Below, piece after piece: positions 1-64,000 of a DNA stretch of 64,000 bases; the first letter of the stretch is position 1; each line of letters starts with the position of its first letter. The notes under the pieces were generated by a model. The model ran no database searches and was not told the DNA's origin. It saw only the letters and a list, made by a program, of their open reading frames with translations. The stretch is from Epilithonimonas vandammei (lineage in GTDB: Bacteria > Bacteroidota > Bacteroidia > Flavobacteriales > Weeksellaceae): the NCBI RefSeq assembly GCF_003860525.1, contig NZ_CP034161.1, forward strand, positions 1,302,001-1,366,000, written 5' to 3'. The translations under genes and the position numbers were made by a program.

Positions 1-81
1 TGCTTTTTCCAATATGTTTGTAAATGTAATTTTTTAACTTTTTATCTAAACTATTATTAAAAAGCAAACTTATCACCACTA

Positions 82-152
82 CGTTAGGTTTGAGTGGAAA
101 TCCTTTTTACGCAACGAAGTGAAGTGGAAAGATTGGGAGCGGAAGGCGGTTA
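82..152. repeat. Possible diverged copy of dispersed repeat family B (reverse orientation)
   Basis: The stretch holds ATCCTTTTT, a short variable centre containing ACGAAGTGAAGT, and then AAAGATTGGGAGCGG. This resembles the reverse complement of the better copies near 9.9, 19.8 and 48.7 kb, which have AAAAAGGAT on one side and CCGCTATATCTTT on the other. The ACGAAGTGAAGT string also occurs in the centre of the 9.9 kb copy. The similarity is partial, so family membership is tentative. Confidence 0.4.
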
Positions 153-216
153 AAGCTGCCCAAATAATTTAGCTAAATGTATCAATTGCTAGAGTTTCGA
201 CATCCAAACAAATCCT

Positions 217-224
217 TATCTTTG
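217..224 (+). promoter_or_regulatory. Promoter -7 box for the deoxyhypusine-synthase-like gene
   Basis: TATCTTTG matches the Bacteroidota -7 consensus TAnnTTTG and lies 17 bases before the ATG at 242. No well-spaced TTG -33 element is obvious. Confidence 0.55.
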
Positions 225-241
225 CAAAAATCTTAAATAAA

Positions 242-1216
242 ATGAGCAAACCGATAACTGAGTTCATAGAAAAATATTATTTGCACTTCAATGCGGCTGC
301 GTTGGTAGATGCTTCTAAAGGATATGTTGCACATCTTAAAGATGGCGGAAAAATGATGATTACGCTTGCAGGGGCAATGTCAACCGCAGAATTAGGAAAA
401 ATCTTGGCAGAGATGATTCGTCAGGATAAGGTCGATTTTATTTCTTGTACAGGTGCAAACCTTGAAGAAGATTTGATGAATCTTGTAGCGCATTCTCACT
501 ACGAAAGAGTTCCCCATTACAGAGATCTTACGCCACAAGAAGAGTGGGCACTTTTGGAACGAGGTCTGAACAGAGTAACAGATACTTGTATCCCTGAGGA
601 AGAAGCGTTTAGAAGATTGCAAAAACATATCTACGAGATTTGGAAAGATGCGGATGATAAGGGAGAGCGTTATTTCCCACACGAATATATGTACAAAATG
701 ATTCTCTCCGGTGTTCTCGAGCAGTATTATGAGATCCCAAGAGAAAATTCTTGGATGATTGCAGCAGCAGAGAAGAATTTACCAATCGTGGTTCCAGGAT
801 GGGAAGATTCTACAATGGGTAATATTTTCGCATCTTATTGTATAAAAGGAGATCTGAAATTCTCTACAATGAAATCGGGAATCGAGTATATGGCTTATTT
901 GGCTGATTGGTACACGAAAAACTCAGGTGGAAAAGGCGTTGGTTTCTTCCAAGTGGGCGGTGGAATCGCTGGTGATTTCCCAATCTGTGTGGTTCCAATG
1001 CTTTATCAAGATATGGAAATGCACGATATTCCTTTCTGGAGTTATTTCTGTCAGATTTCTGATTCTACAACATCTTACGGTTCTTATTCCGGAGCTGTTC
1101 CGAATGAGAAAATCACTTGGGGTAAATTAGATATTACGACTCCAAAATATATTGTGGAAAGTGATGCAACAATCTGTGCACCATTGATGTTTAGTTATAT
1201 TCTTGAAAATTCTTAA
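242..1216 (+). CDS. Deoxyhypusine synthase family protein
   Basis: The 324-residue product belongs to the deoxyhypusine synthase family by overall sequence. It has glycine-rich NAD-fold segments (VGGGIAGDFPI near residues 236-246) and a C-terminal WGK whose lysine (K295) sits where the eukaryotic enzyme has its catalytic lysine. In eukaryotes and archaea the enzyme moves the aminobutyl group of spermidine onto eIF5A. Bacteria lack that substrate, and some bacterial relatives act on polyamines instead, so the substrate here is unknown. The gene stands alone with its own -7 box and a strong hairpin terminator. The family call is firm and the function is not. Confidence 0.85.
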   Translation: MSKPITEFIEKYYLHFNAAALVDASKGYVAHLKDGGKMMITLAGAMSTAELGKILAEMIRQDKVDFISCTGANLEEDLMNLVAHSHYERVPHYRDLTPQEEWALLERGLNRVTDTCIPEEEAFRRLQKHIYEIWKDADDKGERYFPHEYMYKMILSGVLEQYYEIPRENSWMIAAAEKNLPIVVPGWEDSTMGNIFASYCIKGDLKFSTMKSGIEYMAYLADWYTKNSGGKGVGFFQVGGGIAGDFPICVVPMLYQDMEMHDIPFWSYFCQISDSTTSYGSYSGAVPNEKITWGKLDITTPKYIVESDATICAPLMFSYILENS

Positions 1217-1229
1217 TTGAATTAATCAT

Positions 1230-1279
1230 AAAATAAAAATAAAGCGTTCAAATTATTTTGAACGCTTTATTTTTATTTT
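1230..1279. terminator. Bidirectional intrinsic terminator
   Basis: AAAGCGTTCAAA (1241-1252) and TTTGAACGCTTT (1257-1268) form a perfect 12-bp stem with a 4-base loop. Flanking A-rich and T-rich tracts let it work on both strands. It follows the deoxyhypusine-synthase-like gene. Confidence 0.85.
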
Positions 1280-1482
1280 AAATTGATGATTTGTTAGTCT
1301 AATGAATTGATTAAAATAAAATATCTATAACCAAAAATAGCTTTTTGAAATTGATTTAATTTTGTGAAATCTCTTTTGCTGTATTTGGGTAAAATAGCAA
1401 CATTTATTTTATTCAGAAATCTAAAAAAATGACTTTTTCATAAGCTTAAATTTGAGTTAAAATACAACTTTCAAACCAAAAA

Positions 1483-1788
1483 TTACAACATCATAACACC
1501 CTCGATGATTGCTACTTTTTTATAAATGCTGATAACTTGGTCTGCATCCAGCACAAAACAATCAACAGAAACCGAAGTGTATTTTCCTGTGGAGCTTTCT
1601 TTGTTGGATAGAGTATATTTCAAATTATCGAAAGCCCTTAGGATTTCTGTAATTTTCTCAGGATCACTTGTCACAATGAATTTGAAGAGGTATTCTTCCG
1701 GAAAATTGTGTTGTTCCTCTAATTTTTCTTTCAATGATTTATAAAACTCTTCGGGATTTGCGTGATTGCTATCTATAATATCTGCCAT
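1483..1788 (-). CDS. DUF493 family protein
   Basis: This 101-residue protein has the length and pattern of the DUF493 (YbeD-like) family: a charged N-terminal helix, then a small alpha/beta fold ending in hydrophobic strands (VSVDCFVLDADQVISIYK). In other bacteria members are proposed to be small regulatory, ACT-like proteins, but no reaction is established. It lies downstream of ferritin on the same strand with a 76-base gap, so co-transcription is possible. The family assignment is fairly secure. Confidence 0.8.
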   Translation of the reverse strand: MADIIDSNHANPEEFYKSLKEKLEEQHNFPEEYLFKFIVTSDPEKITEILRAFDNLKYTLSNKESSTGKYTSVSVDCFVLDADQVISIYKKVAIIEGVMML

Positions 1789-1864
1789 CTAATTTTAAGT
1801 CTTGGATTAATAAAAAAATCTCCGTAAAAAACGGAGACCAAAGTTAGTGATATTTATTCTTCTT

Positions 1865-2419
1865 TTAAGAAGGATTTTCTGCGGTTGCTTCCTGAGGTAA
1901 TGAAACTTCATCTGCGGCGGCTTCCAAAGCTTTGTCCAAAGTAAATAAGGATTCGTCCGTAGCTCTGTCTCCGCCAGCGATTTTCAATTTGTCAATCAAT
2001 TCAAGGGCTAACTTTTCTTCTTCAATCTGTTCTTTTACAAACCACTGCATAAAATTCCAAGTGGCCCAGTCTTTCTCTTTAAATGCGAGATCTACTATAC
2101 TGTAAATGGCTGTGGTATTATCTACCTCGTGTTGGAAGACCTTATTAAAACAGTCTGTAAGATTTTGAGGATTTTCCGGTGGAGCAGGAATTGCTTCTAC
2201 TTTAGCTTCGCCACCTCTGTCTAGAATGTAGCGCATAAACTTAATCATGTGATTTCGTTCTTCCTGAGAATGTCGATACAAGAAATTAGCAATTCCCCCA
2301 TAGCCTTTTACATCTGCCCAGCATCCGTACGAAAGAAATATTTGTGAAGCATGTGCTTCTTTAGTCATTTGTTTAATCAATGCATTTTGCATATTATTTG
2401 ACAATCTGTTTGTGTTCAT
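1865..2419 (-). CDS. Ferritin, non-haem iron storage protein
   Basis: The protein is a 184-residue four-helix ferritin. Di-iron ligands of the ferroxidase centre are visible: E21 in the first helix and E54 and H57 in the second (SQEERNHM), with a later glutamate-rich helix (EQIEEEKLALELI) carrying the remaining ligands. It oxidises Fe(II) and stores ferric mineral in a 24-mer cytoplasmic shell. The last 25 residues form an acidic, alanine-rich tail beyond the usual core. It is divergent from the SusC gene across a 256-base spacer. Confidence 0.93.
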   Translation of the reverse strand: MNTNRLSNNMQNALIKQMTKEAHASQIFLSYGCWADVKGYGGIANFLYRHSQEERNHMIKFMRYILDRGGEAKVEAIPAPPENPQNLTDCFNKVFQHEVDNTTAIYSIVDLAFKEKDWATWNFMQWFVKEQIEEEKLALELIDKLKIAGGDRATDESLFTLDKALEAAADEVSLPQEATAENPS

Positions 2420-2605
2420 AATTAATATGTTTAGTGATTTTTGTTGATGTTAAAAAACCAAGACGAGATGTGTTTAATATAATACCTCATTATGAGTAAT
2501 TAAACAAATATTGAGCCACAAATTGGGGAATTATTTTTTTATTAGATCATTGATTCCTAATAAATTAATAACATAAACAACTAATTATCAGTACTTTAAA
2601 GTTTT

Positions 2606-2647
2606 ATGTTAAAATTAACATTGTGTTAACAAAAAGATTTATATTTG
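2606..2647 (+). promoter_or_regulatory. susC promoter with overlapping inverted repeats
   Basis: A -7 box TATATTTG (2640-2647) follows a TTG (2621-2623) by 16 bases, close to the Bacteroidota -33/-7 arrangement. Three half-sites of alternating direction cover the -33 region: TGTTAA (2607-2612), TTAACA (2615-2620) and TGTTAA (2624-2629). They form ATGTTAA-N2-TTAACAT and TTAACA-N3-TGTTAA. A regulator binding here would block or recruit polymerase, but no candidate regulator gene lies nearby. Confidence 0.6.
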
Positions 2648-2675
2648 GTGTAAGAAAATAATACTTAAGAATATT

Positions 2676-5567
2676 ATGAGAAAAAATTATGTTAAATTAC
2701 CATTGTTGATTGCTGCTTTGTACTTTGGCGGTGATTTGCATGCACAATCCACACAAGATACTGTTGCGAAAGAAAGCAAGATTGAGGAAGTAGTTGTGAT
2801 TGGTTATGGAAAACAGAAAAGAGGAGATTTGACTTCTGCTATTTCATCTGTTAAATCAGAAGAGATTACGAAGCAACCAGCAACAACAGCTATGCAGTCG
2901 TTACAAGGTAAGCTTTCGGGGGTAACTATTGTAAACACAGACCAACCTGGCGCGACTCCTAGTGTTATTGTTAGAGGTTTAGGTACTGCTTTAGGGGGAC
3001 GTGATCCTTTATACGTTGTTGATGGGATGATTGTACCAAATATTACTAACATCAACCCGAGAGATATTGAGTCTATTGATGTTTTGAAAGATGCAGCATC
3101 TTCTGCAATCTATGGGGTGAGAGCCGCTAATGGGGTAGTAATTGTAACAACCAAAACAGGCAAGAGAGGAAAAACTAAAGTAACTTATGATACTTATTAT
3201 GGATTTAAATCTATCCTTAATAAAGTTGAAATGGCAGATGCTAGCCAATACACACAGTACTTTAACGAAGAAAGAAAAGCTCTAGGAAAAACAACTTTCC
3301 TTTCTCCAAATCAGCCCTATAATACAAATTGGCTTGATGAACTTACTCGTACAGGTATTGTGCAGGATAATAATGTAACTTTAAGTGGTGGTGGCGAAAA
3401 TGTAAATTACTTTCTGGGAGTAGATCATTTTACAGAAGATGGAATTTTGCCAGGACAGGATTACAGACGTACAACTATTAGAAATAATAATACGTACAAG
3501 TTATTCAATAACAAAGTTCGTCTTACTCAGAATGTGAGTTTTTCAACGACGAAAGAAAATATCAAACCTTTAGGTGCTTTTGATACTGCTCACAGACAGG
3601 CTCCAGTAGTGCCAGTGAAATTTAATAATGGTAAATGGGGCTTGCCATTCTGGAATGAAACTACAGGATTGGTTTCTTATCCTGGTTCTACGCTGAACTC
3701 TCACGGTAATCCAGTCTCTTCAGTCTATTATACAAATGAGACTGCAAGAACTAATACTTTACAAGCTTTCTTACAGGCAGATATTGACATTACAAAAGGG
3801 TTGGTTTTTACTTCACGAGCTGGAACTACTAAATATTGGTATAATAAAGAAACTTTTGTTCCGAAAAAAGATTTATGGTTAGCTGCTGATCCAACAAGGA
3901 CTGCTGCTCAATTTGCAGCATTAAAAGAGGCAAATCCATCGAATACAAGTTATGCAAATAATTCTTATGCTTTACAAAGAATAGATACTTTTCGCTGGCA
4001 ATGGGAAAACTATTTCACTTATGATAAAAAGTTTGGAAACCATAGCCTTACAGCAGTTGCAGGGATGTCTGCAGAGGAAGTTGGCGTAGGTGGTGTTATG
4101 TCTGGTCTTGCATATAATGTACCGGATAAAAAACAATACTGGAGTCTAGATAGAGGATCAGCTGTCCCACAAAAAGAGATTGGACAATCATATTATACTC
4201 CTTTACGTTACGCTTCTTACTTTGGAAGAATCCAGTATGATTATGATAAGAGGTATTATGTTTCAGGAATTATTAGAAGAGATGGAACCAGTAGATTTAA
4301 AGAACAAGAATTATATTGGGATACTTTCCCATCAGTGAGTGCTGGATGGAATATATCTAATGAAGACTTCTTAAAAGGAAATTCAACTATTAATTTCTTA
4401 AAACTTCGTGGGGGTTGGGGAACATTGGGTAATGAAAACATTCCTTTGGTTAATATTTCTTCTACTATAAGTGGGCCTGGAAGTACAAACTATAATTATG
4501 TTTTTGGGCCTGGGCAGGATTTGATTTTTGGAGCATATTATAGCTCTCCAGCAAAAGCACTTGGATGGGAAATTACAAAAGAATGGAGTGTTGGGACAGA
4601 TTTCGAGTTACTTGATAGCCGTTTGACTGGATCATTTGATTATTATCAAAAGAAAAATACCAATGCAATATTGCAAATTTCACCGATTAAATCAAGTCCT
4701 TATGAGGATGCCTTTTATGATCATGCAGCAGTTGTAATGAATAAAGGCTGGGAAACTAGTTTAAGATGGAAAGATTTTTCTAGATCAAGAGATTTCTCTT
4801 ATGAAATAGGAGCCACTTTTAACAATAATAATAATGAGGTTACAGATGTTAAGCCTGCTTATGGAGGTATGACAGGAGGATCTCTTGGAAATGGACGTAT
4901 AACAAAAAGATTAGAAGTAGGACAAGCATTGGGATCTTGGTGGATGTATGAAGTAGATGGTGTATGGCAGAACCAAGCGGAGATTAATAGCAATACTCAT
5001 CTTTCTGGTGCAAAACCGGGATTCTTAAAATATAAAGATCAGAATGGGGATGGCGTGATTGATGATCGAGATAAAGTATTCTTTGGAAGTTATATACCAA
5101 CTTATAACTATAGTCTCCATTTAGGATTTACATATAAAAATGTTGATTTTAGTGTTGATGGTTACGGTGCTGGCGGTAACAAAATTTATAACGGTTTGAA
5201 CAGTACTCGTTTAGGAGGAGAAAATATTTCCCAATATATGTTTAACAACAGATGGACAGGAGAGGGATCAACTAATTCAAATCCTGGAGCTAACCGTGAT
5301 GTGGAAGCTTCTAATTACTATTTAGAAGATGGAGATTACTTCAGAATAAATAATATTACGTTGGGCTATAATTTTAGAGATAAAATTGAAGGTCTTCGTA
5401 ATCTTAGAGTTTATGTAACGGCACAGAATCCTTTCATTTTTACAAAATATGAAGGTTATACGCCTGAATTAAATTCTAATGGTGATCCATATGGAACTAC
5501 AGGAGTTGAATTATCCGCCTATCCTAATTTAAGAAGTTTTATACTTGGAGTAAATGTTGAATTTTAA
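2676..5567 (+). CDS. SusC/RagA-family TonB-linked outer membrane transporter
   Basis: This is the outer-membrane barrel of a glycan importer that works with the SusD-like lipoprotein encoded 11 bases downstream. The 963-residue product has a signal peptide (to about residue 24, ending HAQ), a TonB-box-like EEVVVIGYG near residue 40, a plug domain with the family motifs VIVRG and LYVVDG, and a C-terminal barrel ending in the aromatic strand LGVNVEF. The carboxypeptidase-regulatory-like N-terminal domain common in SusC proteins is absent, and the TonB box follows the signal peptide almost directly. By neighbourhood the likely ligand is a beta-glucan oligosaccharide. Confidence 0.95.
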   Translation: MRKNYVKLPLLIAALYFGGDLHAQSTQDTVAKESKIEEVVVIGYGKQKRGDLTSAISSVKSEEITKQPATTAMQSLQGKLSGVTIVNTDQPGATPSVIVRGLGTALGGRDPLYVVDGMIVPNITNINPRDIESIDVLKDAASSAIYGVRAANGVVIVTTKTGKRGKTKVTYDTYYGFKSILNKVEMADASQYTQYFNEERKALGKTTFLSPNQPYNTNWLDELTRTGIVQDNNVTLSGGGENVNYFLGVDHFTEDGILPGQDYRRTTIRNNNTYKLFNNKVRLTQNVSFSTTKENIKPLGAFDTAHRQAPVVPVKFNNGKWGLPFWNETTGLVSYPGSTLNSHGNPVSSVYYTNETARTNTLQAFLQADIDITKGLVFTSRAGTTKYWYNKETFVPKKDLWLAADPTRTAAQFAALKEANPSNTSYANNSYALQRIDTFRWQWENYFTYDKKFGNHSLTAVAGMSAEEVGVGGVMSGLAYNVPDKKQYWSLDRGSAVPQKEIGQSYYTPLRYASYFGRIQYDYDKRYYVSGIIRRDGTSRFKEQELYWDTFPSVSAGWNISNEDFLKGNSTINFLKLRGGWGTLGNENIPLVNISSTISGPGSTNYNYVFGPGQDLIFGAYYSSPAKALGWEITKEWSVGTDFELLDSRLTGSFDYYQKKNTNAILQISPIKSSPYEDAFYDHAAVVMNKGWETSLRWKDFSRSRDFSYEIGATFNNNNNEVTDVKPAYGGMTGGSLGNGRITKRLEVGQALGSWWMYEVDGVWQNQAEINSNTHLSGAKPGFLKYKDQNGDGVIDDRDKVFFGSYIPTYNYSLHLGFTYKNVDFSVDGYGAGGNKIYNGLNSTRLGGENISQYMFNNRWTGEGSTNSNPGANRDVEASNYYLEDGDYFRINNITLGYNFRDKIEGLRNLRVYVTAQNPFIFTKYEGYTPELNSNGDPYGTTGVELSAYPNLRSFILGVNVEF

Positions 5568-5578
5568 AGATTGAAAAA

Positions 5579-6997
5579 ATGAAAAATAATATAATAAAAT
5601 ATTTTATTGCAGGAAGCTTATTAGCAACTGTTTCCTGCACAAGTGACTTTCTGGATGTTGATTCGAGAGATAGAGTTGATGCAGTTGATGCAGAAACAAC
5701 GTATGATCCTGTGATGCTTGTTAATGGTATATATGGAGAAATGACTGAGTGGGACTACGCTTTTTCTTGGCTAGGTGTAACAGAAATTATTTCTGACAAT
5801 GCAGATAAAGGAAGTTCACCTACAGATGGAGGATCTGATAAATTGATTTTGGATAATTTAGAGCATACTGCTGCAACAGGTTCGATTGATGCTATGTGGA
5901 CACGTTTTTACAAAACTATTGGTAGAGCCAATCAATCCATTAGATATACGGAAAATTATGGATTAACAGATCAAAATTATAAGAATAGATTAGTAGGTGA
6001 AGCTAAGTTTTTAAGAGCACTTCATTATTTTTGGTTAGTAAGAATGTTTGGAGATGTGCCTATTCAAGAGATAGATAATACGGAATCTTGGGTCACAAGA
6101 CGATCTAAGGCCGATGTTTATTCATATATAGAACAAGATCTATTAGATGCAATTAACTTACTTCCAAATAAAAACCAGTATCCTTCCGCAGATTTAGGTC
6201 GAGCAACAAAAGGTGCTGCTCAAGGTCTTTTAGCCAAAGTTTATTTATATGAAGAAAAGTGGCAACAGGCTTATGATATGGCAGGAAACGTTATGACCTC
6301 AGGGCAGTATGGTCTAGAATCTGATTATGCAAAAATATGGAGAGTGGCTGGAGAGAATGGTGTAGAATCGTTATTTGAAGTTCAAGCAAGAGGTCAGTCT
6401 GTTGCTCATGGTGTACAACAATATTCTCAAACTCAAGGTGCTCGTGGTACTGGAGGATGGGGATGGGGATTCAACGTGCCATCGCAAAACTTATTAAATG
6501 CTTTTAATGATGCTGGTGATAACATTCGTAGAGATGCTACAATAATTTTCAGAGGAGAAACCCTATATGATGGTAGATTAGTTCCAAATACAGTTGAAAA
6601 TCCTATGTACAATGAGAAGGCTTATTCAAGTGCCAATCTTGGAGATGCAGATGGAGATAAAAATATCAGAATTCTACGTTACGGAGAGATTCTATTAATT
6701 CGTGCGGAAGCAGCAACCCATATTGGAGCAGACGCAGCTACTCCGTTGAATTTAGTGCGTACTAGAGTTAACTTAGCTCCTATCTCAAGTCCAACCAAAG
6801 AAGATGTATGGAAGGAGAGAAGACTTGAGTTGGCATTTGAGCATGATCGTTGGTTTGATATTGTACGTACAGGTCAGGGAAAAGCAGCTATGTCAGCAAA
6901 TGGAAAAGTATTTGTAGTAGGTAAGCACGAGTTGTTCCCAATCCCAAATAATCAAATTATTCAAACGCCTACTATCGGGCAGAACCCAAATTGGTAA
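5579..6997 (+). CDS. SusD/RagB-family glycan-binding lipoprotein
   Basis: The product is 472 residues with a lipobox (ATVSC, Cys20), so it is a lipoprotein and, by family, sits on the outer membrane as the lid of the SusC transporter. Family features include the early TPR-like helices (ANQSIRYTENY; RFLRALHYFWLV-type segment at about residues 140-155) and the C-terminal segment with WKERRLELAFEHDRWFD (about residues 405-421), typical of SusD proteins. The tail ending IIQTPTIGQNPNW is also typical. It is tightly spaced between susC and the first glucanase, indicating one operon. Confidence 0.95.
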   Translation: MKNNIIKYFIAGSLLATVSCTSDFLDVDSRDRVDAVDAETTYDPVMLVNGIYGEMTEWDYAFSWLGVTEIISDNADKGSSPTDGGSDKLILDNLEHTAATGSIDAMWTRFYKTIGRANQSIRYTENYGLTDQNYKNRLVGEAKFLRALHYFWLVRMFGDVPIQEIDNTESWVTRRSKADVYSYIEQDLLDAINLLPNKNQYPSADLGRATKGAAQGLLAKVYLYEEKWQQAYDMAGNVMTSGQYGLESDYAKIWRVAGENGVESLFEVQARGQSVAHGVQQYSQTQGARGTGGWGWGFNVPSQNLLNAFNDAGDNIRRDATIIFRGETLYDGRLVPNTVENPMYNEKAYSSANLGDADGDKNIRILRYGEILLIRAEAATHIGADAATPLNLVRTRVNLAPISSPTKEDVWKERRLELAFEHDRWFDIVRTGQGKAAMSANGKVFVVGKHELFPIPNNQIIQTPTIGQNPNW

Positions 6998-7001
6998 TTG
7001 A

Positions 7002-8426
7002 ATGAATTTTAAATTAATATTAAATACAATTTCAACAGCTGCCACACTATTCTTGTGTGGCAGTTGTTCTAATAGTGATACTTTAGATTCTCCAAACAAT
7101 ATTGAGATTCCAAGTAATCCACCTATTCCAGATAATCCAGAAAACAATTTCTCCGATTCTCAAATTATAGAAATGACTCAAAAAGATGTTTTGAAATATT
7201 TCTGGGATTATGCACAAACTAATTCTAAGCTTGCAAGAGAAAGATATCACACAGATAATCCTGGTCAAGATGCCAATGTAGTGACAACGGGAGGTTCTGG
7301 TTTCGGATTGATGACAATTTTGGTAGGAATTAAGAATGGTTACATTTCGCAGACTGATGCAGTTTCGAGATTAACAATCGCTCTTGATTTTCTCAAAACA
7401 GCCAATCGTTTTCACGGAGCTTGGCCTCATTGGATCAATGGAACTTCTGGTAATGTAATCCCTTTTGGAGAAAAAGATAACGGTGGAGACTTGGTAGAAA
7501 CGGCTTTTCTTGCACAAGGATTGATTTGCGTAAGAGAATATTTTAAGAATTCAACTAATTCAACCGAATTGGCTTTGGCTCAACAAGCTGATGAACTTTG
7601 GAAAGGCATCGAATGGAACTGGTACACAAAAAATCCAGCAGCTCCTAACAAGCTCACTTGGCATTGGTCGCCCAATTACGAATGGCAGCTCAATCATCAA
7701 CTTCAGGGATACGATGAAACATTGATTACCTATGTCTTAGCAGCCGCTTCTCCCACTTATTCAATTAGCAAATCAGTTTATCAAAATGGATGGGCAAGAA
7801 ATGGAGCGATTAAATCTTCTAGTTCGCAGTACGGAATTCCTTTGGTTGTCAATCACAATGGTGCTACAGGAACAGTCGGGCCAATGTTTTGGGCACATTA
7901 TTCTTTTTTGGGATTAGATCCAAGAGGATTGACGGATGATTATGTTAATTACGGAGATGCAACAACTAATCATGCTAAGATTATGTATGAATATTGTGTC
8001 AGAAATCCAAAGTCTTGGCAAGGTTACAATTCAAAAAGTTGGGGACTTACGGCAAGTTATTCCAGAAACCCGTCAACAGGCGGAGATGATTACGCTGCAC
8101 ATCAGCCCAATAAGGATTTAGGAATTATATCCCCAACGGCAGCCATTTCTGATCTGCCTTATACACCTACAGAAAGTATGAATTTTATTAGATTCTTGTA
8201 CAACGAAAAGTATTCAAAATATATTGGTGTTGCAGGACCGTATGATGCTTACTCAATTCAATATAATTGGGTTACGCCAAGATATTTGGCTATAGATCAG
8301 GGTACAATTGCACCGATGATTGAAAACCATAAGAATCAATTTTTATGGAATCTTTTTATGAATGCTCCGGATGTGAGACAAGGTTTGATTAAACTTGGAT
8401 TCCATTCTTCAACCCACGGATTTTAA
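7002..8426 (+). CDS. GH144-type glucanase lipoprotein (COG5368 glycoamylase-like), copy 1
   Basis: The 474-residue lipoprotein (lipobox LCGSC, Cys22) carries the COG5368/PF10091 glycoamylase-like (alpha/alpha)6 domain from about residue 50 to the end. Conserved blocks are TGGSGFGLMTILVG, FHGAWPHWING, DNGGDLVETAFL, YDETLITYVLAAASP and the C-terminal YLAIDQGTIAPMIEN. Characterised members of this fold form GH144, which cleaves beta-1,2-glucan to sophorose or short sophorooligosaccharides. The gene starts 4 bases after susD. It was likely anchored to the cell surface or periplasmic side of the outer membrane. Substrate is inferred from family and neighbours. Confidence 0.88.
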   Translation: MNFKLILNTISTAATLFLCGSCSNSDTLDSPNNIEIPSNPPIPDNPENNFSDSQIIEMTQKDVLKYFWDYAQTNSKLARERYHTDNPGQDANVVTTGGSGFGLMTILVGIKNGYISQTDAVSRLTIALDFLKTANRFHGAWPHWINGTSGNVIPFGEKDNGGDLVETAFLAQGLICVREYFKNSTNSTELALAQQADELWKGIEWNWYTKNPAAPNKLTWHWSPNYEWQLNHQLQGYDETLITYVLAAASPTYSISKSVYQNGWARNGAIKSSSSQYGIPLVVNHNGATGTVGPMFWAHYSFLGLDPRGLTDDYVNYGDATTNHAKIMYEYCVRNPKSWQGYNSKSWGLTASYSRNPSTGGDDYAAHQPNKDLGIISPTAAISDLPYTPTESMNFIRFLYNEKYSKYIGVAGPYDAYSIQYNWVTPRYLAIDQGTIAPMIENHKNQFLWNLFMNAPDVRQGLIKLGFHSSTHGF

Positions 8427-8442
8427 TTCTAAACAATTACCA

Positions 8443-9831
8443 ATGAAAAACCTAATATCAATATCAATCATATCCTTATCAGTTCTACTTTCCTGTAAAA
8501 ATAATCAGGTGTCAAAAACACTTACAGAAACAAAACCAATTTCAAAAAAATTCACCGACAATCAACTCATTGATAAAGTCCAAAGCGATGCCCTAAAATA
8601 TTTTTGGGACTTTGCAGAGCCTAATTCATTATTAGGGAGAGAACGTTATCACGAAGACAATATCTATCCTGACAATGACAAACACGTGATTACAACTGGT
8701 GGATCAGGATTTGGGCTGATGACGATTTTAGTTGGTGTCGATAGAAAATTCATTCCTCGCCAGGAAGCTGTAAAAAGACTGACTCAAATTGCAGATTTCT
8801 TGGAAAAAGCAGACCGTTTCCACGGCGCTTGGTCACATTGGATTAATGGTGAAACAGGAAAAGTAGTTCCGTTTGGAAAAAAAGATAATGGCGGAGATTT
8901 GGTAGAAACAGCTTTTCTTACTCAAGGAATTATCTGTGTCCGCGAATATTTCAAAAACGGAAATGCAGAAGAAAAAGCACTCGCTGCAAAAATGGACAAA
9001 CTCTGGAAAGGGATAGAGTGGAATTGGTACACAAGAGGCGGAGAAAAAGTACTCTATTGGCATTGGTCTCCATCGTACGGTTGGGAAATGAATTTCCCAC
9101 TACAAGGCTATAACGAATGCCTCATAACCTATGTTTTAGCCGCCGCATCACCGGATTATTCCATCGATTCCGAAACCTATAACAAAGGCTGGTCAAGAAA
9201 CGGAACCTACACAACAGACCGCACAAAATACGGATTACCACTTTATGTAAAACACAACTATGCAGAAGAATTTGGTGGTCCATTATTCTGGTCACAATAT
9301 TCCTATTTAGGTCTGGATCCAAGAGGACTTTCCGACAAATACGTAAAAAGTTACTGGGATTTGAACCGAAATCACGTTCTGATAAATTACAACTATTGCG
9401 TAGAAAATCCATTGAATTACAAAGGTTATTCCGAAAAATATTGGGGACTGACGGCTAGCTATTCAAGGAACAAAGACGGTTCCGTTGGTTATTCGGCACA
9501 TCAACCTATGAAAGAGGATTTAGGTGTAATTACACCAACGGCAGCCTTGAGTTCTATGCCCTACACACCAAAACAATCGATGGCTGTTTTAAGATTTTTG
9601 TACGATGAAAAACCAAATTTTATTGGACAAGCCGGACCTTACGATGCAACTTCCATTAATTTTAACGATTGGACTACGCCTCGCTATCTCGCTATCGATC
9701 AGGGAACTATTGCGCCGATGATAGAGAATTACCGCACAGGACTGTTGTGGGATTTGTTTATGAATGCGCCGGACATTAGAGAAGGACTCAAAAAAATTGG
9801 ATTTAAGTCCACAGAACACAAAATTCAATAG
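8443..9831 (+). CDS. GH144-type glucanase lipoprotein (COG5368 glycoamylase-like), copy 2
   Basis: This 462-residue paralogue of the preceding gene shares the same blocks in the same order (TGGSGFGLMTILVG, FHGAWSHWING, DNGGDLVETAFL, YNECLITYVLAAASP, YLAIDQGTIAPMIEN). The ATG at 8443 is preferred over an in-frame upstream start at 8395, because it gives a clean signal peptide with lipobox VLLSC and places the gene 16 bases after copy 1. Two secreted paralogues suggest division of labour, for example endo- versus chain-end cleavage, but the sequence does not show which does what. Confidence 0.88.
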   Translation: MKNLISISIISLSVLLSCKNNQVSKTLTETKPISKKFTDNQLIDKVQSDALKYFWDFAEPNSLLGRERYHEDNIYPDNDKHVITTGGSGFGLMTILVGVDRKFIPRQEAVKRLTQIADFLEKADRFHGAWSHWINGETGKVVPFGKKDNGGDLVETAFLTQGIICVREYFKNGNAEEKALAAKMDKLWKGIEWNWYTRGGEKVLYWHWSPSYGWEMNFPLQGYNECLITYVLAAASPDYSIDSETYNKGWSRNGTYTTDRTKYGLPLYVKHNYAEEFGGPLFWSQYSYLGLDPRGLSDKYVKSYWDLNRNHVLINYNYCVENPLNYKGYSEKYWGLTASYSRNKDGSVGYSAHQPMKEDLGVITPTAALSSMPYTPKQSMAVLRFLYDEKPNFIGQAGPYDATSINFNDWTTPRYLAIDQGTIAPMIENYRTGLLWDLFMNAPDIREGLKKIGFKSTEHKIQ

Positions 9832-9896
9832 CCAAAAATCAGTATCTTTAAACACTAAAATTTATTGTCTCAATTTGAAATAATATGAATTTTAGA

Positions 9897-10013
9897 GCCA
9901 GGAACCTGCTGTCCGCTATATCTTTTTTATCATTGCGAACGAAGTGAAGTCATCTGTTCAACATTGTACAATCGCAATTATAAAAAAGGATGCCGCTACC
10001 ATCAGGGCTAGGG
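9897..10013. repeat. Dispersed repeat family B, copy at 9.9 kb
   Basis: Left arm GTCCGCTATATCTTTTTT and right arm AAAAAAGGATGCCGCTACC match the copies at 19.8 and 48.7 kb. The centre differs and has its own inverted repeat, ATTGCGA (9931-9938 area) against TCGCAAT (9971-9978 area). It separates the second glucanase from the esterase gene and fills most of the 260-base gap. Confidence 0.75.
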
Positions 10014-10091
10014 CATTGGACATAAAATAAAAATTAAACAATTTATAGAGCATTCAAAACTTCAAATATGTTATTTTGAAAATTTAAAAAA

Positions 10092-10796
10092 ATGAAAGTA
10101 AAAAATATCATTCTTCTCTTACTTGGGTTTTCATCTTTTGTAGCAGCACAAGAAATCAAAGCTGAGTTCAATAAAGAAGTTAAAATTCAGAAAAAGCTAT
10201 CTTACCTTCTGGATATTCCACAAAATCCAAAAACAAAACTGCCTTTGATTGTTTTTCTTCACGGCTCTGGCGAAAGAGGCAATGATTTGGAAAAAGTAAA
10301 ACTAAACGGCGTTCTTCAACACAAGGATTTAATCAAAGAACCTGTTGCTATTTTAGCGCCTCAGTGTCCAGCAAATACTTGGTGGGATACCGATGCGGTT
10401 TATTTCCTTGTCAAAGAAATTTCAGAAAAATATAAAATTGACAAAGACAGAATTTACCTCACTGGATTATCAATGGGAGGTTGGGGAACTTTGAAATTGG
10501 CAGGAGAACATCCCGAGATGTTTGCCGCAGTCGCATCAGTCTGTGCTCCAACAGATCGAGTGATGTATGCGAATATTCACAATTACAAGGATATGAATCT
10601 CAAAATCTTCCACGGAGGAATGGACGATGTTGTTCTGCCAGAGAATGCTTTTAATTTTTATCAGAAACTACATCCAATCAATCCAAAAGCAGAATTGACC
10701 ATTTTCCCGAACGACAATCACAATTCTTGGGATTCTACCTATTCTGACCCTAAGTTGTACGAATGGATGTTATCATTCAAAAAAAATGAATATTAA
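10092..10796 (+). CDS. Secreted alpha/beta-hydrolase esterase
   Basis: The protein has 234 residues and a signal peptide (to about residue 19, ending VAAQ). It is a COG4099-type predicted esterase/peptidase: an oxyanion-region HGSGERG near residue 57, the nucleophile motif GLSMGGWG with Ser127, an acidic residue in GGMDDVV near 177 and His210 in NDNHNSW. These make a complete Ser-Asp-His triad. Placed between the glucanases and the GH3 enzyme, it may remove ester substituents from the glycan, since bacterial beta-1,2-glucans are often decorated. That role is inference; peptidase activity is an alternative. Confidence 0.82.
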   Translation: MKVKNIILLLLGFSSFVAAQEIKAEFNKEVKIQKKLSYLLDIPQNPKTKLPLIVFLHGSGERGNDLEKVKLNGVLQHKDLIKEPVAILAPQCPANTWWDTDAVYFLVKEISEKYKIDKDRIYLTGLSMGGWGTLKLAGEHPEMFAAVASVCAPTDRVMYANIHNYKDMNLKIFHGGMDDVVLPENAFNFYQKLHPINPKAELTIFPNDNHNSWDSTYSDPKLYEWMLSFKKNEY

Positions 10797-10829
10797 TAAT
10801 TATTTTAATAATAATTGAAAATCACAGTT

Positions 10830-10918
10830 AGCTTTTATAAGCGATAGCGCCTTTGTGAACCTAAAAATATTTTCAATACAATAAAAAAATCTTTGTGCAC
10901 TTTGTGTTAAAACTTCTC
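10830..10918. repeat. Dispersed repeat family C (ACACAAAG type), copy at 10.9 kb
   Basis: The spacer between the esterase and GH3 genes carries GCGCCTTTGTGAACC and CTTTGTGCACTTTGTGTTAA. These match the TTTGTG(n)CTTTGTG repeats found at 30.1 and, in a GCGACTTTGCG form, at 33.9 kb. Nothing else was recognised in this 268-base gap. Confidence 0.55.
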
Positions 10919-11064
10919 CGATTAGTACCATAGGTTGTACAATCAGTAAAATAAAAAATTAAAAATAATATATATAATGAAATCGCCTTTAGAAATTTTG
11001 AAAAACAGTCAAGTATAAATGATAGGCGATTCCATATGACAATTAAAAAAAATAAATACTACAT

Positions 11065-13392
11065 ATGAAAAAGTTTGTAATCCTTGCTGCACTGGCGCTT
11101 TCGCCTTATTTTTTGGCGCAGGAATTGGTGAGTAAACCGGTTCAGTCTTATCAAACCGAAAAATATCAGTCTAAGAAAAAAGCTTTCATAGACGACCTTA
11201 TTTCCAAAATGACTTTGGACGAGAAAATAGGTCAGCTGAATTTACCTTCATCGGGAGATTTCACAACTGGTACTGCTCAAAGTTCCGATATCGGTAAAAA
11301 GATTGAACAAGGACTTGTTGGTGGATTATTCAATATCAAAGGGGTTGATAAAATCCGTGATGTTCAGAAAGTTGCGGTAGAAAAAAGCCGTCTGAAAATC
11401 CCAATGATTTTCGGGATGGATGTCATCCACGGTTATGAAACGTCTTTCCCAATTCCGTTAGGATTAGCTTCGTCTTGGGATATGAATTTGATCCAAAGAT
11501 CGGCTCAGATTGCTGCTCAGGAATCTACCGCAGACGGAATCAACTGGACTTTTTCTCCAATGACGGATATCTCAAGAGATCCAAGATGGGGTAGAGTTTC
11601 CGAAGGTTCTGGGGAAGATCCATACTTAGGAAGCGAGATTGCAAAGGCAATGGTCTTTGGTTATCAGGGAACTGATCTTTCAAAAAATAACACCATGTTG
11701 GCTTGTCTTAAACACTTCGCACTTTATGGCGCGCCAGAAGGCGGACGAGATTACAACACGGTGGATATGAGCCACGTATCAATGTTCAATAATTATTTTC
11801 CGCCTTACAAAGCAGCTGTTGACGCTGGAGTGGGTTCCGTGATGGCTTCTTTCAATGAAGTAGATGGTGTTCCTGCAACAGGAAACAAATGGTTGATGAC
11901 AGATGTTCTAAGAAATCAATGGAAGTTTAAAGGTTTTGTGGTAACAGATTACACAGGAATCAATGAGATGGTAGATCACGGGATGGGCGATTTGCAACAA
12001 GTTTCGGCTTTAGCAATTAATGCTGGCGTTGATATGGATATGGTTGGCGAAGGTTTTCTTAAAACCTTGAAAAAATCTGTATCGGAAGGAAAAGTTTCTG
12101 AAAAAACAATTACAGAAGCAACAAGAAGAATCTTGGAAGCAAAATATGACCTTGGACTTTTTGATGATCCTTATAAATATACAGATTCCAAAAGAGCTCA
12201 GAAAGAAGTATTCAGTCCAAAACATTTGGAAGCAGCAAGAACTATTTCTGCAAATTCTATGGTTTTGATGAAAAATGACAAACAAGTTCTTCCTCTTAAA
12301 AAATCTGGAACGGTTGCTGTAATTGGTCCATTGGCAGACAATGCTGTGAATATGCCAGGAACTTGGAGTGTTGCTGCTAAGCATTCTAATTCTATTTCTT
12401 TGTTAAGAGGTCTTAAAGAAACTGTTGGTAAAGATGTAAATTTTGTTTACGCCAAAGGTAGTAACGTTTACGAATCTGAAGCAATGGAACAAAAAGCGGC
12501 CATGTTCGGGAAAACAACGGGTAGAGATAGCCGTCCCGCAGACCAAATCAGAAAAGAAGCCGTTGAAATCGCAAGTAAAGCAGATGTCATTCTTTTAGCC
12601 ATCGGAGAAAGTGCAGAGATGAGCGGAGAATCTAGCTCCAGAACAGATATCGGCATTCCGGAAACTCAAAAAGAATTATTGAGAGAACTTAAGAAAACCG
12701 GAAAACCAATTGTGATCGTTCTTTTCGCTGGTCGTCCTTTAGTTTTAACGGAAGAATCTGAATTAGCAGACGGAATCCTGAATGTTTGGTTCCCGGGAAG
12801 TATGGCCGGATATGCTATTTCCGACGTTCTTTACGGAAAAGTAAATCCTTCTGCAAAATTACCAATGACTTTCCCAAGAAGCGTAGGCCAGGTTCCAATT
12901 TATTATAACGCAAAAAATACTGGTCGACCATTGAGTGCAGATCATACAGAGAAATGTACGTTTGAGAAATTCCGTTCTAATTATTTGGATGAGTGTAACA
13001 CGCCGCTTTATCCGTTTGGATATGGATTGAGTTATTCTCAATTCAATTATTCCGACCTTTCTGTGAGCAATGCAAAACCTGCTGGCGATACATCCATTGA
13101 AGCGACAGTAACGCTTACGAATAGTGGAAAATATGATGGAGCAGAAGTGGTTCAGCTTTATATCAGAGATTTGGTTGGAAGCATTACAAGACCGGTTAAA
13201 GAATTGAAAGGTTTCCAAAAAGTTTATCTAAAAGCTGGAGAAAGTAAAAAAGTTACTTTCAAAATCTCTCCGGAAGATTTAAAGTTCTACAACAGTCAAT
13301 TGAAATTCGATTGGGAAGCTGGTGATTTCGATGTGATGATTGGAACCAATTCTCACGATGTGAAAACAACGAGAATCAGTTGGACAAAATAA
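11065..13392 (+). CDS. bglX: Glycoside hydrolase family 3 beta-glucosidase
   Basis: This 775-residue secreted GH3 enzyme (signal peptide to about residue 19, FLAQ) has the full BglX layout: an N-terminal TIM-like barrel (about 40-370) with KHFALYG and the nucleophile Asp295 in GFVVTDYTG, an alpha/beta sandwich (about 395-610) and a C-terminal fibronectin-like domain (about 660-770, EVVQLYIRD). It removes terminal beta-linked glucose. GH3 enzymes paired with GH144 can hydrolyse sophorose. It lies 268 bases after the esterase and may have its own promoter, but it closes the locus and is followed by a terminator. Confidence 0.93.
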   Translation: MKKFVILAALALSPYFLAQELVSKPVQSYQTEKYQSKKKAFIDDLISKMTLDEKIGQLNLPSSGDFTTGTAQSSDIGKKIEQGLVGGLFNIKGVDKIRDVQKVAVEKSRLKIPMIFGMDVIHGYETSFPIPLGLASSWDMNLIQRSAQIAAQESTADGINWTFSPMTDISRDPRWGRVSEGSGEDPYLGSEIAKAMVFGYQGTDLSKNNTMLACLKHFALYGAPEGGRDYNTVDMSHVSMFNNYFPPYKAAVDAGVGSVMASFNEVDGVPATGNKWLMTDVLRNQWKFKGFVVTDYTGINEMVDHGMGDLQQVSALAINAGVDMDMVGEGFLKTLKKSVSEGKVSEKTITEATRRILEAKYDLGLFDDPYKYTDSKRAQKEVFSPKHLEAARTISANSMVLMKNDKQVLPLKKSGTVAVIGPLADNAVNMPGTWSVAAKHSNSISLLRGLKETVGKDVNFVYAKGSNVYESEAMEQKAAMFGKTTGRDSRPADQIRKEAVEIASKADVILLAIGESAEMSGESSSRTDIGIPETQKELLRELKKTGKPIVIVLFAGRPLVLTEESELADGILNVWFPGSMAGYAISDVLYGKVNPSAKLPMTFPRSVGQVPIYYNAKNTGRPLSADHTEKCTFEKFRSNYLDECNTPLYPFGYGLSYSQFNYSDLSVSNAKPAGDTSIEATVTLTNSGKYDGAEVVQLYIRDLVGSITRPVKELKGFQKVYLKAGESKKVTFKISPEDLKFYNSQLKFDWEAGDFDVMIGTNSHDVKTTRISWTK

Positions 13393-13415
13393 AATTTAAT
13401 TCAAATTAATATTAC

Positions 13416-13454
13416 AAAAGCCTTTCAGATACAAGTTCTGGAAGGCTTTTTTTA
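13416..13454 (+). terminator. Intrinsic terminator after GH3 gene
   Basis: AAAAGCCTTTCAGA pairs with TCTGGAAGGCTTTT (one wobble) around a 7-base loop, followed by a T tract. It ends the glucan locus. Confidence 0.85.
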
Positions 13455-13527
13455 TGAAAATGTATGTAACTAATCTGAATGAAAATCAAACTTAATTCTT
13501 GTTACCAATTCAAATGAAGGATTGTTG

Positions 13528-14214
13528 TTATTTTATAATTTGAGTTCCAAAAGCCTGATTTATCTTGTTGGCATTTTGCTCTTCGTAATTCCTAATGATA
13601 TTGAATAAACCATTTACAATCTGCTCAGACGCCAGTTGGCTAATGCCATTGCTTGCAAGATTCTGACTTTGGTTTCCAAATAGGCTTCCTAGTATAGATG
13701 AGCCTTTCAAAGCATTGTTAAGCGTATTTACGAGACCAAATTCATTTAGTTTTGCATCTACCTTCGGTGTAATAGCTGCAATAAGTTGGGATTGTGTCTT
13801 TTCTTTCAAAATTTGAGTAGCCATACCAGAACCACCTTGTGCAATTCTTGTAACATCATCTGCCGTCAAACTATTTACGGCGTTGTTTAATATTGGTTCG
13901 GATATATTAGCTGTAAAATACGCAGCATCTGCGATGTATTGTTTTTCTTTTTGCACAATACTACTCATACCCAAAGATTGTAACGTATTATTAATGCTTT
14001 TCAGTTGAGATGGTATAGCCTGATCTATCAATGTACTATTCATAAAAGCTTCTTTGTCTTTTAAAGTAGCCATACCTTTGGAAATACCTCCCAATAGAAT
14101 ATTTTTTATAATGGTTAAACCAATACTAGATGTTGCTACTGCCATACAAGAATTAGTAACTACTGCGCCTGAAACTGCTGCAACACCTGCAACTATAAAA
14201 TATTTAGTTCTCAT
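13528..14214 (-). CDS. DUF4197 domain-containing protein
   Basis: The 228-residue product matches DUF4197: GGISKGMATLKDKEAF early, then IPSQLKSINNTLQSLGM, AAYFTANISEPILNNAVNSLTADDVTRI and a C-terminal helical part. An N-terminal hydrophobic segment (YFIVAGVAAVSGAVV) suggests export or anchoring, and a Cys follows (TNSC), so it may be a lipoprotein. The start at 14214 is chosen over the in-frame ATG at 14262 because a good -7 box lies between them (14241-14248) and would not transcribe the upstream start. Function is unknown. Confidence 0.8.
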   Translation of the reverse strand: MRTKYFIVAGVAAVSGAVVTNSCMAVATSSIGLTIIKNILLGGISKGMATLKDKEAFMNSTLIDQAIPSQLKSINNTLQSLGMSSIVQKEKQYIADAAYFTANISEPILNNAVNSLTADDVTRIAQGGSGMATQILKEKTQSQLIAAITPKVDAKLNEFGLVNTLNNALKGSSILGSLFGNQSQNLASNGISQLASEQIVNGLFNIIRNYEEQNANKINQAFGTQIIK

Positions 14215-14223
14215 AATTTTTTC

Positions 14224-14248
14224 AAATTCAAAATTTGAACCAAAGTTA
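14224..14248 (-). promoter_or_regulatory. Promoter of the DUF4197 gene with an inverted repeat
   Basis: On the minus strand TAACTTTG (14248-14241) matches TAnnTTTG and is 27 bases before the ATG at 14214. CAAATT-N3-AATTTG (14224-14238) overlaps the expected transcription start and could be a protein-binding site. Confidence 0.55.
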
Positions 14249-14453
14249 AGATTATTAGACAAAACGAAAATCCGTCTATTATATCAGAAAATATTGAAAT
14301 TATGACTATTAATACTTTAATCTCCTACACTGTCAATTTGTTTCATAAAGTCAGGATTAATTAAATTTTATTTGAAAAAAATAAATTTAGATGCAAAAAA
14401 AAATGCATATTCATATTTCTCATTTTCAAATTCTTATTTCCACTATAAATCAT

Positions 14454-14461
14454 TATATTTG
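14454..14461 (+). promoter_or_regulatory. Promoter -7 box for secDF
   Basis: TATATTTG is a full TAnnTTTG match 29 bases before the secDF ATG. Confidence 0.6.
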
Positions 14462-14490
14462 CCGACTAAAATTATATATATCGTAAGAAA

Positions 14491-17388
14491 ATGCAAGGAA
14501 AAGGACTCGTTACACTGGTTGCCATCGTTCTTGGACTGATTTGTCTCAATGAGCTTCTGCCTTCTTTCTATGCCAATAAAATAGAAAAAGAAGCTAGAGC
14601 CATCGCTGGAGAAAATCAGATTAAATATCAGGCTGAAATTGACAGGCTTTCTAAAGACACGCTTAATCTTGGGTTTACAAAACTGGATTATGCCTCTGCA
14701 AAGCAAAAAGAGATGAAGCTTGGTCTTGACCTAAAAGGTGGGATCAACGTATTATTAGAGATCAACCAAAGAGATTTGGTAAATGATCTTAGTAATTATT
14801 CTTCAAACCCTGTTTTGATAGAAGCACTTAACAGAACAGATCGGGCGCAAAAAAGCTCAAGTAAGCAATACATTGAGGATTTTTTTAACCAATTCGAAAT
14901 TGTTAATAAAGAAAAGGGTACAAACCTAAAACTTGCAGATCCTGAGATATTCGGAAATACCAATCTTACGGAGATTAAATTCAACACACCAGATGACCAG
15001 GTAAAGAATATCATCAGAAGAAAAATCGATGCATCTGTAGGAACGGCTTATGAGGTTCTGAGAACACGTATAGATAAAATGGGTGTTACCCAGCCAAATG
15101 TGCAGAGAGTTCCTGGTACAGGAAGAATTCTTGTAGAGATGCCTGGTATCAAAGATATCGACAGAGTTAAGAAAATGTTGGCGACTTCCGCAAAGCTTCA
15201 GTTTTGGGAAGTGCAGGTGGGACAGGAAGTTTTTCCTTACCTTTCTGAACTTAGCCAGCTTGTAAAAACAAAAGGAGATTCTATCGGTGTTGCTAAAACT
15301 ACTAATTTCATCAACCTTCTTCAGGTTGGTACTACACCTGGAAATGCAATTGCGAATGTAAAGCTTGCTGATACAGCTGTAGTTAATAAAATTCTGAACA
15401 GCGCAATTGCTGTAAAATCCCGTCCAATAAATTTGAAATATACTCAGTTTATGTGGGGATACAAGCCAGAGACAAACACTTCGAACAGTCTTGTATTATA
15501 TGCAATCCGTGGGAATATCAGCCAAAAAGCACCTGTAGATGGCGCTGTGGAATCTGCTAATATCAATTATGATCAGTTAGGCCGTATTGTTGTAGATATG
15601 CAAATGGATTCTAGTGGTGCTCGTGATTGGAAAACAATGACTGAGAAAAACAAAGGAAAAGTGGTGGCTGTTACACTTGATAACAGAGTCTATACAGCAC
15701 CAGTGGTTAACAATGTTATTCCGGACGGAAGAACACAAATCTCAGGAAATTTTACACAGGAAGAAGCTAAAGATCTTGTTGATGTGCTGGGTGCAGGTAA
15801 ACTTCCTGCCGGTGCAAAGATTGTTCAGGCTGATGTTGTAGGTCCTTCTTTGGGAGCAGAATCTATCAATGATGGGGTAATGTCTTTCCTTATTGCTTTT
15901 GCAGTAATCATTGTTTATATCATTTTTTATTATGGAGGAGCGGGCGTTTATGCAGTTATCGCAATGGTCATAAACCTGTTCTATATTTTCGGAATTATGG
16001 ATTCTGTAGATGCTACACTCACACTTCCGGGGATTGCTGGTATCGTATTATCAATGGCGATGGCTGTGGATGCGAACGTTATCATCTACGAACGAACTAA
16101 AGAAGAGTTATTCCGTGGAAAAACTATTATTGAAGCCTATAAAGATGGTTTCAAGCACGCTATATCAGCGATTATTGATGGTCACGCTACAACTTTCATT
16201 ACGGCATTAATCCTATATATTTTCGGAACAGGACCTATCAAAGGTTTTGCAGTGACATTAATGATTGGTCTTGTAATGACTTTATTCACCTCAGTTCTTC
16301 TTTCCAGAGTGATGATCTTCAATAGATTAGAAAAAGGAAAATCTCTTTCTGTATGGACTGCGCCAACTAAAAATTTATTCAGAAATACTTGGATCGATTT
16401 TATCGGGAAAAGAAAATATGCTTATATCGTTTCCGGAATCCTGATGGTGATTTCAATTGGTTCCATGGCTTTAAATGGCTTCAAATACGGAATCGACTTT
16501 ACCGGCGGGCGTAACTATGTTGTCAGATTTGAAAAACCGGTAGATGCAGAGAAAATCGAAGGTAATATTGCTAAGCTGATGAAAACTGCAGATGGCAAGA
16601 ATGAATCTGTAGAAGTTAAAACATTTGGTAACAGCTCTCAGCTAAAAATAACGACCGATTATTTAATTGATGATGAATCTCTGGTCGCTGACCAGACTGT
16701 AGAACAAAAAATCTATGATGGTCTGAAGCAGGATTTGCCAGCCAATATGAGCCTTGCAGATTTCAAAGCGGCAGACAAAGGTCACGCAGGAATTGTCTCT
16801 TCGACTAAAGTGGGACCAACTGTTGCGGATGATATTACAACGCACGGTATGCTTGCGGTAGCAGCTTCACTATTAGGTATTTTTATCTATATCTTGGTTA
16901 GGTTTGACAAATGGCAGTTTTCTCTTGGAGCGGTTGCAGGTCTTTTCCACGATACGGTTGTTATTTTGGGTATCTATTCATTGTTCTACAAGATTATGCC
17001 TTTCAATATGGAGATCAACCAGGATTTCATTGCGGCGATTCTTACCGTTATCGGTTATTCAATTAACGATACCGTAATTATCTTCGATAGAATAAGGGAA
17101 TATCTTCGTGAGAAAAAAGCGCTTACATTGGCCGGATTATTTGATGATTCCATCTCCAGCACTATTGGTAGAACATTCAACACATCGTTTACTACGATCT
17201 TGGTAATTCTAGCTATTTTCATTTTTGGTGGAGATAACCTTAGAGGATTTATGTTCTGCTTATTGATCGGTATTGGATTTGGTACTTACTCATCTATTTT
17301 CATTGCATCGGCTACGGCTTATGACTTCCTTAGAGGAAAGAAAAAAGAAGATAAAGTAACAGGAAAATCTTCTATTGATAATGCTTAA
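14491..17388 (+). CDS. secDF: Fused protein translocase subunit SecDF
   Basis: SecD and SecF are fused in one 965-residue membrane protein that uses the proton gradient to help SecYEG release exported proteins. The N-terminal transmembrane helix is followed by the SecD motif KLGLDLKGGINVLLE (about residue 76), a large periplasmic domain, SecD helices (about 465-610, including the family segment GTGPIKGFAVTLMIGL), then the SecF half with KYGIDFTGGRNYVVRF (about 665) and its own helices to about 950 (GYSINDTVIIFDRIRE). Fusion is usual in Bacteroidota. The gene is single, with its own promoter and terminator. Confidence 0.96.
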   Translation: MQGKGLVTLVAIVLGLICLNELLPSFYANKIEKEARAIAGENQIKYQAEIDRLSKDTLNLGFTKLDYASAKQKEMKLGLDLKGGINVLLEINQRDLVNDLSNYSSNPVLIEALNRTDRAQKSSSKQYIEDFFNQFEIVNKEKGTNLKLADPEIFGNTNLTEIKFNTPDDQVKNIIRRKIDASVGTAYEVLRTRIDKMGVTQPNVQRVPGTGRILVEMPGIKDIDRVKKMLATSAKLQFWEVQVGQEVFPYLSELSQLVKTKGDSIGVAKTTNFINLLQVGTTPGNAIANVKLADTAVVNKILNSAIAVKSRPINLKYTQFMWGYKPETNTSNSLVLYAIRGNISQKAPVDGAVESANINYDQLGRIVVDMQMDSSGARDWKTMTEKNKGKVVAVTLDNRVYTAPVVNNVIPDGRTQISGNFTQEEAKDLVDVLGAGKLPAGAKIVQADVVGPSLGAESINDGVMSFLIAFAVIIVYIIFYYGGAGVYAVIAMVINLFYIFGIMDSVDATLTLPGIAGIVLSMAMAVDANVIIYERTKEELFRGKTIIEAYKDGFKHAISAIIDGHATTFITALILYIFGTGPIKGFAVTLMIGLVMTLFTSVLLSRVMIFNRLEKGKSLSVWTAPTKNLFRNTWIDFIGKRKYAYIVSGILMVISIGSMALNGFKYGIDFTGGRNYVVRFEKPVDAEKIEGNIAKLMKTADGKNESVEVKTFGNSSQLKITTDYLIDDESLVADQTVEQKIYDGLKQDLPANMSLADFKAADKGHAGIVSSTKVGPTVADDITTHGMLAVAASLLGIFIYILVRFDKWQFSLGAVAGLFHDTVVILGIYSLFYKIMPFNMEINQDFIAAILTVIGYSINDTVIIFDRIREYLREKKALTLAGLFDDSISSTIGRTFNTSFTTILVILAIFIFGGDNLRGFMFCLLIGIGFGTYSSIFIASATAYDFLRGKKKEDKVTGKSSIDNA

Positions 17389-17421
17389 TTGGTAAATTAA
17401 TTTACTATCAATATAACTTAT

Positions 17422-17451
17422 AAAGCTCTCAAATTTATTGGGAGCTTTTTT
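17422..17451 (+). terminator. Intrinsic terminator after secDF
   Basis: AAAGCTCTC (17422-17430) pairs with GGGAGCTTT (one wobble), followed by TTTTT. Confidence 0.8.
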
Positions 17452-17535
17452 ATTGTGGATTTTTGAATCTATCTTTAAATTCCATATTTTCAATTCAGAC
17501 CTCCTGGAATCAAAAAATTCATACCTTCGCACTAT

Positions 17536-18750
17536 ATGAGACAGAACCAAAAATCAGCTGCCATCGGCTTCATTTTTATTACATTACTGATCGATATTAC
17601 GGGCTGGGGAATTATTATTCCTGTGGTTCCTAAATTGATAGAGGAACTTATCCAGGCAGATGTGAGTGAGGCAGCAAAATATGGAGGCTGGCTCAGTTTT
17701 GCCTATGCTTTCATCCAGTTTGTTTTTTCACCGCTTGTGGGCAATCTTAGTGATAAGTATGGCAGGAGACCCGTTATTTTGTTGTCCCTTTTCGGATTTT
17801 CAGTTGACTATATTTTTCTTGCATTGTCACCAACCATCTGGTGGCTGTTTGTCGGCAGAATTATTGCCGGAATAACAGGGGCAAGTGTCACAACGGCAAG
17901 TGCCTATATTGCTGATATATCTACGGATGAAGATCGCGCTAAGAATTTTGGGTTGATCGGTGCTGCATTTGGGATCGGATTCATCATTGGCCCTGTGCTT
18001 GGAGGTGTTTTAGGTCATTATGGATCCAGGGTTCCTTTTTACGCAGCAGCTGCTCTCTGCCTTATCAATTTTGTTTATGGCTACTTTATTTTGCCGGAAA
18101 GTTTGCCAAAAGAAAACAGACGCGCACTGGATTGGAAAAGAGCGAATCCTATTGGTTCATTCAAATTTCTGAAAAAGCATCCTGAGATATCAGGACTAAC
18201 CACAGCTCTGATTCTCATTTACATTGGTGGTCACGCTGTACAAAGCAACTGGAGTTTCTATACGATGTATCGTTTTGGCTGGGACGAGCGGATGATAGGG
18301 ATTTCTTTAGGTGTTGTTGGACTGATGGTGGGGCTGGTTCAAGGATTATTAATTCGTTGGATCAATCCTAAGCTAGGTGATCAGAAAAGCGTTTTATATG
18401 GATTGTTACTATATGCAATTGGGATGTTACTGTATGCTTTTGCATCAGAGGGTTGGATGATGCTTGCATTTACTGTACCATATTGTCTTGGAGGTATTTG
18501 CGGCCCGGCTTTGCAGTCCATCATCACTAAAAATATTCCGTCCAATGAGCAAGGTGAGTTGCAGGGTGCACTTACCAGTCTTATGAGTGCCACATCCATT
18601 ATTGGTCCGCCACTTATGACACAGCTTTTCTACTATTTCACGCATAAAAATGCACCGTTTCTGTTTCCTGGTGCGCCATTTTTTTTAGCGTTTCTTCTTT
18701 TCCTTGTAGGACTGTATTTTGTTTATAATACTTTTTCTAGTAAAAAATGA
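17536..18750 (+). CDS. TCR/Tet-family MFS efflux transporter
   Basis: The 404-residue product has about 12 transmembrane segments and the drug/H+ antiporter signatures of the TetA branch: motif [14 protein letters not shown] near residue 71, and motif C-like [19 protein letters not shown] near residues 140-158. An early Asp-containing segment [16 protein letters not shown] is also typical of this group. It sits in the inner membrane and probably exports a small toxic compound. Tetracycline resistance cannot be assumed because chromosomal relatives have varied substrates. No divergent TetR-type gene is present. Confidence 0.88.
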
Positions 18751-18856
18751 TAAGTTGATTATTTAATTTATTTACAGTGATTTAGTCATTTGGACTACAT
18801 AATGATTTTTATGAAAAAATTATCATTACGTCTGTATTAGTTAAGTTTATGTTTAT

Positions 18857-18864
18857 TAATTTTG
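18857..18864 (+). promoter_or_regulatory. Possible promoter -7 box for tatA
   Basis: TAATTTTG fits TAnnTTTG but lies only 4 bases before the tatA ATG, so the transcript would be almost leaderless. A chance match in AT-rich DNA is possible. Confidence 0.35.
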
Positions 18865-18868
18865 TACT

Positions 18869-19192
18869 ATGGAATTGAGCTTAGGAGAAATGCTGCTGAT
18901 TGCCTTGGCAATCGTTGTTTTATTTGGCCCGGATAAACTGCCCGAGATTGCAAGAGGCTTGGGAGAAGGCGTGCGCAAAATGAAAGGTGCAGTAGAAGAC
19001 ATTAAAACCGAGATAATGAAAGAAGCGGATAATCCGGTCTCCGAAATCAAAAAAGAAATTGAAAAAGTAAAACAGTCTGCACAGGAATTCAATCCTCTGG
19101 CGGAAAAAAATACGCAGGAAGCACTTGCACAGCGAACCCCAAAAATCGATCTTTCCGAGGACGATACTCACCAAGGTCCTGTTAGCAGATAA
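18869..19192 (+). CDS. tatA: Twin-arginine translocase subunit TatA/TatE
   Basis: This 107-residue TatA-type protein has a short N-terminal membrane helix (MLLIALAIVVLFGP, about residues 8-21), the conserved FGPDKLPEIARGLG hinge, and an amphipathic helix (about 25-45), followed by a charged, poorly conserved tail. TatA oligomers form the passage for folded proteins through the inner membrane together with TatC, which is not in this window. It is 3 bases before the PAP2 gene, so the two are probably co-transcribed. Confidence 0.93.
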   Translation: MELSLGEMLLIALAIVVLFGPDKLPEIARGLGEGVRKMKGAVEDIKTEIMKEADNPVSEIKKEIEKVKQSAQEFNPLAEKNTQEALAQRTPKIDLSEDDTHQGPVSR

Positions 19193-19195
19193 CTT

Positions 19196-19750
19196 ATGAA
19201 CGGGTTAATTGAGAAAGATCAGCAGTTATTATTGTTCCTGAATGGGCTTGGCAGCTCGTCGTTTGATCCTTTATGGCTGATGATTACAGGGAAATGGTTT
19301 TGGGTGCCATTTTACATCATCCTCGCTTACTATCTTTTCAAGAGTTTTCCTCTTAAAAAATTTATATTTATACTTATATTTTTGGCTATCGGGATTGCAA
19401 TTTCAGATCAGCTGGCTGGAATTTTCAAAATCGGAGTTTCCCGATTACGGCCTTGTCATACCGAAGCTTTGATGTCTAAGATGCGTCTTGTAACCTGCGG
19501 AGGACAGTTCGGATTTTATTCTTCACACGCATCCAATTCATTTTTTCTGGTCAGTTTTTTATCTATGCTTATTGGGAAAAAATATCAGTTTTTACCATAT
19601 ATTCTCTTTTTGTGGGCTATACTAGTTTCTTACAGCAGAATATATCTTGGAGTCCATTTTCCGTTGGATGTTGCGTTTGGTGCTGGCGTAGGATTTCTAT
19701 TGGGTGGTTTCTTGGCCACACTTACCAAAAAAGTTTTAGCAAAGAATTAG
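19196..19750 (+). CDS. PAP2-family membrane phosphatase
   Basis: A 184-residue integral membrane acid phosphatase. The three PAP2 catalytic motifs are present: KIGVSRLRP (near residue 77), SSHAS with its catalytic His (near 104) and SRIYLGVHFPLD (near 147-158). Likely substrates are undecaprenyl diphosphate or a related lipid phosphate recycled in wall synthesis. The exact lipid cannot be read from sequence. It follows tatA by 3 bases and is followed by a family B repeat. Confidence 0.9.
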   Translation: MNGLIEKDQQLLLFLNGLGSSSFDPLWLMITGKWFWVPFYIILAYYLFKSFPLKKFIFILIFLAIGIAISDQLAGIFKIGVSRLRPCHTEALMSKMRLVTCGGQFGFYSSHASNSFFLVSFLSMLIGKKYQFLPYILFLWAILVSYSRIYLGVHFPLDVAFGAGVGFLLGGFLATLTKKVLAKN

Positions 19751-19759
19751 ATTTCTTTA

Positions 19760-19861
19760 GGAGCTTTATCCCGCTATCCACTATATCTTTTTTTCGTTCA
19801 GCCGGCATCGCTTCGCTCGCCGCCTTCATTCAAAAAAGGATGCCGTTACTATCGGGGCTAG
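19760..19861. repeat. Dispersed repeat family B, copy at 19.8 kb
   Basis: The element starts GGAGCTTTATCCCGCTATCC and ends AAAAAAGGATGCCGTTACTA then TCGGGGCTAG. The roughly 45-base centre is GC-rich with clustered CGC/GCG runs and differs from the centres of the other copies. It lies between the convergent PAP2 and rlmH genes. Confidence 0.8.
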
Positions 19862-19920
19862 TTGGCAATTCGGCATATTTTAATCACTATACTCAATAGA
19901 ATAAATTCCGGCGTTGCCTT

Positions 19921-20394
19921 CTAATCGTTATGATAGGGCTTGCCTTGGAGAATAGTAGCAGCACGGTAGATTTGTTCCACAAAAAACAGACGGATCATCT
20001 GATGCGTAAAAGTCATTTTGGACAGAGAGATTTTTTCGTTGGCTCTGTTATAGATTTCCTCCGAAAAACCATAAGCGCCGCCTACCAGAAAATGAATTTT
20101 TTTTACAGAATTTCCCATCCAGAAATCTATTTTCTCCGAGAACTCACGGCTGGTAAACTGTTTGCCTTTTTCATCCAGAATAATAACAAGATCAGAAGCA
20201 TCGATATGGTTTTGGAAAAGTTTCGCTTCTTCTTTCTTTAGCTGGTCAGGAGTTAAGTTTTTGGCATTCTTAACATCCGGAATTTCCATCAGTTCAAAAT
20301 TCCAGTGTTTTGGTAATCTTGGAAGATAATATTTCATCAGAGAAACAATTTCCTTATCGTCAGTTTTTCCGATGCAGATCAAATTGATACGCAT
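19921..20394 (-). CDS. rlmH: 23S rRNA pseudouridine-1915 N3-methyltransferase RlmH
   Basis: The 157-residue SPOUT-fold methyltransferase uses S-adenosylmethionine to methylate pseudouridine 1915 in helix 69 of 23S rRNA. Family signatures are visible: LDEKGKQFTSREFSEKI in the middle, FLVGGAYGFSEEIYNRA (knot glycine region), and LSKMTFTHQMIRLFFVEQIYRA with the PYHN(D) tail at the C-terminus. Length is normal. It is divergent from the YihY gene across only 29 bases that hold two facing -7 boxes. Confidence 0.96.
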   Translation of the reverse strand: MRINLICIGKTDDKEIVSLMKYYLPRLPKHWNFELMEIPDVKNAKNLTPDQLKKEEAKLFQNHIDASDLVIILDEKGKQFTSREFSEKIDFWMGNSVKKIHFLVGGAYGFSEEIYNRANEKISLSKMTFTHQMIRLFFVEQIYRAATILQGKPYHND

Positions 20395-20398
20395 TTAG

Positions 20399-20419
20399 TA
20401 TATTTGTAAAGCAAAGATA
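20399..20419. promoter_or_regulatory. Back-to-back -7 boxes for yihY (+) and rlmH (-)
   Basis: TATATTTG on the plus strand (20399-20406) precedes the yihY-like ATG at 20424. TATCTTTG on the minus strand (20419-20412) precedes the rlmH ATG at 20394. Each promoter's upstream part lies inside the other gene, so the two polymerases would compete for the same 60-80 bases. Confidence 0.55.
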
Positions 20420-20423
20420 AAGA

Positions 20424-21362
20424 ATGGCAAAAAAGATACAGCGCTTTTTTTCAAGAATCCAGAATTTTTTTGACGGAATACATATTCCGGTTTTGGGTAT
20501 ATCTTTATGGAAGATGCTTTCTATCTATCTAGATGCTATTTTCAAGAATCCTTTGGGACGGCAGGCTGCAAGTATCTCCTGGAGTTTTTTCCTCAGTTTA
20601 TTTCCAATGATTCTTTTCTTCCTATCTGTTTTGCCTTTTATGCCGCATTATGACAAGCTTCAGTTTTATATCTTTGAAGTGCTGATGCCGAAAGTATTTC
20701 CATCTCATATGCAGAGCGACGTGACGGGTTACATCCAGTCCAGCCTAATTCCGAATATGAAATCCATAAGTAATTTTACGATTCTTTTATCCTTCATATT
20801 TGCGACCAACGGCTGTTTTTCCCTTATTAACGGATTTAACAGGAATACAGAACTTCAGCGAACTTTTGTAAAAGAATATCTTCTGGCGATGCTTATTACA
20901 ATATGTTTCCTGAGTTTTGTCTGTCTATCGATTTTTGGAATTTATTACAGTGAGGTTGTGCTCAAACTGTTTACACCGGCTTACGATATTTCCTGGTTTA
21001 CAAAAAACCTAACCAAGATCATCGGATTTATATCATTTCCTTTGTTCTATTTTATCCTTCTCACTTTGTTTTACTGGATAGGCTGCATCAAAATCACAAG
21101 GTTGAGAGAAGCTTTTCCAGGCGCAGTTCTAACAACCGTTTTATTTGTAATACTGACTTATTTCTTTGCCATTTACGTTGCAAATATTGCAAGATATAAT
21201 GTACTATATGGTTCCATTGGCTCCATTATTTTGGTAATGGTTTGGGTCAATGTCAATGTTTTTCTTGTATTGATGGGTAACGAACTGAATCTGGCTATTA
21301 AAAAAGTCAAACTGGAAAAACTGATTCGTGAAGAAATGACTTCAGGCGCAATAGAAGCTTAG
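20424..21362 (+). CDS. YihY/BrkB-family inner membrane protein
   Basis: The 312-residue product has the YihY (formerly RNase BN, virulence factor BrkB) pattern: GRQAASISWSFFLSLFPMILFFLSVLP near residues 48-75, about six transmembrane segments, the NGFNR motif near 136, and YGSIGSIILVMVWVNVNVFLVLMGNELN near 260-290. The old RNase BN name is known to be wrong for this family. Its transport or envelope role is not settled. The gene is monocistronic and ends before a family A inverted repeat. Confidence 0.9.
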   Translation: MAKKIQRFFSRIQNFFDGIHIPVLGISLWKMLSIYLDAIFKNPLGRQAASISWSFFLSLFPMILFFLSVLPFMPHYDKLQFYIFEVLMPKVFPSHMQSDVTGYIQSSLIPNMKSISNFTILLSFIFATNGCFSLINGFNRNTELQRTFVKEYLLAMLITICFLSFVCLSIFGIYYSEVVLKLFTPAYDISWFTKNLTKIIGFISFPLFYFILLTLFYWIGCIKITRLREAFPGAVLTTVLFVILTYFFAIYVANIARYNVLYGSIGSIILVMVWVNVNVFLVLMGNELNLAIKKVKLEKLIREEMTSGAIEA

Positions 21363-21410
21363 AGATTGTTTAAATTTTATTTATTGATTTATCCCAAATT
21401 ACTGAATATG

Positions 21411-21488
21411 GCTTCGACAGGCTCAGCCTGACAACGCTAAAATATCACGATTAGTATTAGTGATGTCACCCTGAGCTTGTCGAAGGGG
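21411..21488. repeat. Dispersed inverted repeat family A, copy 1
   Basis: Arms CTTCGACAGGCTCAGCCTGA and CACCCTGAGCTTGTCGAAGG are near-complementary (about 20 bp with few mismatches) around a 35-base centre. It lies between the convergent yihY-like and nhaA genes and could act as a bidirectional hairpin. Confidence 0.85.
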
Positions 21489-21541
21489 TTATTGTAAAAA
21501 TAGACGTTCCTGTAATTGCTATAAATTATTTAAAATTAAAT

Positions 21542-22711
21542 TTAAACGGGCAAAGAACTTTTCTTTTTAGTCTTTAAAATGATAAAACCTACAATTCCGG
21601 AAAGAACCGAAGCAAATAAAATACTTATTTTAGAAATATCCTGATTCTCTATATTTCCAGGGAATGCCAAAAGCGATACAAATATCGACATTGTAAAGCC
21701 AATTCCCGCCAGAAAACCGGCGCCAATCATTTCTTTCCAAGCTGAAAACGCAGGTAATTCGCCTAGCTTAAATCTAATTGCTAAAAATGAAAAAAGATTG
21801 ATTCCCAATACTTTGCCAGCAAATAACCCGAAAATAATCCCCAAACTCAGCGGACTTACAAAATGATCCAAAACTTCAGCTTGAAACGTTATGTTCGTAT
21901 TGGCCAAGGCAAAAATCGGCATTATGAAAAAGCTTACGGGAATATGAAGCTGTTCTTCCAATTTTTCCAATGGTGAAATCTCAGCATCAGACACATTTGT
22001 TGGAATCGTAAATGCTAATATTACACCTGCAATAGTTGCGTGGATGCCAGAATGATGCATAAAATACCATAGAAATAGTCCCGGAACAAGATAGAAAATG
22101 ATTTTTGTAACCTTTAGCTTATTGAGGATTATCAGTAAAAGTGTGATTCCGCCACAAACACCGAGGGAGAGCCAATCAATAGAATCGGTATAAAATAATG
22201 CGATCACAATGATAGCGCCCAGATCATCTACAATCGCTAATGCGCTTAGAAATATTTTTAAGGAATTGGGGACACTTTTGCCCAGCAAAGAAATGATAGC
22301 CAATGAAAAAGCAATATCAGTCGCCATTGGAATAGCCCAGCCGTTTTTATAATCTGTACTGTGATTGAAAGCTATAAAAATCAGCGCAGGAATCAGCATT
22401 CCGCCAATCGCTGCAAAAATGGGAAGGCTTGCTTTTTTGATATCAGATAATTCGCCTTCAACCAATTCCCGTTTGATTTCCAGTCCCACTAGTAGGAAGA
22501 AAATAGCCATTAAGCCATCATTGATCCACACTGACAAAGAATAATTCAGATGAAAAATCTCTGTCCCGATTTTTGTATCCAAAAAATTCTGGAAACCTTC
22601 GGCTGAAGAAGTGTTGGCAATAATCAATGATAAAAAAACGCACAGAATAAGAAGGATTCCGGAAGTCTTGCTGCTATGGAAAAATTTCTGAAAGTATTTT
22701 GATAATTCCAT
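21542..22711 (-). CDS. nhaA: Na+/H+ antiporter NhaA
   Basis: The protein is 389 residues with about 11-12 membrane helices. It carries the NhaA signatures FFLLVGLEIKRELVEGELS (near residue 72), MATDIAFSLAIISLLG (near 128) and FLSALAIVDDLGAIIVIALFY (near 155-175), which holds the two aspartates of the ion site (VDDLGA). It exchanges sodium for protons to control pH and salt. The ATG directly abuts the stop of the relA/spoT gene, so the two are read as an operon. Confidence 0.96.
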   Translation of the reverse strand: MELSKYFQKFFHSSKTSGILLILCVFLSLIIANTSSAEGFQNFLDTKIGTEIFHLNYSLSVWINDGLMAIFFLLVGLEIKRELVEGELSDIKKASLPIFAAIGGMLIPALIFIAFNHSTDYKNGWAIPMATDIAFSLAIISLLGKSVPNSLKIFLSALAIVDDLGAIIVIALFYTDSIDWLSLGVCGGITLLLIILNKLKVTKIIFYLVPGLFLWYFMHHSGIHATIAGVILAFTIPTNVSDAEISPLEKLEEQLHIPVSFFIMPIFALANTNITFQAEVLDHFVSPLSLGIIFGLFAGKVLGINLFSFLAIRFKLGELPAFSAWKEMIGAGFLAGIGFTMSIFVSLLAFPGNIENQDISKISILFASVLSGIVGFIILKTKKKSSLPV

Positions 22712-24913
22712 CTAAACTCTTTTAACTTTAGACACCCCGTTAATTGCTTTCAGCTGTTTGAATGTTTCTTCCAGCTGACTCTTATTCTTAACTTCCAGAT
22801 TGATATTACCTGTGAAAATACCATCATTGGAAGCTATGCTCATACTTTTCATATCCATACTCATATTATTACTGATGACAGCGGTAATGTCATTAATCAT
22901 TCCTATTCTGTCCAGACCTTCAATTTCGATTTTTATTCTGTTCTTGAAACTTTCCGCATTCACCCATTTTGCCTGCAGCACGCGATAGTCATAGTTGGCT
23001 CTAAGATTAATCGCATTAGGACAATTGTCATTATGAACTTTGATGCCGTCAGAAATGGTTATAAACCCAAAAATCTTATCACCGGGAATCACCGTACAGC
23101 ATTTGGCAAAAGTGTAGTTGAGTTTCTCTTCATCCTTGCCGAAGACAATCATATCCAGATTTGAGTCTATCTTTTCTACATATTCTTCTTTATTGGAAGA
23201 TTTTCGGAAACGATTTAGGAGGTTACTGAGAATACCCTTTTTGTCGGAATATCTTTTGATATCGCTGATGTCGAATGTGCCGTTCTGAAAACCAAGGAAA
23301 AGATCCTGAGACGTTTTCAGGTTAAGGAATTTTTGCAGTCCGTTCACTTCTTCTTCACTGAAATTCAGCTTGGCGTGACGCATTTTTCTCTGAAGAATTT
23401 CTTTTCCTTCGGCAGTATTCTGATTTTTTTCAGAATTAAGGATGTTTTTTATTTTCGATTTAGCTTTGGAAGTGACTACAAACTCCAGCCAGTCAGCTTT
23501 GGGTTTTTGATTTTGTGATGACAGAATATCTATCTGGTCACCATTCTGAAGCACATAACTGATCGGAACCAGCTTTCCGTTGATTTTGGCGCCCAGACAT
23601 TTCATACCTAGATCTGTGTGAACTGAGAAAGCAAAATCCAAAGCTGTAGCACCGATTGGCAGAATTTTGATCTCACCTTTTGGCGTAAAAACAAATACTT
23701 CTTTTGAATAAAGGTTGAGTTTGATGTTGTCTAGCAGTTCCGATGTAGAAAGATTCTGCTGCTGTTCCAAGACCTCACGGATCTCAGAAACCCAGCTTTC
23801 AAATCGCTGGTCATCACTGTTTTTTCGGTAGCCTTCTTTGTATTTATAGTGTGCGGCAACACCTTTTTCTGCAATGTCATCCATTCTCTCGGAACGGATC
23901 TGTACCTCAATCCATTTTCTATCCGGACCCATCACCGTAAGATGTAAACTTTCGTAACCTGTAGATCTCGGTTGGGAGATCCAGTCGCGCATTCGGGAAG
24001 GATTGCTTTGGTAGAGATCCGTTACGATGGAGTAAATCTTCCAGGCTAGGAACTTTTCGTTCTTTGGGTCAGATTTATAAATGATCCTGATCGCATAGTT
24101 ATCATAAACTTCCTCGAATGTAACATTCTGCTTCAGCATTTTTCTGTAAATAGAGCTGATGGCTTTTGCCCGTCCTTTGATGGTGAAGTTCAGTTTTTCC
24201 TCTTTGAGTTGCTCGGAAACTTCTTTTTTGAATTCCTCAACATATTTCTCGCGGCCTTCTTTTGCCACTTCCAATTTGTTCAGGATCTCATTATAAACAT
24301 CGGGATTATTATATTTCAGCGAAAGATCTTCTAATTCAGATTTGATGGAGTATAAGCCAAACCTGTGAGCCAGAGGTGCGTAGATGTATGCTGTCTCAGA
24401 CGCAATTTTTTTCTGCTTCGCGGGATGCATACTTTCCAGCGTTCTCATATTGTGAAGTCGATCAGCAATCTTAATGAGAATCACACGAAAATCTTCGGAA
24501 AGCGTTAGCAATAATTTACGGTAATTTTCTGACTGAACCGAGATATTCTGCTGGTTCATCACGGAAATCTTAGTTAGTCCGTTTACAATATCAGCGATAT
24601 TTTTCCCGAAAATCTTTTTGAGATCTTCGTAAGTATATTCGGAATCCTCTATTACATCGTGTAACAAAGCGCATGCAATGCTTGTTGCACCCAAACCAAT
24701 TTCATTCGCAACTATTTTGGCGACTTCTATTGGGTGATAGATATAGGGTTCACCTGTTTTCCTGCGCTGGTCCTTATGCGCATCCAGAGCAATGTCAAAC
24801 GCCTTTCGGATGAGTTTGTTCTGTTCCTCGTCTAGCGTCCGGTAGGTGTTGGAAATGAGGTCTTTATATCTTGCAAGGATTTCCTTGTTTTCTTTCTCTA
24901 AATCGTAAATCAT
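22712..24913 (-). CDS. RelA/SpoT-family (p)ppGpp synthetase/hydrolase
   Basis: This is a long RSH protein of 733 residues. It has an HD hydrolase domain (about 45-195, with HDVIEDSEYT), a synthetase domain (about 235-350, with RPRSTGYESLHLTVMG-like segment), a TGS domain (about 390-450, VFTPKGEIKILPIGATALDFAF) and a C-terminal ACT domain (about 655-733). Both active regions look intact, so it probably makes and degrades (p)ppGpp. It is the only RSH gene in the window. It precedes nhaA with no gap. Confidence 0.95.
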   Translation of the reverse strand: MIYDLEKENKEILARYKDLISNTYRTLDEEQNKLIRKAFDIALDAHKDQRRKTGEPYIYHPIEVAKIVANEIGLGATSIACALLHDVIEDSEYTYEDLKKIFGKNIADIVNGLTKISVMNQQNISVQSENYRKLLLTLSEDFRVILIKIADRLHNMRTLESMHPAKQKKIASETAYIYAPLAHRFGLYSIKSELEDLSLKYNNPDVYNEILNKLEVAKEGREKYVEEFKKEVSEQLKEEKLNFTIKGRAKAISSIYRKMLKQNVTFEEVYDNYAIRIIYKSDPKNEKFLAWKIYSIVTDLYQSNPSRMRDWISQPRSTGYESLHLTVMGPDRKWIEVQIRSERMDDIAEKGVAAHYKYKEGYRKNSDDQRFESWVSEIREVLEQQQNLSTSELLDNIKLNLYSKEVFVFTPKGEIKILPIGATALDFAFSVHTDLGMKCLGAKINGKLVPISYVLQNGDQIDILSSQNQKPKADWLEFVVTSKAKSKIKNILNSEKNQNTAEGKEILQRKMRHAKLNFSEEEVNGLQKFLNLKTSQDLFLGFQNGTFDISDIKRYSDKKGILSNLLNRFRKSSNKEEYVEKIDSNLDMIVFGKDEEKLNYTFAKCCTVIPGDKIFGFITISDGIKVHNDNCPNAINLRANYDYRVLQAKWVNAESFKNRIKIEIEGLDRIGMINDITAVISNNMSMDMKSMSIASNDGIFTGNINLEVKNKSQLEETFKQLKAINGVSKVKRV

Positions 24914-25118
24914 CTAAATCGTGTAAATGAGTAACGAATATACTAAAAAATACAAAAAAAGTCAAAAGCTAACCTGCTAATTCCAAGGATTAATTTATTA
25001 ATTTTAATTCCATTCCTAATGTGATGAAAAAAGGGTGTTTTGTATTTATTTTGCAAAAAATTAATAATTACCCCTATTAATTTTATATATTAGTGTTTTA
25101 AAAACATAAAATATAGAT

Positions 25119-26561
25119 ATGGAAGAGGGTTTTTTGAGTGGTTATCCAGCGATAAATGATATTTATGATGAGATGATGTCCGGTAATGTGGTAAGAAATC
25201 ATTATAGGGATTTTGTGAACGGTTTTTCCAAGTTTGATGTTTCTGAGATGGACCAGAAAAATGACCTTGCGAAGAAACTTTTTATGACGCAGGGGATTAC
25301 TTTCACAGTTTATAATGATGGTGAAGGAATCGAAAAGATTTTTCCTTTTGATGTGGTTCCAAGGATTATCCAATCATCAGAATGGGAATTTATACAGAAA
25401 GGAATTAAACAAAGACTGAAGGCTCTCAATATTTTTCTTAAGGATGTTTATCATCAGCAATTTATTATAAAAGATGAGGTTTTGCCTTCTTCATTGGTTT
25501 ATACCTGTCCCAATTATCTTCGTGAAATGATAAATGTTGATGTACCGTTTGATATCTATACACACATCAGCGGAATCGACCTTATCCGAGATTATGACGG
25601 GAGTTATTATGTTTTAGAAGATAATCTCAGAACGCCTTCCGGAGTGAGTTATATGCTGGAAAATCGAAAAATGAGCTATCGGCTTTTTCCTAATATTTTG
25701 CCTAATATCAAGGTTAAACAAGTTAATATCTATCCTGATTTATTAATAAAAAATCTATTGTCATTTGGTCGCCAAATCAGTGCAAAACCAAATGTGGTTT
25801 TATTGACACCGGGGATTTTCAATTCCGCTTATTTTGAACATACAACTTTAGCCCGATTAATGGGAATCGAATTGGTGGAAGGTCGTGATTTGGTGGTTCA
25901 AAATCATCAGGTTTATATGAAAACTACGAAAGGTCTTAAAAAAGTAGATGTCATTTACAGAAGAGTTGATGATGAATTTATTGATCCGTTGGTTTTCCGT
26001 CAAGACAGTGTTTTGGGTGTTCCTGGTTTGTATCACGCTTACAGAAAAGGAAATGTTATTATCGTGAATGCAATGGGAAATGGTGTTGCCGATGATAAAG
26101 CGATTTATTCTTACGTTCCCGATATGATTCGGTATTATTTGGGCGAAGAACCTATTCTGAAAAGCGTTCCAACTTACCGAATGGAAAATATGGACGAACG
26201 GAAATACGCCATAGAAAATATGCACAAAATGGTGGTCAAAAAAACCAATGAAAGTGGCGGTTACGGAATGCTAATCGGAGACAAAGCCACCGATGAAGAA
26301 ATCGCTGAATTCACAAAACAAATCAATCTTAATCCAAGAAGTTATATCGCACAACCAATCATCAAACTTTCTACTGCACCTTGTTATATCAACGGTGTTT
26401 TGCAACCTAGAAGAGTAGATTTGAGACCTTTCGCATTGTACGGTCCTGATGGAATTGACATCGTTCCGGGTGGATTAACAAGAGTTGCGCTGAAAGAAGG
26501 CTCAATCGTTGTGAATTCTTCTCAAGGTGGCGGTTCCAAAGATACTTGGGTCGTAGATTAA
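25119..26561 (+). CDS. Circularly permuted type 2 ATP-grasp protein
   Basis: The 480-residue product belongs to COG2308. Recognisable blocks are FPFDVVPRII (near 72), YVLEDNLRTPSGVSYMLENR (near 165-185), VDVIYRRVDDEFIDPLVFR (near 275) and the C-terminal SYIAQPIIKLSTAPC with RPFALYG. ATP-grasp enzymes join a carboxylate to an amine using ATP, and this subfamily is predicted to make peptide-type bonds. It starts a conserved trio with the alpha-E and transglutaminase genes that follow. The real substrate is not known. A family A repeat separates it from the next gene. Confidence 0.88.
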   Translation: MEEGFLSGYPAINDIYDEMMSGNVVRNHYRDFVNGFSKFDVSEMDQKNDLAKKLFMTQGITFTVYNDGEGIEKIFPFDVVPRIIQSSEWEFIQKGIKQRLKALNIFLKDVYHQQFIIKDEVLPSSLVYTCPNYLREMINVDVPFDIYTHISGIDLIRDYDGSYYVLEDNLRTPSGVSYMLENRKMSYRLFPNILPNIKVKQVNIYPDLLIKNLLSFGRQISAKPNVVLLTPGIFNSAYFEHTTLARLMGIELVEGRDLVVQNHQVYMKTTKGLKKVDVIYRRVDDEFIDPLVFRQDSVLGVPGLYHAYRKGNVIIVNAMGNGVADDKAIYSYVPDMIRYYLGEEPILKSVPTYRMENMDERKYAIENMHKMVVKKTNESGGYGMLIGDKATDEEIAEFTKQINLNPRSYIAQPIIKLSTAPCYINGVLQPRRVDLRPFALYGPDGIDIVPGGLTRVALKEGSIVVNSSQGGGSKDTWVVD

Positions 26562-26608
26562 TTATAATTGATGAATGATAAATGATGAAAGATTTAAAAA
26601 AAGTAAAT

Positions 26609-26682
26609 GGCTTCGACAGGCTCAGCCTAACAATGATAATAGAATATTGGTATTAGAGATGTCATCCTGAGCTTGTCGAAGG
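26609..26682. repeat. Dispersed inverted repeat family A, copy 2
   Basis: GGCTTCGACAGGCTCAGCCT and GTCATCCTGAGCTTGTCGAA flank a 33-base centre, matching the copies at 21.4 and 29.1 kb. It sits inside the ATP-grasp/alpha-E spacer between genes in the same direction. Confidence 0.85.
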
Positions 26683-26781
26683 ATTTGTTGTTAAAAATTC
26701 TCTATTGATTAAATGTTGTTCATTATTAATTAAAAGGAGCAATCTAAATACTAAAAACCATAAACAAAACACTAATAAATA

Positions 26782-27702
26782 ATGCTAAGTAGAGTTGCAG
26801 AAAATATATTTTGGATGAGCCGTTATATGGAACGGACCAATTTTCAGCTCAAAGTTTTTCATACGAGATATATTGCTTATCAGGATGGCGCTTCTGTGGA
26901 AAGTTGGGAGAATTTTTGCGAAGAAAATCAAATCGAAATCGATAATGATGATTACAGTTTTGGCAATCTGATTTCTAAAGCGCTTTTTGATATCAATAAT
27001 GATTTGTCCATTGCCAGTAATATTTTTCGAGCGAGAGAAAATGCAAGAAGTGCGCAAGACCACATCAACAAAGATGTTTGGCAGTGTCTCAACGATTTTC
27101 ATTATCAGATGAAAGACCCTTTTTTGTTCAATCAATCCAGATATGGAGACCCAATCAGTGTTTTTGATGTTTTGGTAAAGCAATCGATGGTTTATTATGG
27201 CGTTATTGATAATTATGTAGCGAGAGATGAGGGTTACTGTTTTTTGGAATTAGGAAAATACATAGAACGAATACTCAATAGCGTTAATCTAATCAGAAAA
27301 CAATGGATTCTTTACGGCGAAGACCTTTTGGATAACGATTATTCCAACTGGCGGTATTTTCTAAGTTCGGTAAGTGGTTATGATTTTTATCTTAGAAATA
27401 ATCTTGGGACGATGGAAAAAGAGAGGATTTTTTACCAGATGATTTATGAACCGCTTTTCCCCAATTCAATCACTTATTCTCTTAATGAATTAGACAAATT
27501 TGCAAAACAGCTCAATTCCGGAGAACAAGGCGAAAGTGATGAAACAGTCGGGTTTTTCATTGGAAAATGTATTGCAAATGTCCAATTCACAAGACATCCG
27601 AGAACACGCGAGGAAAAAATGCTTTTTCTTGCCAGAATAGAAAGTGATATTTACGAAATTTCAAATATTTTTAACCACCAGTTTTTTGGTTTGGTTGTTT
27701 AA
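26782..27702 (+). CDS. Alpha-E domain-containing protein
   Basis: This 306-residue all-helical protein is of the COG2307 alpha-E family. It opens with MLSRVAENIFWMSRYMERT, the family hallmark, and includes ARENARSAQDHI (near residue 88-99) and FLELGKYIERILNSVNLIR (near 155). Alpha-E proteins almost always sit next to circularly permuted ATP-grasp and transglutaminase-like genes and are thought to work with them, but no activity is established. It is 26 bases ahead of the transglutaminase gene. Confidence 0.88.
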   Translation: MLSRVAENIFWMSRYMERTNFQLKVFHTRYIAYQDGASVESWENFCEENQIEIDNDDYSFGNLISKALFDINNDLSIASNIFRARENARSAQDHINKDVWQCLNDFHYQMKDPFLFNQSRYGDPISVFDVLVKQSMVYYGVIDNYVARDEGYCFLELGKYIERILNSVNLIRKQWILYGEDLLDNDYSNWRYFLSSVSGYDFYLRNNLGTMEKERIFYQMIYEPLFPNSITYSLNELDKFAKQLNSGEQGESDETVGFFIGKCIANVQFTRHPRTREEKMLFLARIESDIYEISNIFNHQFFGLVV

Positions 27703-27728
27703 CATAAGCAAATAGCGTTATTAATTTT

Positions 27729-28712
27729 ATGCCAGTTTTCAATATTTTACACATTACTAGATACGAATATTCTTCTGCGGTTACAGACAGCGCAAACCAA
27801 ATTATTTTGTCACCATTGACGAATGATTTTCAGGAAGTTATTGAGCAAAAGATTTCTTTGTTTCCAAATTCCAATATCGATTATTACTACGATTATTTTA
27901 CCAACAGAATTGGAGTTTTCACAATTGTAGAACCGCATCATTTTTTGGAAATCAAAGTCGAATTGGTTGTAGAAACCTTTCCGATAGAATTGCCTGTCAT
28001 CAATCTGAATGTTGATGAACAATGGCAAATCGTGAAAGAACAATCCACGCAGTTTCCTTACATCGATTTTGTAAGACAAGAAAATATTAAGAATAAAGAA
28101 GAGATTTTGTCAGTTATAAAATCGGTTGCAACTTCGGATTTGTCTGTGATGGAGACTACAACAGCTTTGTCAACTTATATTTATGAAAATTTCACTTACA
28201 GACAAGGAATCACCGATTATGAAACGGAAATAGATGAAATCTGGGAACTGAAAGCAGGTGTTTGTCAGGATTTTGCACATTTACTTTTAGGGATGTTGAG
28301 AATGCTGGGCGTTCCTTCGAGATACGTCAGCGGATACATCAGTCCGAGCAATCAGGAACTGAGAGGAGAAGGCGCGACGCACGCTTGGGTAGAAGTTTTT
28401 ATTCCGGGTTACGGCTGGCTTGGAAACGACCCGACGAATAATTGCTGGGTAAGCGACCGACATATCAAGATTGCGGTGGGAAGAGATTTCAAAGATTGTA
28501 CGCCCGTGAAGGGAACTTACAAAGGAACATCCAGTCACAAATTGGGCGTTTCTGTAATTATCACAACCGATAAAACTAAAAATCTGACCGAAGTTCCTAA
28601 AGTTCCAATGTATATCCGAGAAAATAATCCGTCGATTGAGGAGATTTTACCACAAAATAATTCTTACCGAATGTTCTTAGAAATGCAACAGCAACAACAG
28701 CAACAACAATAG
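27729..28712 (+). CDS. Transglutaminase-like cysteine peptidase family protein
   Basis: The product has 327 residues: an N-terminal beta-rich domain (about 1-95, opening with the family pattern ILHITRYEYSSAVTDSANQI) and a transglutaminase core with a complete triad, Cys179 in GVCQDFAHL, His218 in THAWVEV and Asp234 in NDPTNN. It has no signal peptide, so it acts in the cytoplasm. In this cluster it is predicted to cleave or transfer an amide made by the ATP-grasp partner. The last eight codons are a CAA/CAG run encoding polyglutamine, outside the folded domain. Confidence 0.9.
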   Translation: MPVFNILHITRYEYSSAVTDSANQIILSPLTNDFQEVIEQKISLFPNSNIDYYYDYFTNRIGVFTIVEPHHFLEIKVELVVETFPIELPVINLNVDEQWQIVKEQSTQFPYIDFVRQENIKNKEEILSVIKSVATSDLSVMETTTALSTYIYENFTYRQGITDYETEIDEIWELKAGVCQDFAHLLLGMLRMLGVPSRYVSGYISPSNQELRGEGATHAWVEVFIPGYGWLGNDPTNNCWVSDRHIKIAVGRDFKDCTPVKGTYKGTSSHKLGVSVIITTDKTKNLTEVPKVPMYIRENNPSIEEILPQNNSYRMFLEMQQQQQQQQ

Positions 28713-28716
28713 TTAG

Positions 28717-28724
28717 TATATTTG
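28717..28724 (+). promoter_or_regulatory. Promoter -7 box for the VanZ-like gene
   Basis: TATATTTG, a full match to TAnnTTTG, lies 16 bases before the ATG at 28741. This suggests the VanZ-like gene is transcribed apart from the transglutaminase cluster. Confidence 0.5.
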
Positions 28725-28740
28725 GAATCGATTGTTCTGT

Positions 28741-29160
28741 ATGGGTTTTTTGAAGAAATTATATAAAATACTGATTCCGTTTTACACTTTGTTTTTGCTT
28801 TATCTGATGTTTTTCGGATTTGGGAGAAGCCAGTATGATATTAATATTGTAAGACTTATTCCGATGTTTTCAACGGTTGGTTTTGTAAAGCAAACGATAC
28901 TTTGGAAAACGATTATCATTAATATTTTCGGAAATATCGTGATGTTTGTTCCATTCGGATTTTTAGGAATTGTCTTTCCGAAGCTCAACAATTTTTGGAT
29001 TATGATTCTGGACTTTCTTTTCGCGATTATTTTAATAGAAAGTCTTCAGTATTTCACAAGATTAGGAGTTTTTGATATCGATGATGTGATTCTGAATACA
29101 GTTGGTGTCGCAATTGGATTTTGGATTTATAGAAAATGGGCTTCGAGAGTCTTAGCTTGA
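28741..29160 (+). CDS. VanZ-like family membrane protein
   Basis: The 139-residue product has four transmembrane segments in the VanZ-like pattern, with NIVRLIPMFST, NIFGNIVMFVPFGFLGIVFP (near residues 60-80) and the conserved ESLQYFTRLGVFDIDDVILNTVGVAIGF (near 100-128). VanZ-like proteins are membrane proteins of uncertain role, named after a teicoplanin-resistance accessory gene. The ATG at 28741 is preferred over a TTG nine bases upstream. The final codons (WASRVLA and stop) lie in the left arm of a family A repeat, so the C-terminus was probably rewritten by that element. Confidence 0.85.
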   Translation: MGFLKKLYKILIPFYTLFLLYLMFFGFGRSQYDINIVRLIPMFSTVGFVKQTILWKTIIINIFGNIVMFVPFGFLGIVFPKLNNFWIMILDFLFAIILIESLQYFTRLGVFDIDDVILNTVGVAIGFWIYRKWASRVLA

Positions 29161-29229
29161 CAACTTCAAATCCTCCAAGGCTCCGATTATCAAAATCTCA
29201 AACTTGTCATCCTGAGCTTGTCGAAGGGC
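29139..29229. repeat. Dispersed inverted repeat family A, copy 3, overlapping a gene end
   Basis: The right arm (29205-29229) reads TGTCATCCTGAGCTTGTCGA and matches the other copies closely. The left arm (29139-29164) is a decayed version, CTTCGAGAGTCTTAGCTTGA then CAAC, that encodes the last VanZ-like codons and contains the stop. It lies between that gene and the convergent proC. Confidence 0.75.
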
Positions 29230-29240
29230 TCTCACTCAAA

Positions 29241-30044
29241 TTACGAATTCAATTCCTTTGCTCGGTTTTCAGCATCTAAAATTCCTTTTTTTAAGATTGA
29301 TTTCAACTCATTTTCCTCGAAGGTTTTCAGCGCCGCTTCCGTTGTTCCACCTTTTGAAGCTACATCTTTTATCAATTCTTCCAAAGATTTATCAGAATTA
29401 TTAATGAGATGATAAGCGCCTAACATCGTCTGTTTTACAAATAATTTCGATAGATTTTCATCAATTCCCATCTCCGTTCCCGCTTTTATCATGGCGTCGA
29501 TGATATAATAGAAATAAGCAGGACCGCTTCCTGAAAGTGCGGTTACGCCGTTCAAAAGACTTTCGTCTTCTAAATAAACAGAACGTCCTGTGGAATTTAG
29601 TAAACGCTCGACGTTCATCAATTCTGAGAAAGAAATTCCTTCTGCTGCGGTATAACCTGTGATTCCCATTCCAAGAAGAGTGGGCGAGTTGGGCATTGCT
29701 CTTACAACAGATTTATGATTGAGAAGTTTTTGGATTTTCTCAATCGAGATTCCTGCCATAATTGACAAAATCATCGATTTTTCTGAAATTTTGAAAGGTA
29801 AATTCTCTGTGACAAAACCAAAATCCTGAGGTTTCACCGCAATGATGATGAGGTCAGCTTCCAAATTTTGAATTTCATCAAAAGACGAGATTTCTGACTC
29901 TGGAAAGAGTGTTCTTATTTTGTCTTTTTTATTCTCGTTTCTTGTGATGAGGTGTAGATTTTGCGGTTTTATCAATTCATATTTCAAAAAAGATTTTGAA
30001 AATGATAAACCCATATTTCCTGCTCCTAAAACTGCAATTTTCAT
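29241..30044 (-). CDS. proC: Pyrroline-5-carboxylate reductase
   Basis: The 267-residue enzyme reduces 1-pyrroline-5-carboxylate to proline with NAD(P)H, the last step of proline synthesis. It has the N-terminal Rossmann motif VLGAGNMG (residues 4-11), VRAMPNSPTLLGMG near 112-125 and the C-terminal ProC signature (ALSGSGPAYFYYIIDAM near 170-186, then KDVASKGGTTEAAL near 235). The family's normal length is kept. It stands apart from proA and proB, which are not in the window. Confidence 0.95.
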   Translation of the reverse strand: MKIAVLGAGNMGLSFSKSFLKYELIKPQNLHLITRNENKKDKIRTLFPESEISSFDEIQNLEADLIIIAVKPQDFGFVTENLPFKISEKSMILSIMAGISIEKIQKLLNHKSVVRAMPNSPTLLGMGITGYTAAEGISFSELMNVERLLNSTGRSVYLEDESLLNGVTALSGSGPAYFYYIIDAMIKAGTEMGIDENLSKLFVKQTMLGAYHLINNSDKSLEELIKDVASKGGTTEAALKTFEENELKSILKKGILDAENRAKELNS

Positions 30045-30077
30045 TCGTGTATTTTTAGTTTTTGATTATTGAATTTA

Positions 30078-30215
30078 TGTTAAACACAAAGGCACAAGGA
30101 ATAATTCTCTTTCGTTGTAGATTAAGGCACTGTGAAATTAAAGATTTCTGGAAACTTTGTGCCTTAAAAACATAATATTCGTAATATAACTTTGTGTCTT
30201 TGTGTTTTTTAAGAT
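30078..30215. repeat. Dispersed repeat family C, copy at 30.1 kb
   Basis: The proC/DsbA spacer begins with ACACAAAGGCACAAGG and ends with CTTTGTGTCTTTGTGTTTTT, with ACTTTGTGCCTTAAA between. The outer parts are inverted relative to one another, so a long imperfect hairpin can form. Confidence 0.6.
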
Positions 30216-30222
30216 TAATTAT

Positions 30223-30927
30223 TTAGCAATTATTTCCATCAACATCACAAGAATCACCCTCGCTTACAATATTGATTTTTGAATTGTTTTCTAAAAACTC
30301 GGACAAACTTTTTTCCAAAACTTCAGAAAATAAATGCGATGGTTGTGCACCGGAAATAGCATATTTTCTGTTGAAAACAAAGAACGGAACACTGTTAATT
30401 CCTAAAGAAGCGGCTTCTTCGATATCGTTATTTACTAATTCTGTTAATTCTGGAGATTGAACTGCTGTTTGTATTTCCTCTTTTGTAAAACCTAACCTTT
30501 CGCCAATTTCTGAAAGAACTTCAATATCGTCAATATTTTTTCCAAGGATGAAATAAGCTTCGAACAATAGCTCTTCCATTTCATTAGCTTTTCCCTTTTC
30601 TTTAGCCAACTGAATTAACATTTGACTTTTGAAAGAATTGGAAACTTTTACTTCATCAAAGTTAAAATCAATTCCAGCATTTCTTCCTATTTGGATCAGA
30701 TTTTCGTGCATTTTGATTGTCTCTTGTAAAGAATGACCTTTGATGTCAGAAAGGTATTCATAATGATTTCTGCTAAGGTCTGTTTTCATTTTCGGATCGA
30801 GTTGAAAAGAATGCCAATTCACCTGAATCTTATCATTTTGAGCAAAATTCTGAAGTGCTTTTTCAAAATTCTTTTTTCCAATAAAACAAAACGGACAACG
30901 TGTGTCGCTCCAAATATCTACTATCAT
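30223..30927 (-). CDS. DsbA-family oxidoreductase, FrnE-like
   Basis: The protein has 234 residues and a thioredoxin fold with a helical insertion, as in COG2761 (FrnE). The redox motif CPFC follows the first strand (IWSDTRCPFCFIGKKNFEKAL, cysteines near residues 12 and 15), and the cis-proline region is near 180 (GINSVPFFVFNRK). There is no signal peptide, so it is cytoplasmic. FrnE proteins act in disulphide exchange and stress tolerance. The C-terminal SCDVDGNNC adds two further cysteines that could bind metal or exchange with the active site. Confidence 0.9.
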   Translation of the reverse strand: MIVDIWSDTRCPFCFIGKKNFEKALQNFAQNDKIQVNWHSFQLDPKMKTDLSRNHYEYLSDIKGHSLQETIKMHENLIQIGRNAGIDFNFDEVKVSNSFKSQMLIQLAKEKGKANEMEELLFEAYFILGKNIDDIEVLSEIGERLGFTKEEIQTAVQSPELTELVNNDIEEAASLGINSVPFFVFNRKYAISGAQPSHLFSEVLEKSLSEFLENNSKINIVSEGDSCDVDGNNC

Positions 30928-30988
30928 TGTTTGTTATTTAATTTTTTAACCATTTGAAAACCTTCAACAATCAAGCAAAAACCAACAG

Positions 30989-32002
30989 TTAAATAATGTT
31001 GACTTCCCGTTCCAACTCAATTCCGAATTTTTCTTTTACAGAATCAATAATCATTGTAGAGAAATCAAAAATCTCTTTTCCAGTAGCATTACCAGTAGCG
31101 TTGATGATAACTAAAGCTTGCAATAGATTTGATGCTACATTGCCTATTTGTTTACCTTTCCAGCCAGCTTGTTCGATAAGCCAACCTGCAGGAACCTTTA
31201 CAAAATCGCCATTCGGATATCCGGGAATGTTTTCGAATTTTTGTTTCAAAGCTTCAAATTGAGAAAGTGGAATGGTTGGGTTTTTAAAGAAACTTCCTGC
31301 ATTTCCAATCACTTTTGGGTCGGGTAATTTGCTTTGTCTGATGCTAATCACCGCTTTCGAAACATCCTGAATGGTTGGATTAGTGATTTCCATTTTCTCC
31401 AATTCTGATTGGATTGCGCCATATTCAACATCAATTTTATGATTTTTCCTTGTCAATCTAAAAGTAACTTCCAAAATCACATATTTCCCTTTGCCTTCTT
31501 GTTTGAAAATCGAATCTCTATAGCCAAATTTGCATTGTTCCAAATTGAAAGTTTCAATTTGTAATGTTTCAAGATTTAGAACTTTGCAGCTTTCGAAAAT
31601 GTCTTTTATTTCTGTTCCGTAAGCGCCTATATTTTGCATTGGCGAAGTTCCAACATTTCCGGGAATCAATGACAAATTCTCTAATCCACCATAATTTTTA
31701 TCCAAACAAAACATCACAAACTGATGCCAGTTTTCACCAGCTTTTGCGGTTACTAAAACTTCATTTTCATTAATAATTTCTTCCGTAATTCCTTTTAGAT
31801 TTAATTGAATTGCTAATCCTTCAAAATCTTTAGTCAGCAAAATATTACTTCCTCCACCCAAAAAAAGGAGTGGAAGTTTTATAGAGTTTGAGAATTTGAG
31901 CGTTTCAATTAATTCCTCAAGGGAACAAACTTCAGCAAAATATTTGGATTTTACGTCAACACCAAAAGTGTTGTAGGGTTTTAGGGAAATGTTTTCCTGC
32001 AT
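30989..32002 (-). CDS. murB: UDP-N-acetylenolpyruvoylglucosamine reductase
   Basis: The 337-residue FAD enzyme reduces UDP-GlcNAc-enolpyruvate to UDP-MurNAc in peptidoglycan synthesis. It starts with the MurB pattern SLKPYNTFGVDV, has the FAD-binding LFLGGGSNILL near residue 46-56, PGNVGTSPMQNIGAYGTEI near 113-131 with its conserved tyrosine, and GNAGSFFKNP near 237-246. The MurB extra C-terminal domain is present, as in the type I enzyme. murA, the preceding pathway step, is about 4 kb away in the same direction. A lipoprotein gene lies one base upstream. Confidence 0.95.
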   Translation of the reverse strand: MQENISLKPYNTFGVDVKSKYFAEVCSLEELIETLKFSNSIKLPLLFLGGGSNILLTKDFEGLAIQLNLKGITEEIINENEVLVTAKAGENWHQFVMFCLDKNYGGLENLSLIPGNVGTSPMQNIGAYGTEIKDIFESCKVLNLETLQIETFNLEQCKFGYRDSIFKQEGKGKYVILEVTFRLTRKNHKIDVEYGAIQSELEKMEITNPTIQDVSKAVISIRQSKLPDPKVIGNAGSFFKNPTIPLSQFEALKQKFENIPGYPNGDFVKVPAGWLIEQAGWKGKQIGNVASNLLQALVIINATGNATGKEIFDFSTMIIDSVKEKFGIELEREVNII

Positions 32003-32003
32003 T

Positions 32004-32447
32004 TTATTTGTACTTTGCAGTTAGTGCGGTCAGTTTTGTTTTAAGCTTTTCCAATTGTTTGTAATTCTTAGCATCTCCGGAAGCGTTGAAAATTTCATAT
32101 TCTTTTTCTGCTGTTACAATACGAAAGATCTCATCGTGTCCGTCATACACACCTCTTCTTTCTCCACTTTTTGTCTGGCTAAGCATTTTCAGGTCAAGAC
32201 CAGCAGTGAGGCTGTTCCAGTCTGCAGCAGTCATTTTTTTCGAATAATTCGGGAAGTCTGTTACATTGCCACCTCTTCCCTCAGTTTCAATCGCTTCTTT
32301 AGTAACTTTTACAGTTGTCAGTCCGCCTCTTCCGTATGTATTGGTATAGGAAATAGATTTGATATTGGAATTCTGAGCTACCGTTTTGCAGCTGATAAGG
32401 AAAATGGCAAATACAGACAGTATCAGACCGGATTTTAGTAATTTCAT
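32004..32447 (-). CDS. Small predicted lipoprotein of unknown function
   Basis: The 147-residue product has a signal peptide with lipobox FLISC (Cys20). The mature part is mainly polar, with GRGGLTTVKVTKEAIETEGRGG followed by a C-terminal helical segment. No characterised family was recognised. It ends one base before murB and is probably co-transcribed with it, so an envelope role is plausible, but nothing more can be said. Confidence 0.75.
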   Translation of the reverse strand: MKLLKSGLILSVFAIFLISCKTVAQNSNIKSISYTNTYGRGGLTTVKVTKEAIETEGRGGNVTDFPNYSKKMTAADWNSLTAGLDLKMLSQTKSGERRGVYDGHDEIFRIVTAEKEYEIFNASGDAKNYKQLEKLKTKLTALTAKYK

Positions 32448-32562
32448 CTTATTTGATTTATGATTGGTATAAAATTAAAAATAAAACCACATAGAATTCT
32501 AAATTTTAAATAGATTTTCAAAACGATTCTATGTGGTTATTAAGGTTAAACGGGTCTGAGGA

Positions 32563-33771
32563 TTAATTCAGCCCAAATTCAGTTCTGTATTTTTCTATTG
32601 CATCTTTCAGAAGTTCCGCACTTCTTCCGAGATCTTCTTGTTTCAAAACATACGCAATTCTTACTTGTTTTTTTCCTAATTCCGGATTGCTGTAGAAGCC
32701 GCCCATTGGCGCTACCATAATGGTTTCGTTATTATTGGAATAACTTTCCAAAAGCCATTGTGCAAATTTTTCTGTATCGTCTACAGGTAATTCGACGCCA
32801 CAATAGAATGCTCCTTTAGGTTTTGGACAGATTACTCCAGGAATCTCATTCAATAAGCTTACCAAAAGGTCTCTTCTTTCTGTATATTCTTCTCTAACTT
32901 TAGCAATGTATTCTGAATCGTTTTTATGTGCAGCTGTTGCAGCAATCTGTCCCAAAAGAACTGGACTCAATCTTGCCTGAGCAAAAAGAATAGCTGCATC
33001 GTGGATTTTCTTTGAACGCGTAATCATACAGCCGATTCTCGCACCACACATCGAATATCTTTTCGATTCTGAATCGATAACAATAACATTCTCTGCAACT
33101 TCTGGAAATTCGAACATAGAGATTTGCTTTTCACCATCATAAACATATTCCCTGTAAACTTCATCAGAAATAATCACGATGTCGTGTTTTTTTGCAATTT
33201 CTGCCAGCTTCTGAAGTTCTTCTCTTGAGTAGAGATAACCTGTCGGATTTCCGGGGTTACAAACAACAATCGCTCTTGTTTTATCTGTGATTTTTTTCTC
33301 AAATTCTTCTATGGAAGGCAATGCAAAACCTGTATCAATAGTTGATGGAACTGCAACTACATTGATATTGAATGTTCCCGCAAATCCATTATAATTAGCA
33401 TAGTATGGTTCCGGAATAATAATTTCATCACCATCATCACATAATGTGGAAATAGCGAAATTCAAAGCTTCTGAACCTCCGTTGGTTACAATAAAATTAT
33501 CAGGCGTCAAATCCGTAAATCCCAAAGTATGATAGTACTCAGCCAATGCTTTTCTGTATTCAATATTTCCTTCTGACAGGGCATATTCCAAAACTTTTAA
33601 ATCAATGTTTTTCACAGCATCCAAAGCTGTTTGTGGCGTTTCGATATCTGGCTGACCAATATTAAGGTGATATACTTTGATTCCTTTCTGTTTTGCTGCA
33701 GTGGCAAACGGGACTAATTTTCTTACAGGTGATGCAGGCATATGCTGCGCTCTTTGTGATATTTTAGGCAT
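32563..33771 (-). CDS. Class I/II PLP-dependent aminotransferase
   Basis: The 402-residue fold-type I enzyme has the aspartate-aminotransferase-like pattern: LNIGQPDIETP near 36-46, TNGGSEALNFAI near 95-106, VVCNPGNPTGYLYS near 169-182, and the PLP lysine K237 in DSESKRYSMCGARIG. A conserved arginine for the substrate carboxylate lies near the end (KQVRIAYVL). It probably transfers amino groups among aspartate, other amino acids and 2-oxo acids. The preferred substrate cannot be read. A -7 box (TATTTTTG on the minus strand) lies 21 bases upstream. Confidence 0.9.
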   Translation of the reverse strand: MPKISQRAQHMPASPVRKLVPFATAAKQKGIKVYHLNIGQPDIETPQTALDAVKNIDLKVLEYALSEGNIEYRKALAEYYHTLGFTDLTPDNFIVTNGGSEALNFAISTLCDDGDEIIIPEPYYANYNGFAGTFNINVVAVPSTIDTGFALPSIEEFEKKITDKTRAIVVCNPGNPTGYLYSREELQKLAEIAKKHDIVIISDEVYREYVYDGEKQISMFEFPEVAENVIVIDSESKRYSMCGARIGCMITRSKKIHDAAILFAQARLSPVLLGQIAATAAHKNDSEYIAKVREEYTERRDLLVSLLNEIPGVICPKPKGAFYCGVELPVDDTEKFAQWLLESYSNNNETIMVAPMGGFYSNPELGKKQVRIAYVLKQEDLGRSAELLKDAIEKYRTEFGLN

Positions 33772-33791
33772 TATTATTTGACTTTGGGATA

Positions 33792-33799
33792 CAAAAATA
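33792..33799 (-). promoter_or_regulatory. Promoter -7 box for the aminotransferase gene
   Basis: The minus strand reads TATTTTTG (33799-33792), a full TAnnTTTG match, with the ATG at 33771. Confidence 0.5.
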
Positions 33800-33857
33800 A
33801 GCTTTAAATTTTCAATAAAAAAATTACTACTTTTGATTTAGAATAATTGGATTTTGT

Positions 33858-33985
33858 TTAATCGCAAAGGCGCTAAATTTTATAAATGATTATGTTTTTT
33901 AAGTCGCCAATTTTTCAATGATGGAGACTTTGCGACTTAATAATAATTCAATATTAGTTTGTTTTTGCGACTTTGCGATAAACTT
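33858..33985. repeat. Dispersed repeat family C, CGC-type copy at 33.9 kb
   Basis: ATCGCAAAGGCGCTAAA at the left and GCGACTTTGCGATAAAC at the right are roughly inverted, with GACTTTGCGACTTAA between. It fills most of the divergent spacer between the aminotransferase and DUF1801 genes. Confidence 0.6.
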
Positions 33986-34000
33986 TAAGTAAATAATTAT

Positions 34001-34456
34001 ATGCAGATTTTTGTTGATACCGTAGAAGAATATATTTCCCAGATACCTGAGGAAAGACGAGACGCTTTCAGAAAGCTTTTGGAAACTGTGGATCGTAATC
34101 TTCCGACAGGTTTTCAGCAGACAATGCAATACGGAATGGTCACCTGGGTTGTTCCTATGACCACTTATCCCGCTGGTTATCATTGTGCGAAAGATACACC
34201 TGTACCTTTCATAAGTGTAGCTTCTCAAAAGAATTTTATTGCTTTTTACAATATGGGAATTTATGCTGACCCTAAAATTTTAGATTGGTTTGTCGCTGAG
34301 TTTCCGAACCATTCTAAAAAGAAATTGGATATGGGAAAGTCTTGCATCAGGTTTAAAAAAGTTGAGGATATTACCTATGATTTGTTGGGTGAGCTATGTC
34401 AGAAAATATCTGTGGATGAATGGATTGCATCTTATGAAAAAAATTTTAAAAAGTAA
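34001..34456 (+). CDS. DUF1801 domain-containing protein
   Basis: This 151-residue small cytoplasmic protein is of the DUF1801 (YdhG-like) family: VEEYISQIPEERRDAFRKLLETV at the N-terminus, then FQQTMQYGMVTWVVP near 46-60, FISVASQKNFIAFYNMG near 75-90 and a C-terminal CIRFKKVEDITYDLLGEL. The fold is related to the iron-chaperone/frataxin-like group, but a biochemical role is not established. The gene overlaps the start of the next one by 23 bases. Confidence 0.85.
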   Translation: MQIFVDTVEEYISQIPEERRDAFRKLLETVDRNLPTGFQQTMQYGMVTWVVPMTTYPAGYHCAKDTPVPFISVASQKNFIAFYNMGIYADPKILDWFVAEFPNHSKKKLDMGKSCIRFKKVEDITYDLLGELCQKISVDEWIASYEKNFKK

Positions 34457-35078
34457 TATTCTTTGCAGTATTTTTGCGCTTCTTTTTTTAACAAGCTGCA
34501 AAACTTATAATACTTCTATTTTGGAAAACGGCGATTTACTTTTCGTACCATCTGTAGATTCTGGACTGTCTGGAGCGATTAATAATGTCACTCAGACGGA
34601 GAAGAAAACTTCGTATGACCACATTGGAATTGTAAAAAAAGAAGAGAATCATCTTTATGTTCTTCATGCTGCGCCGAAAGGTGGTTCTCAGAAACAGAAG
34701 CTTGATCTTTTTTTGAAAGAACAGACAAAATCGGGACAATCTATAGATGTTTACAGATTGAAATCTGAATATCATTCATCCATTCCAAATTCGGTTTCCA
34801 AAGCGGAAACATTGATTGGAAAACCTTATAATTTCGATTATATTCTGAATGATAATTCTTATTATTGTTCAGATTTTGTGGAAAGAGCTTTCCGTGATTA
34901 TAAAATTTTTAAACTGGATCCCATGACATTCATTGATCCAAAAACAGGTAAAACCAATGCATTCTGGGAAAAATTCTATCATAATAAAAACCTAAAAGTT
35001 CCCGAAGGAGAGCCTGGCTGCAACCCCAATGGATTGGCAGCTTCTGATAAGTTAGAAAAGATCGCCACTTTGAAATAA
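34434..35078 (+). CDS. YiiX/YebB-like permuted NlpC/P60 lipoprotein
   Basis: The 214-residue product has a signal peptide and lipobox FLTSC (Cys22). It shows the permuted papain-like arrangement of the YiiX family: GDLLFVPS first, the catalytic histidine in SYDHIGIV near residue 65, and later the cysteine in SYYCSDFVERAF near 145. Such enzymes act on amide or ester bonds, possibly in the cell wall or lipids. The start at 34434 is chosen over a long in-frame extension because it gives a clean lipoprotein signal. It overlaps the end of the DUF1801 gene. Confidence 0.85.
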   Translation: MKKILKSNILCSIFALLFLTSCKTYNTSILENGDLLFVPSVDSGLSGAINNVTQTEKKTSYDHIGIVKKEENHLYVLHAAPKGGSQKQKLDLFLKEQTKSGQSIDVYRLKSEYHSSIPNSVSKAETLIGKPYNFDYILNDNSYYCSDFVERAFRDYKIFKLDPMTFIDPKTGKTNAFWEKFYHNKNLKVPEGEPGCNPNGLAASDKLEKIATLK

Positions 35079-35126
35079 TTTTTTTGAAATTAATTCATAC
35101 TTATTAGGTGGGAATTAAATAATTTA

Positions 35127-35134
35127 TATATTTG
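35127..35134 (+). promoter_or_regulatory. Promoter -7 box for the DUF4395/NIL operon
   Basis: TATATTTG matches TAnnTTTG and would start a transcript near 35140, giving a leader of about 125 bases before the ATG at 35266. Confidence 0.55.
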
Positions 35135-35140
35135 TATCAG

Positions 35141-35248
35141 AATTAAATGATTAGCATCTTCTCTCATATCATAATGTGTAATTCCAAATAAACATTGGGT
35201 AGGCGAGAGTGTGTGAAAGCTTTACCCTTCTAGGTGAAGCTTTTTTAA
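35141..35248 (+). promoter_or_regulatory. Candidate cis-regulatory leader RNA with terminator and competing pairing
   Basis: Between the -7 box and the DUF4395 ATG is a hairpin of AAGCTTTACC (35217-35226) and GGTGAAGCTT (35233-35242) followed by TTTTTT, which is terminator-like. GGGTA (35197-35201) can instead pair with TACCC (35223-35227), which overlaps the terminator's left arm, so the two structures exclude each other. Upstream, CTCTC (35161-35165)/GAGAG (35205-35209) and AATGT/ACATT (35173-35177/35192-35196) could form a small nested fold. It did not match the consensus of SAM-I, SAM-II, TPP or cobalamin riboswitches as I remember them. Riboswitch, attenuator or plain terminator are all possible. 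Confidence 0.5.
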
Positions 35249-35265
35249 TTTTAAAATAAAAAACT

Positions 35266-35706
35266 ATGGAAAAAAGTAAAATTAAAACCATTTACGTTGA
35301 TGAAAACGTCATTTCAATTGTAGCTTATCAGGTGGTATTGTTAACGATTTTTGGACTTCATTTCCAGCAGCAATGGTTGCTATATTGTGTGGTTATTGAT
35401 TTTCTAATCAGAGCAACAGGAATCTTTACGTCTCCATTATTTTTTGTGGCAAAAAAAATCAGCGAGTTTCTCTATCTGGAAAAGAAGCTTGTTTTTGCTG
35501 GCCCGAAGAGATTCGCTGCGTCGCTGGGTTTGCTTTTATCGTTATTAATAGCCATTTATTATGATTCTCAGGTTGGGATTTTTCTTGGGATTTTTCTCAT
35601 TGTTCTGGCATCTGTAGAAAGTGTTTTTCGTGTCTGCGTAGGCTGTTACATCTATAACTACTTGGTTCTTCCGCTCCTCAAAAAAATTAACCGTCCAAAA
35701 AATTAG
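35266..35706 (+). CDS. DUF4395 family membrane protein
   Basis: The 146-residue membrane protein fits DUF4395: an N-terminal VDENVISIVAYQVVLLTIFGL, the DFLIRATGIFTSPLFF segment near residues 44-60, AGPKRFAASLGLLLSLL near 78-95, and the conserved cysteine pair region CVGCYIYNY near 125-133. Relatives often sit near rhodanese or thioredoxin-like genes, which hints at sulphur or redox chemistry at the inner membrane. It is the first gene after the leader, 4 bases before the NIL-domain gene. Function is unknown. Confidence 0.8.
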   Translation: MEKSKIKTIYVDENVISIVAYQVVLLTIFGLHFQQQWLLYCVVIDFLIRATGIFTSPLFFVAKKISEFLYLEKKLVFAGPKRFAASLGLLLSLLIAIYYDSQVGIFLGIFLIVLASVESVFRVCVGCYIYNYLVLPLLKKINRPKN

Positions 35707-35710
35707 AATT

Positions 35711-36019
35711 ATGATTTATCCTAACGAAAATAATAACCAAGCATTGTATGCCGGTTCCGAAAAAGATATTTTATTGGAAGTCGATCTGAATGGTAAGATC
35801 AGATTCGATGTTTTGCTTTTTGCAATTTATAATCAGTTAAATATCCCCTATAAAATCATCAACGCAGATCTGGAATATATTAATGGCAATAATTTTGGCA
35901 ATGTACATCTGCAGTTAAAAGTTAATAGTAGCTCAGTCACAGAACTGGACGATTATCTTAAAAAATATAAATTGGTCAATAGTAAAATTGATGTCACACA
36001 AAAAAAGGAAGCTTCTTAA
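35711..36019 (+). CDS. Stand-alone NIL-domain-like protein
   Basis: The 102-residue product resembles a NIL domain, the ferredoxin-like module at the end of methionine-importer ATPases and in some sulphur-assimilation proteins. The pattern is VLLFAIYNQLNIPYKIINADLEYINGNNFGNVHLQL followed by a helix and a final strand. Here it stands alone with no ABC ATPase. It is 4 bases after the DUF4395 gene, and its stop codon lies in the loop region of a terminator hairpin. A methionine- or sulphur-sensing role is inferred from the domain family only. Confidence 0.6.
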   Translation: MIYPNENNNQALYAGSEKDILLEVDLNGKIRFDVLLFAIYNQLNIPYKIINADLEYINGNNFGNVHLQLKVNSSSVTELDDYLKKYKLVNSKIDVTQKKEAS

Positions 36020-36035
36020 TTAAGCTTCCTTTTTA
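36002..36035. terminator. Intrinsic terminator overlapping the NIL-gene stop
   Basis: AAAAAGGAAGCTT (36002-36014) and AAGCTTCCTTTTT (36022-36034) form a 13-bp perfect stem with a 7-base loop. The stop codon is inside it. It can also serve murA on the other strand. Confidence 0.85.
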
Positions 36036-36087
36036 CTTTATAATGAGAATGATTCTTGGTTATCAACTAACCATCAAAAATCATCCA

Positions 36088-37401
36088 TTAGATTTCAATC
36101 CTTCTGATGTCTGCGCCAATTGCTCTCAATCTCTCATCGATATTTTCATAACCACGGTCGATTTGTTCGATATTTTGAATCACTGATTTTCCTTCTGCGG
36201 AAAGTGCCGCAATCAGTAGCGCATTTCCAGCTCGTATATCAGGAGAAACCATAGACGTGCCTCTCAACGGCGTTTCTTGATTCAATCCGATGACCGTTGC
36301 TCTGTGCGGGTCACAGAGAATGATCTGAGCGCCCATATCAATAAGTTTATCTACAAAAAATAGACGGCTCTCAAACATTTTTTGGTGAATGAGAACAGAA
36401 CCTTTTGCCTGTGTAGCTACAACCAAAATAATTGATAATAAATCTGGGGTGAATCCGGGCCAAGGCGCATCGGAAACCGTAAGAATGGATCCGTCAATAA
36501 ACTTCTGAACCTTGTAGTGTTCCTGAGAAGGAATGTATATATCGTCGCCTCTCTGTTCCAGTTCTATTCCAAGTTTTCTAAATGTATTTGGGATCACACC
36601 AAGTTGGTTCCAATTAACATTTTTAATAGTGATTTCAGATTTTGTCATAGCAGCAAGGCCAATCCAAGAACCTATCTCCACCATATCCGGTAGCATTGTA
36701 TGCTCTGTTCCATGCAATTTATCTACACCGTCGATAGTGAGCAGATTAGAGCCGATGCCGGTAATATTAGCACCCATTCGGTTCAGCATTTTGCAAAGTT
36801 GCTGCAGATAAGGCTCGCACGCGGCGTTGTAGATTCTTGTTTTTCCTTTTGCTAAAACAGCTGCCATTACGATGTTTGCTGTTCCCGTTACAGAAGCTTC
36901 TTCCAATAAGATAAATTTTCCGTTCAGCTCTTTAGCTTTCAGGGAATAATATTGATCTTCTTCGTCAAAAACAAATTCTGCCCCCAGTTCTACAAAACCC
37001 TGGAAATGCGTATCTAGACGTCTTCTCCCGATTTTGTCTCCACCTGGCGTTGGCATATAAGCTTCGCCAAATCTCGCCAGCATAGGTCCGAGAATCATAA
37101 CCGAGCCTCTCAGTTTTGCACCGTCTTTTTTGAACTCTTTGGATTTGATATAATCGAAATTAACTTCATCAGCTTTAAACGTATAATCGCCTTTTCCGTT
37201 TTTAGTCACCTTCACATTTAAATCCTGAAGAATCTCTATCAATTTATTGACATCTTTGATATCCGGAATATTACTGATCCGCACCTCATCCTCAGTCAGA
37301 AGAACCGCACAGAGTATCTGCAAAGCTTCATTTTTCGCACCTTGTGGGGTGATGTCACCACTTAATTTTTTTCCTCCTCTTATTTCGAAAGCTCCGCTCA
37401 T
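36088..37401 (-). CDS. murA: UDP-N-acetylglucosamine 1-carboxyvinyltransferase
   Basis: The 437-residue EPT-fold enzyme transfers enolpyruvate from PEP to UDP-GlcNAc, the first committed step of peptidoglycan synthesis. It starts with FEIRGGKKLSGDITPQGAKNEALQIL, containing the conserved KNE. The catalytic loop, usually holding Cys, reads ARFGEAYMPTPGGDKIGRRRLDTH here (near 109-132): the position expected for the PEP-binding cysteine appears to be non-cysteine, as also occurs in naturally fosfomycin-resistant enzymes. The gene overlaps the DUF4290 stop by one base. Confidence 0.94.
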   Translation of the reverse strand: MSGAFEIRGGKKLSGDITPQGAKNEALQILCAVLLTEDEVRISNIPDIKDVNKLIEILQDLNVKVTKNGKGDYTFKADEVNFDYIKSKEFKKDGAKLRGSVMILGPMLARFGEAYMPTPGGDKIGRRRLDTHFQGFVELGAEFVFDEEDQYYSLKAKELNGKFILLEEASVTGTANIVMAAVLAKGKTRIYNAACEPYLQQLCKMLNRMGANITGIGSNLLTIDGVDKLHGTEHTMLPDMVEIGSWIGLAAMTKSEITIKNVNWNQLGVIPNTFRKLGIELEQRGDDIYIPSQEHYKVQKFIDGSILTVSDAPWPGFTPDLLSIILVVATQAKGSVLIHQKMFESRLFFVDKLIDMGAQIILCDPHRATVIGLNQETPLRGTSMVSPDIRAGNALLIAALSAEGKSVIQNIEQIDRGYENIDERLRAIGADIRRIEI

Positions 37402-38060
37402 TATCTTCTTTTGTTTTTATGGTTTTGGAAGTTATTTTTCCTTTTATTATTGTTATTGTTTTGGTTTCTATTATTTTGGTTTCGGTTATTGTTTTGGCTT
37501 CTGCTGGTGGTATAATAGATTTTACTTTTGTCCAGTGAGTCCAGCCCAGTGAGATCCAGCTGATTGTCAGACAGATCCTTCAGATGCCGGAAAATAACAT
37601 CATCACTCACGTGCTCTTTGTTATAAACATTGTAGGACTTCTTCATATTATTAGCAATGACCTGGATCAGTGCATCTTTCTCATCACCCTCATTCAATTT
37701 GATTGCCATTTCTATCAGTTGAAGAATACTTTTACCATAGAATTTGTAATCATTATCAAAAGAAGGGTAGTCCATTCTTCTCGGTTTTTCTGCCAATTCC
37801 TCCTTGGTAACAATAGTGTAAGGCGAATCTACATCCAGATCATAATCTGCCAAAATAAAAAGATGATCCCAAAGTTTGTGTTTATAGTTTTCTTCATCGC
37901 GAAGATGCGGGTTTCGCTGACCCATAAATTCTACAATTGCAAGCGCCATTTCATTACGTTCTTCCTTAGTGGGAAGCGTTTTGCAGTGCTCTACCAATTG
38001 CTGTATATTGCGCCCGTATTCAGGCATTATTAGCTGTGTTCTGTCGGTATTATATTCCAT
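37401..38060 (-). CDS. DUF4290 domain-containing protein with Asn-rich tail
   Basis: The 219-residue product has a conserved DUF4290 region (about residues 1-180) with MPEYGRNIQQLVEHC, IVEFMGQRNPHLRD and YKHKLWDHLFILADYDLDVDSPY. The last ~35 residues are low complexity, mainly Asn, Gln, Arg and Lys, encoded by near-repeated AAT/AAC and AGA/AAA codons. This makes a basic, probably disordered tail that could touch nucleic acid or the membrane. Its stop overlaps the murA start by one base, so the two are translationally coupled. Function is unknown. Confidence 0.85.
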   Translation of the reverse strand: MEYNTDRTQLIMPEYGRNIQQLVEHCKTLPTKEERNEMALAIVEFMGQRNPHLRDEENYKHKLWDHLFILADYDLDVDSPYTIVTKEELAEKPRRMDYPSFDNDYKFYGKSILQLIEMAIKLNEGDEKDALIQVIANNMKKSYNVYNKEHVSDDVIFRHLKDLSDNQLDLTGLDSLDKSKIYYTTSRSQNNNRNQNNRNQNNNNNKRKNNFQNHKNKRR

Positions 38061-38173
38061 AATACTGCAAATATAAAAATAAACTTATAATCTTTTGAGA
38101 AGATATTTCTCCGAATTTTTATAGCTGTAGATTTATAAGGAATTGTGGATCCTAAAACCTTAAGAATTGTAGA

Positions 38174-39892
38174 TTATAACTCTTCCAAAATAGAATTATA
38201 ATCTGAGCCAATTTTTTTCTTGAGTCGTTGTTTGGCTTTTTTGACAGCATCTATAGTAACACCAAGCAGCGATGAAACATCCTGATTGGATAATCCCAAT
38301 TTTGAAAGAAGAATAATTCTAAGGTTGGATTCTGTAAAATCCGGAAAATCCGAAATCAATTGATTGTAAAAATCCTTTTGCTCATTTTGGAATGCGCTCT
38401 TGAATTTTTGCCAGTTGTCATTCGTCATCAAGTGTGAGTCCAAAAGTGACTGAAGCTTTCGCTCCCTCTTTTCCAAAATAGAGAAGGAAGACTGCGTTTT
38501 GGCGATTGAGATTTCTTTGTTGAGGTTTTCTATCTGCAGGTTTTTTTCTGTAAGGTAGGTGTTCAGAGACGCCAGAGTAATATGTGCATTATCCAGTTTC
38601 TGTTCTGATTCTACCTTATCCAACTGCAGCTGAAGAACCTTTTTCTCGTATTCATTTTTTCTGTTTTTCTCCTGTTTTTTATTGATGAAAACAATCAAGA
38701 GTAATAATAGCAAAAGCAAAGTCGCAATCACGATGAAGGCTCTGGTTTTCAGTTGTTCCTTTTCGTATTGGGCATTAGCAAGGCTCAGTTTGCTCGCATA
38801 CCGTTCTTTTTGAGCCAGGATATTATTGCGGTCCAGATTCTTCTGGCTGTCCAAATGGGCTAAGGAGTCTTCCAGAACATCCAATCTTCTCCTTGCAAAC
38901 AATTCCTGAGGGACGTTTTTTTCTCGAATGGCAATTTTAAGATTCAGTTCCTGAATTTCCTTTTCGAATTTCATATAATAAAACTTCGATCGGGCATAAT
39001 TGATTGCCTCATTAAGATAGGCTTTTGCTTCTGCAATTTGGTTGTTATCAAACAAGACTTTGCTCAGCTCTATGTGGGCAAACATCGTGTTCTTAGCTGC
39101 TTTGGCTTGTTTGGAAAATTTTAAATCATCTTTATAATATTGTATAGCAGCAGCGTGGTTTTTTTGCATGTGGTTTAGCCGTCCGTAATTTCCCAAAGCT
39201 TTGGCATAGCGTTCATAATCCTTTATTTTAAAGGAAATATCCAAAGCCTCCTGGAGGTATTTTTCTGCTGCAGAAAACTGATTGATAGTGATCAGGTAAT
39301 AAGCGATATTATCTTTGATAGAGGCTAATTCTCGGGAATGGGGCTGGGCATATTTCTCTGCATTTTTAAGATAGCTGATGGCTTCTTTAGTATCGCCAAT
39401 TGTTCCGAAAAAGTATCCCAGATTTTTATAACATAAGCTAGGAAAAATCAGTTGGGAGGTCTCGGTTTTATTTATTTTTTGATCCGCATCCATATAGATT
39501 TGGAGCGCTTCTGTTACTTTGGAGTAATTATAAAGATAGAAGGCATAGTTAACCAGTGCCCAAACTTCTAATCCAGGATGATGGGTGACTTTAGCGGTTT
39601 CTATGGATTTTTTATAGTAATGGTCACTTTGAAGATTAACTTTATCAATGGCTTCGGACAGCCCGTTGGCAAGCAGGCTATAATAAACAGACTGCAGTTT
39701 TTTGTCAGAAGAATGCAGTAGTGGCGCGAGATAAGACTTGAGCCTCAGGGTATCTTTCCCAAAATCTCGATACTGCCGAATGGTGTTTTCTATCTTTTGG
39801 TTACTTTCTAGACTATTGTCTATAGTGATAGTTTGGGAATAGACTGAAACCCAAGACAACATAACAAAGCATAAACAATAGAGAAGCTTCAA
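38174..39892 (-). CDS. TPR-transmembrane-HTH regulatory protein
   Basis: The 572-residue product has a signal peptide (to about residue 19, VYSQ), then tetratricopeptide-like helices (about 60-330), a charged linker, one membrane helix near 376-395 (AFIVIATLLLLLLLLIVFI), a coiled coil (about 400-490) and a C-terminal helix-turn-helix (about 525-565, LGLSNQDVSSLLGVTIDAVKKAKQRLKKKIG) of the LuxR/sigma region 4 kind. The sensor would be periplasmic and the DNA-binding part cytoplasmic. Similar one-piece regulators are common in Bacteroidota. Neighbouring genes at 40-47.7 kb are possible targets. Confidence 0.85.
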   Translation of the reverse strand: MKLLYCLCFVMLSWVSVYSQTITIDNSLESNQKIENTIRQYRDFGKDTLRLKSYLAPLLHSSDKKLQSVYYSLLANGLSEAIDKVNLQSDHYYKKSIETAKVTHHPGLEVWALVNYAFYLYNYSKVTEALQIYMDADQKINKTETSQLIFPSLCYKNLGYFFGTIGDTKEAISYLKNAEKYAQPHSRELASIKDNIAYYLITINQFSAAEKYLQEALDISFKIKDYERYAKALGNYGRLNHMQKNHAAAIQYYKDDLKFSKQAKAAKNTMFAHIELSKVLFDNNQIAEAKAYLNEAINYARSKFYYMKFEKEIQELNLKIAIREKNVPQELFARRRLDVLEDSLAHLDSQKNLDRNNILAQKERYASKLSLANAQYEKEQLKTRAFIVIATLLLLLLLLIVFINKKQEKNRKNEYEKKVLQLQLDKVESEQKLDNAHITLASLNTYLTEKNLQIENLNKEISIAKTQSSFSILEKRERKLQSLLDSHLMTNDNWQKFKSAFQNEQKDFYNQLISDFPDFTESNLRIILLSKLGLSNQDVSSLLGVTIDAVKKAKQRLKKKIGSDYNSILEEL

Positions 39893-40045
39893 TAGATTTA
39901 ATTTTCTATTGCAAATAAGAGAAAAATAATTGATAAATCTATAATAATAGTCAGTTATTATTGAGAAATTAAAATTAATAATTGAAACAATTCTGTTATT
40001 GTATTTTATTTACACTTTATCCGTTATTTTTATTCCATGATTCCA

Positions 40046-40765
40046 TTATTTTGACCAAAGATAGCAGGATGCCGCTGTATGACTTTTGTTATCTTTATCG
40101 GGTTTAGTAAAATTCATTTTACAGATGCCTATCACAAAAACCATTTGGTCTGGTGGCAGAGATTCCGTAGTCCATATTGTTGCAGGAGAGCTCATGTGGG
40201 AAGATATTTCCGTAGTAAACTCTGCGAAAACTTGTACAGACGGATAGGAAAGTGAGTTCATATCTACAGCAATGACATAGAATGTTAAGTTAATACGGTC
40301 TGACTTGGCAACAGGTCGGAAATCTCTTTTCAAAGACAACTCAGGAATACTGATGCTGAGACGCGGTGTAGTATCCAAAATAAATTCTGGAAAGAAGTGA
40401 CAGATAGACTGCCATTCGGCGTTTTTATTAAACTCGAATCCGACCATCATCTTGGGCAGATCCCAGTGGACTGTCGTATTGGTTATTTTGGGATCCGTAT
40501 TCCTCACTGCCATCCTGTTAAAATGGGTACGGTGGCGATAGGCATACGTTTTGTCTGTGGTGATGGGAACATGCCGCAGTAGACTCTGTCGGTAGAGCTT
40601 ATCTTGATGACTGATGTTTCCAAAACAATTCGCTGATTTTTCTGTAGCTGCTGTTTGTTTGATGCGGCTCGGTTTACTGCGGACAACCGTCATATCTCCG
40701 ATGTTTACAAATACAAAGCGACCAATGCTACCGCTCAGCTGTCCTTTTGGATTGATTTTTCCCAT
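40046..40765 (-). CDS. Uncharacterised protein, DUF6266-like N-terminus
   Basis: The 239-residue cytoplasmic-looking protein has no signal peptide. Its first 60 residues (GQLSGSIGRFVFVNIGDMTVVRSKPSRIKQTAATEKSA pattern, with VVRSKP) recall the flavobacterial DUF6266-type proteins that start with a G-x-G core and a VRSKP block. The rest is beta-rich with no recognised motif. It has its own start and faces away from the giant gene across a 498-base spacer. The function is unknown, and the family link is only a resemblance. Confidence 0.65.
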   Translation of the reverse strand: MGKINPKGQLSGSIGRFVFVNIGDMTVVRSKPSRIKQTAATEKSANCFGNISHQDKLYRQSLLRHVPITTDKTYAYRHRTHFNRMAVRNTDPKITNTTVHWDLPKMMVGFEFNKNAEWQSICHFFPEFILDTTPRLSISIPELSLKRDFRPVAKSDRINLTFYVIAVDMNSLSYPSVQVFAEFTTEISSHMSSPATIWTTESLPPDQMVFVIGICKMNFTKPDKDNKSHTAASCYLWSK

Positions 40766-41263
40766 CTTATGTGTGTTTTTGATAAAGGCTATTGCCCTCC
40801 TTCGTTCGTATAAAATTAATTAAAAATAAAATGCAAAAACAAAGTATCTTTATATTTTTTATAGTCTAACAATAACTTAACTATGGACATGCTATAGACT
40901 AAGCTGGTACAAAACAGCATTGTTCTTACAAGAGCATTACTAATGATTATACAGCTATTCCAAATTGAAAATCTGTCCTAATTTGGCAGATGTGGCGGGC
41001 GGTGTTCTTGTAAATGGTTGATAATCATAAATGCTTATTTGTAAAATCATTTGTCCCTCCTTTGTCCACCCCTTTTTTTTGTATTTCGTTTCAGTGATTG
41101 ATTTCTTTGTGTTAAGAATGATACTTTCTAAAAGCGAAAAAAAGAGAAAAAATTAATGTAGAACAAAAAGAAGGTGTTTCAGAACATTTTTTACTCCTAC
41201 GAAAGTCTATGTTTAAATTTTGATTTTCAATTATTAGAGCTTGTCACATTTAAAAAAAATTGT
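40766..41263. other. 498-base divergent spacer without a recognised gene
   Basis: It separates the unknown protein gene from the giant secreted protein gene. It holds a 7-bp inverted repeat, TAGTCTA near 40863 and TAGACTA near 40897, and an AT-rich stretch before the giant gene. No open frame, RNA or strong terminator was recognised. Confidence 0.5.
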
Positions 41264-44200
41264 ATGAAAAAACTTTACATTTTATTTTTCTGGATTCTGG
41301 GGATTTCGACTTGGGCTGCGCATTCCGATGTGCCGCCTTCTCCTCATAACAGCGCCATTGTGCCAGCATCTGTTTTGGCACCACAAGACTATTTCATCAC
41401 CCAGTGGGATCTTAGCAAGATCGGAAGTGCTGTTTCCGGAGAAACTACCTCTCTTACTTTTGGGGTGGCAGTAGTGGGAGCAGTGAACTACAGCTGGACA
41501 ACCACAGATAATACGTCCACGGGATCTGGCGTTATAGCCAATGGTAATATAACAGCGAACATCACAGGACTGCCAGCAGGGAAAACGGTTTTGCTAAGCA
41601 TAGAGCCAGCTAACCTGAGGAGGGTTTACATCTATTATGGAACAGACAGCCAACGTTTGACGGATGTAAAGCAGTGGGGGATAGTTGCCTGGAGTAGTAT
41701 GCAGAATGCTTTCTATGGCTCTAGTAATCTAAATATCTCTGCCACAGATGTACCTAATCTGGGCAATGTGACCAGTATGTATTCTATGTTTGCATTTTGT
41801 AGCAGTCTGAATGGATCTTCTAATATCAACAACTGGGATACGTCTAAGGTAACTAATATGACTTACATGTTCTACAATGCCAGTGCTTTTAATCAAAACA
41901 TCGGAAGCTGGGATACGTCTAAGGTGACTACTATGGGTTATATGTTCGGTTTTGCTAGTGTATTTAATCAAAACATCGGAAGCTGGGATACTGCGAATGT
42001 CACCAATATGAACTTTATGTTCTATAATGCTAATGCTTTTAATCAAAACATCGGGAGCTGGGATACGTCTAAGGTGACTGATATGAGTTATATGTTTTAT
42101 AGTGCCAGTGCTTTTAATCAAAACATCGGAAGCTGGGATACGTCTAAGGTGACTACTATGGGTTATATGTTTTGTTTTGCTAGTGTATTTAATCAAAACA
42201 TCGGAAGCTGGAAATTAAATAGCAATGTGATTTTAAGCAACATGTTGGATAACTCTGGCTTGGATTGTACCAACTACTCTTCTACACTGATAGATTGGGC
42301 AGCTAACCCTGCAACACCAACAGGGAGATCATTAGGTGCGGCTGGCAGGACGTATGGTAATAGTGCGGCAGCGGCTAGAAATACATTGGTCACTACAATA
42401 GGCTGGACGATATCTGGGGATGTTGCAGGCGCTACGTCTTGCAGAATGACGCCTGATGCTAATAACATCCTTTACGTCAATACCAATGTAACAGGAGGAG
42501 ACGGCTCCGGTAGTTCTTGGGCAAACGCTATCAAAGAACTGGCAGATGGGCTGAAGTGGGCAAGACACCAGAATAACTTTAACACAGCCAACCCGCTAAA
42601 AATCTATGTAGCCAAAGGCACTTATAAACCTATGTATAATGCCGCAGACGGGCAGTTTACAAATAATGGAGGTAGAGATAATGCTTTTGTAATGGTTAAT
42701 AATGTACAGCTGTGCGGTGGTTTTGATCCTGATAATAATATCAATACATTAAACGATAACAGAATCTTTGGTGCTGCTGGCAGTATCCTGAGTGGTGATA
42801 TAGGCACTGCTGGTCTTGCGACAGATAATGTTTATCATGTGGTTGTATCTTCTGGGACTGTTGGTGTGTTGTTAGATGGCTTTACGGTAAAAGATGGCTA
42901 CGCCAACGGTTCTTCCAACTTTACTATAGGTACCAACACTTATTATCAACAAGAAGGAGGTGGTTTATATCTTCGAAGTTCTACAGTTCAACTCAAGAAT
43001 AGTACGTTGGTCAACAACTATTCTAGCACTCTGGGTGGTGCTATCATTAATGCTAATGGCGGTAACATTGACCTGATAAATGTCCTGATTGCCAGGAATA
43101 CAGCTACAGGAGCAGGTAATGGTTCTGCCATATACAGTTCCGGAGGTGGTAATACCCATTTGCTGAATACAACGGTGGTGGATAACAGCGGAACAGCAAG
43201 CAGTGTTTACGGCAACGGGGCTAATACAAAAGTGAATATAGATAACAGTATTGTCTTCGCCAATGGTGCTAACCCTTTGATGGCGGGAAGCTCACAAATG
43301 AACACCCAATATAGCTTGGTACAAGGGCAGACTACTACTACCAGTGGTAACCTAGACGCTTCTTCATCTGTGTACAATACTAGCAATTTATTTATAGATT
43401 TTACTAATGCTAATTATCAGTTGAAGAGTGGTAGCCTTGTGACAGATAAAGGCAGTAACACATTATATTCTGCTAATGTTAGTAATATCAATAGCGACAA
43501 AGACCTCGCCGGGAACCCACGTTTAATTGGCACAACCATAGATATGGGAGCATATGAATATGTAGTAGTTACAATACCAGCGCCTACAGCATTGGCGGTA
43601 CAGATCTATACAGGCGATGGGACTATTGCAGACCTTACGGCTACAGGTAGTGACTTAAAATGGTATGCTGCGCTTACAGGTGGGACTGCTTTGGCTACAA
43701 CCACCGCTTTGACAGATAATACCAGATACTATGTGAGCCAGACGGTGAGCTCTGTAGAAAGTACCAGAACCGAGGTGCTGGCTAAGCGCATTAGTGATGA
43801 TACACAAACTTTCTGTGGTGCAGCTACTGTAAGAGGTCTGGTGACCACACCGCTGCCTGGTAATAGCGTTAGCTGGTATAGTGCATCCTCTGGCGGAACA
43901 GCTTTGGCAAGCAATGCACCGCTAGCGACTGGGGACTACTATGTGGAGATGCAGAGTTCTGGTACACCAATGCAAATTGCTAGTGGATTTAATATTACTT
44001 ATGGTGTTGCAGTTGCTAATGATGGTAAGATTTGGGTAGCAAACTATCGCAATGGAAATAATACTATTCAGCAGTTGGATGCCAACGGTAATTTGCTTGC
44101 TACCAAGTCAGGATTTAACCAGCCTATAGGAATTAATATTCAAAAAGATGGGCGATTACTGGTAGGCGATTGGGGATCTAGCCGAATATTGCGTACAGAT

Positions 44201-47200
44201 GCTAATGGTAATAACCTTGTTGCTCTTGGAACTGGATTCAATCGCGCTTTTCGTGCTGTGGAGCAAGCTAATGGCAAACTATTAGTAGCAGATACTTGGA
44301 ATAATAGTATCAAAAGAATGGATACTGATGGTACTAATATTACAGTATTAGGTTCAGGATTTGGTAATACAAATTCTGTGGCAGAAGATAGTAATGCTAA
44401 CATCTGGGTTGCAGATTGGGGAAATTATGCCATCAAAAAAATGAATAGTGATGGTAGTGGGATTAGTATTATAGGAACTGGAATTATTCAGCCTTTTGAT
44501 CTTAAAATTGATCTGCTGGGCAGAATTATTTTTATTCAAGGTGATGGCAAACTACGTAGAATGAATCCTGATGGTAGTAATCTAGAAACGCTATATACTT
44601 TTGCAATTGGCAATAATAATCTAGAAATAGAACCCAGCGGAAGTATTTTGGTTACTGAGGCTAGTACAGGAAAACTATACCGTCTCAGCTCTGCCTACAC
44701 CACCAACCGTGTAAAAGTGCAGGTAAGAATCAATAGTTTGGGAGGTATCGCTTATGTAGATCAAAATGTAAGTGGCGGTACAGAGGATGGGTCTTCCTGG
44801 GCTAATGCGATACCACAACTGGCTGACGCGATGAAGTGTGCCAGACAGCAGAATAACTTTACAACAGCTAATCCTTTAAAGATTTATGTAGCGAAAGGTA
44901 CTTACAAACCAATGTACAATGCAGCCAATGGGCAGTTTACGACCAATGGTAATAGAAATAATGCCTTTGTAATGGTGAACAATGTGCTGTTGTATGGTGG
45001 TTTTGATCCTGCTAATGGGATAGATGATCTTACGGACACAAGAATCTTTGGAGATTCTGGAACTGTTTTATCTGGTGATTTCAACAACGATGATACATCT
45101 GTTCTTCCAAATCATACAACAAGACAAGATAATGCATATCATGTTGTGATAGGTAGTTATTTAAATGGAGAATCTATTTTGGATGGCTTATCTATTGTTG
45201 GCGGTAATGCTAATGGTACAACGAGTACTCTTGTTTACAATGGTGATGGTGGTGGTATTTATTTTAGAAATAGCACTGGGTTAGGATTAAAAAACGTGGT
45301 TATTAAAAAAAATAGCTGTATCCAAGATGGTGCAGGTATGCTTAATTCTTTTTCAACTCTTAGTATAGAGAATGCTTCTATCAAAGACAATGTGGCTTCA
45401 AACATCACTTCTACTCATGGTGGTGGAATGAAAAATATCGGATCTACCATTGTGATGAAAAATATTGAATTAGCAAACAATACCTCGGCATCTTCTAGTG
45501 GTTTTGCTCTCGGAGGTGCTATAGTGAACCTAAACTCTTCAAATATTACATTGATCAATGCAAAAATAAACAATAACAGAAGTGCAATAGGTGCTATTTA
45601 TAATAATAATAGTAATGCAAAATTGATTAATTCCACGATTGCCAACAACACCATGACTTATACTTCTGCAACGTATCTTGGAGCCCTTTATCAAGGTAAT
45701 TTTGAAGTGTACAATTCCATTTTGTATGGAAATAACAATGGAGATTTTAGCACTACTAGTACGAATATAACAATTAAAAATAGTATTACTCAAATTTACA
45801 ACAGTGGTAATCTTGCAGATAATAATTTTATAGGAGTCAACCCATTATTTGTAAATCCATCTTCCGGTGATTACAATTTACAATCAGAAAGCCCAGCAAT
45901 CGACAAAGGTGACAGTACTTTTTATACTACAACCGGCGGATATCTGAGTACTGACAAAGACCTGGAAGGCAACAACCGACTTTCTGAATGTACCATCGAT
46001 ATGGGTGCTTACGAATATCAGAGTTCAGATGTGTACGCCAGTTGGAATGGCACAGTTTGGGACAACACAACAGGACCAACGCAAAGTGTAGGGGCTTGTA
46101 TCAATAATAACTACAATCTATCCAACAGCTTTACCACAAAGAATCTGAAAGTTCTGAACGGAAGTCTTAACATCAAACCTAACCAAAGTGTAACAGTTTA
46201 TGGCAATATTACTCAGTCTGCAGATAACAGTATCGTTTTAGAGAATGATGCAAACCTTATCCAGATGAATGATAACACCGTTAATGACACCAAGAAAATA
46301 ACTGTGAAACGGGATGTGCATATGCGTAAGCTGGATTACACCTATTGGGGAACACCAGTCAGTAACCAGAAACTGTTGAATGATGCTTCTATCAACGATG
46401 GTTTTTCTGTAGGAACGCCTAATAACCGAATCTATAACTACAACGAACCGAACGATTATTTTGTAGATGCTACAGATCAAAACTTTGTTCCTGGAATAGG
46501 TTATGCGATTAGAGGAAAAGATGCTTTTAATGATAATGCTTTAACAACAGCCAACTATCAATTTATTGGAGGAATTAATAATGGGATCTATTCTGCAACA
46601 GTTCAAAAGTCTAAGAATACAATTCTGGATGAAACAGAATATGAACACGGTTACAACCTAATCGGTAACCCATATCCATCTAATATTGATTTTGAAAAAT
46701 TCTTCAATCTTAATACAAACAGCAGCAAGATTTTCGGCAAAGTATGGTTTTTGACCAATGTTACTCCTCAACTGAATCAATCAGCTTCTGGTTACCGCGG
46801 AAATAACTATGCGACTTTAACTTTAACCGGCGGAACTCCACCAACCACTACTCAGCCTAATAGCGAACTCACACCAACGCAGTTTATAAAAGTAGGACAG
46901 GGTTTCCTTGTACAAGTAAGAGATGCAGCCACAACAACTTCTCCAACGGTTAGCCATCAGCTTGACTTTAATAACAGCATCCGTACAAATGAGGCCGGTG
47001 TTTTCTATAATGCTAAAAACGCTTCATCTGGCAAAGATAGATTCTGGCTGCAATTGGTATCACCACAACAATTTACCAACACGATTTTGGTCGGTTATGT
47101 GAACGGCGCAACCAATCAATATGATGGTGATTATGATGCGGATGTGATGAGCTTGGGTGATGATTCGGTTTATGCGCTTTTAGGTTCTCAGAAACTTCAA

Positions 47201-47692
47201 ATCGATGGGCGAAAGTATCCATTGTCTACGGAAGATAATATTCCATTAGGAACCAAATACGCCGAGGATGGGATTTACCAACTATCAATAGCCGCCAAGG
47301 AAGGTGTTTTCAATAATAATCAATCCATCTATATCAAAGACAAATTGTTGAACACAGTGATTGATATTTCTCAAAATCCTTACAGTTTCCAAGCAGTGAA
47401 AGGTACGGACGAGAGCCGTTTCGAAATTGTTTATCAATCTCAAGATATTTTGGGTGTCAATAGCAGTATCAAAAATAACCTGATGGTTTACAAAGATGAA
47501 AAAGACTTCGTTGTAAAAAGCACTGAAATCTTGACCAAAGTTCAGCTGTTTGATATGAGTGGCAAACTGATTAATGAAATATCCAAAATATCTAATGAAA
47601 TCAGAATCAGTCATCAATCATTGACCAATGCAGCTTATGTTGTTAAGATTTACAAGAAAGATGAGGTTGTAACTAAAAAAGTCCTTAAATAA
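41264..47692 (+). CDS. Giant mosaic secreted protein with BspA-like repeats and T9SS tail
   Basis: The 2142-residue product starts at the ATG at 41264, which gives a signal peptide ([20 protein letters not shown]). Residues ~185-322 are five to six 25-residue BspA/DUF285-like repeats ([20 protein letters not shown]). Residues ~400-765 and ~1160-1585 are two related parallel-beta-helix-type modules, each with [14 protein letters not shown]. Between them are Ig-like tandem segments (~770-900) and an NHL/SMP-30-like propeller (~900-1145). The last ~80 residues form a T9SS type A sorting domain ending in VVTKKVLK. It is probably exported and attached to the surface, as an adhesin or carbohydrate-binding protein. 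Confidence 0.88.
41817..42230 (+). repeat. 75-bp tandem repeats inside the giant gene
   Basis: AATCAAAACATCGGAAGCTG recurs at 41892, 41967, 42042, 42117 and 42192, exactly 75 bases apart, with nearly identical spacer sequence. Each unit encodes 25 residues of the BspA-like repeat. Confidence 0.9.
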
Positions 47693-47775
47693 TCCTAAAT
47701 AGAAGGATTTCTGATAAGGGAAATCTACCAAAATCTAAAATATATTACTAACCATAAGAACTAACTTTAACCAAA

Positions 47776-47801
47776 AAGCCATCTCATTTTTGAGATGGCT
47801 T
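47776..47801. terminator. Bidirectional terminator after the giant gene
   Basis: AAGCCATCTCA and TGAGATGGCTT form an 11-bp stem with a 4-base loop. It ends the giant gene and sits directly after the stop of the convergent DCC gene. Confidence 0.85.
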
Positions 47802-47803
47802 GA

Positions 47804-48229
47804 TTATTTTTCTATAAACTTTTTCCGTTGTTCCACATTGGGTAAGAAGCATTGGTTTTCTGCTAATTTCTTTCTGTTTCGCGAAACCAAATTATAAAAC
47901 TGATTGCCAAGAAAGTCCGGGATGATTTTGCCAACAGAAGCAATAGCATAAATCCCACCAAGTTCCGTAGCTATTTTGAGTATAGCCTGGTATTTTGTTA
48001 GGTAAAAATGCTGCGGTTTCCAGAGATAGAGTGTATCAAAAATTTCATTCGGGAGATTTCTGTCATTCAAAAACTTCTGACCGAATTCGGATTGCAATGA
48101 TGAAAACAGAAACTTATCTTTTGTGTCCTTTTCCAAAATCCATTGTACCCAATGGTTGCAAAATCCGCATTCGCCATCATAAAAAACAATATATTTATCT
48201 TTCAAACTAACGGAGACTTCTGTCATCAT
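47804..48229 (-). CDS. DCC-family thiol-disulphide oxidoreductase-like protein
   Basis: The 141-residue protein is of the DCC (DUF393) family. It has the motif DGECGFC near residue 18-24 and the family region LYLWKPQHFYLTKYQAILKIATELG near 72-97. The DxxCxxC cysteines suggest redox chemistry, but no activity is proven for most members. There is no signal peptide, so it is cytoplasmic. Its start overlaps the stop of the haem-binding gene by 4 bases (ATGA), so the two are coupled. A second ATG 3 bases in is equally possible. Confidence 0.85.
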   Translation of the reverse strand: MMTEVSVSLKDKYIVFYDGECGFCNHWVQWILEKDTKDKFLFSSLQSEFGQKFLNDRNLPNEIFDTLYLWKPQHFYLTKYQAILKIATELGGIYAIASVGKIIPDFLGNQFYNLVSRNRKKLAENQCFLPNVEQRKKFIEK

Positions 48230-48687
48230 AATGTATTGGCTTGCTGTATTTGTTTCTGAACCATTCTAAAATAATTAACTAGCTGTTTTCTCTGTTCATC
48301 AGATAATTTGGCATCAGAATGACCAAGAGTATAACTTTCCAGAGGCATATTTTTCTGCTCAACATACTCCGCTGCTTCTTCTAGTTTGTGTGCTTGTCGC
48401 TTTGGTTCGTACGTTGCAAATGTAGAGAAATTTAGTTCTTTTCTACCTTCGTCAATATGATTTTTTAACAGCCAAGCAACAGGCTGGACATTACTGTAAA
48501 AAGGATACTTTGTTTCGTTAGAATGACAATCATAGCAAGAATTTCTGATCAGTTTTGCAATCGGTTCTGGCGTGTTTTTAATTTTCAGAAAATCCATTCC
48601 TTCATTCGTTATTGGATTGGTTTTGTCTATCGGAAAAAATTGAATGATAATAAATACCATAAGTAATACAATTAATATTTTTTTCAT
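48226..48687 (-). CDS. Haem-binding domain-containing protein
   Basis: The product is 153 residues with an N-terminal membrane/signal segment (KILIVLLMVFIIIQFFP). It has a c-type haem-binding motif CYDCH near residue 51-55 in the PF14376 Haem_bd family pattern (RNSCYDCHSNETKYPFYSNVQPVAWLLKNHIDEGRKELNFSTF). The protein should be on the periplasmic side, where haem is attached. Its partner, the DCC protein, is translationally coupled. A redox link between the two is inference. Confidence 0.87.
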   Translation of the reverse strand: MKKILIVLLMVFIIIQFFPIDKTNPITNEGMDFLKIKNTPEPIAKLIRNSCYDCHSNETKYPFYSNVQPVAWLLKNHIDEGRKELNFSTFATYEPKRQAHKLEEAAEYVEQKNMPLESYTLGHSDAKLSDEQRKQLVNYFRMVQKQIQQANTL

Positions 48688-48731
48688 AATTCATATTTTC
48701 AGATAAAATTACAAAAAGCTTTCCAATTTTT

Positions 48732-48809
48732 GGAGCTTAATCCCGCTATCCGCTATATCTTTTTCTTTTTATGTAAAAAAGAAAAAGGATGCCGCTACTA
48801 TGGGGCTAG
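48732..48809. repeat. Dispersed repeat family B, copy at 48.7 kb
   Basis: GGAGCTTAATCCCGCTATCC at the left and AAAAAGGATGCCGCTACTAT at the right match the other copies. The centre TTTTTCTTTTT-ATGT-AAAAAAGAAAAA is itself a hairpin, so the whole element can fold into a long rod. It lies between divergent genes. Confidence 0.8.
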
Positions 48810-48865
48810 TGAGCACTTCGGTATTTACGATTCAGAAACTACCATCTACTATCAATCAAAAATCG

Positions 48866-48873
48866 TATATTTG
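48866..48873 (+). promoter_or_regulatory. Promoter -7 box for der
   Basis: TATATTTG matches TAnnTTTG and would give a leader of about 90 bases before the der ATG. The leader contains a small hairpin (TTCGA/TCGAA near 48887-48900). Confidence 0.5.
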
Positions 48874-48969
48874 CAAAAATTTTGGGCTTCGAAAGTCGAA
48901 GTAACCCATTCTTAATCAAGACTTATGCTCATTAATCTAAACCTGAGCTGAGACCAAGAAACAAATTTT

Positions 48970-50277
48970 ATGAGCAATATTGTTGCAATCGTTGGGCGTC
49001 CCAACGTCGGAAAATCCACTTTATTTAACCGATTATTAGAGAGGAGAGAAGCTATTGTAGATTCTACAGCGGGTGTTACTCGTGACCGTCATTACGGAAA
49101 ATCCGACTGGAATGGAGTAGAGTTTACTGTTATAGACACAGGTGGATATGAAGTTAATACCGAAGATGTTTTCCAAGAAGAAATTTCGAAACAAGTTCAA
49201 TTAGCCATTGATGAAGCGACCTCCATTATTTTTATGCTGAACGTGGAAGAAGGTCTTACAGACACGGATTACGAAATCTACGAGAAGCTGCGCCGTTCTA
49301 ATAAGCCAGTTTATATCACTGTTAATAAGGTAGATTCTGCAAAAGAAGAATTAGCAGCCACAGAATTTTATCAGTTAGGCATAGAGGAATATTTCACATT
49401 GTCTTCGGCAACAGGTTCGGGAACCGGAGAATTGCTGGATAAGATCGTCAAAGATTTTCCAACAACGGACTATAAAGATCCTTTTGAAGGACTACCTAAA
49501 ATTACTATTGCGGGACGTCCGAATGTGGGAAAATCAACCCTTACGAACGCGCTTCTGGATGTGGAAAGGAACATTGTTACAGATGTTGCAGGAACCACCA
49601 GAGACAGTATCCAGACGCTTTATAACAAGTTCGGGCACGAGTTTGTATTGGTAGATACAGCGGGGATGCGTAGAAAATCTAAGGTGAACGAAGACCTGGA
49701 ATTTTATTCAGTGATGCGTTCCATTCGTTCTATAGAATATTCTGATGTTGTTATCATAATGGTAGATGCTACTTTGGGCTGGGAATCTCAGGATATGAAT
49801 ATTTTTGGTCTTGCTCAGAAAAACAGAAAAGGTATCGTGATACTTGTTAATAAATGGGATCTGGTAGAGAAAGAAACCAATACTACACGTGATTTTGAAG
49901 CCGCTATCAGGCACAAAATTGGGCAGTTCAGCGACATTCCTATTTTGTTTGTTTCTGCTTTGACAAAGCAGAGAATCCTGAAAGCAGTGGAAATGGCGAT
50001 GCAAGTTTATGAAGACAGAAAGAAGAAAATAAAAACCTCCAAACTGAATGAGGTGATGCGTCCTGTTTTTGAAGCTACGCCACCTCCAGCCATTAAAGGT
50101 AAATATATTAAAATCAAATATTGCGTACAGTTGCCGACGCCAAGTCCGCAGTTTGTGTTTTTCTGCAATCTCCCGCAGTATGTAAAGGAGCCTTATAAAC
50201 GTTTCACGGAAAATCAATTGAGAAAACATTTCGGTTTCACCGGAGTTCCTATTGAGGTTTATTTCAGACAAAAATAA
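48970..50277 (+). CDS. der: Ribosome assembly GTPase Der (EngA)
   Basis: The 435-residue double-GTPase has two G domains, each with [15 protein letters not shown]-type P-loops at residues ~8 and ~182, DTGGYEVN and DTAGMRRK switch II motifs, and NKVD/NKWD specificity motifs, followed by a KH-like C-terminal domain (about 350-435). It assists 50S ribosomal subunit assembly and is essential in most bacteria. The order and length are normal. It is followed by a terminator and then upp. Confidence 0.97.
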
Positions 50278-50286
50278 TAATCTATT

Positions 50287-50323
50287 AACCCTTTCCGAGT
50301 TTCGTGCTCTGAAAGGGTTTTTT
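50287..50323 (+). terminator. Intrinsic terminator after der
   Basis: AACCCTTTC (50287-50295) pairs with GAAAGGGTT (50311-50319), followed by a T run. Confidence 0.8.
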
Positions 50324-50371
50324 ATAATAAATATTATCATTACATTTAGAATCAAAGATTATAATAAAACT

Positions 50372-51022
50372 ATGTTAGCTATACTTTCAGAAAACTTCTC
50401 GCTTGTCAATTCCTGGATCAATGATTTAAGAAATATCGGTGTGCAACAGGACCGAATGAAGTTCCGTAGAAATATGGAGAGAATTGGGGAGATTGCTGCT
50501 TTCGAAATCAGTAAAACCTTAGATCAAAAAGAGATCGAAATCATAACACCACTTGATACTATTAAGGTCAAAGAAATAGAGACGCAACCTGTTATTACAA
50601 CAATTCTCCGGGCGGGAGTTCCGTTGTTTCAGGGGATTTTGAATTATTTTGATAAGGCAGATTGCGGATTTGTGGCGGCTTACAGAAAACACGATGCCAA
50701 TGATTATTTTTCTATTAAACAAGATTATCTGACTTGCCCCAAGTTAGACGGTCGTCCGCTCATTGTTGCAGATCCGATGCTGGCAACAGGCGCATCTCTG
50801 ATTGAAGCAATCAAAGATTTGTTGACCAACGGAAAACCAACTTCCATTCATATTGTTGCAGCAATTGCCAGTCGCCAAGGCGTGGAAACCATCCAAAATG
50901 CTTATCCTGATGCCAAAATCTGGATTGGTGCTTTAGACGAAAGTTTGACCTCCAAAGGTTATATCACACCAGGTTTAGGTGATGCCGGAGATTTGTCATA
51001 CGGCGAAAAACTACAGAGATAA
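50372..51022 (+). CDS. upp: Uracil phosphoribosyltransferase
   Basis: The 216-residue enzyme makes UMP from uracil and PRPP. The PRPP loop VADPMLATGASLIEAI (about 137-152) is diagnostic, with the substrate region ITTILRAGVPLFQGILNYF near 75-93 and the C-terminal GYITPGLGDAGDLSYG. The ATG at 50372 is used in preference to an in-frame start 120 bases upstream, which would add an implausible hydrophobic leader and overlap the der terminator. Confidence 0.95.
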   Translation: MLAILSENFSLVNSWINDLRNIGVQQDRMKFRRNMERIGEIAAFEISKTLDQKEIEIITPLDTIKVKEIETQPVITTILRAGVPLFQGILNYFDKADCGFVAAYRKHDANDYFSIKQDYLTCPKLDGRPLIVADPMLATGASLIEAIKDLLTNGKPTSIHIVAAIASRQGVETIQNAYPDAKIWIGALDESLTSKGYITPGLGDAGDLSYGEKLQR

Positions 51023-51040
51023 TTAACAATCAACAATTAT

Positions 51041-51697
51041 TTAAACGTCCATCGCCATTACCATAATACTGATTCTGACGTTTGTAGAATTGTTTAGGAT
51101 TTCCCAGGCAATGTTAGAAATGGTGTTTCCGGTAGTGTAAACATCATCAATCAAAAGAATGTGCTTATCATCAATATGTTGTGTTAGTTGGTAAGCATTT
51201 TTTGTTTTCAGTCGCTCGCTTTGGTCTTTCTTCGCCTGTGCTTTGCTATGCGTGGTGCGTTTTAGCAATGTATGATTTACAGGAATGTTGTAGAAATTAG
51301 ACAGTTCGTTACCAAACAGATGAAGTTGGTTGTAGCCACGTTGTTTCAGTTTTTTGTAGTGTAGCGGAACTGTAGTTATGATATCTGGTTTATCATTTTT
51401 GAAATCAACTCTTTCCATTACCCATTTTGCAAGATTTTTTCCGATATTTTCCCGATTGTTGTACTTCAGCTGTTGGATAATGTTCTGAGCAAGGCTTTCT
51501 TTTTCATAATACAATAGAGAATAAGCATTTGAAATCGGAAATTGAACTAAAAGCTTATCTTTGAGTGTGTTACTGTCGTTATAATTGTGGTTGCTAAAGT
51601 TGACTCTTGGAAAACATACCTCGCAGACAATGTCGCTTTTGTCAATAATCTGGTTGCAAATAAGACAACGATTTGGGAAAAGAAAATCAAAAATCAT
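51041..51697 (-). CDS. ComF-family phosphoribosyltransferase-like protein
   Basis: The 218-residue product has an N-terminal zinc-ribbon-like segment (CLICNQIIDKSDIVCEVCFP, cysteines near 11, 14, 27 and 30) and a C-terminal phosphoribosyltransferase fold with LLIDDVYTTGNTISN near 176-190. ComF-type proteins are linked to DNA uptake, but their reaction is unknown. It lies just after the regulator gene on the same strand with a 4-base gap, so co-transcription is likely. Confidence 0.88.
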   Translation of the reverse strand: MIFDFLFPNRCLICNQIIDKSDIVCEVCFPRVNFSNHNYNDSNTLKDKLLVQFPISNAYSLLYYEKESLAQNIIQQLKYNNRENIGKNLAKWVMERVDFKNDKPDIITTVPLHYKKLKQRGYNQLHLFGNELSNFYNIPVNHTLLKRTTHSKAQAKKDQSERLKTKNAYQLTQHIDDKHILLIDDVYTTGNTISNIAWEILNNSTNVRISIMVMAMDV

Positions 51698-51701
51698 TGT
51701 C

Positions 51702-53177
51702 CTAAATTAATGATTTTCTGATTTTTTCAATCGACTTTTTCATATCAAGATTAAACTGCTCTTTATCTAGTCGCACTGGCGGAGACTGGCGCACCTCACA
51801 ATCCCGTATACTGCAGCTCTCACACGTAACGCCCACTTCTATGGTTCTAAGTTGTGATGATGTTGCAAAGCTGATTTTTTTTAAAGTCTGATTATTAAGT
51901 AAAATTCCTAAGCAATAACTTCTATTGCTCCCGTCTGAAAAAGGATTTTTCTGCGACGTAGAGATAACAAGGTAACTTACACTCTGATCTTTGTAATGAG
52001 AAATCTGAGCATCGGTTAGTGTTTCATTTTCCTTTAAATGATGCAAGTTTTTTACAGCTATCCATCGCCTGCAATAATGTTCGTTGGTATTATTGGAATG
52101 CGGAGCCTGCTGGTGATTCAGGTGAAGTTCTTTCAATATCTGGATTTTATCAGAATTGTCCTTTTTTACAAAACAAAGGTAAAATAGATCCTTGATGCCG
52201 AATTCCGAAGAAAGTATATTTGTTAGCCTATAATAAAATGTTTCTGGCGAATCTGTAAAATGCTTTATAAGAGAATCAAGGTTTTGAGGATTCCATTCTC
52301 TTTGGTCAAAAAAATCTCCGGTTTTCTCAATAAGTTTCGTTTTCGATATCAATAAGCATCCTGCAAAATAAGAAGCATAGAAATTATTAAGAATCTCTTC
52401 AAAACTGCTGAAATCCAGCCAGGAATAAGTGTTTGGACGTGATGCTAATTTCAGATAATTAAACCCGATTTCCTTCGCGAGAATAAAAACTTTTTGGTTG
52501 TTATCCAGTCTATTATTCAGTAAAAGTAATTTTTTCTCTGGGATAAAAAGGGATCGCAGTTTATTTAATGCATAATCTTCGGAAAAATCTATTGAATTAA
52601 TCGTGTAATCAAACGTTTCTCTCAGTAATTGTTCTAGGATTTCACTCTTTAAGTCTTTACTAAGTTTTAACTGATTTTCCTGTGCAAATTCAGCTGCCGC
52701 ATCTTCTATTTCGGGGAAATGATTGTCATAAAGTTCCTGGAAAGAGCGCATAACGGCAAAATAAAACCGTTCTTTTCCAAGATTATAATTTTGTGATATT
52801 TCGATGAGAGCGTTGATAAAAGCGGTTACTTTTTTAGGAGCTTCGCTAATGATGCTGATAAGGTTGCTTTTATTAATACCAAAAAGATCAAGCGGGATTT
52901 CCTTAAAAAAATCCGACTGTAGAACATCATTTATCGGGATAAGGCTCTTGTCCAGTTTGGTGGATACCAAGTCGTCAAAAGTACATTGTAATGCCTCCGA
53001 CAGTTGTATTATTTTATCGTGTTTTGGGTATTTTTTGCCGTTTTCTATTTCGTTAAGATAAGATTTAGACAATCCAGTTTTGGTTGCAAGATCTTGCAAA
53101 GACCAATTTTTTTTTTGTCTATACTGTTTGAGCTTAAGCCCAAAAACCACCCGTATATAGCTGCTTTCTGCAATCAT
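51702..53177 (-). CDS. RamB/ScfR-like XRE-family regulator of the glyoxylate genes
   Basis: The 491-residue regulator has an N-terminal XRE helix-turn-helix (about 10-65, WSLQDLATKTGLSKSYLNEIENGKKYP), a degenerate ImmA/IrrE-like middle domain in which the metal-binding HExxH position reads AKEIGFN, and a C-terminal DUF2083-type region with CESCSIRDC near 455-463. Relatives such as RamB control aceA/aceB or short-chain acyl-CoA genes and bind acyl-CoA. The start at 53177 is chosen over 53213 because a -7 box lies between them. It is divergent from aceB. Confidence 0.8.
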   Translation of the reverse strand: MIAESSYIRVVFGLKLKQYRQKKNWSLQDLATKTGLSKSYLNEIENGKKYPKHDKIIQLSEALQCTFDDLVSTKLDKSLIPINDVLQSDFFKEIPLDLFGINKSNLISIISEAPKKVTAFINALIEISQNYNLGKERFYFAVMRSFQELYDNHFPEIEDAAAEFAQENQLKLSKDLKSEILEQLLRETFDYTINSIDFSEDYALNKLRSLFIPEKKLLLLNNRLDNNQKVFILAKEIGFNYLKLASRPNTYSWLDFSSFEEILNNFYASYFAGCLLISKTKLIEKTGDFFDQREWNPQNLDSLIKHFTDSPETFYYRLTNILSSEFGIKDLFYLCFVKKDNSDKIQILKELHLNHQQAPHSNNTNEHYCRRWIAVKNLHHLKENETLTDAQISHYKDQSVSYLVISTSQKNPFSDGSNRSYCLGILLNNQTLKKISFATSSQLRTIEVGVTCESCSIRDCEVRQSPPVRLDKEQFNLDMKKSIEKIRKSLI

Positions 53178-53182
53178 AAAAT

Positions 53183-53190
53183 CAAAGATA
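53183..53190 (-). promoter_or_regulatory. Promoter -7 box of the RamB/ScfR-like gene
   Basis: The minus strand reads TATCTTTG (53190-53183). The predicted transcription start falls at or next to the ATG at 53177, which would make the message leaderless. Confidence 0.5.
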
Positions 53191-53232
53191 GATATTAAAG
53201 CGATTATTCGCATAATAAATTTTTAAAATTAT

Positions 53233-53250
53233 TTAGCGAACGTTCGCTAA
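53233..53250. promoter_or_regulatory. 18-bp palindromic operator between the regulator and aceB
   Basis: TTAGCGAACGTTCGCTAA is a perfect palindrome of 18 bases that touches the -33 region of the aceB promoter (TTG 53251-53253). It is the best candidate binding site for the divergent regulator. Confidence 0.75.
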
Positions 53251-53276
53251 TTGTGAAAATCTTTTTTATATATTTG
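53251..53276 (+). promoter_or_regulatory. aceB promoter
   Basis: TTG (53251-53253) and TATATTTG (53269-53276) with a 15-base spacer, slightly shorter than usual, followed by the aceB ATG at 53305. Confidence 0.6.
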
Positions 53277-53304
53277 TCAAACCAAATCACAAAATATTTT
53301 AATT

Positions 53305-54879
53305 ATGGAAACGATGAGCCAATTAAAAATTTCTCCAGATACCAAGTTTAAAGAGATTTTTACGGATGAATTAATTGATTTTTTAGTTAAGCTTCACAGG
53401 AATTTTAATCACACAAGAATCGAATTATTAGAAGAAAGAAAAAAGACACAATTGCGCTTTGATGCAGGAGATCTCCCATCTTTTCCATCGGAAACGATTC
53501 ATATCCGAAACGGAGATTGGATATGTGCTAAAATGCCGGCGGACTTGCAGGACAGAAGAGTAGAGATTACTGGTCCGGTTGATAGAAAAATGATTATCAA
53601 TGCGCTTAACTCCGGAGCCAATACATTTATGGCAGATTTTGAAGATAGTAATTCTCCAACTTGGGAAAATTGCATGCAGGGGCAGATTAATCTGACGGAT
53701 GCCATTAATAAAACCATTGATTTTACTAATGAACAAGGAAAAAGCTACAAGCTTAATGGACAAACAGCAGTGCTTCTCATTCGTCCAAGAGGGTTGCATC
53801 TTCCTGAAAAAAATATAGAAATTGAAGGAGAACTTGCTTCAGGCTCTTTAATTGATTTTGGAATATACTTTTTCCGAAATGCCAAGCGATTAATTGCAAA
53901 TGGAAGTGGCCCGTATTTTTACCTGCCAAAACTTGAGCACTATAAAGAAGCGCGCTGGTGGAATGATGTTTTTGTATTTGCTCAAAATTATCTGGACATT
54001 CCTCAGGGAACTATCAAAGCAACAGTTCTTATAGAAACAATAACGGCTTCCTTCCAGTTGGATGAAATCCTTTTTGAGCTAAAAAATCATAGTTCAGGTT
54101 TAAATTGTGGCCGCTGGGATTATATATTTTCTTACATCAAAAAATTTAGAAATAATCCTCATTTTCTTCTGCCGGATCGAGATCAGGTAACAATGGTGTC
54201 GCCTTTTATGAAGGCGTATGCGAAAAGAGTTATCGAGATATGTCACAAAAGAAATGTTCACGCAATGGGCGGAATGGCAGCTCAGATCCCTGTTAGGAAT
54301 AATGACGAAGCCAATGATGCCGCTTTTGAAAAAGTGAGAAATGACAAAGAGCGCGAAGTGCGGAACGGTCACGATGGAACATGGGTGGCGCATCCTGCTC
54401 TTGTGCCGGTGGCTAAAGAAGTTTTTGATCATTATATGAAAGGAAAAAACCAAGTGGATAAACAGTTTGATTATAAAATCAAAGAATCGGAATTATTAGA
54501 AGTTGCTGATGGTACGATCACTGAAAATGGTGTCAGGAAAAACATCAATGTTGGTATTCTTTATATCGAGTCCTGGCTTATGGGAGTTGGAGCGGCTGCG
54601 CTTTATAATCTCATGGAAGACGCAGCTACTGCAGAGATTTCCAGAACGCAAATATGGCAATGGTTGAAACACGAAGCGGTCTTGGATGATGAAAGAGTTC
54701 TCACAAAGGAAATGGTCTTGGAATGGGAGAAAGAAGAACTTTCTAAGATCCGAGATTACGTGGGAGCTGATCGTTTTGACAAAGGAAAATTTAACCAAGC
54801 AAAGGAGCTTTTTAATGAATTGGTTTTCTGGGATAGCTTCGAAGAATTTCTTACACTGAAAGCATACCCATTTATCTAA
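53305..54879 (+). CDS. aceB: Malate synthase A
   Basis: The 524-residue enzyme condenses glyoxylate with acetyl-CoA to malate, the second step of the glyoxylate shunt. The family blocks are present: NTFMADFEDSNSPTW near 112-126, LLIRPRGLHL near 155, GRWDYIFSYIKKF near 270-282, MGGMAAQIPVRN near 320-331 and NVGILYIESWLMGVGAAALYNLMEDAATAEISRTQIWQW near 415-453. It precedes aceA on the same strand and is divergent from the regulator. Confidence 0.96.
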   Translation: METMSQLKISPDTKFKEIFTDELIDFLVKLHRNFNHTRIELLEERKKTQLRFDAGDLPSFPSETIHIRNGDWICAKMPADLQDRRVEITGPVDRKMIINALNSGANTFMADFEDSNSPTWENCMQGQINLTDAINKTIDFTNEQGKSYKLNGQTAVLLIRPRGLHLPEKNIEIEGELASGSLIDFGIYFFRNAKRLIANGSGPYFYLPKLEHYKEARWWNDVFVFAQNYLDIPQGTIKATVLIETITASFQLDEILFELKNHSSGLNCGRWDYIFSYIKKFRNNPHFLLPDRDQVTMVSPFMKAYAKRVIEICHKRNVHAMGGMAAQIPVRNNDEANDAAFEKVRNDKEREVRNGHDGTWVAHPALVPVAKEVFDHYMKGKNQVDKQFDYKIKESELLEVADGTITENGVRKNINVGILYIESWLMGVGAAALYNLMEDAATAEISRTQIWQWLKHEAVLDDERVLTKEMVLEWEKEELSKIRDYVGADRFDKGKFNQAKELFNELVFWDSFEEFLTLKAYPFI

Positions 54880-54978
54880 TCGTAATAAAAAAATAAAATT
54901 TAAGAGGTGAGAAATAAAAACTATCTCACATCTTGCCTTAAACAATATTTAAATAATCATACTAAATCACAAAATATT

Positions 54979-56259
54979 ATGAAAACAAAACAAGAACAGG
55001 TTCAGGCTTTGGAACAAGACTGGATCACAAATCCGAGATGGAGCGGTATCACAAGACCTTATTCTGCAGAAGATGTACTGAAACTGAGAGGTTCATACAA
55101 ACTGGAGTATACTATTGCTACTGAAATGTCTCGAAAACTTTGGGAGAAATTAAATAATCAGGACTGGGTCGCTGGGCTCGGGGCTCTCACAGGAAATCAG
55201 GCTGTACAAGAAGTTGATGCTGGATTGGAAGCGATTTATCTTTCCGGTTGGCAGGTGGCAGCAGATGCCAATCTTTCCGGAGAAATGTATCCTGATCAGT
55301 CACTTTATCCAGCCAATTCGGTGCCTTCCGTAGTTAAAAAGATCAATAACGCTTTGCTTAGGGCAGATCAAATCCAGTCGGTGAACGGAGGTGGGGAAAA
55401 AGAATATCTCGTTCCGATTGTGGCAGACGCCGAAGCTGGTTTCGGAGGTAATCTCAATGCTTTCGAATTGATGAAGCAAATGATCGAGGCTGGTGCAGCA
55501 GGTGTTCATTTCGAAGATCAGTTGTCATCTGCAAAAAAATGCGGACATCTTGGTGGTAAAGTTTTGGTTCCGACACAGGAAGCGGTAAATAAACTGATTG
55601 CTGCAAGACTGGCTGCTGATGTATGTGGTGTTCCGAGTATTATTGTTGCCAGAACCGATGCGGATGCTGCGGATTTACTCACCTCAGATATTGATGACAG
55701 AGATAAAAAATTCGTGACTGGTGAGAGAACTTCGGAAGGTTTTTATGTTGTGAAAAATGGAGTAGAGCAGGGTATCGACAGAGGTTTATCCTATGCACCT
55801 TATGCAGACCTGATCTGGATGGAGACGTCTAATCCTGATTTAGATTATGCCAGACAATTCGCAGAAGGCATTCACGCCAAGTTTCCTGGAAAAATGCTAG
55901 CCTATAATTGTTCACCTTCTTTTAACTGGGCGGCAAAATTATCCGTGGAGGAAATGGAAAATTTCCGTGAGGAACTGGCAAAAATGGGCTATAAATTTCA
56001 GTTTATAACACTGGCAGGTTTCCACGCTCTGAATACGGCAATGTTCGAATTGGCATTAGCTTACAAAGAACGAGGAATGGCAGGTTATTCCGAATTGCAG
56101 GAAAGGGAATTTGAACTGCAGAAAAAAGGTTTCCGGGCTGTAAAACACCAGTCATTTGTAGGCACAGGTTATTTTGATGAAATACAAACCGTAGTTACCA
56201 GCGGTAAATCTGCAACTGTTGCAATGAAGGATTCTACAGAAACAGCACAATTCCATTAA
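54979..56259 (+). CDS. aceA: Isocitrate lyase
   Basis: The 426-residue enzyme splits isocitrate into succinate and glyoxylate, the entry step of the shunt. The catalytic Cys188 lies in KKCGHLGGK, with [18 protein letters not shown] near 153-170 and [11 protein letters not shown] near 223. The start at 54979 is used instead of an in-frame ATG 72 bases upstream because it matches the family and is preceded by the same AAATCACAAAATATT string that precedes aceB. With aceB it lets the cell grow on acetate or fatty acids. Confidence 0.97.
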
Positions 56260-56306
56260 GTTCATAATCCATATTATAATTGTTGAGTTTTGAAATGACA
56301 TCAACA

Positions 56307-56345
56307 AAAAACCCTGGCTTCTTAAGAAATCAGGGTTTTGAATTT
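56307..56345 (+). terminator. Intrinsic terminator after aceA
   Basis: AAAACCCTG (56307-56315) pairs with CAGGGTTTT (56331-56339), with a second small stem TTCTTAAGAA in the loop and a T-rich run after. Confidence 0.75.
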
Positions 56346-56359
56346 TTATTATGGAATAA

Positions 56360-58012
56360 TTAATATAAAATCTTATAGTATTCATCCGCCATTCTGTCGC
56401 TTCCGAATTGGATTTTTACATCATCCATTGCTGTATGAACTATTTTTCTCCACTGATTAGGATTTTCATAGTAAGTCGGGATGATTTGGTTTTCCAAAAC
56501 TTCGTAAAGATTTTTTAGATCGAAGTTATCCTGCTCAATTTGTTGCCAGTTATGATAATCTGCTTTTGGAACTACAAAAGAGTTTTCACCATGTTTTGCA
56601 AATTCAGGAATCCATCCATCATCTGTAGAAAGATTGACGGAGCCATTCATCGCTGCTGTCATACCGCTGGTTCCAGATGCTTCTCTGGGAACTCTCGGGT
56701 TGTTTAGCCAGATATCAGAACCTTGTTTCAGAGATTTACTTAGTGATAATTCGTATCCCGTAAGTACCGCCATATTTTTGTGATTCTTACTTTCTTCTAC
56801 CAGGTTATTGAAAGTAGAAATAGCACCATAATCCATCGGATATGGTTTTCCAGCCCAGATAATCTGAACAGGATATCTAGAGTTTTCCAACATTTTTCTG
56901 AAACGCTCTTTGTCTGCCAATAAAAGATCTGCTCTTTTGTATCCGGCAAATCTTCTTGCCCACACAATAGTTAGTACATTTGGATCAAATAATTTTCCTG
57001 TTTGATCTGCAACTATCTTGAATGTTCTTTTCTTAAGATGTCTTTTCCTGTAATCGAAAAGCGAATCATCGCTTTCATCTTTTGCGTCATAGAGAGGTTT
57101 ATCTGCCCAATATTTGAATTCCTGAGCGTTGGTGATGGATTTGATTTCGCATATCCCCGGATATTTGTTCCACATATCTCTGGAAACCACGCCGTGTAAC
57201 TGTGAAACCGCATTGGAAATTCTTGACATTCTGAGTGCACAAAGAGAGTGGTTGAATCTGTCATCATCTACACCTTCGATTTTTTTGACCTCGTCTATGC
57301 TCAGTCCGCAGAAATAAGACATATCGTGGCAATGATATAGATTGTGTTTTTCGTTTCCAGCTTCTTCCGGTGTGTGAGTCGTAAAAACCAGTTTTTCTTT
57401 TACTTTAGAAAGATCGCCACCGTATTTTCTTAAAAGGTAAAAAGCTGCGGGCAGTCCATGCGCTTCATTCAGGTGATATACGTCTCTTTCCAGATTCATC
57501 TCATCCAGAAGTTTTGCACCGCCTTTTCCAAGAAGAATGTATTGCGCTAATTTTGTAGATTCATTAGCATCGTATAATTTATGACAGATGGTTTTAGAAA
57601 TATGATCGTTTTCTGGCACATCTGTACTTAGGAAAAACATAGGACATGTTTTGAAGGTTTCCGGATTCAGGTACCATACTTTGACCCAAACAGGAGCATT
57701 GTGAATTTCGATTTGGAATTTGATGCCTGTATCTTCAAGAAAACTGTACATCTTTTTAGTCCAGATCGGATTAAGTGTCTGATCCTGGTTTCTGGCCTGA
57801 TCATAGTAACCGTATTTCCAAAGAATCCCGATTCCTACAAAATCCTGTTTTAGATTATATGCACTTCTCATATGTGATCCTGCAAGGAAACCCAGTCCGC
57901 CACTGTATATTTTCAGAGCCTGGTCTATTGCAAACTCCATAGAGAAATAGGCCGTTCTCTTTGAATAGTTTGGATTGATGCTGTAAGGCATCTTAAAATT
58001 TTTAAAATCCAT
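56360..58012 (-). CDS. Alpha-glucan family phosphorylase
   Basis: The 550-residue enzyme is the short form of glycogen/maltodextrin phosphorylase seen in Bacteroidota. It has AYFSMEFAIDQALKIYSGGLGFLAGSHM near 21-48, VFTTHTPEEAGNEKHNLY near 228-245, WARRFAGYKRADLLL near 347-361 and the PLP-region-like GSDIWLNNPRVPREASGTSGMTAAMNG near 425-451. It releases glucose-1-phosphate from alpha-1,4-glucan. It is convergent with aceA and has a minus-strand -7 box near 58054. Confidence 0.9.
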   Translation of the reverse strand: MDFKNFKMPYSINPNYSKRTAYFSMEFAIDQALKIYSGGLGFLAGSHMRSAYNLKQDFVGIGILWKYGYYDQARNQDQTLNPIWTKKMYSFLEDTGIKFQIEIHNAPVWVKVWYLNPETFKTCPMFFLSTDVPENDHISKTICHKLYDANESTKLAQYILLGKGGAKLLDEMNLERDVYHLNEAHGLPAAFYLLRKYGGDLSKVKEKLVFTTHTPEEAGNEKHNLYHCHDMSYFCGLSIDEVKKIEGVDDDRFNHSLCALRMSRISNAVSQLHGVVSRDMWNKYPGICEIKSITNAQEFKYWADKPLYDAKDESDDSLFDYRKRHLKKRTFKIVADQTGKLFDPNVLTIVWARRFAGYKRADLLLADKERFRKMLENSRYPVQIIWAGKPYPMDYGAISTFNNLVEESKNHKNMAVLTGYELSLSKSLKQGSDIWLNNPRVPREASGTSGMTAAMNGSVNLSTDDGWIPEFAKHGENSFVVPKADYHNWQQIEQDNFDLKNLYEVLENQIIPTYYENPNQWRKIVHTAMDDVKIQFGSDRMADEYYKILY

Positions 58013-58046
58013 AGTTTATATATATTTAAGGTCTTCTATAAGCTTG

Positions 58047-58054
58047 CAAATATA
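58047..58054 (-). promoter_or_regulatory. Promoter -7 box for the alpha-glucan phosphorylase
   Basis: The minus strand reads TATATTTG (58054-58047), 35 bases before the ATG. Confidence 0.5.
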
Positions 58055-58258
58055 ATAATTAGTTTCTGTTGATTGTAAATCGAGCTTGGTCAGGGGAAAT
58101 AATTTAATCTTTTTTTTGAGATATTTTCTGAATTCAGAATATATTTTATTCTTCTATGGTTTTATAAACAAATAATTATGTTAAATTTTATTCATATAAT
58201 TATTTTGAAATCAATTAATTACTAAATTAGTTGAGGTTTAATAATAAATATTTAGGCT

Positions 58259-59038
58259 ATGGTTTTTTGTGAAGATCTTCGGAAAAATCTAGAAATATGT
58301 GTGGCGTCAAAGAGTTTTGGTGCAGATAATCTGATCAAATGGTATCATACTATCGGAGATGCTAATCTTAACGAACGTGAAGAATATCAGAAAAAAACTG
58401 AACTATTACTTCTGAACACTTTTTTTAGTCATTTTCCAGAAATGGAAATAGAAAATCTTACCAGCGAAAGTCCGGATTTTATTATTAATTATAAAGGAAA
58501 AAGGATTGGGTTAGAAGTTTCGGAGATTATCAATCATTTTGAGCTGAAGAAAAAAGAAAGTTATATTAACGCTGTATTTCGTGACGTCGAAAAGGAGCTT
58601 AATCAATACAAAAGTCTGTTTGGTATTCATTATCTGGATATCGATTATCAGAATCCTGAAATATTCTGCCAGCAGGAAAAGCTTACGAAAGAGATTTTAT
58701 CTGCTATTACGAATAATAAGAAAACAGGATTTGTAAAAAATATAAGAAGAACGCCCTCTCCAAAGGGTGTTTTTTTATTTCTGGAGTACAGTTTGTCACT
58801 TTTTGATGAGCTAGATTCGGAGAAGATTCTGGATGTTATCAAAAAGAAGAATTCAAAATATCCGTTATATGACGGTAAATCTGAAGAGTGCTGGCTGGTG
58901 CTGGTTTCTAATATGTATAATATGTCTTCCAGATACAGTTATATCCATCAGAAAGAAAAACTAAGAGATGTGGATAGTCCCTTCAGGAGGATTTTACATA
59001 TCGAGAATCTTAGTAGTCAAATAATGTCAATTAAATAA
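58259..59038 (+). CDS. Orphan protein with a possible PD-(D/E)xK nuclease core
   Basis: The 259-residue protein has no signal peptide. Around residues 77-96 it reads SPDFIINYKGKRIGLEVSEI: an Asp, a short beta turn, then E-x-S/E. This resembles the PD-(D/E)xK motif of restriction-type nucleases, but the final lysine is missing. The rest is mixed helix and strand with no known domain. A terminator-like hairpin lies inside the gene near 58751 and a perfect one follows its end at 59163. Neighbours are unrelated, so the role is unknown. Confidence 0.55.
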   Translation: MVFCEDLRKNLEICVASKSFGADNLIKWYHTIGDANLNEREEYQKKTELLLLNTFFSHFPEMEIENLTSESPDFIINYKGKRIGLEVSEIINHFELKKKESYINAVFRDVEKELNQYKSLFGIHYLDIDYQNPEIFCQQEKLTKEILSAITNNKKTGFVKNIRRTPSPKGVFLFLEYSLSLFDELDSEKILDVIKKKNSKYPLYDGKSEECWLVLVSNMYNMSSRYSYIHQKEKLRDVDSPFRRILHIENLSSQIMSIK

Positions 59039-59139
59039 ATTATTGGGTAGTTTGTTAATTTATAATTAAATTTTTAATTTAATTGTTTGTGATATTGCAG
59101 ATAATTTTACATTTTCATTGATTAAAAGACAAATTAAAA

Positions 59140-59898
59140 ATGAAAAATTAGTTATTCTTTATCCGAAGAATTGTCTTCGGTTTTTTCTTACTGTTTATTG
59201 TTTTTTTTGTTAGGGGGCAGGTTTACGGACCTATTACTTTTGGTTCTGGTTCATTACCTACTGATTGGACTAATGATTCTAGCTGGACTTTCAGTACTTC
59301 AAATGCTTCTTCTGGGTATAGCACTCCGAGCGCTTTGGGAAGCGGAAATGCGACTATTATAAATGGAGCCTCTAACACTCAGTATCTCACTTCAGCTAAT
59401 ATTGATTTTTCTAGTTTTAAATCTGGAATTTTGAAATTTGGAGTGGTCAAGTCTTCAACATTTTTTACAAAAGATTTGGTTGTTTCAGTAGATATAAATA
59501 ATGCAGGAACCTATACTGCTTTTGCCTCAACTGTTTCTAACACAACAATTTCTACCAGTTGGAGTTTGATAACCTTAAATTTAGGAACGGTAATAGATTC
59601 AAAATCGCAGGTAAAGATAAGATTTAACACTGTTGGATCAGGTTCAGGTACACCTAATATTAGAATAGATGATGTAACATTATACGGTACAGCAGCTAAT
59701 TCTTCTTATGCAAGTGTGACCGCAGGTTTAAGAACAGAGCCCGCAACTCTTTCTTCGCTCATTAATACACAGGCGTCTTCATCATTGAACTTTGATTTTT
59801 TAGTGACCGATGATGCAAATACAACAAATGGAAACGACAGTTTACCGACCTTGATCAGTCAGATGGTAATCGCTGAAGATGCTGGGAATGATATTGCA
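59140..59898 (+). pseudogene. Truncated secreted-protein gene, broken at both ends
   Basis: In one frame the DNA encodes a secreted-protein N-terminus: a hydrophobic run (FFLLFIVFFVRGQ), then VYGPITFGSGSLPTDW and a beta-sandwich domain (QVKIRFNTVGSGSGTPNIRIDDVTLYG, to about 59700), followed by DSLPTLISQMVIAEDAGNDIAE. The only upstream ATG (59140) is followed two codons later by TAG, and no other standard start precedes the signal-like segment. At about 59897 the frame runs into a transposase fragment. It looks like the front of a large T9SS surface protein that was disabled. Confidence 0.75.
59163..59186 (+). terminator. Intrinsic terminator overlapping the pseudogene signal segment
   Basis: CCGAAGA-ATTG-TCTTCGG is a perfect 7-bp stem followed by TTTTTT. 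It probably ends the 58259-59038 gene, yet it overlaps the codons that would encode the pseudogene's signal peptide. Confidence 0.75.
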
Positions 59899-60275
59899 GA
59901 AGGATGTGAAAGAAAATTTAAAGAATTGTTTATTGATAGGCGACAGAGGATATATTAGTGAAAATTTAAGAGTTGATTTATTCAATTATTCAAACATAGA
60001 GCTCTCTGTTCCAATGCGTAAAAATCAGTATGATTTTGTAGAATTTTCCAAGACAAAATCAAAAATCAGAAAAAGGATTGAAACCAATATATCGCAACTG
60101 TGCGGACAGTTCTCAATCAACATCAACTTTGCTAAAACCTTTCAGGGCTTGATAACAAGAATAACATCAAAAATAACTTCGTTTACCATGATTCAATATC
60201 TAAATTTTTTCATATTCAAAAGAAGTTTGAACAAATTAAAAATTAATGTATGCTAAATGCACAACAGGTTTCTAA
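59897..60275 (+). mobile_element. 3' remnant of an IS982-family insertion sequence
   Basis: A 120-residue frame carries the C-terminal third of an IS982-type transposase: LLIGDRGYISENLRVDLF near its start, ELSVPMRKNQYDF, then KRIETNISQLCGQFSININFAKTFQGLITRITSKITSFTMIQYLN. The catalytic GDRGYIS aspartate is included but the first two thirds of the enzyme and the left end are missing, so it cannot move by itself. The left junction is inside the pseudogene at about 59897, and the right flank reads GCTAAATGCACAACAGG. Confidence 0.8.
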
Positions 60276-60423
60276 TATTATTTGATAAAATCAAAAAAAA
60301 TTAAGTAATAGAAAAATTATAGCTAAAAGAATCTTTAATTTTATTTAATGTTAATATTTTTATTTATCTGCTATTTTTTTATATATTTACAACCTGAAAA
60401 TTATGCTTAGTTTTAAACTACAG

Positions 60424-60717
60424 ATGAAAAAATATTTGACCCTTACATATATAAGCATCAGTTTAATGGCAGGTGCACAGTTCAAAGAGAACACTTTTGA
60501 TAATCAATCCAATCAAACTGTCCAGAATAGCTCTGATGATGACAATACGTTTGAAAATGGACAATCATCTACTGGTGTCCCTGTGGGAGGAGAGCACGAA
60601 GAAGGACCAGGTAACCCAGGTGAGGCTGTACCCATTAATGGAGTGGTGCCAGTCTTGCTACTTACTGGTATGGCTCTATTGGCATATTTTTATAAGAAGA
60701 ATAAAAGTTTAATATAA
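60424..60717 (+). CDS. Small secreted protein with a PID-CTERM-like C-terminal sorting tail
   Basis: The 97-residue product has a signal peptide (MKKYLTLTYISISLMAGAQ), an acidic, Asn/Gly-rich middle with GPGNPGEAVPING, then a hydrophobic helix (VVPVLLLTGMALLAYFY) and a basic end (KKNKSLI). This three-part end resembles PEP-CTERM-style sorting signals, in particular the short flavobacterial PID type where PID is read here as PIN. The cognate sorting enzyme is not in the window. The start at 60424 is preferred over 60403. It sits at the head of the glycan genes and is followed by a terminator. Confidence 0.6.
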   Translation: MKKYLTLTYISISLMAGAQFKENTFDNQSNQTVQNSSDDDNTFENGQSSTGVPVGGEHEEGPGNPGEAVPINGVVPVLLLTGMALLAYFYKKNKSLI

Positions 60718-60725
60718 ATAAAACT

Positions 60726-60754
60726 AATCCGAAATTTCAATTTCGGATTTTTTT
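60726..60754 (+). terminator. Intrinsic terminator before the glycan locus
   Basis: AATCCGAAA and TTTCGGATT pair across a 6-base loop, followed by TTTTTTT. It sits after the small secreted protein and 6 bases before the sugar transferase ATG. Confidence 0.8.
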
Positions 60755-60759
60755 GTGAT

Positions 60760-61371
60760 ATGTACAAAAATATTCTTAAACCTATTTTCGATTACACATT
60801 TTCTTTTTTGTTAATCCTTATTTTATCGCCATTATTATTATTATTAATTATCTTACTTTACTTTTTTAATCAAAAAAATGTATTCTTTTTTCAGAGCCGA
60901 CCAGGTAAAAACGAAAGGGTTTTTCGGATTATAAAATTTAAGACAATGACTGATGAAAAAGACCAACAAGGTAATCTACTTCCAGATGAAAAAAGACTTA
61001 CAAAAATGGGCAAATTTGTAAGGAAAACTTCATTAGATGAGTTACCACAGTTATTTAACGTATTGAAAGGCGATATGAGTTTTATCGGTCCTAGACCTCT
61101 ATTAGTGAGTTATCTAACGTTGTATAACGACGAGCAAAAGAAAAGGCATCACATAAAACCAGGCATCACAGGATGGGCTCAGGTTAATGGACGCAATGCT
61201 ATTACGTGGGAGCAAAAGTTTATTTTCGATGTTTTTTATGTCAATAACATTAGTTTTACTCTTGATCTTAAAATCTTTCTTCTAACCATAAAAAAAGTGC
61301 TAAAGTCTGAAGGAATCAATACGATAGGAGTGGCAACTACAGAAAGTTTTAAAGGGAATGATAATGAGTAA
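60760..61371 (+). CDS. Undecaprenyl-phosphate sugar phosphotransferase (PglC/WcaJ type)
   Basis: The 203-residue bacterial sugar transferase starts a lipid-linked glycan by moving a sugar-1-phosphate onto undecaprenyl phosphate. It has one membrane segment near residues 13-33, then [45 protein letters not shown] (near 98-124) and [12 protein letters not shown] near 140. It is the short, PglC-like form without the extra N-terminal membrane domain of WcaJ. The next gene overlaps its end by 14 bases. Confidence 0.92.
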
Positions 61372-61972
61372 AGATCTATATATATTAGGTGCAGGCGGAC
61401 ATTCTAAAGTTGTTATAGAAATTGCAGAAGATCTAGGTTATAAAATAATTTCTATATTGGATGATAATCCTTCTGTTGAGAATATTTTCCAATATAAGGT
61501 TGTTCATAGTTCAGACAATAGCACTATTTCTGAAAACGTTTTTTTTGCAGTTGGAAATAATATCAATAGAAAAAAAATTGCCTCCAGGTTTCTTGCTCCT
61601 GAGTTAAATCTTATCCATCCTTCAGCGGTGGTTTCTAAAAGAACAACTTTTGGCTATGGCAACGCAGTGATGGCGGGGGTGGTTATTAACTCTTCGGTAA
61701 AAATCGGGAATCATTGTATTATAAATACATCAGCTTGTATAGATCACGATTGCAAAATAGATGATTTTGTGCATATCTCACCTAATGCTTCATTAGCAGG
61801 CAATGTGAGAGTAATGGAAGGTGCTCATGTAGGGATTGGTGCTACTGTGAAGCAAGATATCACTATAGGAAAATGGTCTGTTGTAGGTGCAGGTGCAGTT
61901 GTAATAAATGATGTTCCTAATAATGCAGTGGTTGTGGGTAATCCTGCCAGATTATTGATTAAGAAAAAATAA
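61358..61972 (+). CDS. PglD-like sugar O/N-acetyltransferase
   Basis: The 204-residue acetyltransferase has an N-terminal Rossmann-like part ([21 protein letters not shown]) and a C-terminal left-handed beta-helix of hexapeptide repeats ([49 protein letters not shown]). This is the PglD/NeuD arrangement, acetylating a UDP-4-amino-sugar. The start could be the first or third methionine. It overlaps the sugar transferase gene, so the two are coupled. Confidence 0.9.
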
Positions 61973-62070
61973 CTTTCTAAATAGTTTTTCTAATATTATG
62001 TTAAATAGTTTTAACTTTGTCTAGAAATTAAACTTTTCATAATATAAACTATTTTTATTACAATCAGTAA

Positions 62071-63204
62071 ATGAAATCTAAAATTTGGCTTTCATCGCCG
62101 CACATGGGCGGAGGGGAAATGAAGTATGTACAGGAGGCGTTCGATCAAAATTGGGTGGCGCCACTGGGGAAAAATGTCGATGAATTTGAAAATGCCATTC
62201 AAGAATTTATAGAAGAAGATAAATTTGTTGCAGCACTGAGTTCAGGAACAGCAGCTTTGCACTTAGCACTTATACAATTGGGTGTAGGATATGGTGATGA
62301 AGTTATTTGCCAATCCTTCACATTTTCAGCATCAGCAAATCCTATAAAATATCTTGGAGCTAATCCTGTTTTTGTAGATTCGGATCCGGTAAATTGGAAT
62401 ATGTCACCATTTTTTCTAGAAGAAGCAATAAAGGACAGAATTTCAAAAAACAAAAAACCCAAAGCTGTTATAATAGTTCATCTCTATGGTATGCCAGCAT
62501 TGATGGATGAAATTACAGCAATCTGTTCTAAATATGAGATTCCGTTGATTGAAGATAGTGCGGAAGCATTAGGTTCTATTTATAAAAATAAAAAATGTGG
62601 AACTTTTGGCGATTTTGCTATTTTATCTTTTAATGGAAATAAAATCATAACAACATCTGGAGGGGGTGCATTAGTTGGTCCTACAAAAGAAACTAAAGAG
62701 AAAACAATTTTTCTATCAACTCAGGCTAGAGACAATGCTCCACATTATCAGCATTCCGAAATAGGATATAATTATAGGTTAAGTAATATATGTGCTGGAA
62801 TAGGTAGGGGACAGATGGAGGTGCTTTCCGACCGCATTCAGCAAAGAAGAGCCGTAAATGACTTTTACAAGGATGTTTTTTCAAATATTGACGCTGTAAA
62901 CCTTTTTTCAGAGGCTAGTTCAGATTTTTTTTCCAATCATTGGCTTTCCAGTATTACGATAGATAAAAAAGTAACCACACGAACGAATCAAGAATTAATG
63001 GCAGCTTTTGCCGAGGAGAATATAGAAACGCGTCCTTTGTGGAAACCTATGCACCTTCAACCTGTTTTTAATGATTGTCAATATTTTGGCGAAACTGTTT
63101 CTGAAGAATTATTTACAGCAGGTTTATGTCTGCCTTCAGGATCAAATATTACCAACGACGATAAAAACAGAATTTATGAGGTCATAAGTAATTACCAATT
63201 TTAA
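62071..63204 (+). CDS. DegT/DnrJ/EryC1/StrS-family aminotransferase (PglE-like)
   Basis: The 377-residue PLP enzyme aminates a 4-keto sugar nucleotide. The opening IWLSSPHMGGGEMKYVQEAF and FVAALSSGTAALHLALIQLG near 50-70 are typical. The PLP lysine is K191 in LSFNGNKIITTSGGGAL. In the usual pathway this step comes between the dehydratase and the acetyltransferase. The spacer from the acetyltransferase gene is 98 bases. Confidence 0.92.
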   Translation: MKSKIWLSSPHMGGGEMKYVQEAFDQNWVAPLGKNVDEFENAIQEFIEEDKFVAALSSGTAALHLALIQLGVGYGDEVICQSFTFSASANPIKYLGANPVFVDSDPVNWNMSPFFLEEAIKDRISKNKKPKAVIIVHLYGMPALMDEITAICSKYEIPLIEDSAEALGSIYKNKKCGTFGDFAILSFNGNKIITTSGGGALVGPTKETKEKTIFLSTQARDNAPHYQHSEIGYNYRLSNICAGIGRGQMEVLSDRIQQRRAVNDFYKDVFSNIDAVNLFSEASSDFFSNHWLSSITIDKKVTTRTNQELMAAFAEENIETRPLWKPMHLQPVFNDCQYFGETVSEELFTAGLCLPSGSNITNDDKNRIYEVISNYQF

Positions 63205-63220
63205 TAATTAATAACCGAAA

Positions 63221-64000
63221 ATGAATAAGGTTAAAAATGCCGGCAAATTATCATTAAGTGATAGTGTTTTAGAACTTTTTGATCTAAAATTTTTACCACG
63301 GTGGGTGATACTTGTTATTGATATATTACTGTTGCTAATGTCACTTTTGGTTTCGCATCTCCTTATTTTGGAGTTAAATGTGAAGCATTATAATGTCTTT
63401 CCTCTTTTTTATGTTTTTTTAGCTATCATAGGAACTAATGTTCTGTATATGTATATCTTCAAAACATATCTTGGGGTGATAAGGCATTCTACATTTGTAG
63501 ATCTTTTTAAGATTTTTATGGCTAATCTAAGCTGTGTTTTAACTATATTAATCATAAACTATTCCTATTATATTACTTTTCAGAAAAAGCTAATACTCGT
63601 TCCGTTTCTAGGGCTTTATTTTGCTATTTCCTGCCTCTTCTTATTTGTTTTCAGATTATGTGTGAAAGGCATTTTTAACATAATAAAGGAAAATAAAAGA
63701 AGTTCCAGCAGAAAAAAAATATTTATACTAGGTGATGATGATACATCTATTGCTATAGCTCAGGTTATTCTTTCCAATCCGAACCTGCCTTTTGATATTA
63801 AAGGATTTATTTCCTATAATTCAAAAAAAGTAATGACCAAACTTTTAGATAAAAAAATTATCTCAAGAACTGATTTTATTAACGCTCTTCAAAAAGGGAA
63901 CAGTGGGGTAGACGGAGTTCTTGTAATAAAAGAAGCATTACATAAAGACGAGCTTGATTTTTGGGTTAATCTGTTCTTGGAACATAATCTGAAAATATAT
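63221..64000 (+). CDS. PglF/CapD-like sugar-nucleotide dehydratase, partial at right edge
   Basis: The reading frame stays open from the ATG at 63221 to the window end (260 codons). It encodes four N-terminal transmembrane segments (about 25-140: WVILVIDILLLLMSLLVSHLL and others), then KKIFILGDDDTSIAIAQVILSN near 165-185, the start of the first nucleotide-binding part. This matches the membrane-anchored polysaccharide-biosynthesis/nucleoside-diphosphate-sugar 4,6-dehydratase family (PglF, CapD). The catalytic second Rossmann domain is outside the window. It follows the aminotransferase by 16 bases. Confidence 0.85.
   Translation, partial: MNKVKNAGKLSLSDSVLELFDLKFLPRWVILVIDILLLLMSLLVSHLLILELNVKHYNVFPLFYVFLAIIGTNVLYMYIFKTYLGVIRHSTFVDLFKIFMANLSCVLTILIINYSYYITFQKKLILVPFLGLYFAISCLFLFVFRLCVKGIFNIIKENKRSSSRKKIFILGDDDTSIAIAQVILSNPNLPFDIKGFISYNSKKVMTKLLDKKIISRTDFINALQKGNSGVDGVLVIKEALHKDELDFWVNLFLEHNLKIY

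Follow-up and report, generated by a model that had tools for sequence, protein, structure and literature searches.

A putative ribosome-mediated attenuator reading cysteine upstream of DUF4395 and NIL genes in Epilithonimonas

In transcription attenuation of the trp type, a leader open reading frame (ORF) carries a control codon, and the RNA can form the pairings 1:2, 2:3 and, as terminator, 3:4. For cysteine, poly-Cys ORFs were reportedly described in mycobacteria by Canestrari in 2020. Passages of PMC13236596 and PMC9094748 cite such mycobacterial work, and the former passage terms the cysteine leaders of Actinobacteria translation attenuation. In actinobacterial cys operons, cysteine leader peptides have runs of Cys codons and, according to the section of PMC1262725 that treats them, no conserved terminator hairpins. 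The uORFC-8-2 motif before cysS in Rhodobacterales, as a portion of PMC8632094 describes it, consists of a short Cys-codon ORF in a stem followed by an intrinsic terminator, and pausing for lack of Cys-tRNA was proposed there. Parts of two further papers mention leader-peptide attenuation upstream of amino acid operons, in general terms, for Flavobacterium psychrophilum (PMC9723704) and short ORFs in the 5' untranslated regions of B. thetaiotaomicron (PMC7366714). Our searches of the open-licence literature brought up no report of a cysteine leader in Bacteroidota (Bacteroidetes) or before DUF4395. The results below suggest that cysteine attenuation, known in Actinobacteria and Rhodobacterales, occurs in Bacteroidota too, apparently a new phylum and gene family for this kind of control, and that it may act on a tRNA-Cys gene.

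The window analysed here is a stretch of 64,000 nucleotides from Epilithonimonas vandammei. In it, a leader sits between a YaeF/YiiX-like amidase gene and a DUF4395 gene. We propose, with a probability of roughly 0.8, that this leader is a cysteine-reading transcription attenuator of the trp type, mediated by the ribosome. Its features and those of the operon behind it are as follows.

35101-35134, plus strand: promoter, with the -33-type element TTATTAGG and the -7 box TATATTTG (35127-35134); predicted from sequence, with the same layout in relatives
35147-35191, plus strand: leader ORF of 14 codons, peptide MISIFSHIIMCNSK and stop; frame open with Met-Cys in 22 leader-bearing genomes of the genus
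35154-35214, plus strand: P1 hairpin in the fold of the window's leader; 5' arm within the ORF at about 35154-35165, 3' arm past the stop codon at about 35202-35214
35174-35179, plus strand: ATG TGT (Met-Cys), the proposed ribosome pausing site; TGT is the synonymous TGC in L002 and L010
35197-35227, plus strand: possible antiterminator in the window's fold, GGGTAGGCGAGAG (35197-35209) pairing with CTTTACCC, which is part of the terminator 5' arm
35215-35246, plus strand: intrinsic terminator, GAAAGCTTTACCC-TTCTAG-GTGAAGCTTTTTT with a T tract, from the terminator scan and folds
35266-35706, plus strand: gene for a DUF4395 membrane protein with a CxxC (Pfam PF14340, 76.7 bits), proposed to be regulated
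35711-36019, plus strand: gene for a stand-alone NIL domain protein (Pfam PF09383, 27.1 bits against a cut-off of 24), proposed to be regulated
36002-36034, plus strand: hairpin resembling a terminator, at the operon's 3' end, from the terminator scan

As in trp-type attenuators, there is a control-codon ORF, a 1:2 hairpin, a possible 2:3 pairing and a 3:4 terminator; the window's leader differs in having one control codon, a very short leader and a weak 2:3 pairing. With uORFC-8-2, as far as the portion of PMC8632094 describes that motif, it shares a Cys-codon ORF in a stem and an intrinsic terminator, but uORFC-8-2 has two tandem Cys codons, precedes cysS and belongs to another phylum, whereas the window's leader has one Cys codon and precedes DUF4395 and NIL. 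It is therefore no member of that class, which is marked by tandem Cys codons before cysS. The actinobacterial leaders, in the section of PMC1262725 cited above, likewise place Cys-codon ORFs before sulphur genes; they have Cys runs and no conserved terminator hairpins, in contrast to the single Cys codon and terminator found here. The F. psychrophilum attenuators share the phylum and the mechanism class, but they lie before amino acid biosynthesis operons, and the main-text parts of PMC9723704 describe no cysteine leader or DUF4395 among them.

The sequence-only reading of this DNA had pointed to a -7 box, and TAnnTTTG, the Bacteroidota promoter consensus, indeed stands at 35127-35134 and is kept in relatives. 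The -33-type element is TTATTTGG in most of them. Among 20 printed sequences of the genus, the -7 box is TATATTTG in 19 and TATCTTTG in L017; because that set was picked by requiring TTTG[CT] upstream, this count is no independent test. A scan for the consensus alone was weak, with 4 sites in 3 kb against 1.9 +/- 1.4 in shuffles. Transcription would probably start just upstream of the 14-codon leader ORF, which begins 12 nt after the box. This ORF, overlooked earlier, lies between promoter and terminator, and its translation is predicted. It is intact with Met-Cys in all 22 leader-carrying genomes of the 23 examined in the genus; the ORF searches partly selected for Met-Cys, and the loci they missed, read separately, also have it. 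Across 19 sequences, the ORF is either 45 or 48 nt long, a single in-frame step of 3 nt, and the spacer from stop codon to terminator takes five lengths (24, 25, 26, 27 and 28 nt). Among 16 distinct ORFs of 14 codons, one of the other frames is closed in 15 and the remaining one in 14. Most changes fall at the third codon position (minimum changes at positions 1, 2 and 3 of 11, 5 and 21), and synonymous changes make up a share of 0.40, where column shuffles give 0.24 +/- 0.10 and reach the observed value in 26 of 500 cases. The synonymous excess is modest, and the P1 5' arm constrains the codons too. The genus leader has one Cys codon (two in L075), and Met-Cys stands at a constant distance from the stop codon.

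Next, we examined the structure of the leader RNA. The window's leader folds better than its shuffles, with a z score of -3.69, and 1 of 200 shuffles folded equally well. The terminator-like hairpin with a T tract that had been noticed earlier was confirmed: it lies between the leader ORF and the first gene, 97.4% of its cells are paired across 19 relatives, and two of its pairs are changed on both sides. P1, the 1:2 hairpin whose 5' arm falls within the ORF, has 82.1% of cells paired in its outer helix and 73.7% in its inner helix over 19 sequences; the per-sequence folds agree, with a weak P1 in L017. For the whole consensus structure, 85.0% of cells are paired versus 41 to 55% in slid versions, and cells with two-sided changes reached the observed number in 12 of 500 shuffles. 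A covariation check in orthologous upstream regions, as proposed in the sequence-only reading, thus bore out conserved pairing of the terminator and P1 but not covariation, since pairs with two-sided changes in the P1/terminator structure were no more frequent than in shuffles, 305 of 500 of which had at least as many.

The competing pairing is less firm. The possible antiterminator contains GGGTA (35197-35201) and TACCC (35223-35227), and these strings had been put forward as a mutually exclusive pairing with the terminator; as a conserved pairing this did not hold, both strings being present in 2 of 19 relatives and the shorter GGTA and TACC in 6 of 19. In its alignment version, the antiterminator has 85.0% of cells paired, but 73 to 76% remain paired when it is slid by +1 or +2, and its covariation is not beyond shuffles; for P1 and the antiterminator together covariation is slight. 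Pairing between the P1 3' arm and the terminator 5' arm was not stronger than in shuffles over the 19 sequences (mean z -0.39, 13 negative), and the window's own pairing gave z -1.62 (p 0.07). The competing pairing is present in the folds of most genus sequences and absent from the fold of L016. The idea of an on/off switch stands as far as a leader with a promoter, a terminator and a possible competing fold goes, but within the genus the competing pairing is not above shuffles.

Judged from the sequence, the anatomy of ORF, P1 and terminator is that of a ribosome-mediated attenuator. The sensor would most likely be the translating ribosome and the signal charged tRNA-Cys, both putative. RNA polymerase would start just 5' of the leader ORF. 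With ample Cys-tRNA, the ribosome would pass the Cys codon (35177-35179), reach the stop codon and depart; P1 would then form, its 3' arm would be occupied, and the terminator at 35215-35246 would halt transcription. With scarce Cys-tRNA, the ribosome would pause at the Cys codon and mask the P1 5' arm, and the freed 3' arm could pair with the terminator 5' arm, giving read-through into DUF4395 and NIL. A ribosome waiting with its A site on the Cys codon would cover roughly 35161-35190, a span that includes some of the P1 5' arm, and would leave the RNA from 35197 onward free. We infer translation, pausing, antitermination and induction by cysteine shortage from this arrangement, and DUF4395 and NIL would presumably have a role in the supply of cysteine or sulphur amino acids. 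Against the proposal stand the single Cys codon, where classical leaders have several, and the antiterminator of the genus, whose energy and covariation are not above shuffles.

The genes behind the leader are those named in the sequence-only reading, as Pfam confirmed for both DUF4395 and the stand-alone NIL. The cysteines of the DUF4395 CxxC are invariant across 33 sequences. The protein is predicted to be all-helical except for short strands (mean pLDDT 87.4), and comparison of this predicted fold with solved structures gave no usable match (best E-value 1.0). The NIL domain occurs once in its own genome, and the next gene after it, of the EPSP-synthase family, has the opposite orientation. 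In G005 and G015, DUF4395 was not found by Pfam search and the leader directly precedes NIL; therefore the leader is associated with NIL as well. Both the leader and DUF4395 are absent from G012. The window contains no tRNA genes.

We located the leaders of the genus by DNA similarity, a DUF4395 search and a covariance model. The model, built from 19 of the found leaders and run under Infernal's stricter filters, gave one match in each of 22 of the 23 genus genomes and none in the other 273 among 296 family genomes. The G005 leader is not part of the 19-sequence alignment (A4), nor are L007 and L008, whose sequences match that of L006 completely or almost so. Sixteen public loci have the window's leader type, 10 of them labelled Epilithonimonas and 6 Chryseobacterium. 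In the window's own genome, a search for the leader motif gave a single exact match, at the known position, and 16 sites with two mismatches (4 for the backward control pattern). Upstream of the six PALP (cysK-type) genes of that genome, no short ORF with neighbouring Cys codons was seen, which speaks against the proposal.

These data also bear on the earlier suggestion that the leader is an undescribed riboswitch, in which P1 and its loop would bind a sulphur metabolite. The terminator, the sulphur-linked gene and conserved nucleotides in the P1 loop speak for such an element, but the loop nucleotides differ between clades, and the conserved 5' stretch is a reading frame that contains the P1 5' arm, with changes that are partly synonymous and a length that varies in frame. 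A search of the leader against Rfam 15 returned nothing at gathering score; its nine matches up to E 5 were all far below it (for example, 18 bits versus 55, and PreQ1 with 17.1 versus 39), and seven related loci gave no match either. The observation that the sequence fits no riboswitch class is thus borne out by Rfam, whereas the conclusion that it is an undescribed riboswitch is not. Since Cys-run ORFs also occupy the same place elsewhere (see below), we consider a riboswitch very improbable and rejected it on the Rfam negatives and the conserved ORF. The tie to sulphur amino acids remains, with the Met-Cys frame and sister Cys-run leaders in place of a riboswitch ligand. A simple, testable mechanism thus replaces the idea of an orphan riboswitch, and cysteine shortage becomes a candidate physiological cue for DUF4395, a membrane-protein family of unknown function.

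Is cysteine the signal? The sister DUF4395 operons suggest that it is. A DUF4395 scan gave 167 confirmed stretches, and the best 80 of these were kept as loci: 16 of the window's genus, L075, whose leader (MYQNCSNMMMCNTN, then stop) resembles the window's, and 63 others. In 16 of the 63 loci outside the genus, a leader with a Cys run (at least two Cys codons) heads the DUF4395 operon: L074, L078, L081, L082, L083, L091, L093, L094, L095, L096, L100, L103, L109, L117, L132 and L138. Examples are MKLNSQNITICCCCCCCKAQWISYWWA, MKNQMIHNINGLKMCCCPQKSLSTEGIS and MNREIKNINKINISEKMMCCCMPLTRCGRM, each followed by a stop. L093/L096, L109/L117 and L078/L082 are near twins, so the independent cases are fewer. 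GTG is the start codon of the L078 and L082 leaders, L074 and L081 were counted as leader-bearing through L197 and L196 (contig coordinates), and the L095 terminator was seen by eye and not by scan. For the remaining 47 of the 63, a search of up to 4 kb showed no Cys-run leader, a point against the proposal. Within the window's own family, other genera have a Cys-run leader in 5 of 10 loci (L044, L045, L046, L049, and L047 through L166) and no such leader was seen in L041, L042, L043, L048 and L050; eight order-level loci (L051-L058) have no Cys leader beside DUF4395. L041, L042 and L048 encode a longer DUF4395 protein of about 213 to 216 amino acids with an extra CPGExC stretch.

Intrinsic terminators are present after Cys-run leaders. 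A scan for short Cys-run ORFs (three Cys within eight residues) with a terminator-like hairpin gave 18 matches on the DUF4395 strand versus 4 on the opposite strand, and a looser scan for Cys-run ORFs gave 20 versus 3. Thirteen of the 18 are leaders listed above, and none of the 4 opposite-strand matches has three Cys in a row. The other five same-strand matches (L059, L064, L066, L075 at 6200 and L079) are not DUF4395 leaders, and short CC ORFs at L086, L099, L107 and L124, unlisted by the three-Cys and hairpin scan, were not counted. In a first comparison, CCC-bearing ORFs stood before 5 of 80 DUF4395 genes versus 6 of 485 other genes of the same loci (p 0.01); five of these six control matches are heads of the same operons and the sixth is an ORF inside the operon. 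Tandem Cys-bearing leader ORFs, each with a terminator hairpin, occur before the operon in L166 (3436-3760, reverse-complement coordinates), L095 (2550-2920), L093 (3490-3860) and L100 (2520-2880).

In these relatives, complementarity between the terminator 5' arm and the sequence that follows the Cys run is higher than in shuffles (combined p 2e-4 for nine non-twin leaders, which stand for 11 of the 16 when twins are counted). Individually, L132, L103, L138 and L083 (4 of 9) reached p <=0.05, and L093 and L094 gave no antiterminator signal. Taken together, the Cys-run relatives support an antiterminator; individually, not all of them do.

The Cys runs span 2 to 7 codons in peptides that are otherwise unlike, and 9 of 12 printed runs mix TGT and TGC. 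Both facts fit codon reading better than an arrest peptide, in which the nascent Met-Cys-Asn segment would stall the ribosome on a small molecule (cysteine, methionine or SAM) or in response to redox, rather than on empty tRNA-Cys, while the RNA part would behave identically. Such a peptide would suit the single Cys codon of the window's leader, the invariant Met-Cys, whose spacing to the stop codon is constant, and a length fixed but for one 3-nt step; given the sister runs, we regard it as unlikely. For the attenuator, the Cys control codon is one and invariant in the genus and 2 to 7 in the sister leaders, some of which precede Cys or Met genes. This cysteine context of the sister operons suggests, by analogy, cysteine as the signal for the one-Cys leader, and from sequence we take the window's element to be a cysteine-reading attenuator that has shrunk to a single Cys codon.

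Operon partners in some loci are PLP-dependent cysteine synthase-like proteins, ThiS-ThiF-rhodanese, JAB peptidase, EamA, MetN with NIL, NlpA-type MetQ and a hexapeptide acyltransferase taken as CysE; some operons thus carry genes of the cysK, cysE, CysO or MetNQ type. By tblastn over the 80 loci, same-strand partners were CysK-type in 8, ThiS-ThiF in 7, JAB in 7, MetQ in 4, EamA in 3 and CysE-type in 3; many of the 80 loci, Pedobacter above all, have none of these partners by this search. In six Cys-leader genomes, PALP genes (25 loci) have short Cys-bearing ORFs within 350 nt upstream, none convincing as a leader. ARAGORN found tRNA genes in 8 of the 80 loci, all of them tRNA-Cys upstream of DUF4395 on its strand, at 3195 in L091, 3899 in L093, 3903 in L096, 3911 in L097, 3899 in L109, 3899 in L117, 3007 in L074 and 2783 in L081. 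In seven of these eight loci, the tRNA-Cys gene lies behind a Cys-run leader of the operon. In some operons the leader might control the tRNA-Cys gene; if this is true, the charged tRNA that it senses would be the product of a gene under its own control.

The partners bear on one more explanation, in which read-through would depend on the ATG codons next to the Cys codon, or simply on whether the ORF is translated, and the sensor would be one of methionine or of translation in general. MM or MMM precedes C in several leaders, and MetN and MetQ occur in some operons; however, the runs outside the genus are of Cys, with the exception of L079, which also alternates Met and Tyr, and tRNA-Cys is the sole tRNA in the 80 loci. 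We find this explanation highly improbable. Extending the cysteine attenuator beyond the window, we tentatively suggest, at slightly less than even odds, an undescribed ribosome-read cysteine regulon in Bacteroidota, in which Cys-run leaders, sometimes in tandem, would control DUF4395, cysteine synthesis or methionine-type uptake and sometimes tRNA-Cys; DUF4395 and NIL would act in cysteine or sulphur uptake, and the window's leader would be a shortened, single-codon form of the KMMCCC type.

Two minor observations were made along the way. In L079 (Proteiniphilum), a leader-like ORF, MCCCMPMYMYMYMYM (MCCCMPMYMYM), with a strong terminator lies at 4519-4720, downstream of DUF4395 and behind the apparent start of a metN-like gene. 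On its minus strand, the window itself has three Flavo-1 RNA motifs, at 9898-10013, 19763-19863 and 48735-48811.
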